DNA from: Desulfobulbaceae bacterium
Lineage (GTDB): Bacteria > Desulfobacterota > Desulfobulbia > Desulfobulbales > Desulfobulbaceae
Assembly (NCBI GenBank): GCA_023544645.1
Contig: JAMJFO010000023.1
Coordinates: forward strand, 1-49,150
Reading direction: 5' to 3'
Length of the DNA stretch: 49,150 nucleotides
The notes beneath the pieces were generated by a model. That model made no database searches and had not been told where the DNA came from. It saw only the letters and a program-made list of their open reading frames with translations. Of this stretch, positions 1 to 49,150 are shown one piece after another. Position 1 is the first letter of the stretch, and every line of letters begins with the position of its first letter. Both the position numbers and the translations under genes were made by a program.

Positions 1-901
1 TTTTATTGGTTAGAAACTATCTTTTTTGAGAGATCGAACTCCGACAGACTCCTAGAAGTACACTTGGTTCCGGCAAACAACAAAAAAAATCCGAACAGGT
101 GAAGGATGGACACGTTGTCTGTGGATGAAAGTAAAACTATCGAGAAAAGTGTTTATAATCCTCAATCGGCATATGTTTTGTCAATGCAATAATGACAAGG
201 GAGACTGGATAATTTTGAGGTAAAACCACCAGTCTCCCCTTCTTCAGCCTGCAAAAAGAGTGCCTTTACGGCTGAAGGCTGTGCCTGGTCTACACAGGCT
301 ATATATAAAACTCTAACCTCCGGTTAGAATGTTGTACTCAGCAAGGATAGTATCGAACCTTGAAAAAACAATGTCATTGCGGATGAACGGGAGAAATCTT
401 GTTGCGCCGGGGATAAATTCCTCGCCTTTGTTCCAGGTAATCCAGTTTACGAGACGGAAACTCCCAACGTCGAAGAAACATAATTTCAACAAGTTATCCT
501 TCAGCATCCCAAGGTGACTGAGTTTCGGTGGTAAAAATATACTTTTTAGCAAAATCACCCCCTTACAGGTCTCTTTCATCATCATCGGGCAACCTTCAAT
601 TTGATTCAGCTCCAGGTATAGCAGTTTTTATGCCTGATTGGATTATTTCATTATTTCAATACATTAAAACTGCAGGTTGTTGGCTGGCTGCTATTACTGT
701 CGCATATTGATGACAGATAAATCCCGGAAAATTCCATCATGTTGAATCTGGGTATTTTTGTATGTTGTTCAATAAAGACACCCGGCAACGGACAACAGGG
801 GATAACCTGTTTTAGTCGTGGGCGCAACGTAAGTACTCACGGGGTAGAGCAACCATACATTGCGCTTTTACCAACATATATAACGGTTACAGGGCTGCGG
901 A
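1..901. other. Intergenic region with no recognisable gene
   Basis: No reading frame here resembles a known protein; the short open frames (up to about 100 codons) lack convincing ribosome sites and protein-like composition. The stretch is AT-rich on its left side. It holds three small inverted repeats: a 10-bp stem at 199-208/229-238, an 8-bp stem at 242-249/270-277 and a 6-bp stem at 794-799/806-811. None has the run of T that would make a confident terminator. It lies beyond the 3' end of the cytochrome-assembly gene pair and may contain the 3' region of a gene left of the window or decayed DNA. Confidence 0.6.
199..277. repeat. Two adjacent hairpins
   Basis: Perfect 10-bp inverted repeat gggagactgg/ccagtctccc (199-208 and 229-238, 20-nt loop), followed at once by an 8-bp one, cttcagcc/ggctgaag (242-249 and 270-277, 20-nt loop). 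The regular arrangement suggests a structured RNA or a terminator region of a gene to the left. No T-tract longer than two follows either stem, so a rho-independent terminator is not shown. Confidence 0.4.
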
Positions 902-1543
902 TTATTGTTGCCGGATTTTACGGACAACGTTCGCGGCGGTCTGGGCATAAAAACAGCACAGCATGCCCAGCACGCTGGCGCCGGTGGTCACCCAGAAGAG
1001 AACCAGGTGGAGAAAAGGATGCCGGTATAAAAGCAGGTCAAGGACAAATAGGATGAGGCCCAGGTGAATGAGTGACGACCCGACCCGGACCCAGTAGCCG
1101 CTTTTTTCAAAATGGAGGTGTCTGCTGCCGGCCGCCGCCATTCCCAACACCACCAGCTGCAGCAGCAGGGAAGCTGCCAGCACGACGATCAGACCGGCCT
1201 TGATTCCCAGCAGGAATGAAACCCCAGTGCAGGCAACAGCCAGGACTGCTCCGAACCAGTTGAGCTGCCGGGCCGGCAGCAGCCGTTTGGGCACGCAGAT
1301 CCCCAGCAGCAGAATAAGGATAATGACAAAAGGCGCGACCACGATATTCATGGTGTCCATGTAGGCCATTTTTGCCGGAGCCGGGAGCTGCTGCAGGGAG
1401 GCGAATTTAAAGTAGAGCATCCCGTAGACGCAGATCACCGAGATGGCGAACAGGACACCGGCGGTTGCCAGGATGAGATAATAATCCAGGGAGCCTGCTC
1501 TCTTGAGTATCTTATGTTCTGATTCCATTTGTTGCGCGCTCAT
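902..1543 (-). CDS. Integral membrane protein next to CcsA-like gene
   Basis: A 213-residue protein that is mostly hydrophobic, with about six predicted membrane segments (roughly residues 20-42, 66-84, 97-115, 118-138, 154-172 and 176-198) and a basic C-terminus ending VRKIRQQ. I do not recognise a family. The ATG at 1543 is chosen over an upstream TTG because GAGG sits 7 nt before it. The gene starts 15 nt after the stop of the CcsA-like gene, so the two are almost certainly cotranscribed and the protein may be a partner in haem handling or cytochrome c maturation. That role is inferred from position only. It lacks the WWD motif and is too short for a ResB/Ccs1 partner. Confidence 0.75.
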   Translation of the reverse strand: MSAQQMESEHKILKRAGSLDYYLILATAGVLFAISVICVYGMLYFKFASLQQLPAPAKMAYMDTMNIVVAPFVIILILLLGICVPKRLLPARQLNWFGAVLAVACTGVSFLLGIKAGLIVVLAASLLLQLVVLGMAAAGSRHLHFEKSGYWVRVGSSLIHLGLILFVLDLLLYRHPFLHLVLFWVTTGASVLGMLCCFYAQTAANVVRKIRQQ

Positions 1544-1558
1544 AATCAAGCCTCTTCC

Positions 1559-2590
1559 CTAAACCAGGGTATGCTCCCCGGGAAAAAAGAACGATGAGAT
1601 AAACGTAAAGATCATGGCCAGGAAGCAGATAATCCCCAGGATGGAGGAAAAATACCACATAAAGGGTTTGTTGGCATACAACCGTGTATGCAGATACGTG
1701 GAATAAATGGCCCAGAGCATGATCGAGCTGCAGACCTTGGGATCCCACCACCAATTCGGCCCCCAGGCCTTGAGCGCCCAGGGATAGCCCAGCAGCATCC
1801 CCAGGGTCAGCATGAAAAAGCCGAGCTTGGCATAATCATAGCCCATAATTTCAATGGCCAACTCCCTCCTTGCCAGCATAAAGATTGAGGTGACAAAGGT
1901 CATAGTGATGCAGGCATAGGATAAAAACAGCAGCGGGGGATGAAACCACATGTACTCGGCATTGTAGTAAAAAACCATTTTGGGATAGAGCTGCATGAAG
2001 AGTCCGAAGCGCTGGCCCATGGACAGATCCTGGGTAAACCACGGCTCCACGGCGCTGAAAAACTTCGGCAGGGGATCGGTAAAAGGATTGGCCGCCAGGA
2101 AAAGGATCGCCACCTGGATGGCCATGAGGATATGCAGCGCCGCCCGCAGCCTCGGATGCTCCAGCCGAAAATGGCCGATCAGGGCCATGAACGCGTAGCA
2201 CATGAACCAGAAATAATACTTTTCATTTTCCAGCCAGAGCGGCAGCAGGTAGCGAGGCGGGGCCTCCGGATTGTACAGCGGCAGACCATATTCTGCCCCG
2301 CGGTTCATCATCTCCAGCTGCCGGTTGAGATATTCGGCAAGGTTCGCGGGCAGCTCCAGGGGCAGGGAAAGATATACCTGATAATGGAACCAGCATATCC
2401 AGGAAAATCCGGCAAGAAAAACAAACGTCAGCAGGATGAACAGGTGTCCCGTTATCCGTTGCAGGACAGGTGCCGTCCGGAACAGGTTAACCGTTCCGGA
2501 TGCGCCGACAAACACGGTCACAACCAGAAGAACCCAGAGAAGAGTATTGCCGACCTGCGTGAACAGGTTAATGGGGACCAGATCTTCCAT
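1559..2590 (-). CDS. CcsA/CcmC-like cytochrome c biogenesis protein
   Basis: A 343-residue polytopic membrane protein. Near residue 280 it carries the tryptophan-rich signature WGPNWWWDPK, the WWD haem-handling motif of the CcsA/CcmC/CcmF superfamily, which presents haem to apocytochrome c on the outer face of the membrane. Candidate haem-ligand histidines flank it (FHPPLLF near 227 and YLHTRLY near 302). The length is close to CcsA (about 320). No good ribosome site precedes the ATG at 2590. It is cotranscribed with the membrane gene at 902-1543 and divergent from glk. No ResB/Ccs1 gene is present in the window, so it is unclear whether this is a complete system-II module or a specialised haem protein assembly gene. 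Confidence 0.8.
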   Translation of the reverse strand: MEDLVPINLFTQVGNTLLWVLLVVTVFVGASGTVNLFRTAPVLQRITGHLFILLTFVFLAGFSWICWFHYQVYLSLPLELPANLAEYLNRQLEMMNRGAEYGLPLYNPEAPPRYLLPLWLENEKYYFWFMCYAFMALIGHFRLEHPRLRAALHILMAIQVAILFLAANPFTDPLPKFFSAVEPWFTQDLSMGQRFGLFMQLYPKMVFYYNAEYMWFHPPLLFLSYACITMTFVTSIFMLARRELAIEIMGYDYAKLGFFMLTLGMLLGYPWALKAWGPNWWWDPKVCSSIMLWAIYSTYLHTRLYANKPFMWYFSSILGIICFLAMIFTFISSFFFPGEHTLV

Positions 2591-2731
2591 TATATTCGTT
2601 TGACGGCAGTCATTATTCGTTAACCTTCATGTGCTGCTGCAGACAGCATACAATCCAGGACCCGGTATTTCAAAACAAATTCTATCCTTCCGACGATATT
2701 AGCCGCAATTCCGGCAACCCCTCCTTTCCCC

Positions 2732-2761
2732 TTGAGAAAACACAACACAATGGCATATACT
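2732..2761 (+). promoter_or_regulatory. Sigma-70-type promoter for glk
   Basis: TTGAGA at 2732-2737 and TATACT at 2756-2761 are separated by 18 nt. Transcription would begin near 2768. That makes the TTG (2766) and ATG (2772) codons of the longest open frame unlikely starts for glk and favours the ATG at 2817. Confidence 0.55.
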
Positions 2762-2816
2762 TTAATTGAACATGATCTTCACAATGAAAGCGCAAAAGGA
2801 GCCCGACCCTGAAATC

Positions 2817-3830
2817 ATGACCCGTGTGACTGCGCCAACCTGTCTTCTTGCCGGCGATATCGGTGGAACAAAAACATCACTGGCCCTGTATCGGCCGGAA
2901 GATACCCTTCTGCATCCCTTTCACGAAAAAAAAGTCAACAACGATACTGCCGGCAGCTTTGACGAAATAATCGAAAATTTTCTGCAGGAAAAAAATATCA
3001 GGCCCGATGCCGCCTGTTTTGGCGTTGCCGGCCCCATTCGCAACAACCGGGTCAAAATGACCAACCTGGACTGGACCCTGGACGGCCCTTCCCTGCAACA
3101 ACGCTTCGGCCTGCGTTCCGTTCTTCTGATCAATGACCTGGTCGCTACAGCCATGGGGGCGGTGCATCTCCCGGCTGACCGACTGCTCACCCTCAACAAA
3201 GGGCAGGCAGACCCGGTCGGCGCCATTGGGGTCATCGCTCCGGGCACCGGCCTGGGTGAAGCCTTTCTCATCAAACACAAGCAGCGCCGCCTCCCCATTC
3301 CCTCCGAAGGCGGGCACAGCTTTTTTGCCCCCACGGATCAGCAGCAGATACGCCTCCTGCTCTACATGGCAAAACAGCATGGTCAGGTCAGCGCCGAAAT
3401 GGTCTGTTCCGGCATTGGCATCCCCAATCTCCATGACTTTCTGTGCGCGGAAAAGGGTGTCGAAAATCCCCTGGCAAATCATCCTGACCGCACCAGGGCC
3501 ATTGTCGAGGCAGCCCTTGCCGCACTTGACACTGATGACCCGCACAACATTGCCCGGCAGGCAATCCAGCTGTTCTCTGCCATCCTTGCCGCTGAGTCCG
3601 CAAACCTGGCATTGAAGGTCCTGGCCACCGGAGGGATCTATATCGGCGGGGGCATACCGCCCCGCATTCTCCGGTACCTCCATGCCCCCGGGTTCATGGA
3701 TTCTTTTGCCAGGGGAGAATACCGGGACATGCTTGCTGCCATTCCGGTCCACGTCATCCTGGAGCCGGCAACCGCCCTCATCGGGGCGGCCGCTTATGCG
3801 TTTGAATCCCCGGAGCTGGCCGAAAGATGA
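2817..3830 (+). CDS. glk: Glucokinase (Glk family)
   Basis: Phosphorylates glucose with ATP to glucose-6-phosphate in the cytoplasm. The protein shows the phosphate-1 motif AGDIGGTKTS near its N-terminus, a GVAGPI segment, the NDLVATAMG region (substrate Asp), the adenosine-side APGTGLGEAF motif and SEGGHS typical of E. coli-type Glk rather than ROK kinases. Starting at ATG 2817 gives 337 residues, close to the usual 320, and puts the GDIGGT motif at the normal distance from the N-terminus; AAAGGAG lies 15 nt upstream, rather far. Its stop overlaps the start of the downstream kinase (ATGA), so the two are translationally coupled, an odd pairing for a sugar kinase. Confidence 0.88.
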   Translation: MTRVTAPTCLLAGDIGGTKTSLALYRPEDTLLHPFHEKKVNNDTAGSFDEIIENFLQEKNIRPDAACFGVAGPIRNNRVKMTNLDWTLDGPSLQQRFGLRSVLLINDLVATAMGAVHLPADRLLTLNKGQADPVGAIGVIAPGTGLGEAFLIKHKQRRLPIPSEGGHSFFAPTDQQQIRLLLYMAKQHGQVSAEMVCSGIGIPNLHDFLCAEKGVENPLANHPDRTRAIVEAALAALDTDDPHNIARQAIQLFSAILAAESANLALKVLATGGIYIGGGIPPRILRYLHAPGFMDSFARGEYRDMLAAIPVHVILEPATALIGAAAYAFESPELAER

Positions 3831-6559
3831 AATCAAAGCCAACCTACGAAGAGCTGGAACAACGGATCCAGGATCTTGAGAAAGAACTGGACGGTTATAA
3901 AAACCGTAACGGATCGGCGCTGTTGCTGCAGTACCTGGAAGCGATCATCAACAATACCAACCTGCCCATCTACCTGAAAGACGCCGACTACAACTACATT
4001 CTTGTCAACCGTGAGTATGAACGCCTCGCTGGGGTTACCAATGACCAGATCCGGGGCAATGATGATTATGATATCTTTCCGGAACCTGTTGCCAGGCTGT
4101 TCCGCGAACAGGACGAGGAGGTCACCCGGCGGCGCTCCCTGGTCGAATTCGAGGAAACCATCCCGCTGGCCGACGGAGTGCATACCTTCCTGACCGCCAA
4201 GTTCCCGCTGGTGAACAATGAGGGGAGGGTGTCTGCCGTTGGCGGGGTGTGCACGGATATCACAACCCTCGAGAAAACAAAAGAGGCTCTGCGAAAAAAT
4301 GAACAACAGTACCGTTCGTTCATCAATAGTTTTCACGGCATTGCCTACCGCGGAGACATCCGCACCTGTACCCCGGTTTATTTTCACGGCGCCGTCGAGC
4401 AGATCACCGGCTACACGGAACCCGATTTTATCGCCGGCGCCCCCGCCTGGGACAAGCTCGTCCATCCTGACGACCTGCCAATGTTCATGGAACAGGGCAG
4501 GAGCATGCTGAATATCCCCGACTACACCTTCAAACGGGAGTATCGAATAATCACCAGGAACGGCGACACCAAGTGGATATTTGAACGGGGAAGAACACTG
4601 TGTGACAACACTGAAGCGCCGGCCTGGATCGAAGGAACGATTTTTGATATTACGGAGCGCAAAAATATTGAACAGGCGCTGCGTGAAAGTGAAGAAAAAT
4701 ACCGCACGCTCGTCGAAACCGCTTCTCTGGGCATCCAGATCACTGACCGCGAAGGCCGGATCGTCTTCTCTAATCCCGCGCATGGCAGCATCCTTGGCTG
4801 CCCGGTTGAACAACTTGTCGGGAGGTATGTATGGGATTTTATCGACAACGAGCAGGAAAAGGAAACCCTGCGGGAATACTACCGGTTCATCATCCAGGAG
4901 CAACCCGACCCGGAACCCTATTTTACCGTGAACAGAACCCCGAACGGCAGGGAAGTCCATGTCCGGGTCGACTGGAACTACATGCGGGATTTTTCCGGCC
5001 AGGTGACATCCCTGTGCTCGATTGTCACCGATATCTCGTCCTGGATCTGGGCGGAAAAGACCCTCAAGGAAAGCGAGCGGCGGTTCCGCAGTCTCATCGA
5101 ATCCTGTCCTGTCGGCATATATATGTATAAGCTCGAGCCGGACGGACGGCTGATTTTCACCGGCGCCAACCCGGCGGCAGATGACATCATGGGACTGGAC
5201 CACGACCAGCTTATCGGCATGACCATTGAGGAGGCCTTTCCCTCTCTGAGAGGTACGGAGATACCGGACCGCTTCCGCGAGGCATGCCGAACCAGCAGAT
5301 CATGGCAGGAGGAGCAGGTAATCTATGATGACCAGAGAATAAGCGGTGTCTTTGCGGTTCATTCCTTCCAGACGGAGCCCGGAAAAATGGCGGTTTTTTT
5401 CCGCAACATTACTGCCAAGCGGCGAATGGAGGAGGAAGTCCGCAAGGTGCAGAAACTCGAATCCGTGGGCATCCTTGCCGGCGGTATAGCCCACGATTTC
5501 AACAACCTTCTCACAGCCATCATCGGCAACATATCCATGGCCAAACTGTTCAGCCAGGCCGATACAGGCAAGGTGCTCGAACGGCTGACCGATGCCGAAA
5601 AAGCTTCTCTGCGCGCCAGGGACCTGACCCAGCAGCTGCTGACCTTTTCCAAGGGCGGTGCGCCGGTTAAGAACTCTGCCTCGATCACCGACATCATCCA
5701 GGATTCCACCTCGTTCATGCTCAGCGGCTCCAATGTCAGATGCGACCTGCAGTTCCCGGACGATCTCTGGCCGGTGAATATTGACGAGGGCCAGATCAGC
5801 CAGGTCATCCAGAACGTGATCAAGAATGCCGACCAGGCCATGCCTGAAGGCGGCATCGTCACGGTGCGGGCGGAAAACGTAACCGTCCTTGAATACGATC
5901 CCCTGCCGCTGCGGCCGGGAAACTATGTCCACCTGACAATCACCGACCAGGGGGTCGGTATCCTGGAAAAGCATCTTGGCAAAATTTTCGACCCCTACTT
6001 TTCCACCAAGCAGGAGGGCAGCGGTCTCGGTCTGGCCGCCTGCTACTCCATCGTCAAGAACCACGACGGCCTGATCAGCGCCGACTCGGCGTTCGGCGCC
6101 GGCACAACCTTTCATATCTATCTGCCCAGCTCGGACCGCGAGCCCGAAACCAGGACAATCCCCAGGAAAAAATCCCTGCGCAGCGGCGAGAAAATCCTGA
6201 TCATGGACGATGACCATGACGTGCTCAACGTGGCGGTTAACATGCTGAATCTGATGGGCTATACGACCGAAACGGCCACTGACGGCTCAGCGGCCATCTC
6301 CATGTACCGTGCGGCCATGGAAGCAGGGCGGCCTTTTGACGGGGTCATCCTTGACCTGACCATCCCCGGCGGAATGGGCGGGCGGGAGACGGTCCTGCAA
6401 CTCCTCCAGATTGACCCGGAGGTGAAGGCCATTGTCTCCAGCGGCTATGCCAACGATCCCATTATGGCCGAATATACCAAGTACGGTTTTCGCGGGGTCG
6501 CGGCCAAACCCTATGACATGGAGCACCTGGGCCAGGTGCTGCGCAACCTCTTTGACTGA
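3827..6559 (+). CDS. Cytosolic four-PAS hybrid histidine kinase with receiver domain
   Basis: A 910-residue signalling kinase without membrane segments. A short coiled coil (about 5-25) leads into four PAS-like domains (about 30-148, 160-280, 288-405, 415-532). A HisKA region follows with phospho-acceptor His556 in the motif AGGIAHDFNN, then a HATPase_c domain (N box QNVIKNADQ near 661, G1 DQGVGI, G2 GSGLGL) and a C-terminal receiver (acidic DDD near 794, phospho-acceptor Asp843 in LDLTIPGG, Lys894). The input signal is unknown; PAS domains often bind haem, flavin or small ligands. No output regulator is adjacent. It overlaps glk by 4 nt. It is a close architectural relative of the kinase at 12390-14732, with the same LTIPGGMGG receiver signature. 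Confidence 0.9.
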   Translation: MKSKPTYEELEQRIQDLEKELDGYKNRNGSALLLQYLEAIINNTNLPIYLKDADYNYILVNREYERLAGVTNDQIRGNDDYDIFPEPVARLFREQDEEVTRRRSLVEFEETIPLADGVHTFLTAKFPLVNNEGRVSAVGGVCTDITTLEKTKEALRKNEQQYRSFINSFHGIAYRGDIRTCTPVYFHGAVEQITGYTEPDFIAGAPAWDKLVHPDDLPMFMEQGRSMLNIPDYTFKREYRIITRNGDTKWIFERGRTLCDNTEAPAWIEGTIFDITERKNIEQALRESEEKYRTLVETASLGIQITDREGRIVFSNPAHGSILGCPVEQLVGRYVWDFIDNEQEKETLREYYRFIIQEQPDPEPYFTVNRTPNGREVHVRVDWNYMRDFSGQVTSLCSIVTDISSWIWAEKTLKESERRFRSLIESCPVGIYMYKLEPDGRLIFTGANPAADDIMGLDHDQLIGMTIEEAFPSLRGTEIPDRFREACRTSRSWQEEQVIYDDQRISGVFAVHSFQTEPGKMAVFFRNITAKRRMEEEVRKVQKLESVGILAGGIAHDFNNLLTAIIGNISMAKLFSQADTGKVLERLTDAEKASLRARDLTQQLLTFSKGGAPVKNSASITDIIQDSTSFMLSGSNVRCDLQFPDDLWPVNIDEGQISQVIQNVIKNADQAMPEGGIVTVRAENVTVLEYDPLPLRPGNYVHLTITDQGVGILEKHLGKIFDPYFSTKQEGSGLGLAACYSIVKNHDGLISADSAFGAGTTFHIYLPSSDREPETRTIPRKKSLRSGEKILIMDDDHDVLNVAVNMLNLMGYTTETATDGSAAISMYRAAMEAGRPFDGVILDLTIPGGMGGRETVLQLLQIDPEVKAIVSSGYANDPIMAEYTKYGFRGVAAKPYDMEHLGQVLRNLFD

Positions 6560-6742
6560 TAAGCGGCTGCCGTTCCTCCCCTTCCTGCCGGCATTTCCGG
6601 CAAAGTCCACAATCCTTCTTGACGGAAACGGCCACAGGTATAATTATATCCCTTATATATTACAAAATGTTTGCCTGTTTGTGATGTAGCGCTGTCCCGG
6701 ATGGACAGCTGACAATGACGATTACCTACGGAGAATGAATTC

Positions 6743-8218
<1,476 letters not shown>

Positions 8219-8243
8219 TACCTCTTTCCGATACGCAATGGTA

Positions 8244-8276
8244 ACGGTGCCGGTTAATCCGGCGCCGTCCTTTTTT
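8244..8276 (+). terminator. Rho-independent terminator after htrA
   Basis: Ten-base stem acggtgccgg/ccggcgccgt (8244-8253 and 8259-8268; one G-T pair) with loop ttaat, then TCC and six T. It ends one base before the start codon of the next gene. Confidence 0.85.
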
Positions 8277-8277
8277 C

Positions 8278-8633
8278 ATGATGCAAACACTCACTGAGCT
8301 GGCTGAAGCCCTGCAGCAATTTGCCGATGAGCGGGACTGGGAGCAGTTTCACTCCCCCAAGAACCTGGTCATGGCCCTGGGGGTTGAAGTCGCTGAGCTG
8401 ACAGAGCATTTTCAGTGGCTCAGCCAGCAGCAGAGCATGCGGCTTTCGCCTGAAAAACAGCAGGCGGTTGGTCAAGAACTGGCCGATGTGCTGATCTATC
8501 TGGTACGCCTGGCCCACCGGCTGAACATTGATCTGCTGACTGAAGCGGAAAAAAAAATAGCCCTTAATGCGCAGAAATACCCCGTTGAGCAGAGCAGAGG
8601 CCGTTCTGATCGCCCAAAAGGACACCATTCTTC

Positions 8634-8637
<4 letters not shown>
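8278..8637 (+). CDS. MazG-like nucleotide pyrophosphohydrolase (dCTPase-type)
   Basis: A 119-residue single-domain all-alpha NTP pyrophosphohydrolase, probably hydrolysing non-canonical or surplus (d)NTPs to NMP and PPi. The metal-binding pattern is visible as EVAELTEHFQW (ExxE) near residue 38 and ELADVLIYLVRLA (ExxD) near 72, and the N-terminal FADERDW followed by FHSPKNL is typical of the DCTPP1/RS21-C6 subgroup. The start is unusual: the T-tract of the htrA terminator touches the ATG, leaving no Shine-Dalgarno sequence. Its stop overlaps the TTG start of the next gene. Confidence 0.85.
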
Positions 8638-10878
<2,241 letters not shown>

Positions 10879-10908
10879 TACTGTAACTTTATCAGGAGGA
10901 CAAAGCCC

Positions 10909-11256
10909 ATGACCGGACTTGCCTATGCACAGACAGGAGCGACCCCGCCCGCCGGAGGAGGATTGGCAGGTTTTCTTCCGCTTATTCTTATTTTTGTGGT
11001 TTTTTATTTTCTGCTGATCAGACCCCAGCAGAAAAAAGCCAAGGAGCACGCCGAGTTCCTCCGCAACCTGAAAAAGGGCGACGAGGTGGTCACCAGCGGC
11101 GGTATCCACGGCCGGATCACCGGCCTGACCGACACCATCGTTACCCTGGAGATTGCCGAAAATGTCCGGATCAAGGTCACCCGTCCCTCGGTCCTGGCCT
11201 CGGCATCTGATGCCAAAAAACAGGCCGAAACCGTGGACAAGCCATCCGGCGGCTGA
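10909..11256 (+). CDS. yajC: Preprotein translocase subunit YajC
   Basis: A small inner-membrane protein of the SecDF-YajC complex. It has a short Gly/Pro/Ala-rich N-terminus, one membrane segment (about residues 23-43, ending in the typical LLIRPQQKKAKEH), then a cytoplasmic domain with LKKGDEVVTSGGIHG. The 115-residue length is normal. AGGAGG is 8 nt before the ATG. It is cotranscribed with tgt and closed by a strong terminator, so secD and secF must be elsewhere. Confidence 0.95.
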   Translation: MTGLAYAQTGATPPAGGGLAGFLPLILIFVVFYFLLIRPQQKKAKEHAEFLRNLKKGDEVVTSGGIHGRITGLTDTIVTLEIAENVRIKVTRPSVLASASDAKKQAETVDKPSGG

Positions 11257-11303
11257 AGTATCAAAGGCTGTTAACCACCTTCATCGTGTATGAAGACCGG
11301 CTT

Positions 11304-11343
11304 AAGGCCGCACGGCTGCTCAGGCAGCGCTGCGGCCTTTTTT
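11304..11343 (+). terminator. Rho-independent terminator after yajC
   Basis: Outer stem aaggccgca/tgcggcctt (11304-11312 and 11331-11339) encloses a second stem gctgc/gcagc with a TCAG loop and is followed by a T run to 11343. It separates tgt-yajC from fieF. Confidence 0.9.
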
Positions 11344-11366
11344 ATTAACCGGGCCGCCAGTTAATC

Positions 11367-12287
11367 ATGAAAAGCACGCCGAACCGAACCAATCAGCTGC
11401 TGAAAAGAGCCACCAATGCCTCGGTGGCCGTGGCCCTGCTGCTGATCGCCGGTAAACTCGTGGCCTGGCTTTTGACCGGATCGTTGAGTGTCATGGCCTC
11501 GCTGGTCGACTCGCTCATGGATGCGGCGGCTTCGGCCATCAATCTGGTGGCGGTCCGCTGGTCTCTGCAGCCGGCGGATGAAGAACACCGCCACGGTCAC
11601 GGCAAGGCGGAATCCCTGGCCGGGCTGGCCCAGGCCTCCTTTATTGCCGGCTCCGCCTTTTTCCTCGTCGTGCATGCCGTGGAACGGCTGCGCAGCCCGA
11701 TCCAGATCCAGGCGGCGCAAACAGGGGTGATCATGATGGTCATTGCCATGATCATCACCCTGATCCTGGTGGCCTATCAGCGATATGTGGTCAAAAAAAC
11801 AAACTCCACAGCCATCCGCGCAGATGCCCTGCACTATGCAACCGATATCCTCACCAATCTCGGCACCATCCTTGCCCTGGTGCTGGCCCGTTGGGGATGG
11901 TTGTGGCTTGATCCGGTCATTGCCATCGTCATTGCCTGCTACATATTCTACAGCGCCTGGCGGATCGGGTATGATGCCTGCCAGATGCTGATGGACCGTG
12001 AGCTGCCGCTTGAAATCAGAGAAAAAATATTGTGCATTGCACGGACTCCGTCTCAGGTGAAAGGGGTGCACGACATCCGTACCCGCCAGTCGGGACAGAC
12101 CATGATGATCCAGCTGCACCTGGAGCTGGAGGATCAGGTTCCTCTTGTACGGGCGCACGGCATAGGCAAGGCGGTGGAAAAAGAAATCCTGCGCTCATGG
12201 CCCGAGGCAGACGTTATCATTCACCTGGATCCGGTGCACCTGCTCAGAAAAAGTATACGCCGGTTTGAGGGAAATTCACCGGAGTAG
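11367..12287 (+). CDS. fieF: Cation diffusion facilitator, FieF/YiiP type
   Basis: A 306-residue proton-coupled exporter of Fe2+/Zn2+ in the inner membrane, with six membrane segments and a C-terminal cytoplasmic domain. The transport site is complete: DSLMD in TM2 and HYATD in TM5 give the Asp-Asp/His-Asp tetrad seen in YiiP. HGHGKAESLA matches the site-B loop, and the C-terminal VKGVHDIRTRQSG, QLHLE and DVIIHLDP carry the dimer-domain metal ligands. Similarity to E. coli FieF is high along the full length. It is monocistronic between a terminator and a convergent kinase gene. Iron export would fit the peroxide-defence theme of this region. Confidence 0.92.
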   Translation: MKSTPNRTNQLLKRATNASVAVALLLIAGKLVAWLLTGSLSVMASLVDSLMDAAASAINLVAVRWSLQPADEEHRHGHGKAESLAGLAQASFIAGSAFFLVVHAVERLRSPIQIQAAQTGVIMMVIAMIITLILVAYQRYVVKKTNSTAIRADALHYATDILTNLGTILALVLARWGWLWLDPVIAIVIACYIFYSAWRIGYDACQMLMDRELPLEIREKILCIARTPSQVKGVHDIRTRQSGQTMMIQLHLELEDQVPLVRAHGIGKAVEKEILRSWPEADVIIHLDPVHLLRKSIRRFEGNSPE

Positions 12288-12389
12288 CTACGAGAAAAAT
12301 ACCCGTTGCCCTGAAAGAATTCTCTGCTCCATCGTAGAGCAGGAGGATGAAAGGATCAACGGGAGGGAGAATCCATTCCGGTCCATTTT

Positions 12390-14732
12390 CTATGTGTTGA
12401 CCAGGGCATTCTGTACCGATACCGCCAGTTCCCGCAGCATGAACGGTTTGATCACTGATCCGCAAAAACCGTAATCCCGATAGGAAGACATGACCGGATC
12501 ATTGGAATAACCGCTGGCCACCAATACCCTGGCTTCCTTGTCCAGCGTGCGGATATGACCGACAGCCTCCTTCCCTCCCATACCCCCGGGAATGGTCAGG
12601 TCCATGATAACCAGATCAAACCTCTTTCCCTGGTCCAGCGCCTGCCGATAACAGTCGATGGCCTCCTGCCCGTCTTTGACCAGTACCACTTCATGGCCAA
12701 GCTGCTGCAGCATTTCCCTGGCGACTTTGCTGACCATTTCCTCGTCATCCATAACCAGTATCCTTGCCGGGGTACCTGCAAAATCAGGCAGCGAAATTTC
12801 CTGATCATGTGCGATTTCGCTCGAACGGCTGGCCGGCAGAAGAATGGTGAACACAGCTCCTGATCCCGGGGGAGAAGATGCCGTCAGGGTACCGCCATGC
12901 TGGGTGATAATGGAGTGGCAGATCGACAGGCCGAGGCCGGTTCCCTTGTTCTTGGTTGTGAAATAGGGATCAAACAATTTGTCCATCACTGCCCGATCGA
13001 GGCCCGGGCCATTATCGGCAATGGTGATCCGTACGAAATCCCGGTCAGAGGTAGGTTCACCGGCCGGTTCGGGGCTGTTCCGGCAGGAAATCCGCACGTT
13101 TCCGCCATCGGGCATTGCCTCCCGGGCATTGAGAATGATATTCTGGATGACCTGGCTCATCTGCCCGGGGTCGATATCGACAAGCCACAGGTCTTCCTGG
13201 AAATCTGTTTCACAGCTTATTCCGCTGCCCCGGAGAATAAACAGGGCCGAATCCCTGATAATCCCTTCAATGGATACTGTTCGTCGGACCGGACTCCCTC
13301 CCTTGGCAAAGGTAAGGAGCTGCTGGGTCAGTCCCTTGGCCCGCAGTGATGCCTTTTCCGCCTCAACCAGCAGAGGCGCAACCCGTTCATTCTCCCCCAG
13401 ACGATGAATGGCCAGGTCAATGTTTCCCAATATGGCTGCCAGAATATTGTTGAAATCATGGGCAATTCCACCGGCAAGAATGCCTACCGATTCAAGTTTC
13501 TGGGTTTTTATCAGTTCCTGTTCTATGCGCTGTTTTTCAGTAACGTCCCTGAAGACCAGCACCACTCCTTTAATGCTGCTCGCCGTATCACGTATCGGCG
13601 CTCCGCTGTCGGCAATACTGATTCTGGCGCCGTCCCTGGCAATGAGAAGGGTGTGATTTTCAAGAGCGACAATACTGCCTGTTTTCATCACCAGATCAAC
13701 GGGATTGGGGCAGGGTCTGCCGGTTTTCTCGTTAACAATGCGAAATATTTCGTGCAACGGGCGGTCCACCGCTTCCTGCTGGCTCCAGCCGCAGAGCTGC
13801 TCGGCAACCTTATTCATCATCACGATCCTGCCCTCGGTGTTCGTGGTGATGACGCCGTCGCCGATGCTGCGCAGGGTAACCGCCAGGCGCTCGCGTTCCG
13901 CGGCAAGCTCCTCTATGGCTCGTTTTCGTTCGGTGATATCCTGGAAAGAGGTAACCGTGCCGACAATATTGCCGTCCGCATCACGAAAAGGCCTGGTTGT
14001 CTGCAGATAGGTCTTGCCATTGGTATCGCGTCCGGGTCTGAAGGTTTCGCACGTGACCTCTTCCATGCCCTCAAGGACCAAGGTCATGGGGCATGCCGTG
14101 GTATGGCAGAGGCTGCCGGGCCGCGAATCGAAACACTTCATTGGTTTCTCCCCTTTCGGGGAAACCGGCCAGATGTTCGTATACGCCTCGTTGGCCTCGA
14201 TCAGGTCAAAATCGTTGCTGGTGATGCACATCGGCAGGGCGCTGTTAAAAATATTCTCCAGCGTGGCGTTGGATTCCCGCAGTTCGTGCTGGGCCTTCTC
14301 CCGCTCCCTGTTTTCCTGCTCCAATTCGCGGGTCCGTTCGCCAACCAGTTTCTCCAGGTTGTCCTTGTATTCGCTCAACTCAAGGTGCACCTTCTCAAAG
14401 CGTTGAAAATAGATGCCGAAGGCAAAAATCACGATAAAGGAAGCGGAATTAACCGCGCCGCTGAACGGCGCAATACGTTGCCATACACCGTACAAATCGA
14501 TAAAAATGAGATACTGCTTGACAAGATGGCCGAAAGAGCGGGAAACAGCAAAAAAAACAAAGGCCAGGGTAAGGAGAAAGATGTAGTCCCGGAAGATGTC
14601 ATCCGGCCCCTTTTTTTTCCAGTCCCATGACAGATACGCGCAGACACAGGCCGCAATCAGGGTCAGGAACGATCCAATGACATCTACACCAATGACCGGC
14701 GCCCAAGAAACGATCACGCGGTTTTCCTCCAC
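12390..14732 (-). CDS. Membrane-bound two-PAS hybrid histidine kinase
   Basis: A 780-residue kinase. Three membrane segments (about 14-34, 49-66, 90-108) with no large periplasmic loop precede a coiled coil (112-155). Two PAS domains follow (about 155-270 and 280-400). The first contains an unusual cluster: Cys200, Cys209-His210 and Cys214 (SLCHTTACP), which could bind metal or sense redox. The HisKA domain has His425 in AGGIAHDFNN; HATPase_c and a receiver follow (acidic DDEE, phospho-acceptor Asp in IMDLTIPGG, Lys in VIKPF). Its start overlaps the end of the upstream membrane gene by 19 nt, so the two form a coupled pair. The signal is unknown. Confidence 0.9.
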   Translation of the reverse strand: MEENRVIVSWAPVIGVDVIGSFLTLIAACVCAYLSWDWKKKGPDDIFRDYIFLLTLAFVFFAVSRSFGHLVKQYLIFIDLYGVWQRIAPFSGAVNSASFIVIFAFGIYFQRFEKVHLELSEYKDNLEKLVGERTRELEQENREREKAQHELRESNATLENIFNSALPMCITSNDFDLIEANEAYTNIWPVSPKGEKPMKCFDSRPGSLCHTTACPMTLVLEGMEEVTCETFRPGRDTNGKTYLQTTRPFRDADGNIVGTVTSFQDITERKRAIEELAAERERLAVTLRSIGDGVITTNTEGRIVMMNKVAEQLCGWSQQEAVDRPLHEIFRIVNEKTGRPCPNPVDLVMKTGSIVALENHTLLIARDGARISIADSGAPIRDTASSIKGVVLVFRDVTEKQRIEQELIKTQKLESVGILAGGIAHDFNNILAAILGNIDLAIHRLGENERVAPLLVEAEKASLRAKGLTQQLLTFAKGGSPVRRTVSIEGIIRDSALFILRGSGISCETDFQEDLWLVDIDPGQMSQVIQNIILNAREAMPDGGNVRISCRNSPEPAGEPTSDRDFVRITIADNGPGLDRAVMDKLFDPYFTTKNKGTGLGLSICHSIITQHGGTLTASSPPGSGAVFTILLPASRSSEIAHDQEISLPDFAGTPARILVMDDEEMVSKVAREMLQQLGHEVVLVKDGQEAIDCYRQALDQGKRFDLVIMDLTIPGGMGGKEAVGHIRTLDKEARVLVASGYSNDPVMSSYRDYGFCGSVIKPFMLRELAVSVQNALVNT

Positions 14733-15175
14733 CTGGTCAGCGCCATGAGCAGAAAAAGAAAGGCGGGCACAAGAAGGAGGTGGTCAAGCCGGCTGAAATA
14801 GAACAGGAGATCCATTGGGCCGGATATCATGAATCCGGTTGTCTTGCCGTTCATTGTCAGCAGTTTGGCCGGATCGATAAACTCCCGGTGCCAGTGGCCG
14901 TAAAAAGTGAGAAAATTCCAGCAGATGATCAGCCAGACAAAGAGTTTGAACTCCCTCCACCCCGGACCGCTTTGCACAGAAATATGCAACCGGTACAGGA
15001 GAAAGAACATCCCGAAGATAAACAGCAGGTGGCCAATCTGGTGGGAAACCAGACCTTCCGCTCCGCCATGCTGCTGAACCGCCCAGGCTGCTTGTGGCAG
15101 CAACAAAGCAACAAACAGAAAAAAGGCGCACAAGGTTCCCGAGAGCGCCTGTTTTCTTCTCCCCTCCGCCTGCAT
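14714..15175 (-). CDS. Small His-containing membrane protein coupled to kinase
   Basis: A 153-residue protein of unrecognised family. A signal-like first segment (about 12-32, ending QAAWA) and three further membrane segments are seen. Histidines sit in or at the membrane edges: QQHGG, SHQIGHLLF, YGHWHREF and RLDHLLL. That pattern is compatible with haem b or metal binding, but this is inference. The ATG at 15175 has AAGGAG 8 nt upstream and is preferred over an earlier ATG at 15223. The gene overlaps the hybrid kinase gene by 19 nt, suggesting that the two proteins form one sensor unit in the membrane. Confidence 0.8.
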   Translation of the reverse strand: MQAEGRRKQALSGTLCAFFLFVALLLPQAAWAVQQHGGAEGLVSHQIGHLLFIFGMFFLLYRLHISVQSGPGWREFKLFVWLIICWNFLTFYGHWHREFIDPAKLLTMNGKTTGFMISGPMDLLFYFSRLDHLLLVPAFLFLLMALTRWRKTA

Positions 15176-15446
15176 AGGTAAAACTCCTTCCGAGAATTTG
15201 CAGAGGAATACATGCGTATACACACTTTCAACTCTTTTACTTTTCCATTATGCACCGATAATTTGAAATTGTCCAGCACTTAGGATTTTTTCCTATTTTT
15301 ATTTCAACAGGTTAGCTACCACATAATGATGAATACCTCCTCATTATCAACTGCTGGTCAGGCAGAAGCGAAAAACCTGAAATCATAGCATCCTGCCTGC
15401 GGATAGATTACACTTGCCCAGTTGCAGGATTGTAAGGGAGGTCTAA
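15176..15446. other. Intergenic region between divergent kinase and biotin operons
   Basis: AT-rich stretch that must carry promoters for both directions. The clearest structure is a 7-bp inverted repeat ATAATGA/TCATTAT (15323-15329 and 15341-15347) that is loosely similar to the Fur-type boxes elsewhere in the window but has wider spacing. A TTACA/TGTAA pair (15407-15435) does not match the BirA operator consensus. No confident promoter can be named. Confidence 0.4.
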
Positions 15447-15542
15447 ATGAAAGTGGAATGGGCATATCTGCGCAAGGGATGAGCATCCTGCGCCAAGGCA
15501 CAGTCTGTGTTTAATAGTAAAGGTATAGATGGCAATGACTGA
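15447..15542 (+). pseudogene. ArsC-like N-terminal fragment with in-frame TGA (selenoprotein relic or leader ORF)
   Basis: Read to the first TGA (15480-15482) this is an 11-residue peptide, MKVEWAYLRKG, with an excellent ribosome site (GGGAGG, 5 nt spacing). Reading through that TGA continues ASCAKAQSVFNSKGID and stops at a second TGA (15540). The composite YLRKG-[TGA]-ASC-AKAQ has the layout of the CxxC active site at the N-terminus of ArsC/Spx-family proteins, with the first Cys replaced by a possible selenocysteine. A small CACA-GTC-TGTG hairpin lies about 20 nt after the TGA, but no clear SECIS can be claimed. The frame ends after 31 codons and overlaps the bioF start, so at most an N-terminal remnant survives. 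The alternative is a regulatory leader peptide for bioF. Confidence 0.35.
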
Positions 15543-16716
15543 TCTCAACAACCATCTTGCGCAGCTGCTGCAAAATCTCGAAAATGAAGGACTGCTCCGT
15601 CAACTCGTTCCCCTGACCCGATCGGAGCAGGGCGAAATTGTGGTGGCCGGCAGGACCTATCTCAATCTCTCGGGCAACGACTACCTGGGGCTGGCGGCAA
15701 ACAGAGGACTGGTGGCTGATTTTTACAGCCGGATGCGACCAGGATCGCTGCTGGATCAATTCGGACCCGGCGCATCCGCCTCCCGACTCATGACCGGCAA
15801 CTCCCAATTGTATGAACAGCTGGAACAGAGACTGGCGGGTCTGTACGGCAGTGAGCGATCCCTGGTATTTAATTCCGGTTATCATGGCAATGTCGGGATT
15901 CTCCCGGCTCTGGCGGAAAAAGGCGACCTGATCCTCGCCGACAAACTCTGCCACGCCAGTCTCATTGACGGCATGCGTTTATCCCGGGCAGACACCATTC
16001 GATACCGTCACCTGGACTATGACCATCTTACCGGTCTTCTGGAGAAAAAGCGGGAACAATACAACCGGGTTTTCCTGGTCAGCGAATCCGTTTTCAGCAT
16101 GGACGGCGACCTGGCTGACCTGCCCAAAATGATAGCCATGAAAAAACAATTCGATTGCATGCTCTACCTGGACGAGGCCCATGCTGTCGGTGTTTTGGGC
16201 CGTCGTGGCCTGGGACTTGCCGAGCAGGAAGGAGTCATCGGGGATATCGACCTCTTATTCGGCACCTTTGGCAAGGCCCTGGCCGGGCTGGGCGGATTCG
16301 TTGTCTGCTCGAAACAGGTCCACGCCTACCTGGTCAACCGGGCAAGATCCTTCATCTATTCCACCGGGCTGCCGCCCGTGTGCTTGAACTGGCTGCTGTT
16401 CACACTGGACCGGGTTCTGGCCATGACGGATGAACGCGCGCATCTGCAGGAGATGGCTGCAGACTTTCGCCGGGATCTGGCAGAAGAGGGGCTGACCACC
16501 GGAGGCGCTTCACAGATTATCCCGGTTATCATCGGTGACAGCGGCAAAACCCTGGCCGCTGCCGAAAAGCTGCGGGAGGCCGGATTCTGGATTACCGCGG
16601 TGCGGCCGCCCACCGTACCACCGGGCACGGCCCGGCTGCGATTGTCACTCTGCGCACCCATCCGCCGGGACGACCTTGCTCCTTTGCCCGGACTTCTCAA
16701 AAACGCTATCGGATAA
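15529..16716 (+). CDS. bioF: 8-amino-7-oxononanoate synthase
   Basis: PLP enzyme that condenses pimeloyl-ACP (or -CoA) with alanine, releasing CO2, to give KAPA, the first committed ring-building precursor of biotin. The 395-residue protein has the expected NDYLGLA, GASASRLMTG, FNSGYHGN, DEAHAVGVLG and the PLP-lysine motif TFGKALAGLGGF. The ATG at 15529 has AAAGG 5 nt upstream; ATG 15535 is an alternative. The start overlaps the end of the short TGA-containing frame. First gene of bioF-bioG-bioC. Confidence 0.95.
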   Translation: MAMTDLNNHLAQLLQNLENEGLLRQLVPLTRSEQGEIVVAGRTYLNLSGNDYLGLAANRGLVADFYSRMRPGSLLDQFGPGASASRLMTGNSQLYEQLEQRLAGLYGSERSLVFNSGYHGNVGILPALAEKGDLILADKLCHASLIDGMRLSRADTIRYRHLDYDHLTGLLEKKREQYNRVFLVSESVFSMDGDLADLPKMIAMKKQFDCMLYLDEAHAVGVLGRRGLGLAEQEGVIGDIDLLFGTFGKALAGLGGFVVCSKQVHAYLVNRARSFIYSTGLPPVCLNWLLFTLDRVLAMTDERAHLQEMAADFRRDLAEEGLTTGGASQIIPVIIGDSGKTLAAAEKLREAGFWITAVRPPTVPPGTARLRLSLCAPIRRDDLAPLPGLLKNAIG

Positions 16717-16720
16717 TGGC

Positions 16721-17389
16721 ATGCAGAGCTGCTGGCTGGCACAGGAGGGCAGAGCCTCATGTATAGTTTTTTTGTCCGGCTGGGGCATGGACCCGGCCCC
16801 TTTCGCGTCAATTCCCGCTGCCGGACATGACCTGCTGATGGTCTATGATTACCGGCAGGTGGAACCTGAAGCTATCCTGAGCCTCACCGCAGGATATGCC
16901 TCTCTTCACCTTGTTGCCTGGTCCATGGGCGTCTGGATAGCCGGAACATTTCTTGGCCACAGCAAAAACCGGTTTACCTCGGCAACGGCGGTGAACGGCA
17001 CACTAACCCCCATAGATGACCAGAGGGGTATCCCGGTAAATGCCTTTGATGCTATGATCAGCGATTTTTCCGCCTCGGTTCTGGAAAAATTCTACCGGGA
17101 CATGTTCGACCGGCAGGACCAGGCCAGGCGTTTTCTCAACTCCAGGCCCTGCCGCTCCGCAGAGACCATCCTGGAAGAACTGCAGACACTGCGGCTCATG
17201 TACGCCAGACTGGGGCCGGGAAAGGATATCTTCGACCATAAACTGGTCGGTGGCAGGGACCGGATTTTTCCAGCCAGATCCCAGCTGCGAAGTTGGGGGA
17301 AAGACAATTGCCGGCGCAGTAAAGCCGGGCATTTTCCATTTTATGACTGGTCATCCTGGGACCTTGTCATCAATGGAGACCGGGGATGA
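16721..17389 (+). CDS. bioG: Pimeloyl-ACP methyl ester esterase, BioG type
   Basis: Removes the methyl group from pimeloyl-ACP methyl ester, ending BioC-dependent pimelate synthesis. The 222-residue alpha/beta hydrolase has FLSGWGMDPAPF near the N-terminus, the nucleophile elbow AWSMGVW (Ser), a later GGRDRIFPA (Asp) and GHFPF (His), the pattern of BioG (DUF452) rather than BioH. The open frame extends further upstream, but the ATG at 16721, four bases after the bioF stop, gives the family length. No clear ribosome site, so coupling to bioF is likely. Its stop overlaps the bioC start (ATGA). Confidence 0.87.
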   Translation: MQSCWLAQEGRASCIVFLSGWGMDPAPFASIPAAGHDLLMVYDYRQVEPEAILSLTAGYASLHLVAWSMGVWIAGTFLGHSKNRFTSATAVNGTLTPIDDQRGIPVNAFDAMISDFSASVLEKFYRDMFDRQDQARRFLNSRPCRSAETILEELQTLRLMYARLGPGKDIFDHKLVGGRDRIFPARSQLRSWGKDNCRRSKAGHFPFYDWSSWDLVINGDRG

Positions 17390-18153
17390 AACCGTTGAAC
17401 AAGGACCGGATCCGGCAGCGATTTTTCCGGGCTGCCGCGACCTACGACAGCCAGGCGGTGATCCAGCTGCAGGTGGCGCAAAGGGTCCTGAAAATGCTGG
17501 CGGAACACCTTGCTGTTCCTCCCCAACGGATCCTGGAGATCGGCTGCTGCACCGGACTGCTCACCGCCCGCCTGCACCGGATGTTCGAGGAGGCGGCAAC
17601 ATTCTATGTCAACGACCTGGTCCCTGAATTCCAGACCAGGGTCGCGGAGCGGCTTGACCATGATCCCAGACTGGTTTTTCTTCCCGGAGATATCGAAAAA
17701 CTGGACATACCCCGAAATCTCGACCTGATCGTCTCCTCCTCCACCCTGCACTGGCTGGAGGACCTGCCTTCCTTTTTCCGGCGGCTCAGTAATTTTCTGA
17801 CTGCCAAAGGCACCTTCTGTTTTTCTCTTTACGGAGCAGGCAACCTGGCGCAAGTACGTGAGATAACCGGCCTGGGGCTCGACTATTACAGCCGCGGACA
17901 GCTGCAAACCCTTGTCGCCGAATCCTTCGATGTCCTCGGCTGTGACGAGGAGGAAATAACCCTGCAATTTAATGACCCCATGAGCCTGCTTGCCCATCTG
18001 CGGCAAACCGGGGTCAATGCACTTGACGCGTCTCCCTGGACCCGCTCCCGCCTTCTCCGGTTCCAGCAGGAATACATTGATCGTTTCAGCCGCCAGGGAA
18101 AAGTAATACTGACCTACCATCCCATCTACTGCATTGCCCGGTCGAAAAGCTGA
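17386..18153 (+). CDS. bioC: Malonyl-ACP O-methyltransferase
   Basis: SAM-dependent enzyme that methylates malonyl-ACP so that fatty-acid synthase can build the pimeloyl chain. The 255-residue protein opens with the BioC-typical KDRIRQRFFRAAATYD, then the SAM motif I ILEIGCCTGLLT and a motif-IV region LDLIVSSSTLHWL, which includes the W of the BioC active-site segment. It is coupled to bioG by a 4-nt overlap. The stop codon abuts the stop of the convergent antiporter gene with no base between (TGATCA). Confidence 0.92.
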   Translation: MKPLNKDRIRQRFFRAAATYDSQAVIQLQVAQRVLKMLAEHLAVPPQRILEIGCCTGLLTARLHRMFEEAATFYVNDLVPEFQTRVAERLDHDPRLVFLPGDIEKLDIPRNLDLIVSSSTLHWLEDLPSFFRRLSNFLTAKGTFCFSLYGAGNLAQVREITGLGLDYYSRGQLQTLVAESFDVLGCDEEEITLQFNDPMSLLAHLRQTGVNALDASPWTRSRLLRFQQEYIDRFSRQGKVILTYHPIYCIARSKS

Positions 18154-19395
18154 TCAGTGCTTTTCCAGGTAATGCTCCATTACCCTGCCCACGCTCAGCC
18201 CCTGGACCAGGATGGAAAAGGCCATGATGATGTAGGTGATGGTGATGATGCCACTCCGCTCCGGACCGGGCGGTAGTGACAGCGCCAGGGCCACGGAAAT
18301 GCCGCCCCGCAGTCCCGCCCAGGTGAGGATCCTGGCAGTCCCTTTATCAATCCAGCGAAACCGTCGGAGAAAGCAGACCGTTCCCTTGACACTGATCCAC
18401 CGCGACAGCAATACCAGCGGTATCATCAGCGCCCCGGCCAGCACAAAGCTCATCTGATGGGGCAGGATGAGATATTCCAGGCCAATGAGGACGAACAGCA
18501 CCGCGTTCAGTATCTCATCAACCAGCTCCCAGAAGGTATCAAGGTGACGGCGCGTCAGTTGCGACATGCCGAAATGCCGCCCGTGGTTGCCCACGAGTAA
18601 TCCTGCCACAACGATGGCCAGCGGCGCGGACACGTGAAGCAGCTCGGCGGAGCGGTAGCCGGCAGTGACGGTGGCAAGGGTGATCAGTATCTCGACCTGG
18701 TAGTTGTCCACCCGCTTGAGCATAAAATAACTGATATAGCCGACCAGCGCCCCGTAGACTATGCCGCCCACCGCCTCGACCAGAAACAGTTTGGCAATAC
18801 CCTCCCAGCCGACCTCGTGCCCGCCATGGACAAAGGAAAGCAGGGTTAGAAAAACAACCACCCCGATGCCGTCATTGAACAGCGATTCCCCGGTAACTGT
18901 TGTTTCCAGGCTTTGCGGGGCCCCGGCTTTTTTCATGATGCCGAGCACCGCAATGGGATCGGTGGGCGAAATAAGCGCCCCGAAAAGAAAACAGTACAGC
19001 AGCGGCATTTCCATGCCCAGCAGGAAGAGAAGCCCCCAGGCAAGTCCGCCGACCAGTACTGTCGAGACAACCACGCCAACCGTTGCCAGCATGAAAATGA
19101 CCGATTTTTCGTCCAGCAGGTCGTTAAAGTTGACGTGCAGCGCGCCGGCAAAGAGGAGAAATCCGAGCATGCCGTGCATAAGCATGTTATAAAAATCAAG
19201 CTTGGCAAGCATTTCGCCGGCCGTTTCGGCAAGGGAGAAATATCCCATCTTGCCCAGGGCCATGAGCCCCAGGGAGAAAACCAGGGACATGGCCATCAAC
19301 CCTATGGTTCTGGGCAAGCCGATATAGCGTTCGTTCAGGTAGCTGAAAATTGCGGCGAAGGTGATCAGAATTGCTATTATATCAATAAAGGTCAT
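18154..19395 (-). CDS. Na+/H+ antiporter, CPA1 family (NhaP-like)
   Basis: A 413-residue inner-membrane cation:proton antiporter with about 12 membrane segments. CPA1 hallmarks are SPTDPIAVL (the TDP motif), GESLFNDGIGVV (the ND ion-binding pair) and the late GLRGGISVALALSLP. The ATG at 19395 is preferred to a TTG at 19431. The gene is inverted inside the biotin cluster, between bioC (tail to tail, no gap) and bioD (head to head, 65 bp). Ion specificity cannot be read from the sequence. Confidence 0.9.
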   Translation of the reverse strand: MTFIDIIAILITFAAIFSYLNERYIGLPRTIGLMAMSLVFSLGLMALGKMGYFSLAETAGEMLAKLDFYNMLMHGMLGFLLFAGALHVNFNDLLDEKSVIFMLATVGVVVSTVLVGGLAWGLLFLLGMEMPLLYCFLFGALISPTDPIAVLGIMKKAGAPQSLETTVTGESLFNDGIGVVVFLTLLSFVHGGHEVGWEGIAKLFLVEAVGGIVYGALVGYISYFMLKRVDNYQVEILITLATVTAGYRSAELLHVSAPLAIVVAGLLVGNHGRHFGMSQLTRRHLDTFWELVDEILNAVLFVLIGLEYLILPHQMSFVLAGALMIPLVLLSRWISVKGTVCFLRRFRWIDKGTARILTWAGLRGGISVALALSLPPGPERSGIITITYIIMAFSILVQGLSVGRVMEHYLEKH

Positions 19396-19460
19396 GGGCT
19401 GAAGATACCTCGTCCGTTGCGGCTGAATCAAGAAACTTTCAACAAAATTTATGGTGCATC

Positions 19461-20141
19461 ATGACAACCCTCTGCATCTGCGGTATTGACACGGGTATCG
19501 GCAAATCGGTTGTTACCGGCCTGCTGGCCCGCTTTCTGCACGAACAAAATCTCCGGGTGATAACCCAGAAACCGGTGCAGACAGGATGCGCCGGCCAGTC
19601 CGAGGATATCCTCACCCACAGGCGCCTGATGGAATCCGGATGGCTGGAGGAGGATGAGCAGCGGCTGACCTGCCCCTACAACTTCTCCTTTCCCGGCTCC
19701 CCGCACCTGGCAGCACGGCTTGCCGGCCAGACCATTAACCCTGATACCATTACCGCCAGGACCAGGGTGCTGGAAACCAGGTATGAATGGGTTCTGATCG
19801 AAGGCGCCGGGGGACTTATGGTTCCCCTGACCGACGACCTCCTGTTCATCGACTACCTGAAACAGCACAGCTATCCCATAGTACTGGTCACCTCACCCCG
19901 GCTCGGTTCCATCAACCACACCCTGATGAGTCTTGAAGTGATCCGTTCACGGGGCCTGAAGCTGGCCGGTCTGGTCTATAATCTCCAGGACCAGGCGCTG
20001 TGGGAGATCGTGCAGGACTCCCAGCAGTTATTTGCCGGGGCGCTGAAGGCTTACGGCCATGAAGACAGCCTGGTCATCCTGCCGAAATGGCCGGATCAAC
20101 GAACGGTGAACTGGGAGAAAATTACCGCCGGTTGCTGCTGA
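19461..20141 (+). CDS. bioD: Dethiobiotin synthetase
   Basis: ATP-dependent carboxylase that closes the ureido ring of DAPA to form dethiobiotin. The 226-residue protein has the modified P-loop GIDTGIGKSVVTG, the substrate lysine in TQKPVQTG and EGAGGLMVPL. It is separated from bioF-bioG-bioC by the inverted antiporter gene and must have its own promoter in the 65-bp divergent gap. bioA and bioB are absent from the window. Confidence 0.93.
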   Translation: MTTLCICGIDTGIGKSVVTGLLARFLHEQNLRVITQKPVQTGCAGQSEDILTHRRLMESGWLEEDEQRLTCPYNFSFPGSPHLAARLAGQTINPDTITARTRVLETRYEWVLIEGAGGLMVPLTDDLLFIDYLKQHSYPIVLVTSPRLGSINHTLMSLEVIRSRGLKLAGLVYNLQDQALWEIVQDSQQLFAGALKAYGHEDSLVILPKWPDQRTVNWEKITAGCC

Positions 20142-20150
20142 TCCGCCAAC

Positions 20151-20759
20151 TCAGGAAACAAAACCTTTTACTCTGAGCTGCCGATCATGCAGCCGTCCCA
20201 GGGCAACCAGAGCGATGATCGCCCCGGCAAGCGCCCAGGCCATGTCCGACTGGGTGTCCCAGACATATCCCTGGGTGCCGAGAAAGGCCTCTGCCGCCTC
20301 ATCACTGAGCAGGGCCACCCACCACTCGATGAGCTCGTAAAAGGCGCTGAACCCCAGACAGAAGCAGATGATGAAAAAATTGCGCCATGCGGCCGTATTC
20401 ACAACGTTTTTTCTGATCAGGATCTCCCGGGCGATGATCGCCGGGACAAACCCCTGGGCAAAATGGCCGAGCTTGTCGTAATTATTCCGCTGCCAGGAGA
20501 AAATCTCCCCCAGCCGGTCAAACAACGGCACTTCGGCATAGGTGTAATGTCCACCCACCATGAGGATGATGCAGTGGATGAGAATGAGGATGGCAGTGAG
20601 CGGCGTCAGGAGGAAAGTGCTGCGGGTCGCCAGCATTACCCCTGCCCCGACGATAGCCGGCGCCACCTCCAGCAGCCAGGTGGCATAGTCCTTGGGGTTG
20701 ATTGCCGACCAGACCAGCACTGCGGCGTAAATGGCTATCCACAATCCTGTTTTTGTCAT
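20151..20759 (-). CDS. YjdF-like (DUF2238) inner-membrane protein
   Basis: A 202-residue protein with about six membrane segments. Conserved-looking features are YDKLGHFAQGF, FYELIEWW and VWDTQSDMAWA, which match the DUF2238/YjdF family (function unknown). It is convergent with bioD (9-bp gap). Upstream, 137 bp away, is the small Fur-boxed gene on the other strand, so both could share the operator near 20858. Confidence 0.82.
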   Translation of the reverse strand: MTKTGLWIAIYAAVLVWSAINPKDYATWLLEVAPAIVGAGVMLATRSTFLLTPLTAILILIHCIILMVGGHYTYAEVPLFDRLGEIFSWQRNNYDKLGHFAQGFVPAIIAREILIRKNVVNTAAWRNFFIICFCLGFSAFYELIEWWVALLSDEAAEAFLGTQGYVWDTQSDMAWALAGAIIALVALGRLHDRQLRVKGFVS

Positions 20760-20857
20760 ATTCCAGCTCCAGGCATGTTTTCACTTGTTGATATCTTATC
20801 CCGGAACAGATCGCGGCAACAGGATTTTTTTCTTGCACAAAGAGAACCCTGGTGCTA

Positions 20858-20874
20858 TTGATAACCATTATCAA
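20858..20874. promoter_or_regulatory. Fur-type operator
   Basis: TTGATAACCATTATCAA: two perfect 7-bp arms around CCA, close to the GATAAT-type hexamers of Fur boxes. It overlaps a possible -10 (TATTGA, 20856-20861) lying 17 nt after TTGCAC (20833-20838), so repressor binding would block the gene at 20897. Confidence 0.6.
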
Positions 20875-20896
20875 CAATATCTCAAAGGATTGTGCC

Positions 20897-21340
20897 ATGT
20901 GTATTGATGTGCGAAAAACGTGTGAATGCGGCAAACAAACCGTGCAGTTTCACCTGCGTGACAACATCATGAGCCACGAAGTGGTGGTAGCGCTCCACTG
21001 CCCCGATTGCGCAGAAAAAACTGAGCTCAATGATGCAACCATGATCAATGATAACAACTGGATCATCGAATACGATATGGAGCTGGCTCGGTTCCTGGCC
21101 GCGGCAAAACTGCAGATCCCTCCGGATATGGTGGACCCGGCCTATGTGTTTGACACCGGCTATGCTACCTGGCAGGAAATGTACCCCGGCGAACAGAAGG
21201 ATATCCTTGAAGAGCGCAAAGGGATCATGGAACTGCTCAAGACCGATTCAACCGAATATCTGAAGCGGATCAACAGCTGGAATATAGCCCGAGTCGAACG
21301 GCTGAAGGCCGATGGCTGGCGCAAGGCACAGAATTGCTGA
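20897..21340 (+). CDS. Uncharacterised protein with Cys motifs, Fur-box controlled
   Basis: A 147-residue soluble protein of unrecognised family. Near the N-terminus it has CIDVRKTCECGK and later CPDC, four or five cysteines that could form a zinc or iron site; the C-terminal half is helical and charged (ILEERKGIMELL, YLKRINSWNIARVERLKADGW). The ATG at 20897 has AAAGGA 8 nt upstream, and the longer frame from 20852 would run through the operator. The Fur-like box in its promoter suggests a role under iron or peroxide control. Confidence 0.75.
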   Translation: MCIDVRKTCECGKQTVQFHLRDNIMSHEVVVALHCPDCAEKTELNDATMINDNNWIIEYDMELARFLAAAKLQIPPDMVDPAYVFDTGYATWQEMYPGEQKDILEERKGIMELLKTDSTEYLKRINSWNIARVERLKADGWRKAQNC

Positions 21341-21476
21341 GCTGCAGTTTCGTTTTCTGTTTTCTGTAATTATCTTTCGCTATTTTCCACGGCACCACAT
21401 TATTTGCACATTTAACTCGGTCTTTGCCCCGATTTTCTACACCGGTGCTGTTGCCGAGCGTGGCAGCGCCAGAATG

Positions 21477-21514
21477 TCGTGCGTACACACCTGGATCGTG
21501 CGTGCACACCTGGA
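21477..21514. repeat. Tandem 19-bp duplication
   Basis: Units 21477-21495 and 21496-21514 are directly adjacent and differ at one base (tcgtgcgt[a/g]cacacctgga). Confidence 0.8.
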
Positions 21515-21616
21515 CCTGGCTGCGTCGGTTGCACGTGAAACCATGCAACCTGCACCTGAAGTTCAATTTTATTGCCATGTCCGCTGCAATACGGTGTTCA
21601 GCAACTGCAGGGTTCC

Positions 21617-21824
21617 AGCCCGCATTTCTCATCACGAAACGTCGGGACTACGAAGTTCGTAAGGCACCATGTCTACTGCGTTGCAGCACCGAAAACATTT
21701 TCGATACGTACAGTATGCCCGCGAATGTTTTCGGTACAGCGCCTTGAAGGTCTCGCAAGGCTCGCTATCTGTATCCACACCTCTTTACGGCTTCTCGCGA
21801 CAACCATTGTGAGAAATGTGGGCT
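21617..21824. repeat. 208-bp nested inverted-repeat element (MITE- or RNA-like)
   Basis: The ends are 15-bp inverted repeats, agcccgcatttctca (21617-21631) and tgagaaatgtgggct (21810-21824), with one mismatch. Nested inside is a perfect 12-bp pair, accgaaaacatt (21689-21700) and aatgttttcggt (21724-21735), plus a short acgaa-gt-ttcgt hairpin. No target-site duplication or transposase is seen. The right end stops 10 bp before the -35 box of pal. It could be a non-autonomous transposable element or a structured RNA. Confidence 0.6.
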
Positions 21825-21833
21825 AGTTTTCTC

Positions 21834-21861
21834 TTGACGCTACAATGCAAACAGTTAAAAT
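21834..21861 (+). promoter_or_regulatory. Sigma-70-type promoter for pal
   Basis: TTGACG (21834-21839), 16-nt spacer, TAAAAT (21856-21861). The start site would be near 21868, 46 nt before the pal ATG. Confidence 0.65.
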
Positions 21862-21913
21862 GTGTCTAATAATTGTGCCCATCAATCTTTCTTACCCGCT
21901 GCAAGGAGCTGCT

Positions 21914-22534
21914 ATGAAAACTTTCGCCCGCCTGCTCGTTATCGCTCTCTTTTCTGCTTTATTACTTACCCTGGCTGCCTGTGGAAAAGATCCGGTCCCC
22001 CCGTATATGTCTTCGAAGGACTCCACTGGTGTTCCCGAGGCTACTGATATTGAATATACCTCTCCTGTGTACTCTGATGATATGCAACCCAGTGAAGAAT
22101 TGCTGGACACTTCGCCGATGGATGATGATCAAAGCAGCAGCGGCTATGGGTCGGCAATGGACCGGGAGAGTGAGGAATACAAAAAAACTTATGGCCGCTC
22201 GTCAGAACAGCTGCTGCCCATATATTTTGATTTTGACCAGGCATCCATCCGCAGCGATCAATTCTCCCGGATTGAGCATAATGCTGATTACCTGAACAAC
22301 AATCCTTCGGCCAAAGTCATTATCGAGGGCAACTGCGATGAACGGGGTACCAACGAGTACAACCTGGCCCTGGGTGAACGCCGGGCCCTGAATGCTAAAA
22401 CCTATCTTATTGAACTGGGTATCGACGAATACCGGATACGGACGGTCAGCTATGGTGAAGAACGTCCGCTTTTTACCGCCCAGGATGAATTTTCCTGGGC
22501 GCAGAATCGTCGCAACGATTTTGTGCTTGAGTAA
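21914..22534 (+). CDS. pal: Peptidoglycan-associated OmpA-family lipoprotein (Pal)
   Basis: A 206-residue outer-membrane lipoprotein that anchors the outer membrane to peptidoglycan. The signal peptide ends in the lipobox TLAAC, giving a lipid-modified Cys at about residue 19. A Ser/Asp/Glu-rich linker (about 25-95) leads to an OmpA-like domain with YFDFDQASIRSD, GNCDERGTNEYNLALGERRA and VSYGEERP, which are Pal-type peptidoglycan-binding motifs. AAGGAG is 6-7 nt before ATG 21914; the frame continues upstream into promoter sequence and is not coding there. No tolQRAB/ybgF genes adjoin it. Confidence 0.9.
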   Translation: MKTFARLLVIALFSALLLTLAACGKDPVPPYMSSKDSTGVPEATDIEYTSPVYSDDMQPSEELLDTSPMDDDQSSSGYGSAMDRESEEYKKTYGRSSEQLLPIYFDFDQASIRSDQFSRIEHNADYLNNNPSAKVIIEGNCDERGTNEYNLALGERRALNAKTYLIELGIDEYRIRTVSYGEERPLFTAQDEFSWAQNRRNDFVLE

Positions 22535-22750
22535 ACACAGGTCCGGGGGAATCCTGCCTGGACGCCCCCAGGAAAGAGTGTTTTCCGGTTTTTCCCTTTG
22601 TTGTTGGCCTTTACAGGCAATGTTGACAACAATAATCTGCTCCGCAAATTGCAGAATTTCGCCAACCGCGAGAAACACAGGCGGCCCGCTGGTCACGAGG
22701 CATTACCACTCACAAAGAGCACCAAAAAATACTCTTTAACTCACCTGTAT

Positions 22751-22778
22751 GGGTCGGCAGAGATACCGGCCCTTTTTT
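22751..22778 (+). terminator. Rho-independent terminator
   Basis: Stem gggtcgg/ccggccc (22751-22757 and 22766-22772, one G-T pair) with an 8-nt loop and six T (22773-22778). It lies 216 nt after pal, so it ends either the long pal 3'UTR or an unrecognised small RNA. Confidence 0.75.
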
Positions 22779-22929
22779 ATCCTGTCCATAGCCCCTTGCA
22801 GTGCAATCCCCTTCTCAGGCAATACTGCTCCCCCCGACACATTCCCTCTCAATGCCGGACTATACACCCCCTGTTTTTCAAGTTATCCATCAGGTTAAAA
22901 AGAGAAAATCAAGGAAGAGACTTTTCGGC

Positions 22930-22957
22930 TTGACATGATAATGATTATCAATTACAT
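22930..22957 (+). promoter_or_regulatory. perR promoter with embedded Fur/PerR operator
   Basis: TTGACA (22930-22935) and TTACAT (22952-22957) are 16 nt apart. The perfect 15-bp palindrome TGATAATGATTATCA (22936-22950) fills the spacer exactly, so repressor and RNA polymerase would compete. It is the best Fur/PerR-type box in the window and implies autoregulation of the oxidant-defence operon. Confidence 0.8.
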
Positions 22958-23000
22958 TCACGCACAAAATGTGGATGGTTATTATTATCAGGTTTGCAAT

Positions 23001-23636
23001 ATGCTTCGAATGACCCAACAGCGCGAAATTATCCTCGAAGAGTTGAAAAAATTCGCAGGACACCCCACTGCAGATGAACTCTTTGATGAAGTTAAGAAAC
23101 GACTCAGCCATGTCAGCCTGGCTACGGTTTACCGTAACCTGGAAATCCTCTCCGGAGCGGGACTGATTTCAAAAATTGAGATAAGCGGGCGACAGAAACG
23201 ATTTGACAGTGATCTCCAGCAGCACACCCATGTGTACTGCCTCAGCTGCCATAGGGTTGACAACATAGAACTGCAGTCAAAGTCATCCATTGACTTCAAA
23301 GCGAAAGATCACCAAGGTTATAGAATTGATGGTTACAGGATCGAATTCAAGGGTTTTTGCCCGGATTGTTTGACTAAAACGGATAATAAAGGAGGTAAAT
23401 CAATGGGATGTAAAAAATGCGGCACATCCGGACTCAGCGAACCACAGCGTAAAGTTCTTGAGGCGCTGGCCAAATCCAAGGAACCCTGCGCAGGCAAGGA
23501 TATCGCTTTGGTCGCCGGCATGGAGGCGAAACAAGTGAGCTGCCAGATAACGGCCTTGAAAAAGAAGGGGTATGTGGCAAGCCCCATACGTTGTAAATAC
23601 GAAATAACCCGGGACGGACAAAAAGCCTTGGCGTAA
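23001..23636 (+). CDS. PerR-like Fur-family regulator continuous with a Cys-rich winged-helix domain
   Basis: 211 residues in one open frame. Residues 1-130 are a Fur-family repressor: MTQQREIILEEL, the DNA-binding HVSLATVYRNLEIL, KRFDSDLQQHTHVYC (regulatory metal ligands, with the Asp of PerR) and two zinc CxxC pairs (CLSC, CPDC). Such proteins normally end here. Instead the frame runs without a stop into MGCKKCGTSGLSEPQ..., a 77-residue domain with five Cys and a winged-helix look (VSCQITALKKKGYVASPIRCKYEIT). A consensus AAAGGAGGT sits 6 nt before the in-frame ATG at 23403, so the second part can also be made separately. Start 23001 is chosen because the promoter lies at 22930-22957. It heads the rubrerythrin cluster (12 bp to rbr). 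Confidence 0.88.
   Translation: MLRMTQQREIILEELKKFAGHPTADELFDEVKKRLSHVSLATVYRNLEILSGAGLISKIEISGRQKRFDSDLQQHTHVYCLSCHRVDNIELQSKSSIDFKAKDHQGYRIDGYRIEFKGFCPDCLTKTDNKGGKSMGCKKCGTSGLSEPQRKVLEALAKSKEPCAGKDIALVAGMEAKQVSCQITALKKKGYVASPIRCKYEITRDGQKALA
23388..23405 (+). promoter_or_regulatory. Internal ribosome binding site and start inside perR fusion
   Basis: AAAGGAGGT at 23388-23396 and ATG at 23403, 6 nt apart and in frame with the Fur-family domain. Stronger than the initiation site of the full-length protein. Initiation here would give a 77-residue protein with an N-terminal CKKC motif. Confidence 0.7.
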
Positions 23637-23648
23637 AGGGAGGGAATC

Positions 23649-24224
23649 ATGGTGCAGCTTATTGGATCACAGACGGAAAAAAACATACTGACCGCCTTTG
23701 CAGGTGAATCACAGGCCCGCAACCGGTACACATATTTTGCCAAACAGGCGAAAAAAGAAGGCTTGGTCCAGGTCTCGCAGATATTTGAACGAACTGCGGA
23801 CCAGGAAAAAGAGCATGCCAAGCGGTTGTTCAAATTTCTCCAGGGCGGTGAAGTCGAGGTTGTGGCGAGTTTTCCCTCAGGGGTCATCGGCAACACCCTG
23901 CAGAATCTCGAAGCCGCGGCGGCAGGCGAAAATTATGAATACAGCGAAATGTACCCGGAATTTGCCAATATTGCGATGAAAGAAGGTTTCGATGATATAG
24001 CTTCGGCCTTCACCTCCATTGCGGTGGCGGAAAAACAGCATGAAAAACAGTATCGCGACTTCATTGATAATCTCGCGTCCGGCAGGGTCTTCAAACGCGA
24101 TGACTCCGTCGTGTGGTACTGCGCCAACTGCGGTTATCTCCACGAGGGAACAGATGCCCCGGAAAAGTGCCCGGCCTGCGACCATGCCCGGGCGTATTTC
24201 CAGCTGCTCGGCGAAAACTGGTAA
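23649..24224 (+). CDS. rbr: Rubrerythrin
   Basis: Cytoplasmic peroxidase that reduces H2O2 with electrons from rubredoxin. The 191-residue protein has an N-terminal ferritin-like diiron domain (AGESQARNRY, DQEKEHAKR, YSEMYPEFA, AEKQHEKQYRDF give the Glu/His ligands) and a C-terminal rubredoxin-like Fe(Cys)4 domain (CANCGY and CPACDHARAYF). GGGAGG precedes the ATG. It sits 12 bp after the PerR-like gene, so it is in the same transcript. Confidence 0.96.
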   Translation: MVQLIGSQTEKNILTAFAGESQARNRYTYFAKQAKKEGLVQVSQIFERTADQEKEHAKRLFKFLQGGEVEVVASFPSGVIGNTLQNLEAAAAGENYEYSEMYPEFANIAMKEGFDDIASAFTSIAVAEKQHEKQYRDFIDNLASGRVFKRDDSVVWYCANCGYLHEGTDAPEKCPACDHARAYFQLLGENW

Positions 24225-24292
24225 ATATACATCGGCAAAGGCCGTACACGCTGCTGCCTGGAAAAAAATACTTTTATCATAAGGACGTTCAC

Positions 24293-24886
24293 ATGAGTAC
24301 ACACGTTACCAAGCCGGCCCCTGGTTTTACTGCTGTGGCAGTTATGAGTGACAACACGTTTAATGAAAATTTTTCTCTTTCCGATTACCGGGGAAAATAC
24401 GTTGTCCTGTTCTTTTATCCGCTGGATTTCACCTTTGTCTGTCCTTCGGAAATAATTGCCTTTGACAAGGCCATGGACCGTTTCCAGGCAAAAAACTGCC
24501 AGGTAATCGGTGTTTCCATTGATTCGCAGTTCACGCACCTGGCCTGGAAAAACACCCCGGTGAACGAGGGGGGCATCGGCAAAATCAGCTACCCGCTTGT
24601 GGCCGATCTGGACAAAAAAATATCCCGACAGTACGGCGTACTCCTCCCCGAAGGTATTGCCCTGCGCGGCACCTTTTTGATCGATAAAGAGGGAATTATC
24701 CGCCATGCGGTGCTCAACGACCTTCCCCTGGGCCGCAGCGTGGCAGAAACACTGCGGATGGTCGATGCGCTGCAGTTCCACGAACAGCACGGCGATGTAT
24801 GTCCGGCCAACTGGAAGGAGGGCGATGAAGGCATGAAACCCACTGCCGACGGAGTGGCCGATTATCTTTCCAAACACTCTGCTTAA
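24293..24886 (+). CDS. 2-Cys peroxiredoxin (AhpC/Prx1 type)
   Basis: Thiol peroxidase of 197 residues. The peroxidatic Cys lies in DFTFVCPSE and the resolving Cys in HGDVCPANW, so it is a typical 2-Cys dimer enzyme. LFFYPLDFTF and RGTFLIDKEG are further family marks. ATG 24293 has AAGGA 8 nt upstream; the open frame extends leftwards into rbr in another frame. No dedicated AhpF or thioredoxin reductase gene adjoins it, so the reductant may be thioredoxin or rubredoxin from elsewhere. Confidence 0.94.
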   Translation: MSTHVTKPAPGFTAVAVMSDNTFNENFSLSDYRGKYVVLFFYPLDFTFVCPSEIIAFDKAMDRFQAKNCQVIGVSIDSQFTHLAWKNTPVNEGGIGKISYPLVADLDKKISRQYGVLLPEGIALRGTFLIDKEGIIRHAVLNDLPLGRSVAETLRMVDALQFHEQHGDVCPANWKEGDEGMKPTADGVADYLSKHSA

Positions 24887-24988
24887 TCTTTCAGCTTGAA
24901 TTTGTTATACTAATATGAAAAAGTTACATTTGTTTTTTGTTTGAAGCTTTCAATTCACGTAGAGCACTTTCAACAAAAGGAGAAAAAC

Positions 24989-25363
24989 ATGACCGAAAAA
25001 AATCAAGTTTACAAATGCCCCCTCTGCGGTAACATCGTAGAAGTTCTGCATACCGGCGCCGGTGAACTGGTCTGCTGTGGCCAGCCCATGGACCTGATGA
25101 AAGAAAACACCGTTGATGCCGCCAAGGAAAAACATGTTCCGGTCGTGGAAAAGACGGATAACGGCTATAAGGTAAAAATCGGCAGTGTTCCCCACCCCAT
25201 GGACGAAAAGCACTGGATCGAGTGGATTGAATTGCACGCCGGCGGCAGGGTGTATCGGCAGGACCTCGCTCCGGGCAAAGACCCTGAGGCTGTTTTCTGT
25301 GTTGATGCTCCTGATGTCACTGCCCGTGCCTACTGCAACCTGCACGGCTTGTGGAAAAGCTGA
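24989..25363 (+). CDS. dfx: Desulfoferrodoxin (class I superoxide reductase)
   Basis: Reduces superoxide to hydrogen peroxide in anaerobes. The 124-residue protein has the desulforedoxin-like centre I (YKCPLCGN with VCCGQPM) and the superoxide-reductase centre II ligands ([25 protein letters not shown]). AAAGGAGA stands just before ATG 24989. A possible -10 TATACT near 24906 suggests an extra promoter between the peroxiredoxin gene and this one. Confidence 0.96.
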
Positions 25364-25473
25364 TCCTGCGGACAGGTTCGTGACGTTGACGGACCGGCAG
25401 GAATCCAATTCTTCCGGTCCGTTGAATTATTGCACCAGGAAATCCAACAATCAATATCCCACAAGGTTCACCC

Positions 25474-25632
25474 ATGAAAAAATATAAATGTCTCATTTGC
25501 GGCTACGAATATGACCCGGAAGCAGGTGATCCGGCAAACGGGGTTGCCCCGGGAACATCCTTCGACGATCTCCCTGACGACTGGACCTGTCCTGTTTGCG
25601 GCGCCGGCAAGGAAGAGTTCGAGGAAATTTAA
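25474..25632 (+). CDS. Rubredoxin
   Basis: A 52-residue Fe(Cys)4 electron carrier: [17 protein letters not shown] near the N-terminus and [17 protein letters not shown] at the end, normal spacing and length. It would supply electrons to desulfoferrodoxin, rubrerythrin and the flavo-diiron protein encoded on either side. Weak AAGG 9 nt before the ATG; 110 bp after dfx. Confidence 0.95.
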
Positions 25633-25787
25633 CGACCTCCCCCTCCCCGTCTACTTTTTGGGTTTGATACCGGGAACAGGATGATTCATCAGCCCCTGTG
25701 ATGCATTCCTGCTTCGGGAACAGGCTTGGGACTGAAAACGCACGGCCTTTCATCATTAATGCGCCATAACCACACAGAGAACAGCAA

Positions 25788-26135
25788 ATGACCAAAGTTG
25801 TTTTTTTTGTTTTCCGTTCCGACCCAACGTGCTTCATGCACGCGCTCCTCAATGCGCTCGATCTCGAGGAAAAAGGAATGTGGGGTGAAATCGTCTTTGA
25901 GGGGGAGTCAGCCCAGCTAATTCCGCTCATCTCCCAACCGGGTCATTTTTTATACTCCCGCTATATCCAGGCCAAAAACAGAGGCCTTTTTTACGGGGTA
26001 TGTCAATTCTGTGCCGGAAAAATAGGGATAACAAATTACGCGGAATCCGAACATATTCCGCTTATCGGCGACATGTCCGGCCACCCGTCAATGTCTGAGT
26101 TTATCAAACAGGGATACACAATAATCACCCTGTAA
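25788..26135 (+). CDS. DsrE-family-like small protein
   Basis: A 115-residue cytoplasmic protein whose layout (KVVFFVFRSDPTCFMHALLNAL..., then YGVCQFCAGKIGI near residue 70 and a C-terminal GYTIITL) fits the DsrE/DsrF/YchN fold. The CQFC motif could carry a persulfide or a metal. It lies 27 bp before the flavo-diiron gene and is presumably cotranscribed, which ties sulfur handling to oxygen defence. The precise function is unknown. Confidence 0.72.
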   Translation: MTKVVFFVFRSDPTCFMHALLNALDLEEKGMWGEIVFEGESAQLIPLISQPGHFLYSRYIQAKNRGLFYGVCQFCAGKIGITNYAESEHIPLIGDMSGHPSMSEFIKQGYTIITL

Positions 26136-26162
26136 AGTTTATATACAAGGAGGAATAACAAA

Positions 26163-27383
26163 GTGAAACCCATTGAGATTGCCAAGAATATATATTGGGT
26201 CGGGGCGATTGACTGGACCATTCGTGATTTTCACGGCTATTCCACCAATCGCGGCACAACCTACAATGCCTATCTGATCTTCGATGAGAAGATCACCCTG
26301 ATCGACTGCGTCAAAAAATCTCACAAAAGCGACCTTCTTCATCGGATCCGCAATATAATCGATCCCGAAAAAATCGATTATATCGTGGTCAACCATGTTG
26401 AAATGGATCATTCCGGCAGCCTACCGGATATGATTGAGGTCATTAAACCCGAAAAAGTCTTCTGTTCCAAAATGGGCCATAAAGCCATTCTCAAGCATTT
26501 CCACCAGGATGACTGGCCTTTCCATATTGTGACCCCGGGCGAGGAACTGTCCCTGGGTGAAAAAACCCTGTCATTCATTGAAACCAGAATGCTGCACTGG
26601 CCGGACTCCATGTTCACCTATGTCAAGGAGGACCAGATCCTGTTCTCCAGTGATGCCTTTGGTCAGCATCTGGCAACCAGTGAACGGTTTGACGAAGAAG
26701 TCAATCAGGATGTGCTCATGTATGAGTGCGCCAAGTATTATGCCAATATCCTGACCCTCTATTCACCGCTGGTCAAAAAACTCATTGCCAAAGTACAGGA
26801 AATGAACCTGCCGATCAAGATGATAGCGCCGGACCATGGCGTTGTCTGGCGGACCAATCCGGGTAAAATCCTTGAGGCCTATTCACGCTGGTGTGTGCAC
26901 GAAGGAAAGGGTAATGCCCTGATCATCTACGATACCATGTGGCATTCCACGGAAATAATGGCCAAGGCGGTTGCCGACGGTCTGCAGGATGAGGGAATCG
27001 GCTACAAACTGATCGATCTGCGGGTCAATCATCGTAGCGATGTCATGACCGATGTGCTCGAGGCCAGCGCCATTGTTCTGGGCTGTCCGACGCTGAACAA
27101 CGGCATGCTGCCACGGATGGCCGGTTTCCTCATGTATATGCGCGGCCTGCGGCCAACCAACAAAATCGGCGCCGCATTCGGCTCCTACGGGTGGTCCGGC
27201 GAAGCGGTCAAGCTCATGAACGAAGCCATGAAAGAGATGAAGTTCACCATCTGTCATGAAGGCCAGCGGGTACAGTATGTGCCCGAGCATCCGGAACTCA
27301 GCGAATGTGTGGAACTCGGCCGGACAGTGGGCCGAAATCTCAACGATTTCCTGGCCGGCAAGGAGATCAAGTCCGTGATCTGA
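26163..27383 (+). CDS. Flavo-diiron protein (rubredoxin:oxygen oxidoreductase, class A)
   Basis: Reduces O2 to water (or NO to N2O) with electrons from rubredoxin. The 406 residues form a metallo-beta-lactamase-like diiron domain (HVEMDH near 80, LHWPDS, SSDAFG, PDHGVVW give the ligands) and a flavodoxin domain from about 255 (FMN loop YDTMWHSTE, then SYGWSGE). No rubredoxin tail, hence class A. GTG start with AGGAGG 8 nt upstream. Last gene of the oxidant-defence cluster. Confidence 0.95.
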   Translation: MKPIEIAKNIYWVGAIDWTIRDFHGYSTNRGTTYNAYLIFDEKITLIDCVKKSHKSDLLHRIRNIIDPEKIDYIVVNHVEMDHSGSLPDMIEVIKPEKVFCSKMGHKAILKHFHQDDWPFHIVTPGEELSLGEKTLSFIETRMLHWPDSMFTYVKEDQILFSSDAFGQHLATSERFDEEVNQDVLMYECAKYYANILTLYSPLVKKLIAKVQEMNLPIKMIAPDHGVVWRTNPGKILEAYSRWCVHEGKGNALIIYDTMWHSTEIMAKAVADGLQDEGIGYKLIDLRVNHRSDVMTDVLEASAIVLGCPTLNNGMLPRMAGFLMYMRGLRPTNKIGAAFGSYGWSGEAVKLMNEAMKEMKFTICHEGQRVQYVPEHPELSECVELGRTVGRNLNDFLAGKEIKSVI

Positions 27384-27420
27384 AAAATACGCCGGTTATG
27401 AGGGGCTTGGGGAATGGAGA

Positions 27421-27446
27421 CAAAGGCCGGCTTTTGCCGGCCTTTG
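27421..27446. terminator. Hairpin between convergent operons
   Basis: Perfect 11-bp stem caaaggccggc/gccggcctttg with a TTTT loop. It lies between the stops of the flavo-diiron gene and cmk and could serve both. There is no T-run outside the stem, so termination is likely but not certain. Confidence 0.6.
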
Positions 27447-27468
27447 CTGTTAAATGTACAGGATTGAG

Positions 27469-28149
27469 TTATTTATGCCGCACTACTTCCAGGACCAGCG
27501 CAACGACCTCATCAGGCCCGATGGTTGTTGAATCTATATATACCGCATCGGGAGCCGCCTTCAGGGGCGCTATGGTCCGTTCACTGTCATCACGATCCCG
27601 TTGAATTATCTGGGCCAATATTTGCTGCTCGTCGACCTCCTGGCCCTTTTTCCGCATCTGTTCAACCCTTCTGCGGGCTCGTTCCCCGGGAGCGGCGTCC
27701 AGGTAAAATTTCCAGGCAGCTCCGGGGAATACAACCGTGCCTGTATCTCTTCCTTCGGCCACAACCCTCCCCTGCCGGCCCATCTCCTGCTGCTTTTTAG
27801 TGAGGATGTCGCGGACAGGCTTCAACGCCGACACCGCGGAAGCCAGCATACTGATCTCCTGGGTACGGATCTGGTCTGATACATTATTCCCGTCCAGAAT
27901 TACTTCTGCGTCATCGTCTGCCGAAACTGCGGGAAGAAGCTGCATATCAAGGGAGGCGAGGATTGGCAGCAGGGATGGTTCATCACCGGCATCAATGCCG
28001 GCCAGTCGGCACTTGAGCGCAACCGCACGGTACATGGCCCCGGTATCAAGGTAGGTGAAACCGAGTTTTGCCGCAACCTTCCGGCTGACGGTTGACTTGC
28101 CGACGCCGGACGGGCCGTCAATGGTCACCACCTCCAGCCGTTCAGACAT
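27469..28149 (-). CDS. cmk: Cytidylate kinase
   Basis: Phosphorylates CMP and dCMP with ATP. The 226-residue protein shows the P-loop GPSGVGKST, YLDTGAMYRA, the CMP-binding insert and AEGRDTGTVVFP. The ATG at 28149 gives normal family length; it overlaps the hisC stop by 8 nt (ATGTCTGA), so it is coupled to hisC. Last gene of gatC-gatA-hisC-cmk. Confidence 0.94.
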   Translation of the reverse strand: MSERLEVVTIDGPSGVGKSTVSRKVAAKLGFTYLDTGAMYRAVALKCRLAGIDAGDEPSLLPILASLDMQLLPAVSADDDAEVILDGNNVSDQIRTQEISMLASAVSALKPVRDILTKKQQEMGRQGRVVAEGRDTGTVVFPGAAWKFYLDAAPGERARRRVEQMRKKGQEVDEQQILAQIIQRDRDDSERTIAPLKAAPDAVYIDSTTIGPDEVVALVLEVVRHK

Positions 28150-29254
28150 AGGCAAGTTCCCGCAGACAATCCCCCAGGGCCGATATAAACCGCTTATTTT
28201 CCGCTTCAGTGCCAATGGTTATGCGGATGAACCGGGGAAAGCCGTAGGCCTTCATGGAACGGACAATGACGCCCTTGTAGAGCATCGCCTCATAGAGCGC
28301 GGCGGCGTCACCGCGAACATCAATGAGAAAAAAATTGGTATGCGACGGGTAGGCGCGGCACCCCAGTTGCTCGACTTGCCGGCTCAGCCACTCCCTTCCT
28401 TTCACTGTTTCGGAGATGGTCTTTGCATAATGGTCTGTATCGGTCAGGGCTGCCGTCGCCCCGACCTGACCGAGAAGGTTGATGTTGAAAGGTTGGCGCA
28501 CCCGGTGCATGAGGCCGGCTATATCCCTGTGCATAACGCCAAAACCCACCCGCAGGCCGGCGAGTCCGAAAGCCTTGGAAAAGGTCCGCAGGGAAACCAC
28601 CGGGGCCCTGTTAGACGCGTTGCGGATGTAGGAAAGCACATCGATGCGCTTCCCGGGGGCAACAAAGTCCACATAGGCTTCATCGAGAACAACCGCCACA
28701 TCCTCGGGAACCTGGCGGAGAAAATCGTCGAACCGTTCCCGGGAGATCAGGGTTCCACACGGATTGTTCGGATTATCCATGAAAATAATCCGCGTCCGGT
28801 AGTTGATCGTGGCAAGGATTTTTTCGAGATCATGCTCCATGTCGCGCAAGGGTACGACGATATTGCTGCCGCCGCGAACCTGGACAAACTTCTGGTACAT
28901 GAGAAAAGAGGGATGGCTGGTAATAACCTCATCGTCGTTTTGGACAAATACCTTGACCAGGAACTCGATGACCTCGTTGGATCCGTTGCCCAGGACGATC
29001 TCTTCTTTCGCCGCGCCGGTCCACTCGGCCACGGCCTCGGTCAGGTAGTAGCTGGAGCCGTCGGGATAGCGGTGCAGTGACGCCAGGGTTTCCTGTATCG
29101 CCTCCACAGCCCTGGGCGAAGGTCCCCAGGCGTTTTCATTGGAAGCCAGCTTGATGGAGCCGGTGATACCATACTCCCTTTCCAGTTCATCCAGCGGTTT
29201 GCCGGGGGGATAGGGGATGATTTCGCTGATATTTTTCAGGGGGCGCAGTTTCAT
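28142..29254 (-). CDS. hisC: Histidinol-phosphate aminotransferase
   Basis: PLP enzyme of histidine synthesis that exchanges imidazole-acetol phosphate and glutamate for histidinol phosphate. The 370-residue protein has KLASNENAWGPSP, DNPNNPCGT, DEAYVDF and the PLP-lysine motif RTFSKAFGLAGLRVG, then RPFNINLLGQ. It begins 3 nt after the gatA stop. No other his genes are in the window. Confidence 0.93.
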   Translation of the reverse strand: MKLRPLKNISEIIPYPPGKPLDELEREYGITGSIKLASNENAWGPSPRAVEAIQETLASLHRYPDGSSYYLTEAVAEWTGAAKEEIVLGNGSNEVIEFLVKVFVQNDDEVITSHPSFLMYQKFVQVRGGSNIVVPLRDMEHDLEKILATINYRTRIIFMDNPNNPCGTLISRERFDDFLRQVPEDVAVVLDEAYVDFVAPGKRIDVLSYIRNASNRAPVVSLRTFSKAFGLAGLRVGFGVMHRDIAGLMHRVRQPFNINLLGQVGATAALTDTDHYAKTISETVKGREWLSRQVEQLGCRAYPSHTNFFLIDVRGDAAALYEAMLYKGVIVRSMKAYGFPRFIRITIGTEAENKRFISALGDCLRELAYV

Positions 29255-29257
29255 TAA

Positions 29258-30727
29258 TTATCCCAGTTCCGGTCTCCTTCCTTTTATTCCGGCACGCTGT
29301 TCGATATTCCAGGCCGTTCTGAGCAGTGCTTCCTCGTTGAAATGCGCTCCCTGGAGCTGAATACCGATGGGCAGGCCTTCACTGCTGAACCCGGCAGGGA
29401 CCGACATCCCGGGGATCCCGGCAAGGTTGGCTGAAATGGTCAGAATATCGGAAAGATAAAGCGCAAGCGGATCGTCACCTTTTTCGCCGATCTTCCATGC
29501 CGGAGTGGGGGTAACCGGCGACACGATGACATCACATTGTGCAAACGCCCTGGTAAAGTCCTCCCGGATCAGGGTGCGGACCTGCGACGCTTTTTTATAG
29601 TAGGCATCATAGTACCCGGCCGACAGGGCATAGGTGCCGATCAGGATCCTTTTTTTGACCTCGTCGCCGAAACCGGTGGAGCGGGACTTCTGGTACATGT
29701 CCAGCAGGGTTTCAGCCTCCATGTCCCGGTAGCCGTAGCGGACACCGTCATAGCGGGCCAGGTTGGAGCTGGCTTCCGCCGGGGCGATCAGATAATAGAC
29801 CGCCACACAGTAATCGGTATGGGGCAGGGAAATTTCCCTGATCTCCGCACCGGCATCTTTTAACATATCGATCCCTGAACGGACAACCTGTTCAACCTCG
29901 GGATCGAGCCCTTCGCTGAAATACTCAACCGGAACCCCCACTGTCATGCCCTGTAGATCATCTGTAAGGGCGGCAGTATAATCGGGAACCGGGAGGTTGA
30001 TCGAGGTTGAATCCCGCTTATCATAACCACTTATCACATTCATCATCAGGGCGCAGTCGCTGACATCTTTGGTCATGGGACCAACCTGATCAAGCGATGA
30101 TGCGAAGGCAACCAGCCCGTACCTGGAGACCCGGCCATAGGTTGGCTTCATTCCGACTATCCCGCACAGGGAAGCCGGCTGGCGGATGGATCCTCCCGTG
30201 TCAGACCCAATGGCCGCCAGGCTCTCGTCGGCTGATACACAGGCAGCTGAACCGCCGCTGGAACCGCCCGTCACATATCCGGGACACCAGGGGTTTTCCG
30301 GTACCCCGAAAGCGCAGTTTTCATTGGTGGATCCCATGGCGAATTCATCCATGGCCGTTTTTCCGACAATGACCGCGCCGGCCCTGTTCAGTTTATCGAT
30401 CACCGTTGCATCGTACGGCGGGACAAATTTTTCCAGAATCCTGGAACCGCAGGTGGTCCTCATGTTTGAGGTACACAAAACATCCTTTACGCCGATGGGC
30501 AGGCCGCCAAGCTCACCAGCCCTTCCCTGCCGGCGGGTGCGGTCGGCCTCCTCCGCCCTGACTAGGGAACCTTCCCGGTCCAGGGTGATAAAGGATTTAA
30601 CCTTGTCTTCAACCGCATCGATCCGGGAAAAAATCGACTCTGTCAGTTGTACAGAGGTAATTTCTCCCTGTTGCAGAAGCTTTTTTGCCTCGCAGAGCGT
30701 CAGTGAAAAGTAATTCATGTCCATCAT
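29258..30727 (-). CDS. gatA: Asp/Glu-tRNA amidotransferase subunit A
   Basis: Glutaminase subunit of the GatCAB enzyme that converts misacylated Glu-tRNA(Gln) or Asp-tRNA(Asn). The 489-residue amidase shows the Ser-Ser-Lys triad: Lys in GVKDVLCT, cis-Ser in [11 protein letters not shown] and nucleophile Ser within [13 protein letters not shown]. Its ATG shares one base with the gatC stop (TGATG). gatB is not in the window. Confidence 0.96.
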
Positions 30728-31014
30728 CAGGTAATAATTCTCGGCACGACAAAATACTCGCCCTTTTGCAGGGGAGCGTTGGTCAGTGCCCGGTCATGAT
30801 CAAGGGATTGGCTGACCTCATCGTCACGAAAAGCATTGGCAATATCCCGGGAATGGGTTGTTGTCGCCACTCCCTGGGTATCAAGTTCATCGAGCTTGGC
30901 AACATAACCGAGAATCGCATCGAGCTGGGAGGTAATCCTGGCCACCTCCTCCGGCCGCAATTCGAGCCGGGCAAGCCGGGCCACCTGCGCTACTTCTTCC
31001 TTGGTAATTTTCAT
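30727..31014 (-). CDS. gatC: Asp/Glu-tRNA amidotransferase subunit C
   Basis: A 95-residue GatC that clamps GatA to GatB. The family pattern is clear: [17 protein letters not shown] at the start, [17 protein letters not shown] in the middle and a C-terminal [18 protein letters not shown]. The ATG at 31014 gives the normal length; an upstream ATG at 31050 would add an unusual extension. First gene of the gatC-gatA-hisC-cmk unit. Confidence 0.94.
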
Positions 31015-31096
31015 AGTCTTATATATCGAAGAGAAAGTGAAAAAATTCACTTATTTTGACACCTGGAACAGCGTCTGTCAATAATGGAGGAAGGTA

Positions 31097-32167
31097 TTAG
31101 TGAAATACGGTGGTTTTTTTATCAAAAACAGCGGTGGCAAAGACCTCTACCAGGTCCGGATCGAACTGAGTGCCGGCACAGCGGCGCAGTTCTTCCACCG
31201 CCTCCATCTCGGTAAGATTACGTCGGTAATTCCTCTTGGAGGTCATGGCATCGTAACTGTCAGCAATGGTAAGAATGCGGGTCAGGATGTCCAGGTCGTC
31301 ACCGCCGATGCCATGTGGATAGCCGTTGCCATCGAGACGTTCATGGTGGTGGAGGATGATGTCGCGCTCACGGAGGGTGAAAGAAAAAGGCTGGATGATG
31401 TTGGCGCCGACTTCAGGATGCTTTTTAATCAGAGCCCACTCATCGGCGGTCAGCTTGCCCGGTTTCTGGATACAGGAAAGGTCAATGACCAGCTTGCCGA
31501 CATCATGGAAATGAGAGGCCCTCTTCAGAACGAGAATATCTTCGTCGGAAAGTTGTATCTCGCGCCCAAGGATCAGCGCATACCCTGTAACCCGGCGGGT
31601 ATGGCCGGCGGTATACATGTCTTTTTCCTCAAGGGCGGCCTGCAGGGATGACATGACCTGAACAGTTGCCTCTTCAAGCTGATGGCTGTACTCTTCAAGG
31701 AGGACATTTTTCTCTGCGAGCTCCTTGGTCTTTTCCCGGACATCGTGTTCCAGGTTCTTGCGGTAATTCTTTTCCTTGAGGACAAAACCCCGTTTTTCAA
31801 TGGCCCGCTTGACCTTGACATGGAAAAGATCAATATCATCAATGGGCTTGGTCATAAAATCATAGGCCCCGAGATTGATGGCCTTGATGGCGTAATCCAT
31901 GGAACCGGCGCCGGTCAGGAACAGCACCGGAATATCGCACTTCATCCGGTTCAACCCCTCAAGCGTCTGAAAACCATCCATATCCGGCATGTTGATATCA
32001 AGAATAATTACATCAAATTCATCACTGACGGTCTTCAGAACAGCCTTGCCACTATCGACCGCGACAACGCGGTAATCAAACATGCTCAGTATTTTTTCCA
32101 CTGCATTGCGGACAAGATCATCATCATCGGCAATGAGTATTTTTGTTGTTTTGCGGTTACTGAACAT
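31097..32167 (-). CDS. Response regulator with HD-GYP phosphodiesterase domain (RpfG-like)
   Basis: A 356-residue protein: receiver domain 1-125 (acidic ADDDD, phospho-acceptor Asp in ILDINMPDMDG, Lys in TKPID), helical linker 130-178, then an HD-GYP domain with AGHTRRV, HFHDVGKL and HHERLDGNGYPHG. The complete motif set predicts an active cyclic-di-GMP phosphodiesterase switched by phosphorylation. No cognate kinase is adjacent. It lies 63 bp after the HDAC-like gene and 82 bp before gatC. Confidence 0.93.
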   Translation of the reverse strand: MFSNRKTTKILIADDDDLVRNAVEKILSMFDYRVVAVDSGKAVLKTVSDEFDVIILDINMPDMDGFQTLEGLNRMKCDIPVLFLTGAGSMDYAIKAINLGAYDFMTKPIDDIDLFHVKVKRAIEKRGFVLKEKNYRKNLEHDVREKTKELAEKNVLLEEYSHQLEEATVQVMSSLQAALEEKDMYTAGHTRRVTGYALILGREIQLSDEDILVLKRASHFHDVGKLVIDLSCIQKPGKLTADEWALIKKHPEVGANIIQPFSFTLRERDIILHHHERLDGNGYPHGIGGDDLDILTRILTIADSYDAMTSKRNYRRNLTEMEAVEELRRCAGTQFDPDLVEVFATAVFDKKTTVFH

Positions 32168-32229
32168 AAATGTTGGGCCGGAAAAAATATCAGATCAGAG
32201 ATCAGTATAGCTGCTTACACTTTTGTATG

Positions 32230-33294
32230 TTACATTTTCCAAAAGGTTTTTGCAAGAGCGACAGCCTGTTCTACGAACCATGGTCTTTCCCCCTTTTCAA
32301 AGCTTCTTTCATTGACAAACCCTGCGGAAAAATCCTCGTGATCAGGATGCAGTTTTTCTCCGCAGAGTTCGGTGAGCACAGCCAGGGCGCCGTCCCGCAT
32401 CCCGTTAAGCTTATATCCCCCTTCCAGGGTGATAAGCAGCCGGCCGTCACAAACCTCATCGGCAAGATTCTGCATGATCCGGGTCATCTGGGCAAAACCG
32501 GATGCGCTCACCCGCATGGCGCCAAGGGGATCCCCGCCAAAGATATCAAATCCGCAGGACACAAACACAAACTCCGGTTTGTATTGCCTGGCAACCGGAA
32601 CAATCACCTGTGAGCAGATCTGCACAAAATCACTGTCATCCTGCCCGCCCGGCAGCGGAACATTGAGGGTAAACCCTGACCCGTCTCCCTCTCCGGTCTC
32701 GACCATGGCTCCCGTACCCGGGTAAAATGGATACTGGTGGGTGGAACAGTACAATACCTTATCAGTATGATAAAAACTGCGCTGGGTGCCGTTGCCGTGA
32801 TGCAGGTCCCAGTCAAAAATCAATATACGCTCCGTGCCGAGATTCTCCATGGCCCAATGCGCGGCAACAGCAATATTGTTGAACAGGCAGAACCCCATAG
32901 CCCGGTCCCTTTCGGCATGATGCCCCGGGGGGCGGACCAGGCAGAATGCATTATCCACCTCCCGGTCGGCAATTTTTTGCACACCATCTATCAATGCCCC
33001 CGCCGCCAGGCAGGCGGCATCAAAAGACCTGGCCGAGGTATGGGTGTCGGCATCGAGAAAATCGTGCTGACGTCCTGCCGTATCCGCCACTTTTCTGATC
33101 AATCCTGGAGAATGGTTCAACCCGATCACCTCCAGGGATGCCGGTTCAAATCCCGGGTAGACAAGGTTATTCCCGGTTTCCTCTCTGTCGAGTTCATCGT
33201 AAATAACCCTGAGCCGTTCCGGAGATTCAACATGATTGAAACCCGGCTGGTGCTCCAGAAAAAGTTCATCGCGATAAACGGCTGTTCTGCGCAT
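32230..33294 (-). CDS. Histone deacetylase-family deacetylase (AcuC/APAH-like)
   Basis: A 354-residue zinc amidohydrolase with the HDAC signatures LVRPPGHHAE, MGFCLFNNIAVAA, DWDLHHGNGTQ (zinc Asp/His), CGFDIFGGDP (second zinc Asp) and TLEGGY. Bacterial relatives deacetylate acetyl-CoA synthetase, acetylpolyamines or other small amides; the substrate here cannot be assigned. It overlaps the end of the 5-formyl-THF cyclo-ligase gene by 29 nt. Confidence 0.92.
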   Translation of the reverse strand: MRRTAVYRDELFLEHQPGFNHVESPERLRVIYDELDREETGNNLVYPGFEPASLEVIGLNHSPGLIRKVADTAGRQHDFLDADTHTSARSFDAACLAAGALIDGVQKIADREVDNAFCLVRPPGHHAERDRAMGFCLFNNIAVAAHWAMENLGTERILIFDWDLHHGNGTQRSFYHTDKVLYCSTHQYPFYPGTGAMVETGEGDGSGFTLNVPLPGGQDDSDFVQICSQVIVPVARQYKPEFVFVSCGFDIFGGDPLGAMRVSASGFAQMTRIMQNLADEVCDGRLLITLEGGYKLNGMRDGALAVLTELCGEKLHPDHEDFSAGFVNERSFEKGERPWFVEQAVALAKTFWKM

Positions 33295-33889
33295 GGCGAT
33301 TTCTCCTGCAATGGTAAATGTTTTCTTCTGTCACCACAAAATCCATGAGCTGATCATGTGGCTCCACGGGCACCCTGTCCACCATCTGCAGCTCAAAGGC
33401 CAGCCCGACCCGTGCCGCGCCGGGTGCGGCTGTGGCCAGAAACCGGTCATAAAATCCGCCGCCATACCCCAATCGCCCGCCGAATCGGTCAAAAACCGAC
33501 CCGGGTACCACCACCGCATCGATTATTTGCGGATCACAGGATGCCTGTTTGGCCAGCAGGGGCAGCGGTTCGGGAATTCCGCGGTATCCTGGTGCTGTCT
33601 GAGTGTCCGGATCTGTTATCCCCACCGCTGCCAGCTGTAACGTTGCGGGAAGGGTGCGGGGTATGGCTAGATATTTACCGGCTGCCAGGATCCGGTTGAT
33701 CAGCTCCGTGGTCTGAACCTCGCTGCGGAAATGCATGTATACCAGTATTGTTCCGGCGTCTGTTATCTCCGGAATGGCCATGACCCGGGAAGAAATGCTC
33801 AGACTTTTTCCCGCGCGTTCATGCAGCGGCATGCTGTCCCGCCGGGCCAGGGTCTGCCGGCGCATGGTGCTTCGTTCTTCGTGGTTCAT
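33266..33889 (-). CDS. 5-formyltetrahydrofolate cyclo-ligase
   Basis: Converts 5-formyl-THF to 5,10-methenyl-THF with ATP, rescuing folate from a dead-end form. The 207-residue protein begins with a basic helix (MRRQTLARRD), has the substrate-side VYMHFRSEVQT and the diagnostic VPGSVFDRFGGRLGYGGGFYDRF loop split as PGSVFDRFGG and GYGGGFYDRFL. First gene of a run on this strand that continues through the HDAC-like gene. Confidence 0.93.
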   Translation of the reverse strand: MNHEERSTMRRQTLARRDSMPLHERAGKSLSISSRVMAIPEITDAGTILVYMHFRSEVQTTELINRILAAGKYLAIPRTLPATLQLAAVGITDPDTQTAPGYRGIPEPLPLLAKQASCDPQIIDAVVVPGSVFDRFGGRLGYGGGFYDRFLATAAPGAARVGLAFELQMVDRVPVEPHDQLMDFVVTEENIYHCRRNRHAQNSRLSR

Positions 33890-33933
33890 GATGTGCCTGG
33901 TGTCTACTATACCGGGTTATATGCTCAAAGAGC

Positions 33934-33971
33934 AAAAAAAAAGCAGTGCCTGGAAACGGCACTGCTTTTTT
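33934..33971 (-). terminator. Rho-independent terminator after yeeE
   Basis: Stem gcagtgcc/ggcactgc (33943-33950 and 33958-33965) with a 7-nt loop, flanked by A9 on the left and T6 on the right, so it works for the minus-strand permease transcript and could work in both directions. Confidence 0.88.
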
Positions 33972-33990
33972 AAACACAAGGTGGGATTGC

Positions 33991-35241
33991 TTACATGGGA
34001 AGCAGCAGTTTGTTGCTGTCCTCGTTCCAGGTAACAACCACGTACCAGGCTGCCATGGCAAAAAGAATAAGCGCAAGACTTCCGCCATATCCCAGCGTAT
34101 CGGGCATGTAGACATATTTGCCCAACACCTCGTTGGTTTCCCAGCCGTTGACCTTTACCCACAGACTGCACAGGGAGCAGGAAATTCCAAACACAATCAT
34201 CACCACCCACAGTTTGATCTGTCCTTCACCTACCCGCCACAGGGTGCCGGTACCGCAGCCGCCGGCGAGCATGGCGCCCAGACCAAACATAAAGCCGCCA
34301 AAGACGCCGCCCCAGCCAAAGGTGCCACGGACGTAGTTCATCGGGTGCAATACAGCATCTCCCCCCGCCCTTACCGGTACGGAATATTTAAGAACAGCCG
34401 CGCCGATGGCAACTATGCAGATGGACAGGGCCACGGACTTGGCCATGGTCGCATTCCCGGTCATGTGCGGTTCACGGAACCCCTGAACCATGCACCAGCG
34501 GCCCCGCTGCATGGTATACCCGAGGGCCACGGAGATGAGAAGGATGCCGGGCAGAGAATTAATGTAGTTGGTGAACGCATCTCCGTCATAGTTGGCATAG
34601 GTGTAGGCGCCCCATATAAAAGCGGCAATGGTGACCATGCCGATAACGAACTGCACCGGAACGGGAATATCAATGGTTTTGGCCCCGCCGCTGCCCCAGG
34701 TAATATGCTCCATTTCCTTGTACAACAGCCACAATCCAAACAGAACACCGAAAATCAGGCCCAGCCACATGGCAAAACCGTGGGCGCTCAAATTGCCCAG
34801 GGCATTATACATGCCGCCGACATTACACCCTCCGGCAAAAGTGGCGCCGATTCCCATCAGGATTCCGGCGATAACCGCCTTGACCCATTCGCGGACGGGC
34901 GGGAAGCGCAGGGCGAACTGCCCGCCGAGGCAGGCGGACAGAAAAGCGCCGCCGACAAAGCCGATGCCGATGACCGAACCGGTGTTGTACCAGAACGATT
35001 TATTCAGCACCGGCTCTCCCCAATCCATGAAGCCCAGAGTCTCCAAGGTGTCCGGATTGGAATAAACACCGATGCCGTAAAGAATCCAGTCTCCCCAGTT
35101 TCGTACCGCGCCGACAGCGCCCCAGGGTCGCCACCAGGCCATGATCATCAGGGTGAACAGCCCGATGAGGATGCCGGTGATGGTCGGATCCCACTCATTT
35201 TTACACAGTTTGTTATACAGTTCTTTAATTTTTCCACCCAT
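33991..35241 (-). CDS. YeeE/YedE-family sulfur (thiosulfate-type) permease
   Basis: A 416-residue membrane protein with about ten segments and internal two-fold symmetry. The family's cysteine motifs are present: FAGGCNVGGM in the first half, GRWCMVQGFREPH, and LAGGCGTGTLW in the second half. In characterised YeeE these cysteines relay thiosulfate across the membrane. It diverges from tusA and the DsrE-like genes, so the imported sulfur species is probably handed to TusA. The start is supported by GGAGGAGG before the ATG. Confidence 0.9.
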   Translation of the reverse strand: MGGKIKELYNKLCKNEWDPTITGILIGLFTLMIMAWWRPWGAVGAVRNWGDWILYGIGVYSNPDTLETLGFMDWGEPVLNKSFWYNTGSVIGIGFVGGAFLSACLGGQFALRFPPVREWVKAVIAGILMGIGATFAGGCNVGGMYNALGNLSAHGFAMWLGLIFGVLFGLWLLYKEMEHITWGSGGAKTIDIPVPVQFVIGMVTIAAFIWGAYTYANYDGDAFTNYINSLPGILLISVALGYTMQRGRWCMVQGFREPHMTGNATMAKSVALSICIVAIGAAVLKYSVPVRAGGDAVLHPMNYVRGTFGWGGVFGGFMFGLGAMLAGGCGTGTLWRVGEGQIKLWVVMIVFGISCSLCSLWVKVNGWETNEVLGKYVYMPDTLGYGGSLALILFAMAAWYVVVTWNEDSNKLLLPM

Positions 35242-35358
35242 ACAGGTCCCCTCCTCCAGCTGATTGTTGTTGAGTTCAGAGGCTATCCCGTTTCTGGCAA
35301 ACGAGAAATTTTACCCCACGTTCCCCCTGCGAGAGATAACAACTCTATATAAAAAAAA

Positions 35359-35387
35359 TTTTTACCTGCGCTCTTGATTTTTGTCAA
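35359..35387 (-). promoter_or_regulatory. Promoter for yeeE-like permease
   Basis: On the minus strand TTGACA (35387-35382), 17-nt spacer, TAAAAA (35364-35359). It would give a 5' leader of about 110 nt. Confidence 0.65.
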
Positions 35388-35496
35388 GAAAGTTAAGCGG
35401 GTTTATTTAAGATAATAGTTCTCAAAAAACTATATTTTAGAAGGAAAACAAATGGTTAATATATTAAATCACCTTGAATTGTCATTCATTTTAGGC

Positions 35497-35525
35497 TTGA
35501 CATAAAAAAACCTATTCGTTATAAA
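35497..35525 (+). promoter_or_regulatory. Promoter for tusA cluster
   Basis: TTGACA (35497-35502), 17-nt spacer, TATAAA (35520-35525): nearly consensus sigma-70. The start site would lie near 35532, leaving a leader of about 117 nt. Confidence 0.8.
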
Positions 35526-35583
35526 AAATCCTTATCTGGAAAAATATTTGCGGTTACCCTGTGGTTCTGCACTTTTCCTGACA

Positions 35584-35613
35584 GTTTGTGAAACATCCCA
35601 GATGTTCACAAAC
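35584..35613 (+). promoter_or_regulatory. Long dyad in the tusA leader
   Basis: A 13-bp inverted repeat with one bulged A: gtttgtgaaacatc (35584-35597) and gatgttcacaaac (35601-35613), 3-nt gap. It lies in the transcribed leader, about 40 nt before the tusA start, and can be an RNA hairpin or a repressor site. The TTGTGA/TCACAA core recalls Rex or CRP sites, but the spacing is wrong for both. Confidence 0.6.
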
Positions 35614-35648
35614 CTTTCCAATTTATCTCATGGTAGGAGGATTATCAA

Positions 35649-35906
35649 ATGAGTGAAGCAAAAATAGCACCGGATGGAATTGATGTAGCTGCGGTATTGG
35701 ACGCAAAGGGCTTAAGCTGCCCCATGCCTCTGCTTCGGACCAAAAAAGAAATAGGCAAAATCAACTCGGGTGAAGTCCTGCGTGTTGAAGGAACCGATCC
35801 CGGTTCCAGGAACGACATTCCCGGTTGGTGTGAGCGTTCCGGTCACGAATTCTTAGGCCTCAAGGATGAGGACGGCTACACCAGCTTCTTCATTAAAAAA
35901 GGATAA
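35649..35906 (+). CDS. TusA-family sulfur carrier
   Basis: An 85-residue protein with LDAKGLSCPMPLLRTKKEI, the CPxP persulfide-carrying motif of TusA, and the C-terminal EFLGLKDEDGYTSFFIKK. It carries sulfane sulfur from the permease or a sulfurtransferase to acceptors. AGGAGG precedes the ATG by 9 nt. First gene of a four-gene unit with DsrE-like proteins. Confidence 0.92.
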   Translation: MSEAKIAPDGIDVAAVLDAKGLSCPMPLLRTKKEIGKINSGEVLRVEGTDPGSRNDIPGWCERSGHEFLGLKDEDGYTSFFIKKG

Positions 35907-35984
35907 TTTTCCCGCATGCAGTAATTCTGACGGCGCTTTTCCTTGAACAGGAAGGGCGCCGGTTATTTTTTTAAGGAGGGTATC

Positions 35985-36299
35985 ATGGCGAAAAGTTTAG
36001 GTATTTTTGTTACCAACCCTGACAACATGCAGCATGTCATGGGTATTACAAAGGCTGCCAAAGCCAAAGGTTCCAATGTGAAAATATTTTTCACCTGGAC
36101 AGGCACAAAACTGGCAAAAGATCCCCAATTCCCAGAGTTGTGCAATATAGCAGACGATGTATCCATCTGCCTCGATAGTTACCGAAAAATGGGTTATGAC
36201 CAGAGTGACGTGCCGGAAGGTCTGACAGCAGATAAAATGGCTACCCAGACCCAGCATGGAATCATCATCGAAGATTACGACCGTTACATAAGCTTATAG
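35985..36299 (+). CDS. DsrE-like protein of the tusA cluster
   Basis: A 104-residue protein: KSLGIFVTNPDNMQHVMGITKAA, FFTWTGTKLA and a single conserved-looking Cys in PELCNIADD followed by SICLDSYRK, consistent with the DsrE/DsrF/peroxiredoxin-like fold that accepts sulfur from TusA. The ATG at 35985 follows AAGGAGGG by 5 nt. Likely subunit of a small DsrEFH-type complex; the exact role is not known. Confidence 0.8.
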   Translation: MAKSLGIFVTNPDNMQHVMGITKAAKAKGSNVKIFFTWTGTKLAKDPQFPELCNIADDVSICLDSYRKMGYDQSDVPEGLTADKMATQTQHGIIIEDYDRYISL

Positions 36300-36309
36300 G
36301 GGGTTGGAA

Positions 36310-36612
36310 ATGGAATATAAAAAAGCTTGTTTCATGATAAGGAATAAAGATTATGCCTTGGATGGTATGCGTTCCGCCCTGGGTCTTGCCGTAGAGAACA
36401 TGTACTCTTACAGCGTACTGGTCGACACGGAAATTGACAAACTTGATGAAGAAAACATAGATCGTCTTGAAATGCTCCGTGATATGGAAGGAGAGGTTTT
36501 TTCCAATGTCCAGGCTAACTGTGACAAAAATGGTTTTGAGCCCTTAACCATTGAAGAGATTGGAGAAAAACTTCGGGACATGGATGTAATTGTCCCCTAC
36601 GGTATAAAATAA
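36310..36612 (+). CDS. DsrF-like protein of the tusA cluster
   Basis: A 100-residue acidic protein (YKKACFMIRNKDYALDGMRSALGLAVENMYSY split as ACFMIRNKD and LDGMRSALGLA), with the helix after the first strand typical of DsrE/DsrF relatives and a single later Cys in QANCDKNGFEP. The TTG at 36304 is an alternative start; ATG 36310 is preferred. It begins 10 nt after the previous stop. Confidence 0.75.
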   Translation: MEYKKACFMIRNKDYALDGMRSALGLAVENMYSYSVLVDTEIDKLDEENIDRLEMLRDMEGEVFSNVQANCDKNGFEPLTIEEIGEKLRDMDVIVPYGIK

Positions 36613-36633
36613 CCATATTTCAGGAGTATAGAT

Positions 36634-36807
36634 ATGAAAGTATTAAATGTTTATCGTTCAGAACCGGATGAAACCACCAAAAAGCTGGTTGAAATAGTCA
36701 GTCGGGACAGAGAAACAGACAGTTTTGATCTTTCCACTGCTAATCCAGATTATGATCAACTTGTTGATAAAATTATGGATGCTGACAAAACTATCTGCTG
36801 GTGGTAG
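36634..36807 (+). CDS. 57-residue DsrH/TusB-like protein ending in CWW
   Basis: A short gene with a clear ribosome site (CAGGAG, 7 nt spacing). The protein starts MKVLNVYRSEPDETTKKLVE and ends DADKTICWW. The position after two DsrE/F-like genes and the terminal aromatic residues next to a Cys suggest a minimal DsrH/TusB. It is much shorter than DsrH (about 95-100), so either it is a reduced form or the similarity is only positional. Last gene before a bidirectional terminator. Confidence 0.75.
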   Translation: MKVLNVYRSEPDETTKKLVEIVSRDRETDSFDLSTANPDYDQLVDKIMDADKTICWW

Positions 36808-36825
36808 TTTAAAAAAATTATCTAC

Positions 36826-36861
36826 CAAAAAAGCTCCTGTTGTAAAGCAGGAGCTTTTTTT
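36826..36861. terminator. Bidirectional terminator
   Basis: Stem agctcctg/caggagct (36832-36839 and 36848-36855) with A6 on the left and T7 on the right. It ends the tusA cluster on the plus strand and the serine hydrolase gene on the minus strand, whose TAA stop lies inside the T-tract. Confidence 0.9.
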
Positions 36862-37984
36862 ATTTGTTCTCCATTGCGTTGAACAATGTATCGTGCAGCA
36901 AGGGCCGAAACTTTTTTATCTGTTCATTTCTTCTATCTGGGTGAACACGATTGGTCAACAGCACCACTGTCATATCTTTTTCTGGATCAATCCAGAAAGA
37001 CGTCCCGGTAAATCCGAGATGACCCACGCTTTTCCTTGATAAATATCTCCCTCCACTTGAACCGGACAATGATGGTGTATCAAACCCCATACACCATGTT
37101 TGATTCTTGTACGCCCTGGTCAATGCCTGCTGCAAAAGGGTATTGCTGTAGGAGGGGTGCTCCTCCCTTCCCTGCCATTGATTGAGGATGTGCTTTGTCA
37201 TGTCCAGAACACCGTTTATGGTGCCGAACAACCCGGCATGACCCGCCACCCCGTTCATGAGCCAGCTGTGTTCATCATCCACTTCTCCCTGCAATATCCG
37301 TTTTCGCCAGGGGCAGAATTGTGTGGCAGCAATATTTCGGTTAGAATTTGACGTTGGCGTTTTAACCGTTTTGAACAATATCTGTTTTTGCAGTCCGAGA
37401 GGTTTGGTTATAGTTGATGCAAAAACATCGTTAAGTCCTTGACCGGTCATTCTTTCTATTATTTCGCCGAGCAACATATACCCTATATCACTATAAAGGC
37501 ATTTTTCACCCATGGGATAGACAGGCTTTTCCTTGAAAATACGGTCGAGGAGCTTTTCCTTGTTCTCCGGTGTCTGGACAGGTTGAAAATCCATATAATA
37601 GGGCTCGTAAGACTTGAGACCCGAGGAATGCGACATCAACTCCCTGATTGTTATCTTTTTTAAAAAGAAGGGTGTTTTTGTGCCAAATAGAGTTTCTATG
37701 GGCGAATCCCAGGATAGTTTTTTATTATCCATGAGATGAAGAAGCAAAAGAACGGTACAAAGAGGTTTGGTGAGAGAGGCAATATCAAACAATGTATTAT
37801 CATTTACCGGGATTGCGCCTGGAACATTGCCTGTTTTTCCATGGTGTACTATCAGTTTTTCATCCCCTTTTGCCGAATGTTTATATACACCAGCTGCCGC
37901 CCCGGAAAACACCTTTGTTTCCACGCCCTTTTTCAATAAGAGTTTAAGGCAGTTATCCACCCCGGAAAAACATGAATTATTCAT
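36860..37984 (-). CDS. Serine beta-lactamase-like hydrolase (class C/EstB type)
   Basis: A 374-residue protein of the penicillin-binding-protein fold. The SxxK motif is SLTK (near 70), the YxN position reads YSD in LYSDIGYMLLGE, and the third motif reads HLGFTG, as in esterases and peptidases of this family rather than true beta-lactamases. No signal peptide is evident, so it is probably cytoplasmic. The gene and its surroundings are lower in GC than the window average. Confidence 0.85.
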   Translation of the reverse strand: MNNSCFSGVDNCLKLLLKKGVETKVFSGAAAGVYKHSAKGDEKLIVHHGKTGNVPGAIPVNDNTLFDIASLTKPLCTVLLLLHLMDNKKLSWDSPIETLFGTKTPFFLKKITIRELMSHSSGLKSYEPYYMDFQPVQTPENKEKLLDRIFKEKPVYPMGEKCLYSDIGYMLLGEIIERMTGQGLNDVFASTITKPLGLQKQILFKTVKTPTSNSNRNIAATQFCPWRKRILQGEVDDEHSWLMNGVAGHAGLFGTINGVLDMTKHILNQWQGREEHPSYSNTLLQQALTRAYKNQTWCMGFDTPSLSGSSGGRYLSRKSVGHLGFTGTSFWIDPEKDMTVVLLTNRVHPDRRNEQIKKFRPLLHDTLFNAMENK

Positions 37985-38267
37985 AAATTACAATTAATTA
38001 TTTCTTTGTATTTTCAAACGTTTTCGGGTAAATATTGATAATATTTTTAAACCAGTTTCGGATAATTATGTGCACAGTATGTTGACGACCGGTGGAAAAC
38101 ATTGTGTATAACTTTTTTCATTCTTTTATCCCCAAAATATCATAAAGTTATTTCTTCCTTTTTCAACTTTATAAAAACAATTATTTTAAGAGGTTATTTA
38201 AACAACTAACAAACTAACACCCCTAAATACAACAATATGTTTTTTTTAAAAAAAAGGAATAATTAAT
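37985..38267. other. AT-rich intergenic region before dnaN, candidate oriC
   Basis: 283 bp, strongly AT-rich, between the outward-reading hydrolase gene and dnaN. It contains one DnaA box TGTGTATAA (38103-38111, TTATACACA on the other strand), a one-mismatch box TTATCCCCA (38126-38134), and AT-only tracts around 38160-38260. The dnaN-gyrB-gyrA neighbourhood is typical of an origin, but dnaA and recF are not next to it. Confidence 0.45.
38082..38110 (+). promoter_or_regulatory. Probable dnaN promoter overlapping a DnaA box
   Basis: TTGACG (38082-38087), 17-nt spacer, TGTATA (38105-38110). The -10 lies inside the DnaA box at 38103-38111, so DnaA could control dnaN. The leader would be about 150 nt. 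Confidence 0.5.
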
Positions 38268-39398
38268 ATGGCTTTTCATTTTAGCGTTGCCAGGGAAGAT
38301 TTTCTTCGCGCCATCGGCGCCCAGCAGAACATTACCAGTAAAAAAGGCACTCTTGCCATTTTATCCAATGTCCTTGTTGAAGTTGAAGAAAACAGGATCA
38401 TTCTTACCGGTACAGATCTGGAAATAGGTTTAAAACAGACGGTTCCGGCAGAAGTTTTTGAAAAAGGGGTATTGACCCTGCCGGCCAAAAAACTCTTCGA
38501 ATTGGCAAGGGAATCAAATTCTCCGGCAATTACCTTTCAGGAAAAAGAAAAAAACTGGGTGGATATAACAGCGGGTTCCAGCCAGTATAAACTGGCCGGC
38601 ATGGAAAGCGATGAATTTCCAAAATTTCCTGAATACGATGAAAAGAAAATGGTAGAGGTGGAGGCGGATGTTTTTTCAGATCTTATTGATAAAACAATAT
38701 TTTCCATAGCCCAGGACAAGGAGAATATGTACAGCCTGACATCCGCCCTTTTTCAAAAGTACAAGGAAGGCGATACGCTGTTCCTGAAAATGATTACTTC
38801 CGATGGACACCGTTTGACCATCATGAGCAAGGAAGTAGACAAGAAAATAGATAAGCTGGATTTTAATCCCATAACCCTTATACCGCGCCGCGGTATCCAG
38901 GAAATCAGAAAATTCTGCGAAGATAAAAATACTTTCCGGTTTGGTGTGGAAAAAAAACAGGCTGTTCTGCAAAGCGAGGAATCACTGTTGATTATTCGTC
39001 TCATGCAGGGAGAATTCCCGGACTTTGAAAGTATTATCAAGGTAATATCCAGAGATAATGTAGTAGAAATAGACAGACTGCGCTTTCTTGAGGCGCTTAA
39101 ACGGATCAACCTTTTTACCGAGGATATGTTTAAGGCGGTAAAAATTGAAATCACCACTGATCATATGCTGCTGACTTCCCAGAATGCCGATTACGGAAGC
39201 GCCAAGGATGAATTTGATGTGATTTATTCCGGTGAACCACTGTCACTTGGATTTAACTGCCGCTATTTTATAGACGCACTCCAGGTTATGGAAGGGAAGA
39301 CAGTAAAGGCGTATATCAGTTCCGATGAAAGTCCCTGTCTCATTATGTCCGATGATGATGAAGGATTTACCAGTATAGTTATGCCTATGAAATTATAA
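38268..39398 (+). CDS. dnaN: DNA polymerase III beta clamp
   Basis: A 376-residue sliding clamp made of three similar domains. It is recognised by its full-length pattern, including QNITSKKGTLAILSNVLVE near the start, ILTGTDLEIGL, LLIRLMQGEFPD written here as LIIRLMQGEFPD, and the C-terminal VMPMKL. AAGGA lies upstream of the ATG. It is followed by gyrB after 57 bp, with recF missing from the usual dnaN-recF-gyrB order. Confidence 0.96.
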   Translation: MAFHFSVAREDFLRAIGAQQNITSKKGTLAILSNVLVEVEENRIILTGTDLEIGLKQTVPAEVFEKGVLTLPAKKLFELARESNSPAITFQEKEKNWVDITAGSSQYKLAGMESDEFPKFPEYDEKKMVEVEADVFSDLIDKTIFSIAQDKENMYSLTSALFQKYKEGDTLFLKMITSDGHRLTIMSKEVDKKIDKLDFNPITLIPRRGIQEIRKFCEDKNTFRFGVEKKQAVLQSEESLLIIRLMQGEFPDFESIIKVISRDNVVEIDRLRFLEALKRINLFTEDMFKAVKIEITTDHMLLTSQNADYGSAKDEFDVIYSGEPLSLGFNCRYFIDALQVMEGKTVKAYISSDESPCLIMSDDDEGFTSIVMPMKL

Positions 39399-39455
39399 TT
39401 ATTTCATAAGGTTAAAGAGTTAAAAAATAAATAAATCGAAAGGCGTTGATACAAA

Positions 39456-41867
39456 GTGAACGAAGATAAAAACACAGCATACGGAGCAGAACAGATAAAA
39501 GTTCTTGATGGTCTTGAGGCTGTTCGAAAACGCCCGTCCATGTATATCGGCAATACAGCGGGAGAGGGGCTTCACCATCTTATCTATGAAGTTGTGGATA
39601 ACTCCATAGACGAAGCTCTTGCCGGGCACTGCGATAAAATAAGCGTTGTTATTCATCAGGACAACTCGGTATCTGTTGAGGACAATGGCCGGGGCATACC
39701 TATTGATATGCATCCTTCGGAAAACATGTCGGCCCTTGAACTGGTAATGACCACCCTCCATGCAGGAGGTAAATTTGATCATTCAACCTATAAGGTGTCC
39801 GGTGGCCTTCATGGGGTGGGTGTTTCGGTGGTAAACGGGTTAAGCGAGAAAGCAACAGCCCTGGTAAAACGAAATGGCAAGGTGTACCGCCAGACCTATG
39901 CATTTGGCGCTCGAACCAGTGATCTGGAGGAAATAGGCACGAGTGAAAAAACCGGCACCACCATCACCTTTAAACCGGATTCATCAATTTTTACCGAAAC
40001 GACAGTTTTTAATTATGAGATAGTAAAAAATCGCATTCGGGAGCTCGCTTTTCTCAATCGAGGTGTGCGTATTTTATTGAAGGATGAACGAAGCGGAGAA
40101 GAGGATGATTTTAAATACGATGGAGGGGTTGTATCCTATATTGAATATCTGAACCGCAATCGCACGGTAATACATCCGGATCCGATTTTACTTTCCGGTG
40201 AAAGGGATGATGTTCAGGTGGAAATATGCTTCCAGTATTTTGACGGCTATACCGAGCGATTGTTTTCCTATGTGAACAACATCAACACCAGGGAGGGAGG
40301 AACGCATGTCTTTGGTTTCAAGGCAGCCCTTACCAGGTGTATCAATCGTTATGCCAGTGATGATATTATTCCCAAGAACCTCAAGGAAAAAATGGGAGGC
40401 GATGACGTTCGGGAGGGGCTTACCTGTGTTATCTCTGTTCGGGTGCCTAATCCGCAGTTCGAAGGTCAGACAAAAACCAAGCTGGGCAACAGTGAAGTCC
40501 GCTCCATTGTTGAATCACTGTGTACTGAAAAACTGGGCATTTATCTCGAGCAGAATCCGGCAATTGCCAAAAGAATATTGAGCAAGGCGGTTGAGGCTGC
40601 CCGGGCCCGCGAAGCTGCACGGCGTGCCAAGGAACTGTCCCGTAAAAAAGATGGTCTGTCGGTATTAATGGCCGGCAAACTGGCGGAATGCCAAAGCAAG
40701 GATCCAAAGGAAAAGGAAATTTTCATCGTTGAGGGTGATTCAGCCGGCGGCAGCGCTAAACAGGGCAGGGACCGCAGTATCCAGGCTATTTTGCCTCTAC
40801 GCGGCAAGATCATGAATGTGGAAAAAGCCCGTTTCGACAAGATTCTCGGCAGTGAAGAGATAAAGCAGCTCATAGCCGCACTGGGAACGGGAATAGGCAG
40901 GGAAGAGTTTGATCTGGAAAAACTCCGTTATCATAAAATAATCATCATGACCGACGCCGATGTTGACGGAGCACATATCCGTACCCTGCTGCTCACTTTT
41001 TTTTACCGGCAGATGCTCCCCCTGGTCGAAAACGGCCACGTTTTTATAGGCCAACCTCCTCTTTATCGGCTGGGCAAAGGAAAAAAAGAAACCTATTTTA
41101 TCGATGAGGAGGCCCTGAACGACTACCTTTACAATCAGGCCCGTCAGATATTGAGCTTCAAAACCGAGAGCGGGGTCGAGGTTGCTGATAAGGAAATGGT
41201 AAGGGTCTTAAAAAAACTCTCCTATTTTGAACGGATCTGCAACCATCTCGAACGGCTCAATCTCCTGGAAAAACTGACCATCCTTCTCCTGGAGAACGAG
41301 GTGGCATCAGCAGATCAGTTCCAGGAAGAATCTTTCCTTAAAAATCTTATCCGCAATATTGAGCCGTTGGGACCAGTGGTCGGCAATATTCGTCCATGCC
41401 GCTGGCGCCCCTCCTGCTATGAAGTGGATCTGGCGTTTCGCGGACAAACCCATGTTATGATTGTACTGGGGCCCAATATTCCCCTCATTGCTGAATACCG
41501 CCAGGCTCTCGATGTTTATCCGGAAATCAAACCCTACCTGGGGCAGAAGTTTACCCTGACCAAGGTTTCCGCCACCGGCCAGGACCGGGATATTTCTATT
41601 GCCAACTGGCATGACCTGGTGAGGATGGTCCGTGAAGAAACATTCAAAGGCAGCCATTTACAGCGCTATAAAGGTCTTGGTGAAATGAATCCCGAGCAGC
41701 TCTGGAATACAACCATGGACCCGCAGAACAGGACCCTGGTTCAGGTGAGTATTGATGATGCGGAAGCCGCCGATGATATGTTTACCACCTTGATGGGGGA
41801 TAAGGTGGAACCGCGCCGTGATTTCATCCAGAACCATGCCCTGGAAGTCTCCGAACTTGATATATAA
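39456..41867 (+). CDS. gyrB: DNA gyrase subunit B
   Basis: ATPase subunit of gyrase, 803 residues. GHKL ATPase motifs (EVVDNSIDEALAG, VEDNGRGIP, GGLHGVGVSVVN), the TOPRIM motifs IVEGDSAGGSA and DADVDGAHI, and a C-terminal KGLGEMNPEQLW are all present. The length matches the Gram-negative type with the long insertion in the TOPRIM part. GTG start with only a weak ribosome site. Confidence 0.97.
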   Translation: MNEDKNTAYGAEQIKVLDGLEAVRKRPSMYIGNTAGEGLHHLIYEVVDNSIDEALAGHCDKISVVIHQDNSVSVEDNGRGIPIDMHPSENMSALELVMTTLHAGGKFDHSTYKVSGGLHGVGVSVVNGLSEKATALVKRNGKVYRQTYAFGARTSDLEEIGTSEKTGTTITFKPDSSIFTETTVFNYEIVKNRIRELAFLNRGVRILLKDERSGEEDDFKYDGGVVSYIEYLNRNRTVIHPDPILLSGERDDVQVEICFQYFDGYTERLFSYVNNINTREGGTHVFGFKAALTRCINRYASDDIIPKNLKEKMGGDDVREGLTCVISVRVPNPQFEGQTKTKLGNSEVRSIVESLCTEKLGIYLEQNPAIAKRILSKAVEAARAREAARRAKELSRKKDGLSVLMAGKLAECQSKDPKEKEIFIVEGDSAGGSAKQGRDRSIQAILPLRGKIMNVEKARFDKILGSEEIKQLIAALGTGIGREEFDLEKLRYHKIIIMTDADVDGAHIRTLLLTFFYRQMLPLVENGHVFIGQPPLYRLGKGKKETYFIDEEALNDYLYNQARQILSFKTESGVEVADKEMVRVLKKLSYFERICNHLERLNLLEKLTILLLENEVASADQFQEESFLKNLIRNIEPLGPVVGNIRPCRWRPSCYEVDLAFRGQTHVMIVLGPNIPLIAEYRQALDVYPEIKPYLGQKFTLTKVSATGQDRDISIANWHDLVRMVREETFKGSHLQRYKGLGEMNPEQLWNTTMDPQNRTLVQVSIDDAEAADDMFTTLMGDKVEPRRDFIQNHALEVSELDI

Positions 41868-41956
41868 TTGACATTTAACAGTGTGCCGTGCCGGCAGGCA
41901 GAGGGTTTTACATGACTGCCTGGAACAGGGAAAGGCGCTGAACAGGAAATCTAGAA

Positions 41957-44452
41957 ATGACAGATACAACAGAAAATAGCATACAGCAGGATCCGCTACC
42001 CACCATATCCATCGAAAAGGAGCTGCGTAAATCATATCTTGATTATGCCATGTCGGTAATTGTCGGCCGCGCTCTGCCCGATGTCCGGGATGGTCTGAAA
42101 CCCGTGCACCGGCGGACGCTTTTTGCCATGCGCGAGTTGGGAAATACCTACAACCGTCCTTATGTGAAATCAGCCCGTATTGTCGGTGATGTTATCGGTA
42201 AATATCACCCCCACGGCGATACCGCCGCCTATGATACTCTGGTCAGGATGGCCCAGGATTTTGCCATGCGCTACCCCTTGGTGGACGGCCAGGGAAACTT
42301 CGGCTCCATGGACGGCGATTCCGCCGCAGCCATGCGGTATACCGAAGCGAGGATGACCAAGCTTGATCAGGAGATCGTTGCCGACCTGGACAAGGAAACT
42401 GTTGATTTTGTCCCCAACTACGACAACTCCATACTGGAGCCCTCGGTTCTGCCCTCCAAGGTTCCCAACCTGCTGGTCAACGGTTCCTCCGGTATTGCCG
42501 TTGGTATGGCCACCAATATACCGCCGCACAACCTGACCGAAGTCATCAACGGGTTGATCGCCCTGATAGAGGATCCCAGTATATCAGTCCATCGCCTTAT
42601 GGAGATCATAACCGGACCGGATTTTCCCACCGGCGCTTTCATTTGCGGCCGGGCCGGAATCCGCGAGGCGTATGAGACCGGACGCGGCGTGGTGATCATG
42701 CGTTCGCGCACTCATATCGAGCAGAGAAAGAACGGGGCTGAATCGATAATAATCACCGAGATTCCTTATCAGCAGAACAAGGCGACCCTGGTGGAAAAAA
42801 TTGCCCTGCTGGTCAAAGAGAAAAGGGTTACATCCATATCCGATGTCCGGGATGAGTCGGACCGCCATGGGTTGCGGATTGTTGTCGAATTGAAAAAGGA
42901 TGAGATACCGGATATCACCCTCAATCAGCTGTATAAAATGACTCCTCTGCAGAAATCTTTCGGCATTATTCTGTTGTGCATTGTCAACAACAAGCCGGAA
43001 GTGCTGAACCTCAAGCAGATGCTTGAGTATTTCATTGTTCACCGCAAGACCATAGTTTACCGGCGCACCGCCTATGAGCTTCGCAAGGCCGAGGAAAGGG
43101 CCCACTTGCTGGAAGGTCTCAAGATCGCCATCACCAACCTGGATGAGGTGGTCGAGCTGATCAGGGCATCCTCCAACCCGGCAGAGGCCAAGAGCGGGTT
43201 GATAGAGCGTTTCGGGCTTTCCGAACTGCAGGCCCAGCACGTCCTTGATATGCGTCTGCAGCGGCTGACCGGGATGGAAAGGGAAAAAATCATCAGCGAG
43301 TATAATGAAATCCAGGAAAAAATAACCTGGTACAACAAGGTGCTGGGTGATGACTCTCTGGTCATGCAGATCGTACGTGAAGAGTTTGAACAGATCCAGG
43401 AAGAATACGGCGATGAAAGACGGTCTGAAATAATTGACGCCCCGGATGAAATACTGCCCGAAGATATGATCTCTCCGGAAGAAATGGTGGTAACTGTTTC
43501 CCATGCCGGGTATATAAAACGAAACCCTATTACCCTCTACCGGGCCCAGCGGCGCGGCGGTAAGGGGGTGAAGGGGATGAAGACCATAGAAGAGGATTTT
43601 GTCACCAGACTCTATACAGCCTCAACTCTTGATACGTTCCTCTTTTTCACCAACCGGGCCCGGGTTTTCTGGCGCAAGGTGTATCAACTGCCCCTTGCCG
43701 GCAGAGCGGCACGGGGCAAGGCCGTGGTCAACCTGCTTGAGTTGGGCGAAGGGGAAAAACTGGCTGCCATCCTGCCGGTGGCCGATCTGGCGGGCGCTGA
43801 CGACTCGCAGACGGTCCTGACCGTAACCAAGCAAGGAAGAGTAAAAAAGACCAGTATTGCCGAATACAAGAGGCCGCTGCGCAAGGGCAAGTTCGGCCTA
43901 ACCATCAAGGAGGATGACGAGATACTTACCGCGTGCATCACTTCCGGCGACGACTATATTTTCCTGGTAACCAGAAACGGCAAGTCTATCCATTTTCACG
44001 AGTCGGATGTCCGGACCATGGGTCGCCTGGCCGCAGGAGTGAAGGGGATCACCCTTGGAGAGGATGACGAAGTGGTGGGGGCGGTGGTTAGGTCCAGTGA
44101 CGATTCCATTCTCACAGTGACTGAAAACGGCTATGGCAAGCGAACAGCCGTGTCCGAATACCGGATGCAGAAGCGTGGAGGAATGGGAGTATTTGCCATC
44201 AGTACCAGCGAACGCAACGGCAAGGTTGTCGGCGCGCTCCAGGTGCAGGATGAAGACCAGGTCATGCTCATTGCCAACAGCGGCAAGGTAATCCGTATGC
44301 CCATGGATACTGTCCGGATCATCGGCCGCAATACCCAGGGGGTTCGCCTGATCAACCTGGAAAAGGGTGAAAAGGTTGTCGCTCTCTCCATTCTGGCCCG
44401 TGATGCGGAAGTTGAAGGCGAAGAGGCGGGTGATGAAGGAGTTGAGGAGTAA
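41957..44452 (+). CDS. gyrA: DNA gyrase subunit A
   Basis: Cleavage subunit, 831 residues. The catalytic Tyr is in [11 protein letters not shown]; the quinolone-determining segment reads [12 protein letters not shown], with Thr where E. coli has Ser83 and Asp87 kept, a natural variant in many lineages; the GyrA box is QRRGGKG, which marks gyrase rather than topoisomerase IV. The last six repeats form the DNA-wrapping domain, followed by an acidic tail. Its 3' end overlaps gpsA by 20 nt. Confidence 0.97.
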
Positions 44453-45467
44453 CCGGGTCGCGGTCATAGGGGCGGGAAGCTGGGGGACATCCCTTGCCAA
44501 ACTCCTGGGTGACAAGGGTGTAGAGGTCCGTTTGTGGGCTCATAAATCCGATCATGTATCCGCCCTGCTCCGGGACCGGGAAAACAAAAAATACCTCCCC
44601 GGCGCCAAGCTGCCGGAAACGGTTCTTCCCGTTGCTGATATCGCAGAAGCTGTCGAGTCTGCCCGGTGTGTGGTAATGGTGGTGCCTTCACACGGCTACC
44701 GGGGCGTTTTTGAGCAGCTCGCGCCAAAGCTGCCGGATGGGGCGTTTGTTGTGTCGGCGGTCAAGGGCATTGAAAACACCACATTGCAGACTATGACCCA
44801 GGTCATGCAAAATTCCCTTCAACAGCAGAACAGTACCCGCACAATCCATCTCGGGGTCCTCAGCGGGCCGAGTTTTGCCGCTGAGGTGGCCATTGGACAG
44901 CCGACAGCCGTCACCGTGGCCTTTGATGATAAAGCGGCATCCCGCACCGTGCAGGAGCTTTTTGCCACGCCCTTTTTTCGGGCCTATACCAGCAATGACG
45001 TGATTGGGCTTGAGCTCTGCGCAGCCGTAAAAAACGTGGTGGCTATTGCCGCCGGTATTGGTGATGGACTGGGGTACGGGCTCAACAGCAGGGCAGCCCT
45101 GATAACCCGCGGTCTCGCTGAAATAACGAGGCTCGGGGTAAAGCTTGGCGCGCAACCTCTTACTTTTTCAGGGCTTGGCGGAGTCGGCGACCTGGTATTG
45201 ACCTGCACCGGTGGATTGAGCCGGAACCGTACCGTCGGCTTGAAGCTTGGGGAAGGGAAAACACTGGACCAGGCCCTGGCAGAAATGACCATGGTAGCCG
45301 AGGGGGTCAGGACAACAAAATCCTGTTACAATCTGGCGCAGAAACATGGTGTGGAAATGCCTATCCTGGAACAGACCTACCAGATTCTCTATCAAAACAA
45401 GGATTGTCGCCTGGCGGTGCAGGAGCTCTTTCAGCGCAGTCTGAAAGAGGAAATAGTTCTCCCCTGA
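44433..45467 (+). CDS. gpsA: Glycerol-3-phosphate dehydrogenase [NAD(P)+]
   Basis: Makes sn-glycerol-3-phosphate from dihydroxyacetone phosphate for phospholipid synthesis. The 344-residue protein has the Rossmann motif [46 protein letters not shown] (catalytic Lys) and [11 protein letters not shown]. The ATG at 44433 lies inside the gyrA end (20-nt overlap), which couples it to gyrA. Confidence 0.95.
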
Positions 45468-45494
45468 GAGCTCCGGCAAATATAACCAAAAGGG

Positions 45495-46175
45495 TCAGTC
45501 TGCTTTTTTTTCCGACCAGTCGTCGGTGAACTTGGTGTGATCAGGTTTGGGCGGCTTCTGTTCCACCAACCGCTGGCCAAGCCAGATAAGCACTTTATCG
45601 ATTTCAGCGGCAAATTCCTGCAGCGCTCTGCCACGGTGGCTGACCTTGTTTTTTTCCGCCAGGGGAATTTCGGCAAAGGTTTTGCCCAGCGGCGGGTAAA
45701 AGAAAACAGGATCATAGCCGAAACCTGATTCTCCATGCCGTCTGGCGGTTATCTCTCCCTCACAGTTTCCCAGCCATGTGAGCGCAGGCCCTCCAGGCGT
45801 GGCCAGGGACATCACGCATTCAAACCGGGCCTTGCGGTTGTTTTTACCTTCCATTTCCGCCAGCAGTTTGTCACATTTTTCCAGGTCTGTGGCGTTTTCC
45901 CCGGCAAAACGGGCAGAGTGCACCCCGGGTCTGCCGTCAAGAGCTTCGACAACCAGGCCTGAATCATCGGCCAGGCACGGCAAACCAAGAACCCGGGCGT
46001 AATGGTGTGCTTTTTTATAGGCATTTTCTTCAAAAGTATCCCCGTCTTCCACAACCGTCGGGAGGGAGCCGTAGTCGGCAATGCTTTTTATCTGAATCGG
46101 AGCATCCTTGAGGAGCTCTTTCATTTCCCTGATTTTGTTTTTGTTGCCGGTGGCCAGCACGATAATATTGATCAT
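45495..46175 (-). CDS. rdgB: XTP/dITP pyrophosphatase (RdgB/HAM1)
   Basis: Removes non-canonical purine nucleotides such as dITP and XTP. The 226-residue protein shows ATGNKNKIREMKE, ADDSGLVVEAL, SGFGYDPVF and SHRGRAL. It carries a charged 20-residue C-terminal tail. The start overlaps the queH stop by 4 nt (ATGA), and the gene is convergent with gpsA (27-bp gap). Confidence 0.95.
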   Translation of the reverse strand: MINIIVLATGNKNKIREMKELLKDAPIQIKSIADYGSLPTVVEDGDTFEENAYKKAHHYARVLGLPCLADDSGLVVEALDGRPGVHSARFAGENATDLEKCDKLLAEMEGKNNRKARFECVMSLATPGGPALTWLGNCEGEITARRHGESGFGYDPVFFYPPLGKTFAEIPLAEKNKVSHRGRALQEFAAEIDKVLIWLGQRLVEQKPPKPDHTKFTDDWSEKKAD

Positions 46176-46729
46176 TTCCTTTCCTTGTTTTTTTTACGGA
46201 ACTTTTTATCGTAGCGTTCCTGTTCACTGTAGATGCAGCCGCAGTAGGGCTGCCGGTACAGGCCCATTTCCCGTGAGCGGTCAATTCCATTCTGCCAGCC
46301 GGCGCGAAAGTCCTGGTAATAAAAAGCCACGCCGAACTTTTCCGCCAGTTCCTCGCCTTTTTCCCGTACCTGTTCATGGTTCTGGTACCGTGAGTACAGG
46401 AGCGTAGTGGTAAAGGCGTCAGCTTTTATTTCGCCGGCTTTTCGTGCCGCTTCCTCCAGGCGCAAGTCATAGCAGATGGAGCACCGCTGCTGTTCGTGAA
46501 AAACCACCATGCGGAGGTATTGCCGCAGGCCATAGTTGTCATCGATTGTGACGGTAAATTTCTCCAGCTCCGCCAACTCCCGGAGAGCATTGATTCGGCG
46601 CCTGAACTCCCTGTAGGGATGGATGTTCGGGTTAAAAAAAAATCCTTCCACGCTGTTTCCCTGGTCACGGAGGATCTGCAGGGGATAAACGGTACAGGGG
46701 CCGCAGCAGACATGCAGTAAAATATTCAT
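46172..46729 (-). CDS. queH: Epoxyqueuosine reductase QueH
   Basis: Reduces epoxyqueuosine to queuosine in tRNA, the last step of the Q pathway, replacing the cobalamin enzyme QueG. The 185-residue protein has the QueH cysteine motifs LHVCCGPCT, RCSICYDLRLE and YRQPYCGCIYSE, which bind a 4Fe-4S cluster and an additional iron. It is coupled on both sides: its start shares bases with the stop of the sigma-54 activator (TGATG) and its stop overlaps rdgB. tgt of the same pathway is at 9733-10878. Confidence 0.94.
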   Translation of the reverse strand: MNILLHVCCGPCTVYPLQILRDQGNSVEGFFFNPNIHPYREFRRRINALRELAELEKFTVTIDDNYGLRQYLRMVVFHEQQRCSICYDLRLEEAARKAGEIKADAFTTTLLYSRYQNHEQVREKGEELAEKFGVAFYYQDFRAGWQNGIDRSREMGLYRQPYCGCIYSEQERYDKKFRKKNKERK

Positions 46730-48300
46730 CAGCCGCCTTTATACTGTTTTGGATCAATCTTGTAGTTATGGACCTTGTAGTTGATGATGCGCAGGCTAGT
46801 ATCGAGGTATTCGGCAACCCTGGTCTGGTTTCCCTTGTTCTTTTTCAGGGCATCGATGATCAGTTCCCGTTCAAAGTTCTCCACCGCCGCGGCAAGGGAC
46901 ATGGGTCTGTCGGTGCGCACCGTTTCCGAGCTCTGCAGGGTAGGGGGGAGGTGGATGGCCTTGATGGTGTTGTCATCACAGATCAGCACGGCCCGCTCCA
47001 TGCAGTTTTGAAGCTCCCGTACATTACCCGGCCAGTGATACTGCATGAGCAGATCAATGGCGGAGGTGGATATCCGTTCTATATTCTTATGGTTATCCTT
47101 GTTGAACTTGTGGAGAAAGTGCTCGGCCAGGAGCAGGATATCGGTTCGTCTTTCCCGGAGCGGCGGCAGGTATACCGGAAAAACATTGAGCCGGTAATAG
47201 AGGTCCTCGCGAAACGCTTTTTCCTGAACCGCTTTTTCCAGGTCCCGGTTGGTGGCGGCAACCAGGCGGATATCGACCTGTATGGTTTCTGATCCGCCGA
47301 GACGCTGGAAATTGCGCTCCTGAATAACGTTGAGGAGTTTTACCTGAACCGCCGGGCTGATTTCGCTGATTTCATCCAGAAACAGGGTGCCGTTGTCAGC
47401 CTGTTCGAAACGTCCTTTTTTACGGGAAACAGCCCCGGTAAAAGCGCCCTTTTCATGGCCGAAAAGTTCACTTTCCATCAGGCTTTCCGGGATGGCTGAA
47501 CAGTTGACCACCACAAAAGGCCCTTTCCTGCGGGTGGAATTGGCATGCAGGGCCTTTGCCACCAGGGTTTTGCCGGTGCCCGATTCTCCTCGCAGCAATA
47601 CTGTGGCATTGGAGTCGGCAACCCTGTGCACCATGTCAAATACCTCCTCCATTCGCGAAGAGTTGCCGATGATGTCTTCTATCCTGTTTTTCGAGGCCAG
47701 CTCCCGGCGCAGTTGCGAGTTTTCCTGGCGCAGCAGTTCTTTTTCCTCGTTAACGGTTCGTACCCGCTGAACCGCCTGGGCGATAAGGCCGCTGACAATG
47801 GTCAGGAAGCGGAGATCCTTTTCCGATTCGGCGCCGAAGTTATTCGTATACTCACGGTCGATGGAAAGGGCGCCGATGCACAGGTTTTCCGCTTTAATGG
47901 GCACACACAGAAACGAGCTTTTCTTTTTTTTCTCATCCCCCCTGGTTCTCGTTCTGTTAAGGAACATCGGCTCATCGCCGATCTGCGGCACCAGGATGGG
48001 TTCTCCGGTCACCACGACCTTGCCGGTGATTCCCTCGCCAACCTTGTATCGCCCCCTGCGCCTGGCCTCGGCGGTTATGCCATGGGCCACCTCGATTTCC
48101 AGCTCGCCGGTGGTGGGGTTGACAATGGTAACGGTTCCACTGCCCATGCCCATATCCCTGGCAAGTATTTCCATGATACGCTCCAGGCATTTCTGGAGGT
48201 TGTGCGAAGAAGAAAGCTGTTTGGTTATTTCAAACAGGCAGGTCAGGTTTTTCAGCTCCTTTTCCTGGTGATCTGCCCTGTGGTCGGTCTGTTTTTTCAT
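46729..48300 (-). CDS. GAF-domain sigma-54-dependent transcriptional activator (NifA/FhlA-like)
   Basis: A 523-residue enhancer-binding protein. An N-terminal GAF domain (about 20-185) senses an unknown ligand; a coiled linker (190-215) leads to the AAA+ domain with Walker A GESGTGKT, the sigma-54 contact loop GAFTGAV and Walker B LFLDEIS; the C-terminus has a Fis-type HTH (NQTRVAEYLDTSLRIINYKVHNY split by the turn). Target genes are not obvious, and no sigma-54 promoter was recognised with confidence. It lies upstream of queH and rdgB, and no ribosome site is clear at its start. Confidence 0.92.
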   Translation of the reverse strand: MKKQTDHRADHQEKELKNLTCLFEITKQLSSSHNLQKCLERIMEILARDMGMGSGTVTIVNPTTGELEIEVAHGITAEARRRGRYKVGEGITGKVVVTGEPILVPQIGDEPMFLNRTRTRGDEKKKKSSFLCVPIKAENLCIGALSIDREYTNNFGAESEKDLRFLTIVSGLIAQAVQRVRTVNEEKELLRQENSQLRRELASKNRIEDIIGNSSRMEEVFDMVHRVADSNATVLLRGESGTGKTLVAKALHANSTRRKGPFVVVNCSAIPESLMESELFGHEKGAFTGAVSRKKGRFEQADNGTLFLDEISEISPAVQVKLLNVIQERNFQRLGGSETIQVDIRLVAATNRDLEKAVQEKAFREDLYYRLNVFPVYLPPLRERRTDILLLAEHFLHKFNKDNHKNIERISTSAIDLLMQYHWPGNVRELQNCMERAVLICDDNTIKAIHLPPTLQSSETVRTDRPMSLAAAVENFERELIIDALKKNKGNQTRVAEYLDTSLRIINYKVHNYKIDPKQYKGG

Positions 48301-48324
48301 CTATAATCCGCTACAAGGAGTTTA

Positions 48325-48353
48325 TTGACAGGCTCCCCGTGAAATGGTATTTA
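48325..48353 (+). promoter_or_regulatory. Promoter for tRNA-Ser pair
   Basis: TTGACA (48325-48330), 17-nt spacer, TATTTA (48348-48353). Transcription would begin about 5 nt before the first tRNA. Confidence 0.7.
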
Positions 48354-48364
48354 CTCTCCTCATT

Positions 48365-48450
48365 GGAGGGATGGCCGAGTGGTTTAAGGCGGCGGTCTTG
48401 AAAACCGTTGAACGAAAGTTCCGTGGGTTCGAATCCTACTCCCTCCGCCA
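48365..48450 (+). tRNA. tRNA-Ser (UGA anticodon)
   Basis: 86 nt including an encoded CCA. The acceptor pairs GGAGGGA/TCCCTCC, discriminator G, anticodon TGA inside the loop CTTGAAAA, a long variable arm typical of serine tRNAs and the T arm GGGTTCGAATCC. Confidence 0.96.
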
Positions 48451-48473
48451 TATACAAGCACAAGCGCATACCC

Positions 48474-48566
48474 GGAGAGATGACCGAGCTGGCCGATGGT
48501 GCTCGCCTGCTAAGCGAGTGTGGGGGTTATACTCCACCGAGGGTTCGAATCCCTCTCTCTCCGCCA
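48474..48566 (+). tRNA. tRNA-Ser (GCU anticodon)
   Basis: 93 nt including CCA. Acceptor GGAGAGA/TCTCTCC, discriminator G, anticodon GCT inside CTGCTAA, a long class-II variable arm and T arm GGGTTCGAATCCC. It follows the first tRNA-Ser after 23 nt, in the same transcript. Confidence 0.96.
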
Positions 48567-48572
48567 TGTTTT

Positions 48573-48624
48573 CCCCTGCCGGACTGTTGTTTTATCACTT
48601 TTTTCCGCCAGGGGATTTTTATTT
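48573..48624 (+). terminator. Terminator for the tRNA-Ser transcript
   Basis: Ten-base stem cccctgccgg/ccgccagggg (48573-48582 and 48605-48614, one mismatch) with a 22-nt loop and ATTTTTATTT behind it. The T-rich part contains the stop of the convergent SH3b gene. Confidence 0.6.
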
Positions 48625-49093
48625 ACCACCCCCACAAGAGAGTGCGCTTGATCCAGCCGGTTACACCTTTTTCATGCTCAACTTTGGCCCAGCCATCCTT
48701 CTGCTGCAGGGTCTTGAACACGACACCGTAATGCGCTTTGGCGACGATGTTGTACTTGGTTCCGGGTCCACTGCGGATGTTGATCCTTTTGTTTGAATTC
48801 TTGTTGACCTTGACGATCATGTGCGGGGTTGAGTTTGTCACGCTGTCGTGCACCCAGCCGATGGTCCCCTCAAAATCACGCACCCTGTACCAATCCCCCT
48901 TCTTCTTCAAGACGCTGAGGGGAAAACCCTTTCCCAGCTTCCACATGACCTTGTAATTGGTGCCGGGACCGGAACGCATGTTTATATCGTCACCGGCAAT
49001 GCTCAACATTTTTGCCTGGGCATTTACCGTAATCCCCAGGAAGACAAGACTGATTAAAAGAATTCCAACAATTCGCGACCTGAAAAAAATCAT
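48623..49093 (-). CDS. Exported protein with two bacterial SH3 domains
   Basis: A 156-residue protein with a signal peptide (cleavage likely after VNAQA, about residue 27) and two SH3b (SH3_3) repeats: NMRSGPGTNYKVMWKL...WYRVRDFEGTIGWVHDS and NIRSGPGTKYNIVAKA...WAKVEHEKGVTGWIKRT, both with the RSGPGTxY and GWx signatures. Such proteins bind peptidoglycan or other envelope partners in the periplasm. It is convergent with the tRNA genes. The ribosome site is poor. Confidence 0.9.
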   Translation of the reverse strand: MIFFRSRIVGILLISLVFLGITVNAQAKMLSIAGDDINMRSGPGTNYKVMWKLGKGFPLSVLKKKGDWYRVRDFEGTIGWVHDSVTNSTPHMIVKVNKNSNKRINIRSGPGTKYNIVAKAHYGVVFKTLQQKDGWAKVEHEKGVTGWIKRTLLWGW

Positions 49094-49150
49094 AACATCA
49101 TGAAACAGCTTTTCTCTTTACGGGCAATGCGTCGTCAAGCATAGAATAAC

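Follow-up and report, generated by a model that had tools for sequence, protein, structure and literature searches.

A single reading frame in the window, the stretch of 49,150 nucleotides of Desulfobulbaceae DNA analysed here, joins a PerR-type repressor to a small Cys-rich winged-helix domain. Judged from sequence comparison, this one gene probably gives two proteins: the fused PerR and, by way of a second start codon kept inside the frame when the separating stop was lost, the small regulator in free form. The initial annotation had described a frame that runs from PerR into a second domain with no stop in between, and 211 codons are indeed open, with a loose linker between the two parts (Table 1). 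Its account of the second domain as a 77-residue winged helix with five cysteines and CKKC at its start also holds (Cys 3, 6, 29, 47 and 64). In the AF2 model of the whole fusion, whose Fur dimer part is poorly modelled (mean pLDDT 73.4, pTM 0.42), the linker is predicted to be disordered, with pLDDT below 50 for residues 129-143.

Table 1. Features of the perR locus, in window positions
Feature	Positions	Strand	Evidence
Sigma-70-like promoter, TTGACA-17-TACATT	22930..22958	+	10/12 matches; best promoter-like site of 22700-26200
Candidate PerR/Fur operator, perfect 7-1-7 palindrome TGATAATGATTATCA	22936..22950	.	0 mismatches; between -35 and -10
Fused perR-winged helix-turn-helix reading frame	23001..23636	+	211 aa + stop, no interruption
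PerR/Fur part, residues 1-126	23001..23378	+	H21, D69, H75, H77; C80, C83, C120, C123
Linker codons, fast evolving, with internal ribosome-binding site	23379..23402	+	alignment of relatives; AF2
Internal Shine-Dalgarno AAAGGAGGT	23388..23396	+	SD energy -12.9 kcal/mol; GGAG core conserved in relatives
Internal in-frame ATG	23403..23405	+	six bases after AAAGGAGGT; start kept in most fused relatives
77-residue winged-helix domain/predicted free small regulator, residues 135-211	23403..23636	+	AF2, structure matches, stand-alone homologues
Rubrerythrin, next gene	23649..24224	+	NF045767, 288.5 bits vs cut-off 200
Peroxiredoxin (AhpC/TSA family)	24293..24886	+	PF00578, E 1.1e-39
Desulfoferrodoxin	24989..25363	+	TIGR00320, 219.3 bits vs cut-off 146.9

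Fused and separate genes among relatives

How widespread is the fusion? The small-domain alignment (A1) matches 149 of 218 genomes in the class and, among 297 drawn from the phylum, 59 (E <= 0.001 in both), many of the latter matches being weak and possibly generic winged helix-turn-helix (wHTH) proteins. Collapsing identical domain DNA reduces 211 small-domain matches to 167 unique loci: the domain is fused to PerR in 76, forms a separate gene behind perR in 59 and stands with no perR found nearby in 32 (three of which have less than 500 bases of upstream sequence or an edge). A locus is called split when a perR ends no more than about 260 bases before the domain. Looking in perR homologues for a stop between the domains, as the initial annotation had suggested, returns both states. 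The stand-alone homologues that it proposed to search for also exist, and at least one of rubrerythrin (rbr), peroxiredoxin (prx) and desulfoferrodoxin (dfx) lies downstream, within the available DNA, at 25 of the 59 split loci and at 73 of the 76 fused ones. Some stand-alone copies are found in a different gene context (five loci viewed). At two of these, L200 and L092, the small winged helix has on one side what we take to be a HybB/QrcD-like membrane protein and on the other a small Cys protein, behind which a cysteine-synthase-like gene presumably follows.

The window's own family, f1, has 50 fused and 2 split loci, and perR is found without the small domain in two f1 genomes (L135, L195). 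Family f12 (71 loci) has 24 fused, 41 split and 6 loci without perR; both states, fused and split, are present in its genus g33. The two genes of a split pair sit close together: among 57 pairs measured, a four-base overlap is seen in 19, and most of the rest are no more than about 70 bases apart, up to a maximum of 189, five strongly negative spacings stemming from doubtful start choices. On a tree of PerR and small-domain columns, with the linker omitted and the 32 loci without perR left out, the fused and split states need at least 14 changes, gain and loss being counted alike with no distinction of direction. Seven of these are forced by well-supported branches, and shuffled state labels need about 44 changes on the same tree. 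Some changes are minimal. The stop codon of L048 is CAA in the near relative L052, a one-base difference in almost identical DNA; L143 and L144 are out of frame, and the other six members of their group of eight are fused. The fusion in family f25 (L108, L109) looks independent. By these comparisons the fusion is not peculiar to this genome: it characterizes the window's family and sections of other families. One cultured relative with a fused gene is Desulfogranum japonicum (locus L036). The proposal of a gene pair that lost its separating stop codon fits well with this distribution, as adjacent separate genes and fused genes both occur, sometimes in near relatives, and the start signal of the second gene has usually been retained after fusion at the relatives' loci.

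The PerR part

Is the first part of the fusion a genuine PerR? The Pfam FUR model (PF01475) covers residues 2-116 with 94.4 bits against a cut-off of 23.1 (E 6.8e-27), and the nearest solved sequence is the peroxide operon regulator of B. subtilis (2fe3, E 7.4e-19). We take the regulatory metal ligands of PerR to be H37, D85, H91 and H93 (B. subtilis numbering); matching residues are present in the window and in 76, 74, 76 and 76 of the 76 fused rows, respectively. The Cys4 structural zinc site, made of two CxxC motifs, is complete in all 76 fused and all 59 split rows. Position 104, presumably Asp in a PerR, corresponds to residue 88 in the window (23262-23264) and is Asn, not Asp. This is the common state here, Asn being found in 67 of the 76 fused PerR proteins (Asp in the other 9) and in 42 of the 59 split ones; the preceding position 103 is Asp or Glu in 73 of 76 fused rows. 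The best NCBIfam PerR equivalog, NF052545, gives 103.6 bits against a cut-off of 180, and the protein is therefore called PerR-type rather than a certified PerR; peroxide sensing by this repressor is assumed. It resembles B. subtilis PerR in belonging to the Fur family, in its ligand-matching residues and Cys4 zinc site, in its position beside peroxide-defence genes and in the operator-like palindrome in its own promoter. It differs in the C-terminal winged helix and in the Asn that most members carry at position 104.

The small winged-helix domain

The AF2 model of the small domain alone is a winged helix (mean pLDDT 84.7, pTM 0.68). In Foldseek this model matches MarR entries with E values of 2.9e-4 to 9.3e-4, and VIA gives Z scores of up to 12.8 against MarR-type wHTH structures, so the fold is of the MarR type, which is common to other wHTH proteins as well; Rio2 and ZBP1 were also matched. 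Sequence models are less informative, and the attempt to name the domain by sequence was abandoned because every Pfam and NCBIfam model scored below its cut-off. The wHTH models seen below cut-off, at about residues 143-193, include TrmB, ArsR/HTH_5 and MarR_2, the last with 19.5 bits against a cut-off of 27, which falls short of MarR family membership. At 77 residues the domain is too short for the dimer helices of MarR. Its profile also matches PscE (PDB 7ueb chain E, E 1.4e-6) over positions 13-65, including the SPxRC motif, and the wider family may therefore include members without DNA binding. PscE is named as a reaction-centre subunit in the accessible part of PMC9529944, the tie to the 7ueb chain being one of name.

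Is this domain a second sensor? C64 is conserved in 164 of the 167 small domains. For C29 the figures are 70 of 76 among fused rows, 39 of 59 among split ones and 15 of 32 among the rest, and the position of C47 is Cys in 17 of the 22 rows of A1. A four-Cys metal site was considered and rejected, as C29 and C47 are not strictly kept and the number of N-terminal cysteines varies. The pattern, above all that of C64, hints at a redox or metal role of the Cys residues. The initial annotation had spoken of a two-sensor regulator; the two-domain fusion stands, and a second sensor is unproven, several of the cysteines not being strictly kept.

The internal start signal

The consensus Shine-Dalgarno (SD) sequence that had been noticed six nucleotides before an in-frame ATG at 23403 proves to be strong in the window and in most relatives. 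In the window, the internal ATG has an anti-SD pairing energy of -12.9 kcal/mol, compared with -3.2 kcal/mol for the perR ATG; an in-frame start codon with its own SD inside a longer frame is the arrangement of genes within genes. A linker ATG or GTG is found in 67 of the 76 fused genes, and in 59 of the 76 its SD energy is -7 kcal/mol or lower, a value reached by 29 of 75 perR starts and by 48 of 646 control ATGs (internal ATGs of rbr, prx, dfx and the remainder of the fused frames), 35 of these 48 falling in peroxiredoxin. The start with the best SD was taken on both sides, and for perR up to 15 codons and TTG were allowed, which favours perR. The SD is just as strong before the second genes of split loci (median -8.7 kcal/mol, 47 with -7 or lower, in 57 loci examined out of 59). 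RNA structure at the internal site is unremarkable (z -0.29), with no stable fold over the A-rich stretch. An internal promoter was considered and set aside, as a scan for sigma-70-type promoters gave no plus-strand site starting between 22958 and 24427.

Strong internal sites occur in 34 of 50 fused genes in f1, 24 of 24 in f12 and one of two in f25. In the window's own family the signal is thus absent or weak in 16 of 50 fused genes. Eight linker starts have an SD weaker than -7 kcal/mol (L011, L013, L015, L019, L091, L119, L121, L123). L109, of f25, has no ATG or GTG in its linker but a TTG with a strong SD, and the SD lies one codon further upstream in the f1 rows L005, L014, L017 and L018. 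A usable internal start is absent from the genera g14 (six rows: L029, L031, L126, L129-L131) and g9 (three rows: L123-L125), each row having one copy of the domain. The fused genes of g9 and g14 are natural 'fusion only' variants that have lost the internal start, and make a useful comparison.

Selection on the linker and alternative explanations

Is the signal kept for its own sake or for the protein that it encodes? The linker alignment holds 66 of the 76 fused rows (nine without a linker ATG or GTG were omitted together with L123, and L158 was shifted by one codon), and the GGAG core stands out in it. At codon -4 the third base has changed 3 times, and at the other nine linker codons 10-28 times, all change counts being parsimony minima on one quick tree in which rows are not independent events. 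Codon -4 encodes Gly in 53 of 66 rows, written GGA in 52 of these 53, whereas in the remainder of the fused frames GGA accounts for 194 of 840 Gly codons (Fisher p 4e-30, with rows that are not independent). Codon -3 has 26 amino-acid changes (mainly among E, D, G, V and A) but 6 first-base changes, compared with 12-25 first-base and 24-39 amino-acid changes at the non-core codons (-10 to -5, -2 and -1). Its amino acid is variable and its first base stable, and selection therefore seems to act on the RNA. The contrast is weaker within f1 alone, where the amino acid of codon -3 has changed 17 times and its first base 6 times (7-17 times at the non-core codons). In the alignment as a whole, and less clearly within f1, the start signal appears to be conserved beyond the constraint on the protein.

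The frame itself also seems to be maintained. Over the ten linker codons of f1, at least 314 base changes would be expected to have produced about 22 stops (22.4 in the 41 strict f1 rows with an internal start; 23.2 in a 42-row set, selected in part by NCBI label, that includes L051 of f12), yet only 2 of the 52 f1 loci are split. Linker stops thus look avoided in f1, which argues that the fusion has been kept and, in most cases, the internal start with it. A recent accidental read-through was ruled out, since f1 linker stops look avoided and the small domain is conserved.

Could the cell be making the fused protein only, with the internal start a relic left over from the former second gene, and the winged helix an extra domain of PerR? 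Such genes may well exist in g14 and g9, which carry the fusion with no usable internal start, and both the 16 f1 genes with a weak or absent signal and a fused frame that looks guarded against stops would suit this account. A relic should decay, however, and here the GGAG core and the ATG persist beside non-core codons as changeable as those described above, with a strong site in more than half of the f1 genes (34 of 50) against 48 of 646 control ATGs. For the window we consider a fusion-only gene unlikely. It is less likely still that the signal survives through frequent reversion to separate genes and not through use while fused. The 14 or more state changes on the gene tree would speak for such reversion, as would f12, where 41 of 71 loci are split and the signal is best kept (24 of 24). 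Family f1, by contrast, has just 2 split loci among 52, and the strong site is nevertheless found in those 34 fused genes; ribosomes would in any case probably use a strong SD and ATG placed in an A-rich stretch that no stable fold covers. The joining of two genes in the window by an assembly or sequencing error can be dismissed, although the separating stop of L048 is one base away from the fused L052, because at least 48 of 96 near genomes (the source genome counted in) share the full-length, stop-free fusion, some of them on single-contig assemblies (G010, G036, G050, G058).

Promoter, candidate operator and predicted operon

The perR gene has a promoter-like site upstream, the best of a scan that found 5 sites against 3.7 in shuffles. 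As a PerR/Fur-type palindrome lies there, flanked by the -35 and -10 elements, the PerR-type protein is most likely an autorepressor. Within 200 bp upstream of perR, a copy of the palindrome with up to four mismatches is present at 65 of the 75 fused loci tested, compared with 74 of 1500 mononucleotide shuffles, the best copy being off the promoter position in a number of these loci. Beyond the three peroxide-defence genes comes first a weak match to DsrE, below cut-off with E 0.012, and then a beta-lactamase-flavodoxin (flavodiiron-type) protein.

A model for one gene with two products

How might the two products work together? The reading that we prefer, one gene with a fused and a free product, would begin with a perR-small regulator pair that lost its separating stop, leaving the second ribosome-binding site and start codon inside the fused frame. 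If the SD strengths in the window are a guide, the weak perR start would give little fused repressor, in which PerR is tied by a floppy linker to the winged helix, and the strong internal start would give more of the free winged helix. PerR would most likely repress its own operon, that is, perR-winged helix, rubrerythrin and probably peroxiredoxin and desulfoferrodoxin, and peroxide would release this repression. By analogy with SpaO and AerR (see below), the free winged helix may modulate the fused form, either by binding to the tethered copy or by competing with it for shared DNA sites.

A more far-reaching version, the 'removable stop', is possible but doubtful. It supposes mixed complexes of fused PerR-winged helix and free winged helix, in which the winged helix is a second thiol or metal sensor and the ratio of the two forms is tuned in evolution. 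If it were true, the ratio could be shifted by small changes in the stop codon, the frame or the internal start, and relatives would display three modes: the pair as two genes, a single gene with both products, and the fusion alone. At the level of the DNA, close relatives do include separate genes, fusions with an internal start and fusions without one, which allows a direct test of the conditions that favour fusion and of the continued need for the free domain. Strict anaerobes rely on rubrerythrin-type peroxide defence and, to our knowledge, the tuning of PerR in them has been little studied. A single annotation as 'Fur family regulator' may hide a second protein.

Relation to known systems

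Internal initiation that frees a C-terminal domain is already known. In SpaO/SctQ of type III secretion, an internal start frees the C-terminal domain and the long and short forms bind each other, as described in the accessible part of PMC13059759; this is a structural export protein and not a regulator as here. AerR of Rhodobacter capsulatus is a regulator with an internal start and ribosome-binding site, and its isoforms have different effects (accessible part of PMC6199135), but its short form lacks only about 40 N-terminal residues and there is no second domain. RpnL/RpnS (PMC10327210) and Cas11b (PMC11899642) are, in the accessible parts of these sources, further cases in which part of a gene is translated separately by internal initiation; unlike the product of the window gene, they are defence proteins. 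Among the matches listed in a search of the open-licence literature, there was no report of internal initiation in PerR or of a PerR-wHTH fusion.

The operon as such has precedents. In the accessible part of PMC545781, delta-proteobacterial operons combine perR with rubrerythrin and roo, with self-regulation predicted, and that part mentions neither a second winged helix nor a perR fusion. The site predicted there for roo1-roo2 of Desulfotalea psychrophila has the core TGATAATCATTA in common with the palindrome of the window, and the predicted PerR sites of Desulfovibrio and Geobacter differ from it.

Similar sequences are found elsewhere in the source genome. TGATAATNATTATCA has two exact copies, one in the perR promoter and the other at G000:C61:48916-48930 (L216), where the neighbouring ORFs, on simple inspection, have no evident link to peroxide stress. 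Within the window, a second palindrome, TGATAACCATTATCA, with one mismatch, lies at 20859-20873. The ORF that begins 23 bases later (20897-21340) encodes a protein of 147 residues that contains Cys, has no family match above cut-off and is a candidate further member of the regulon.
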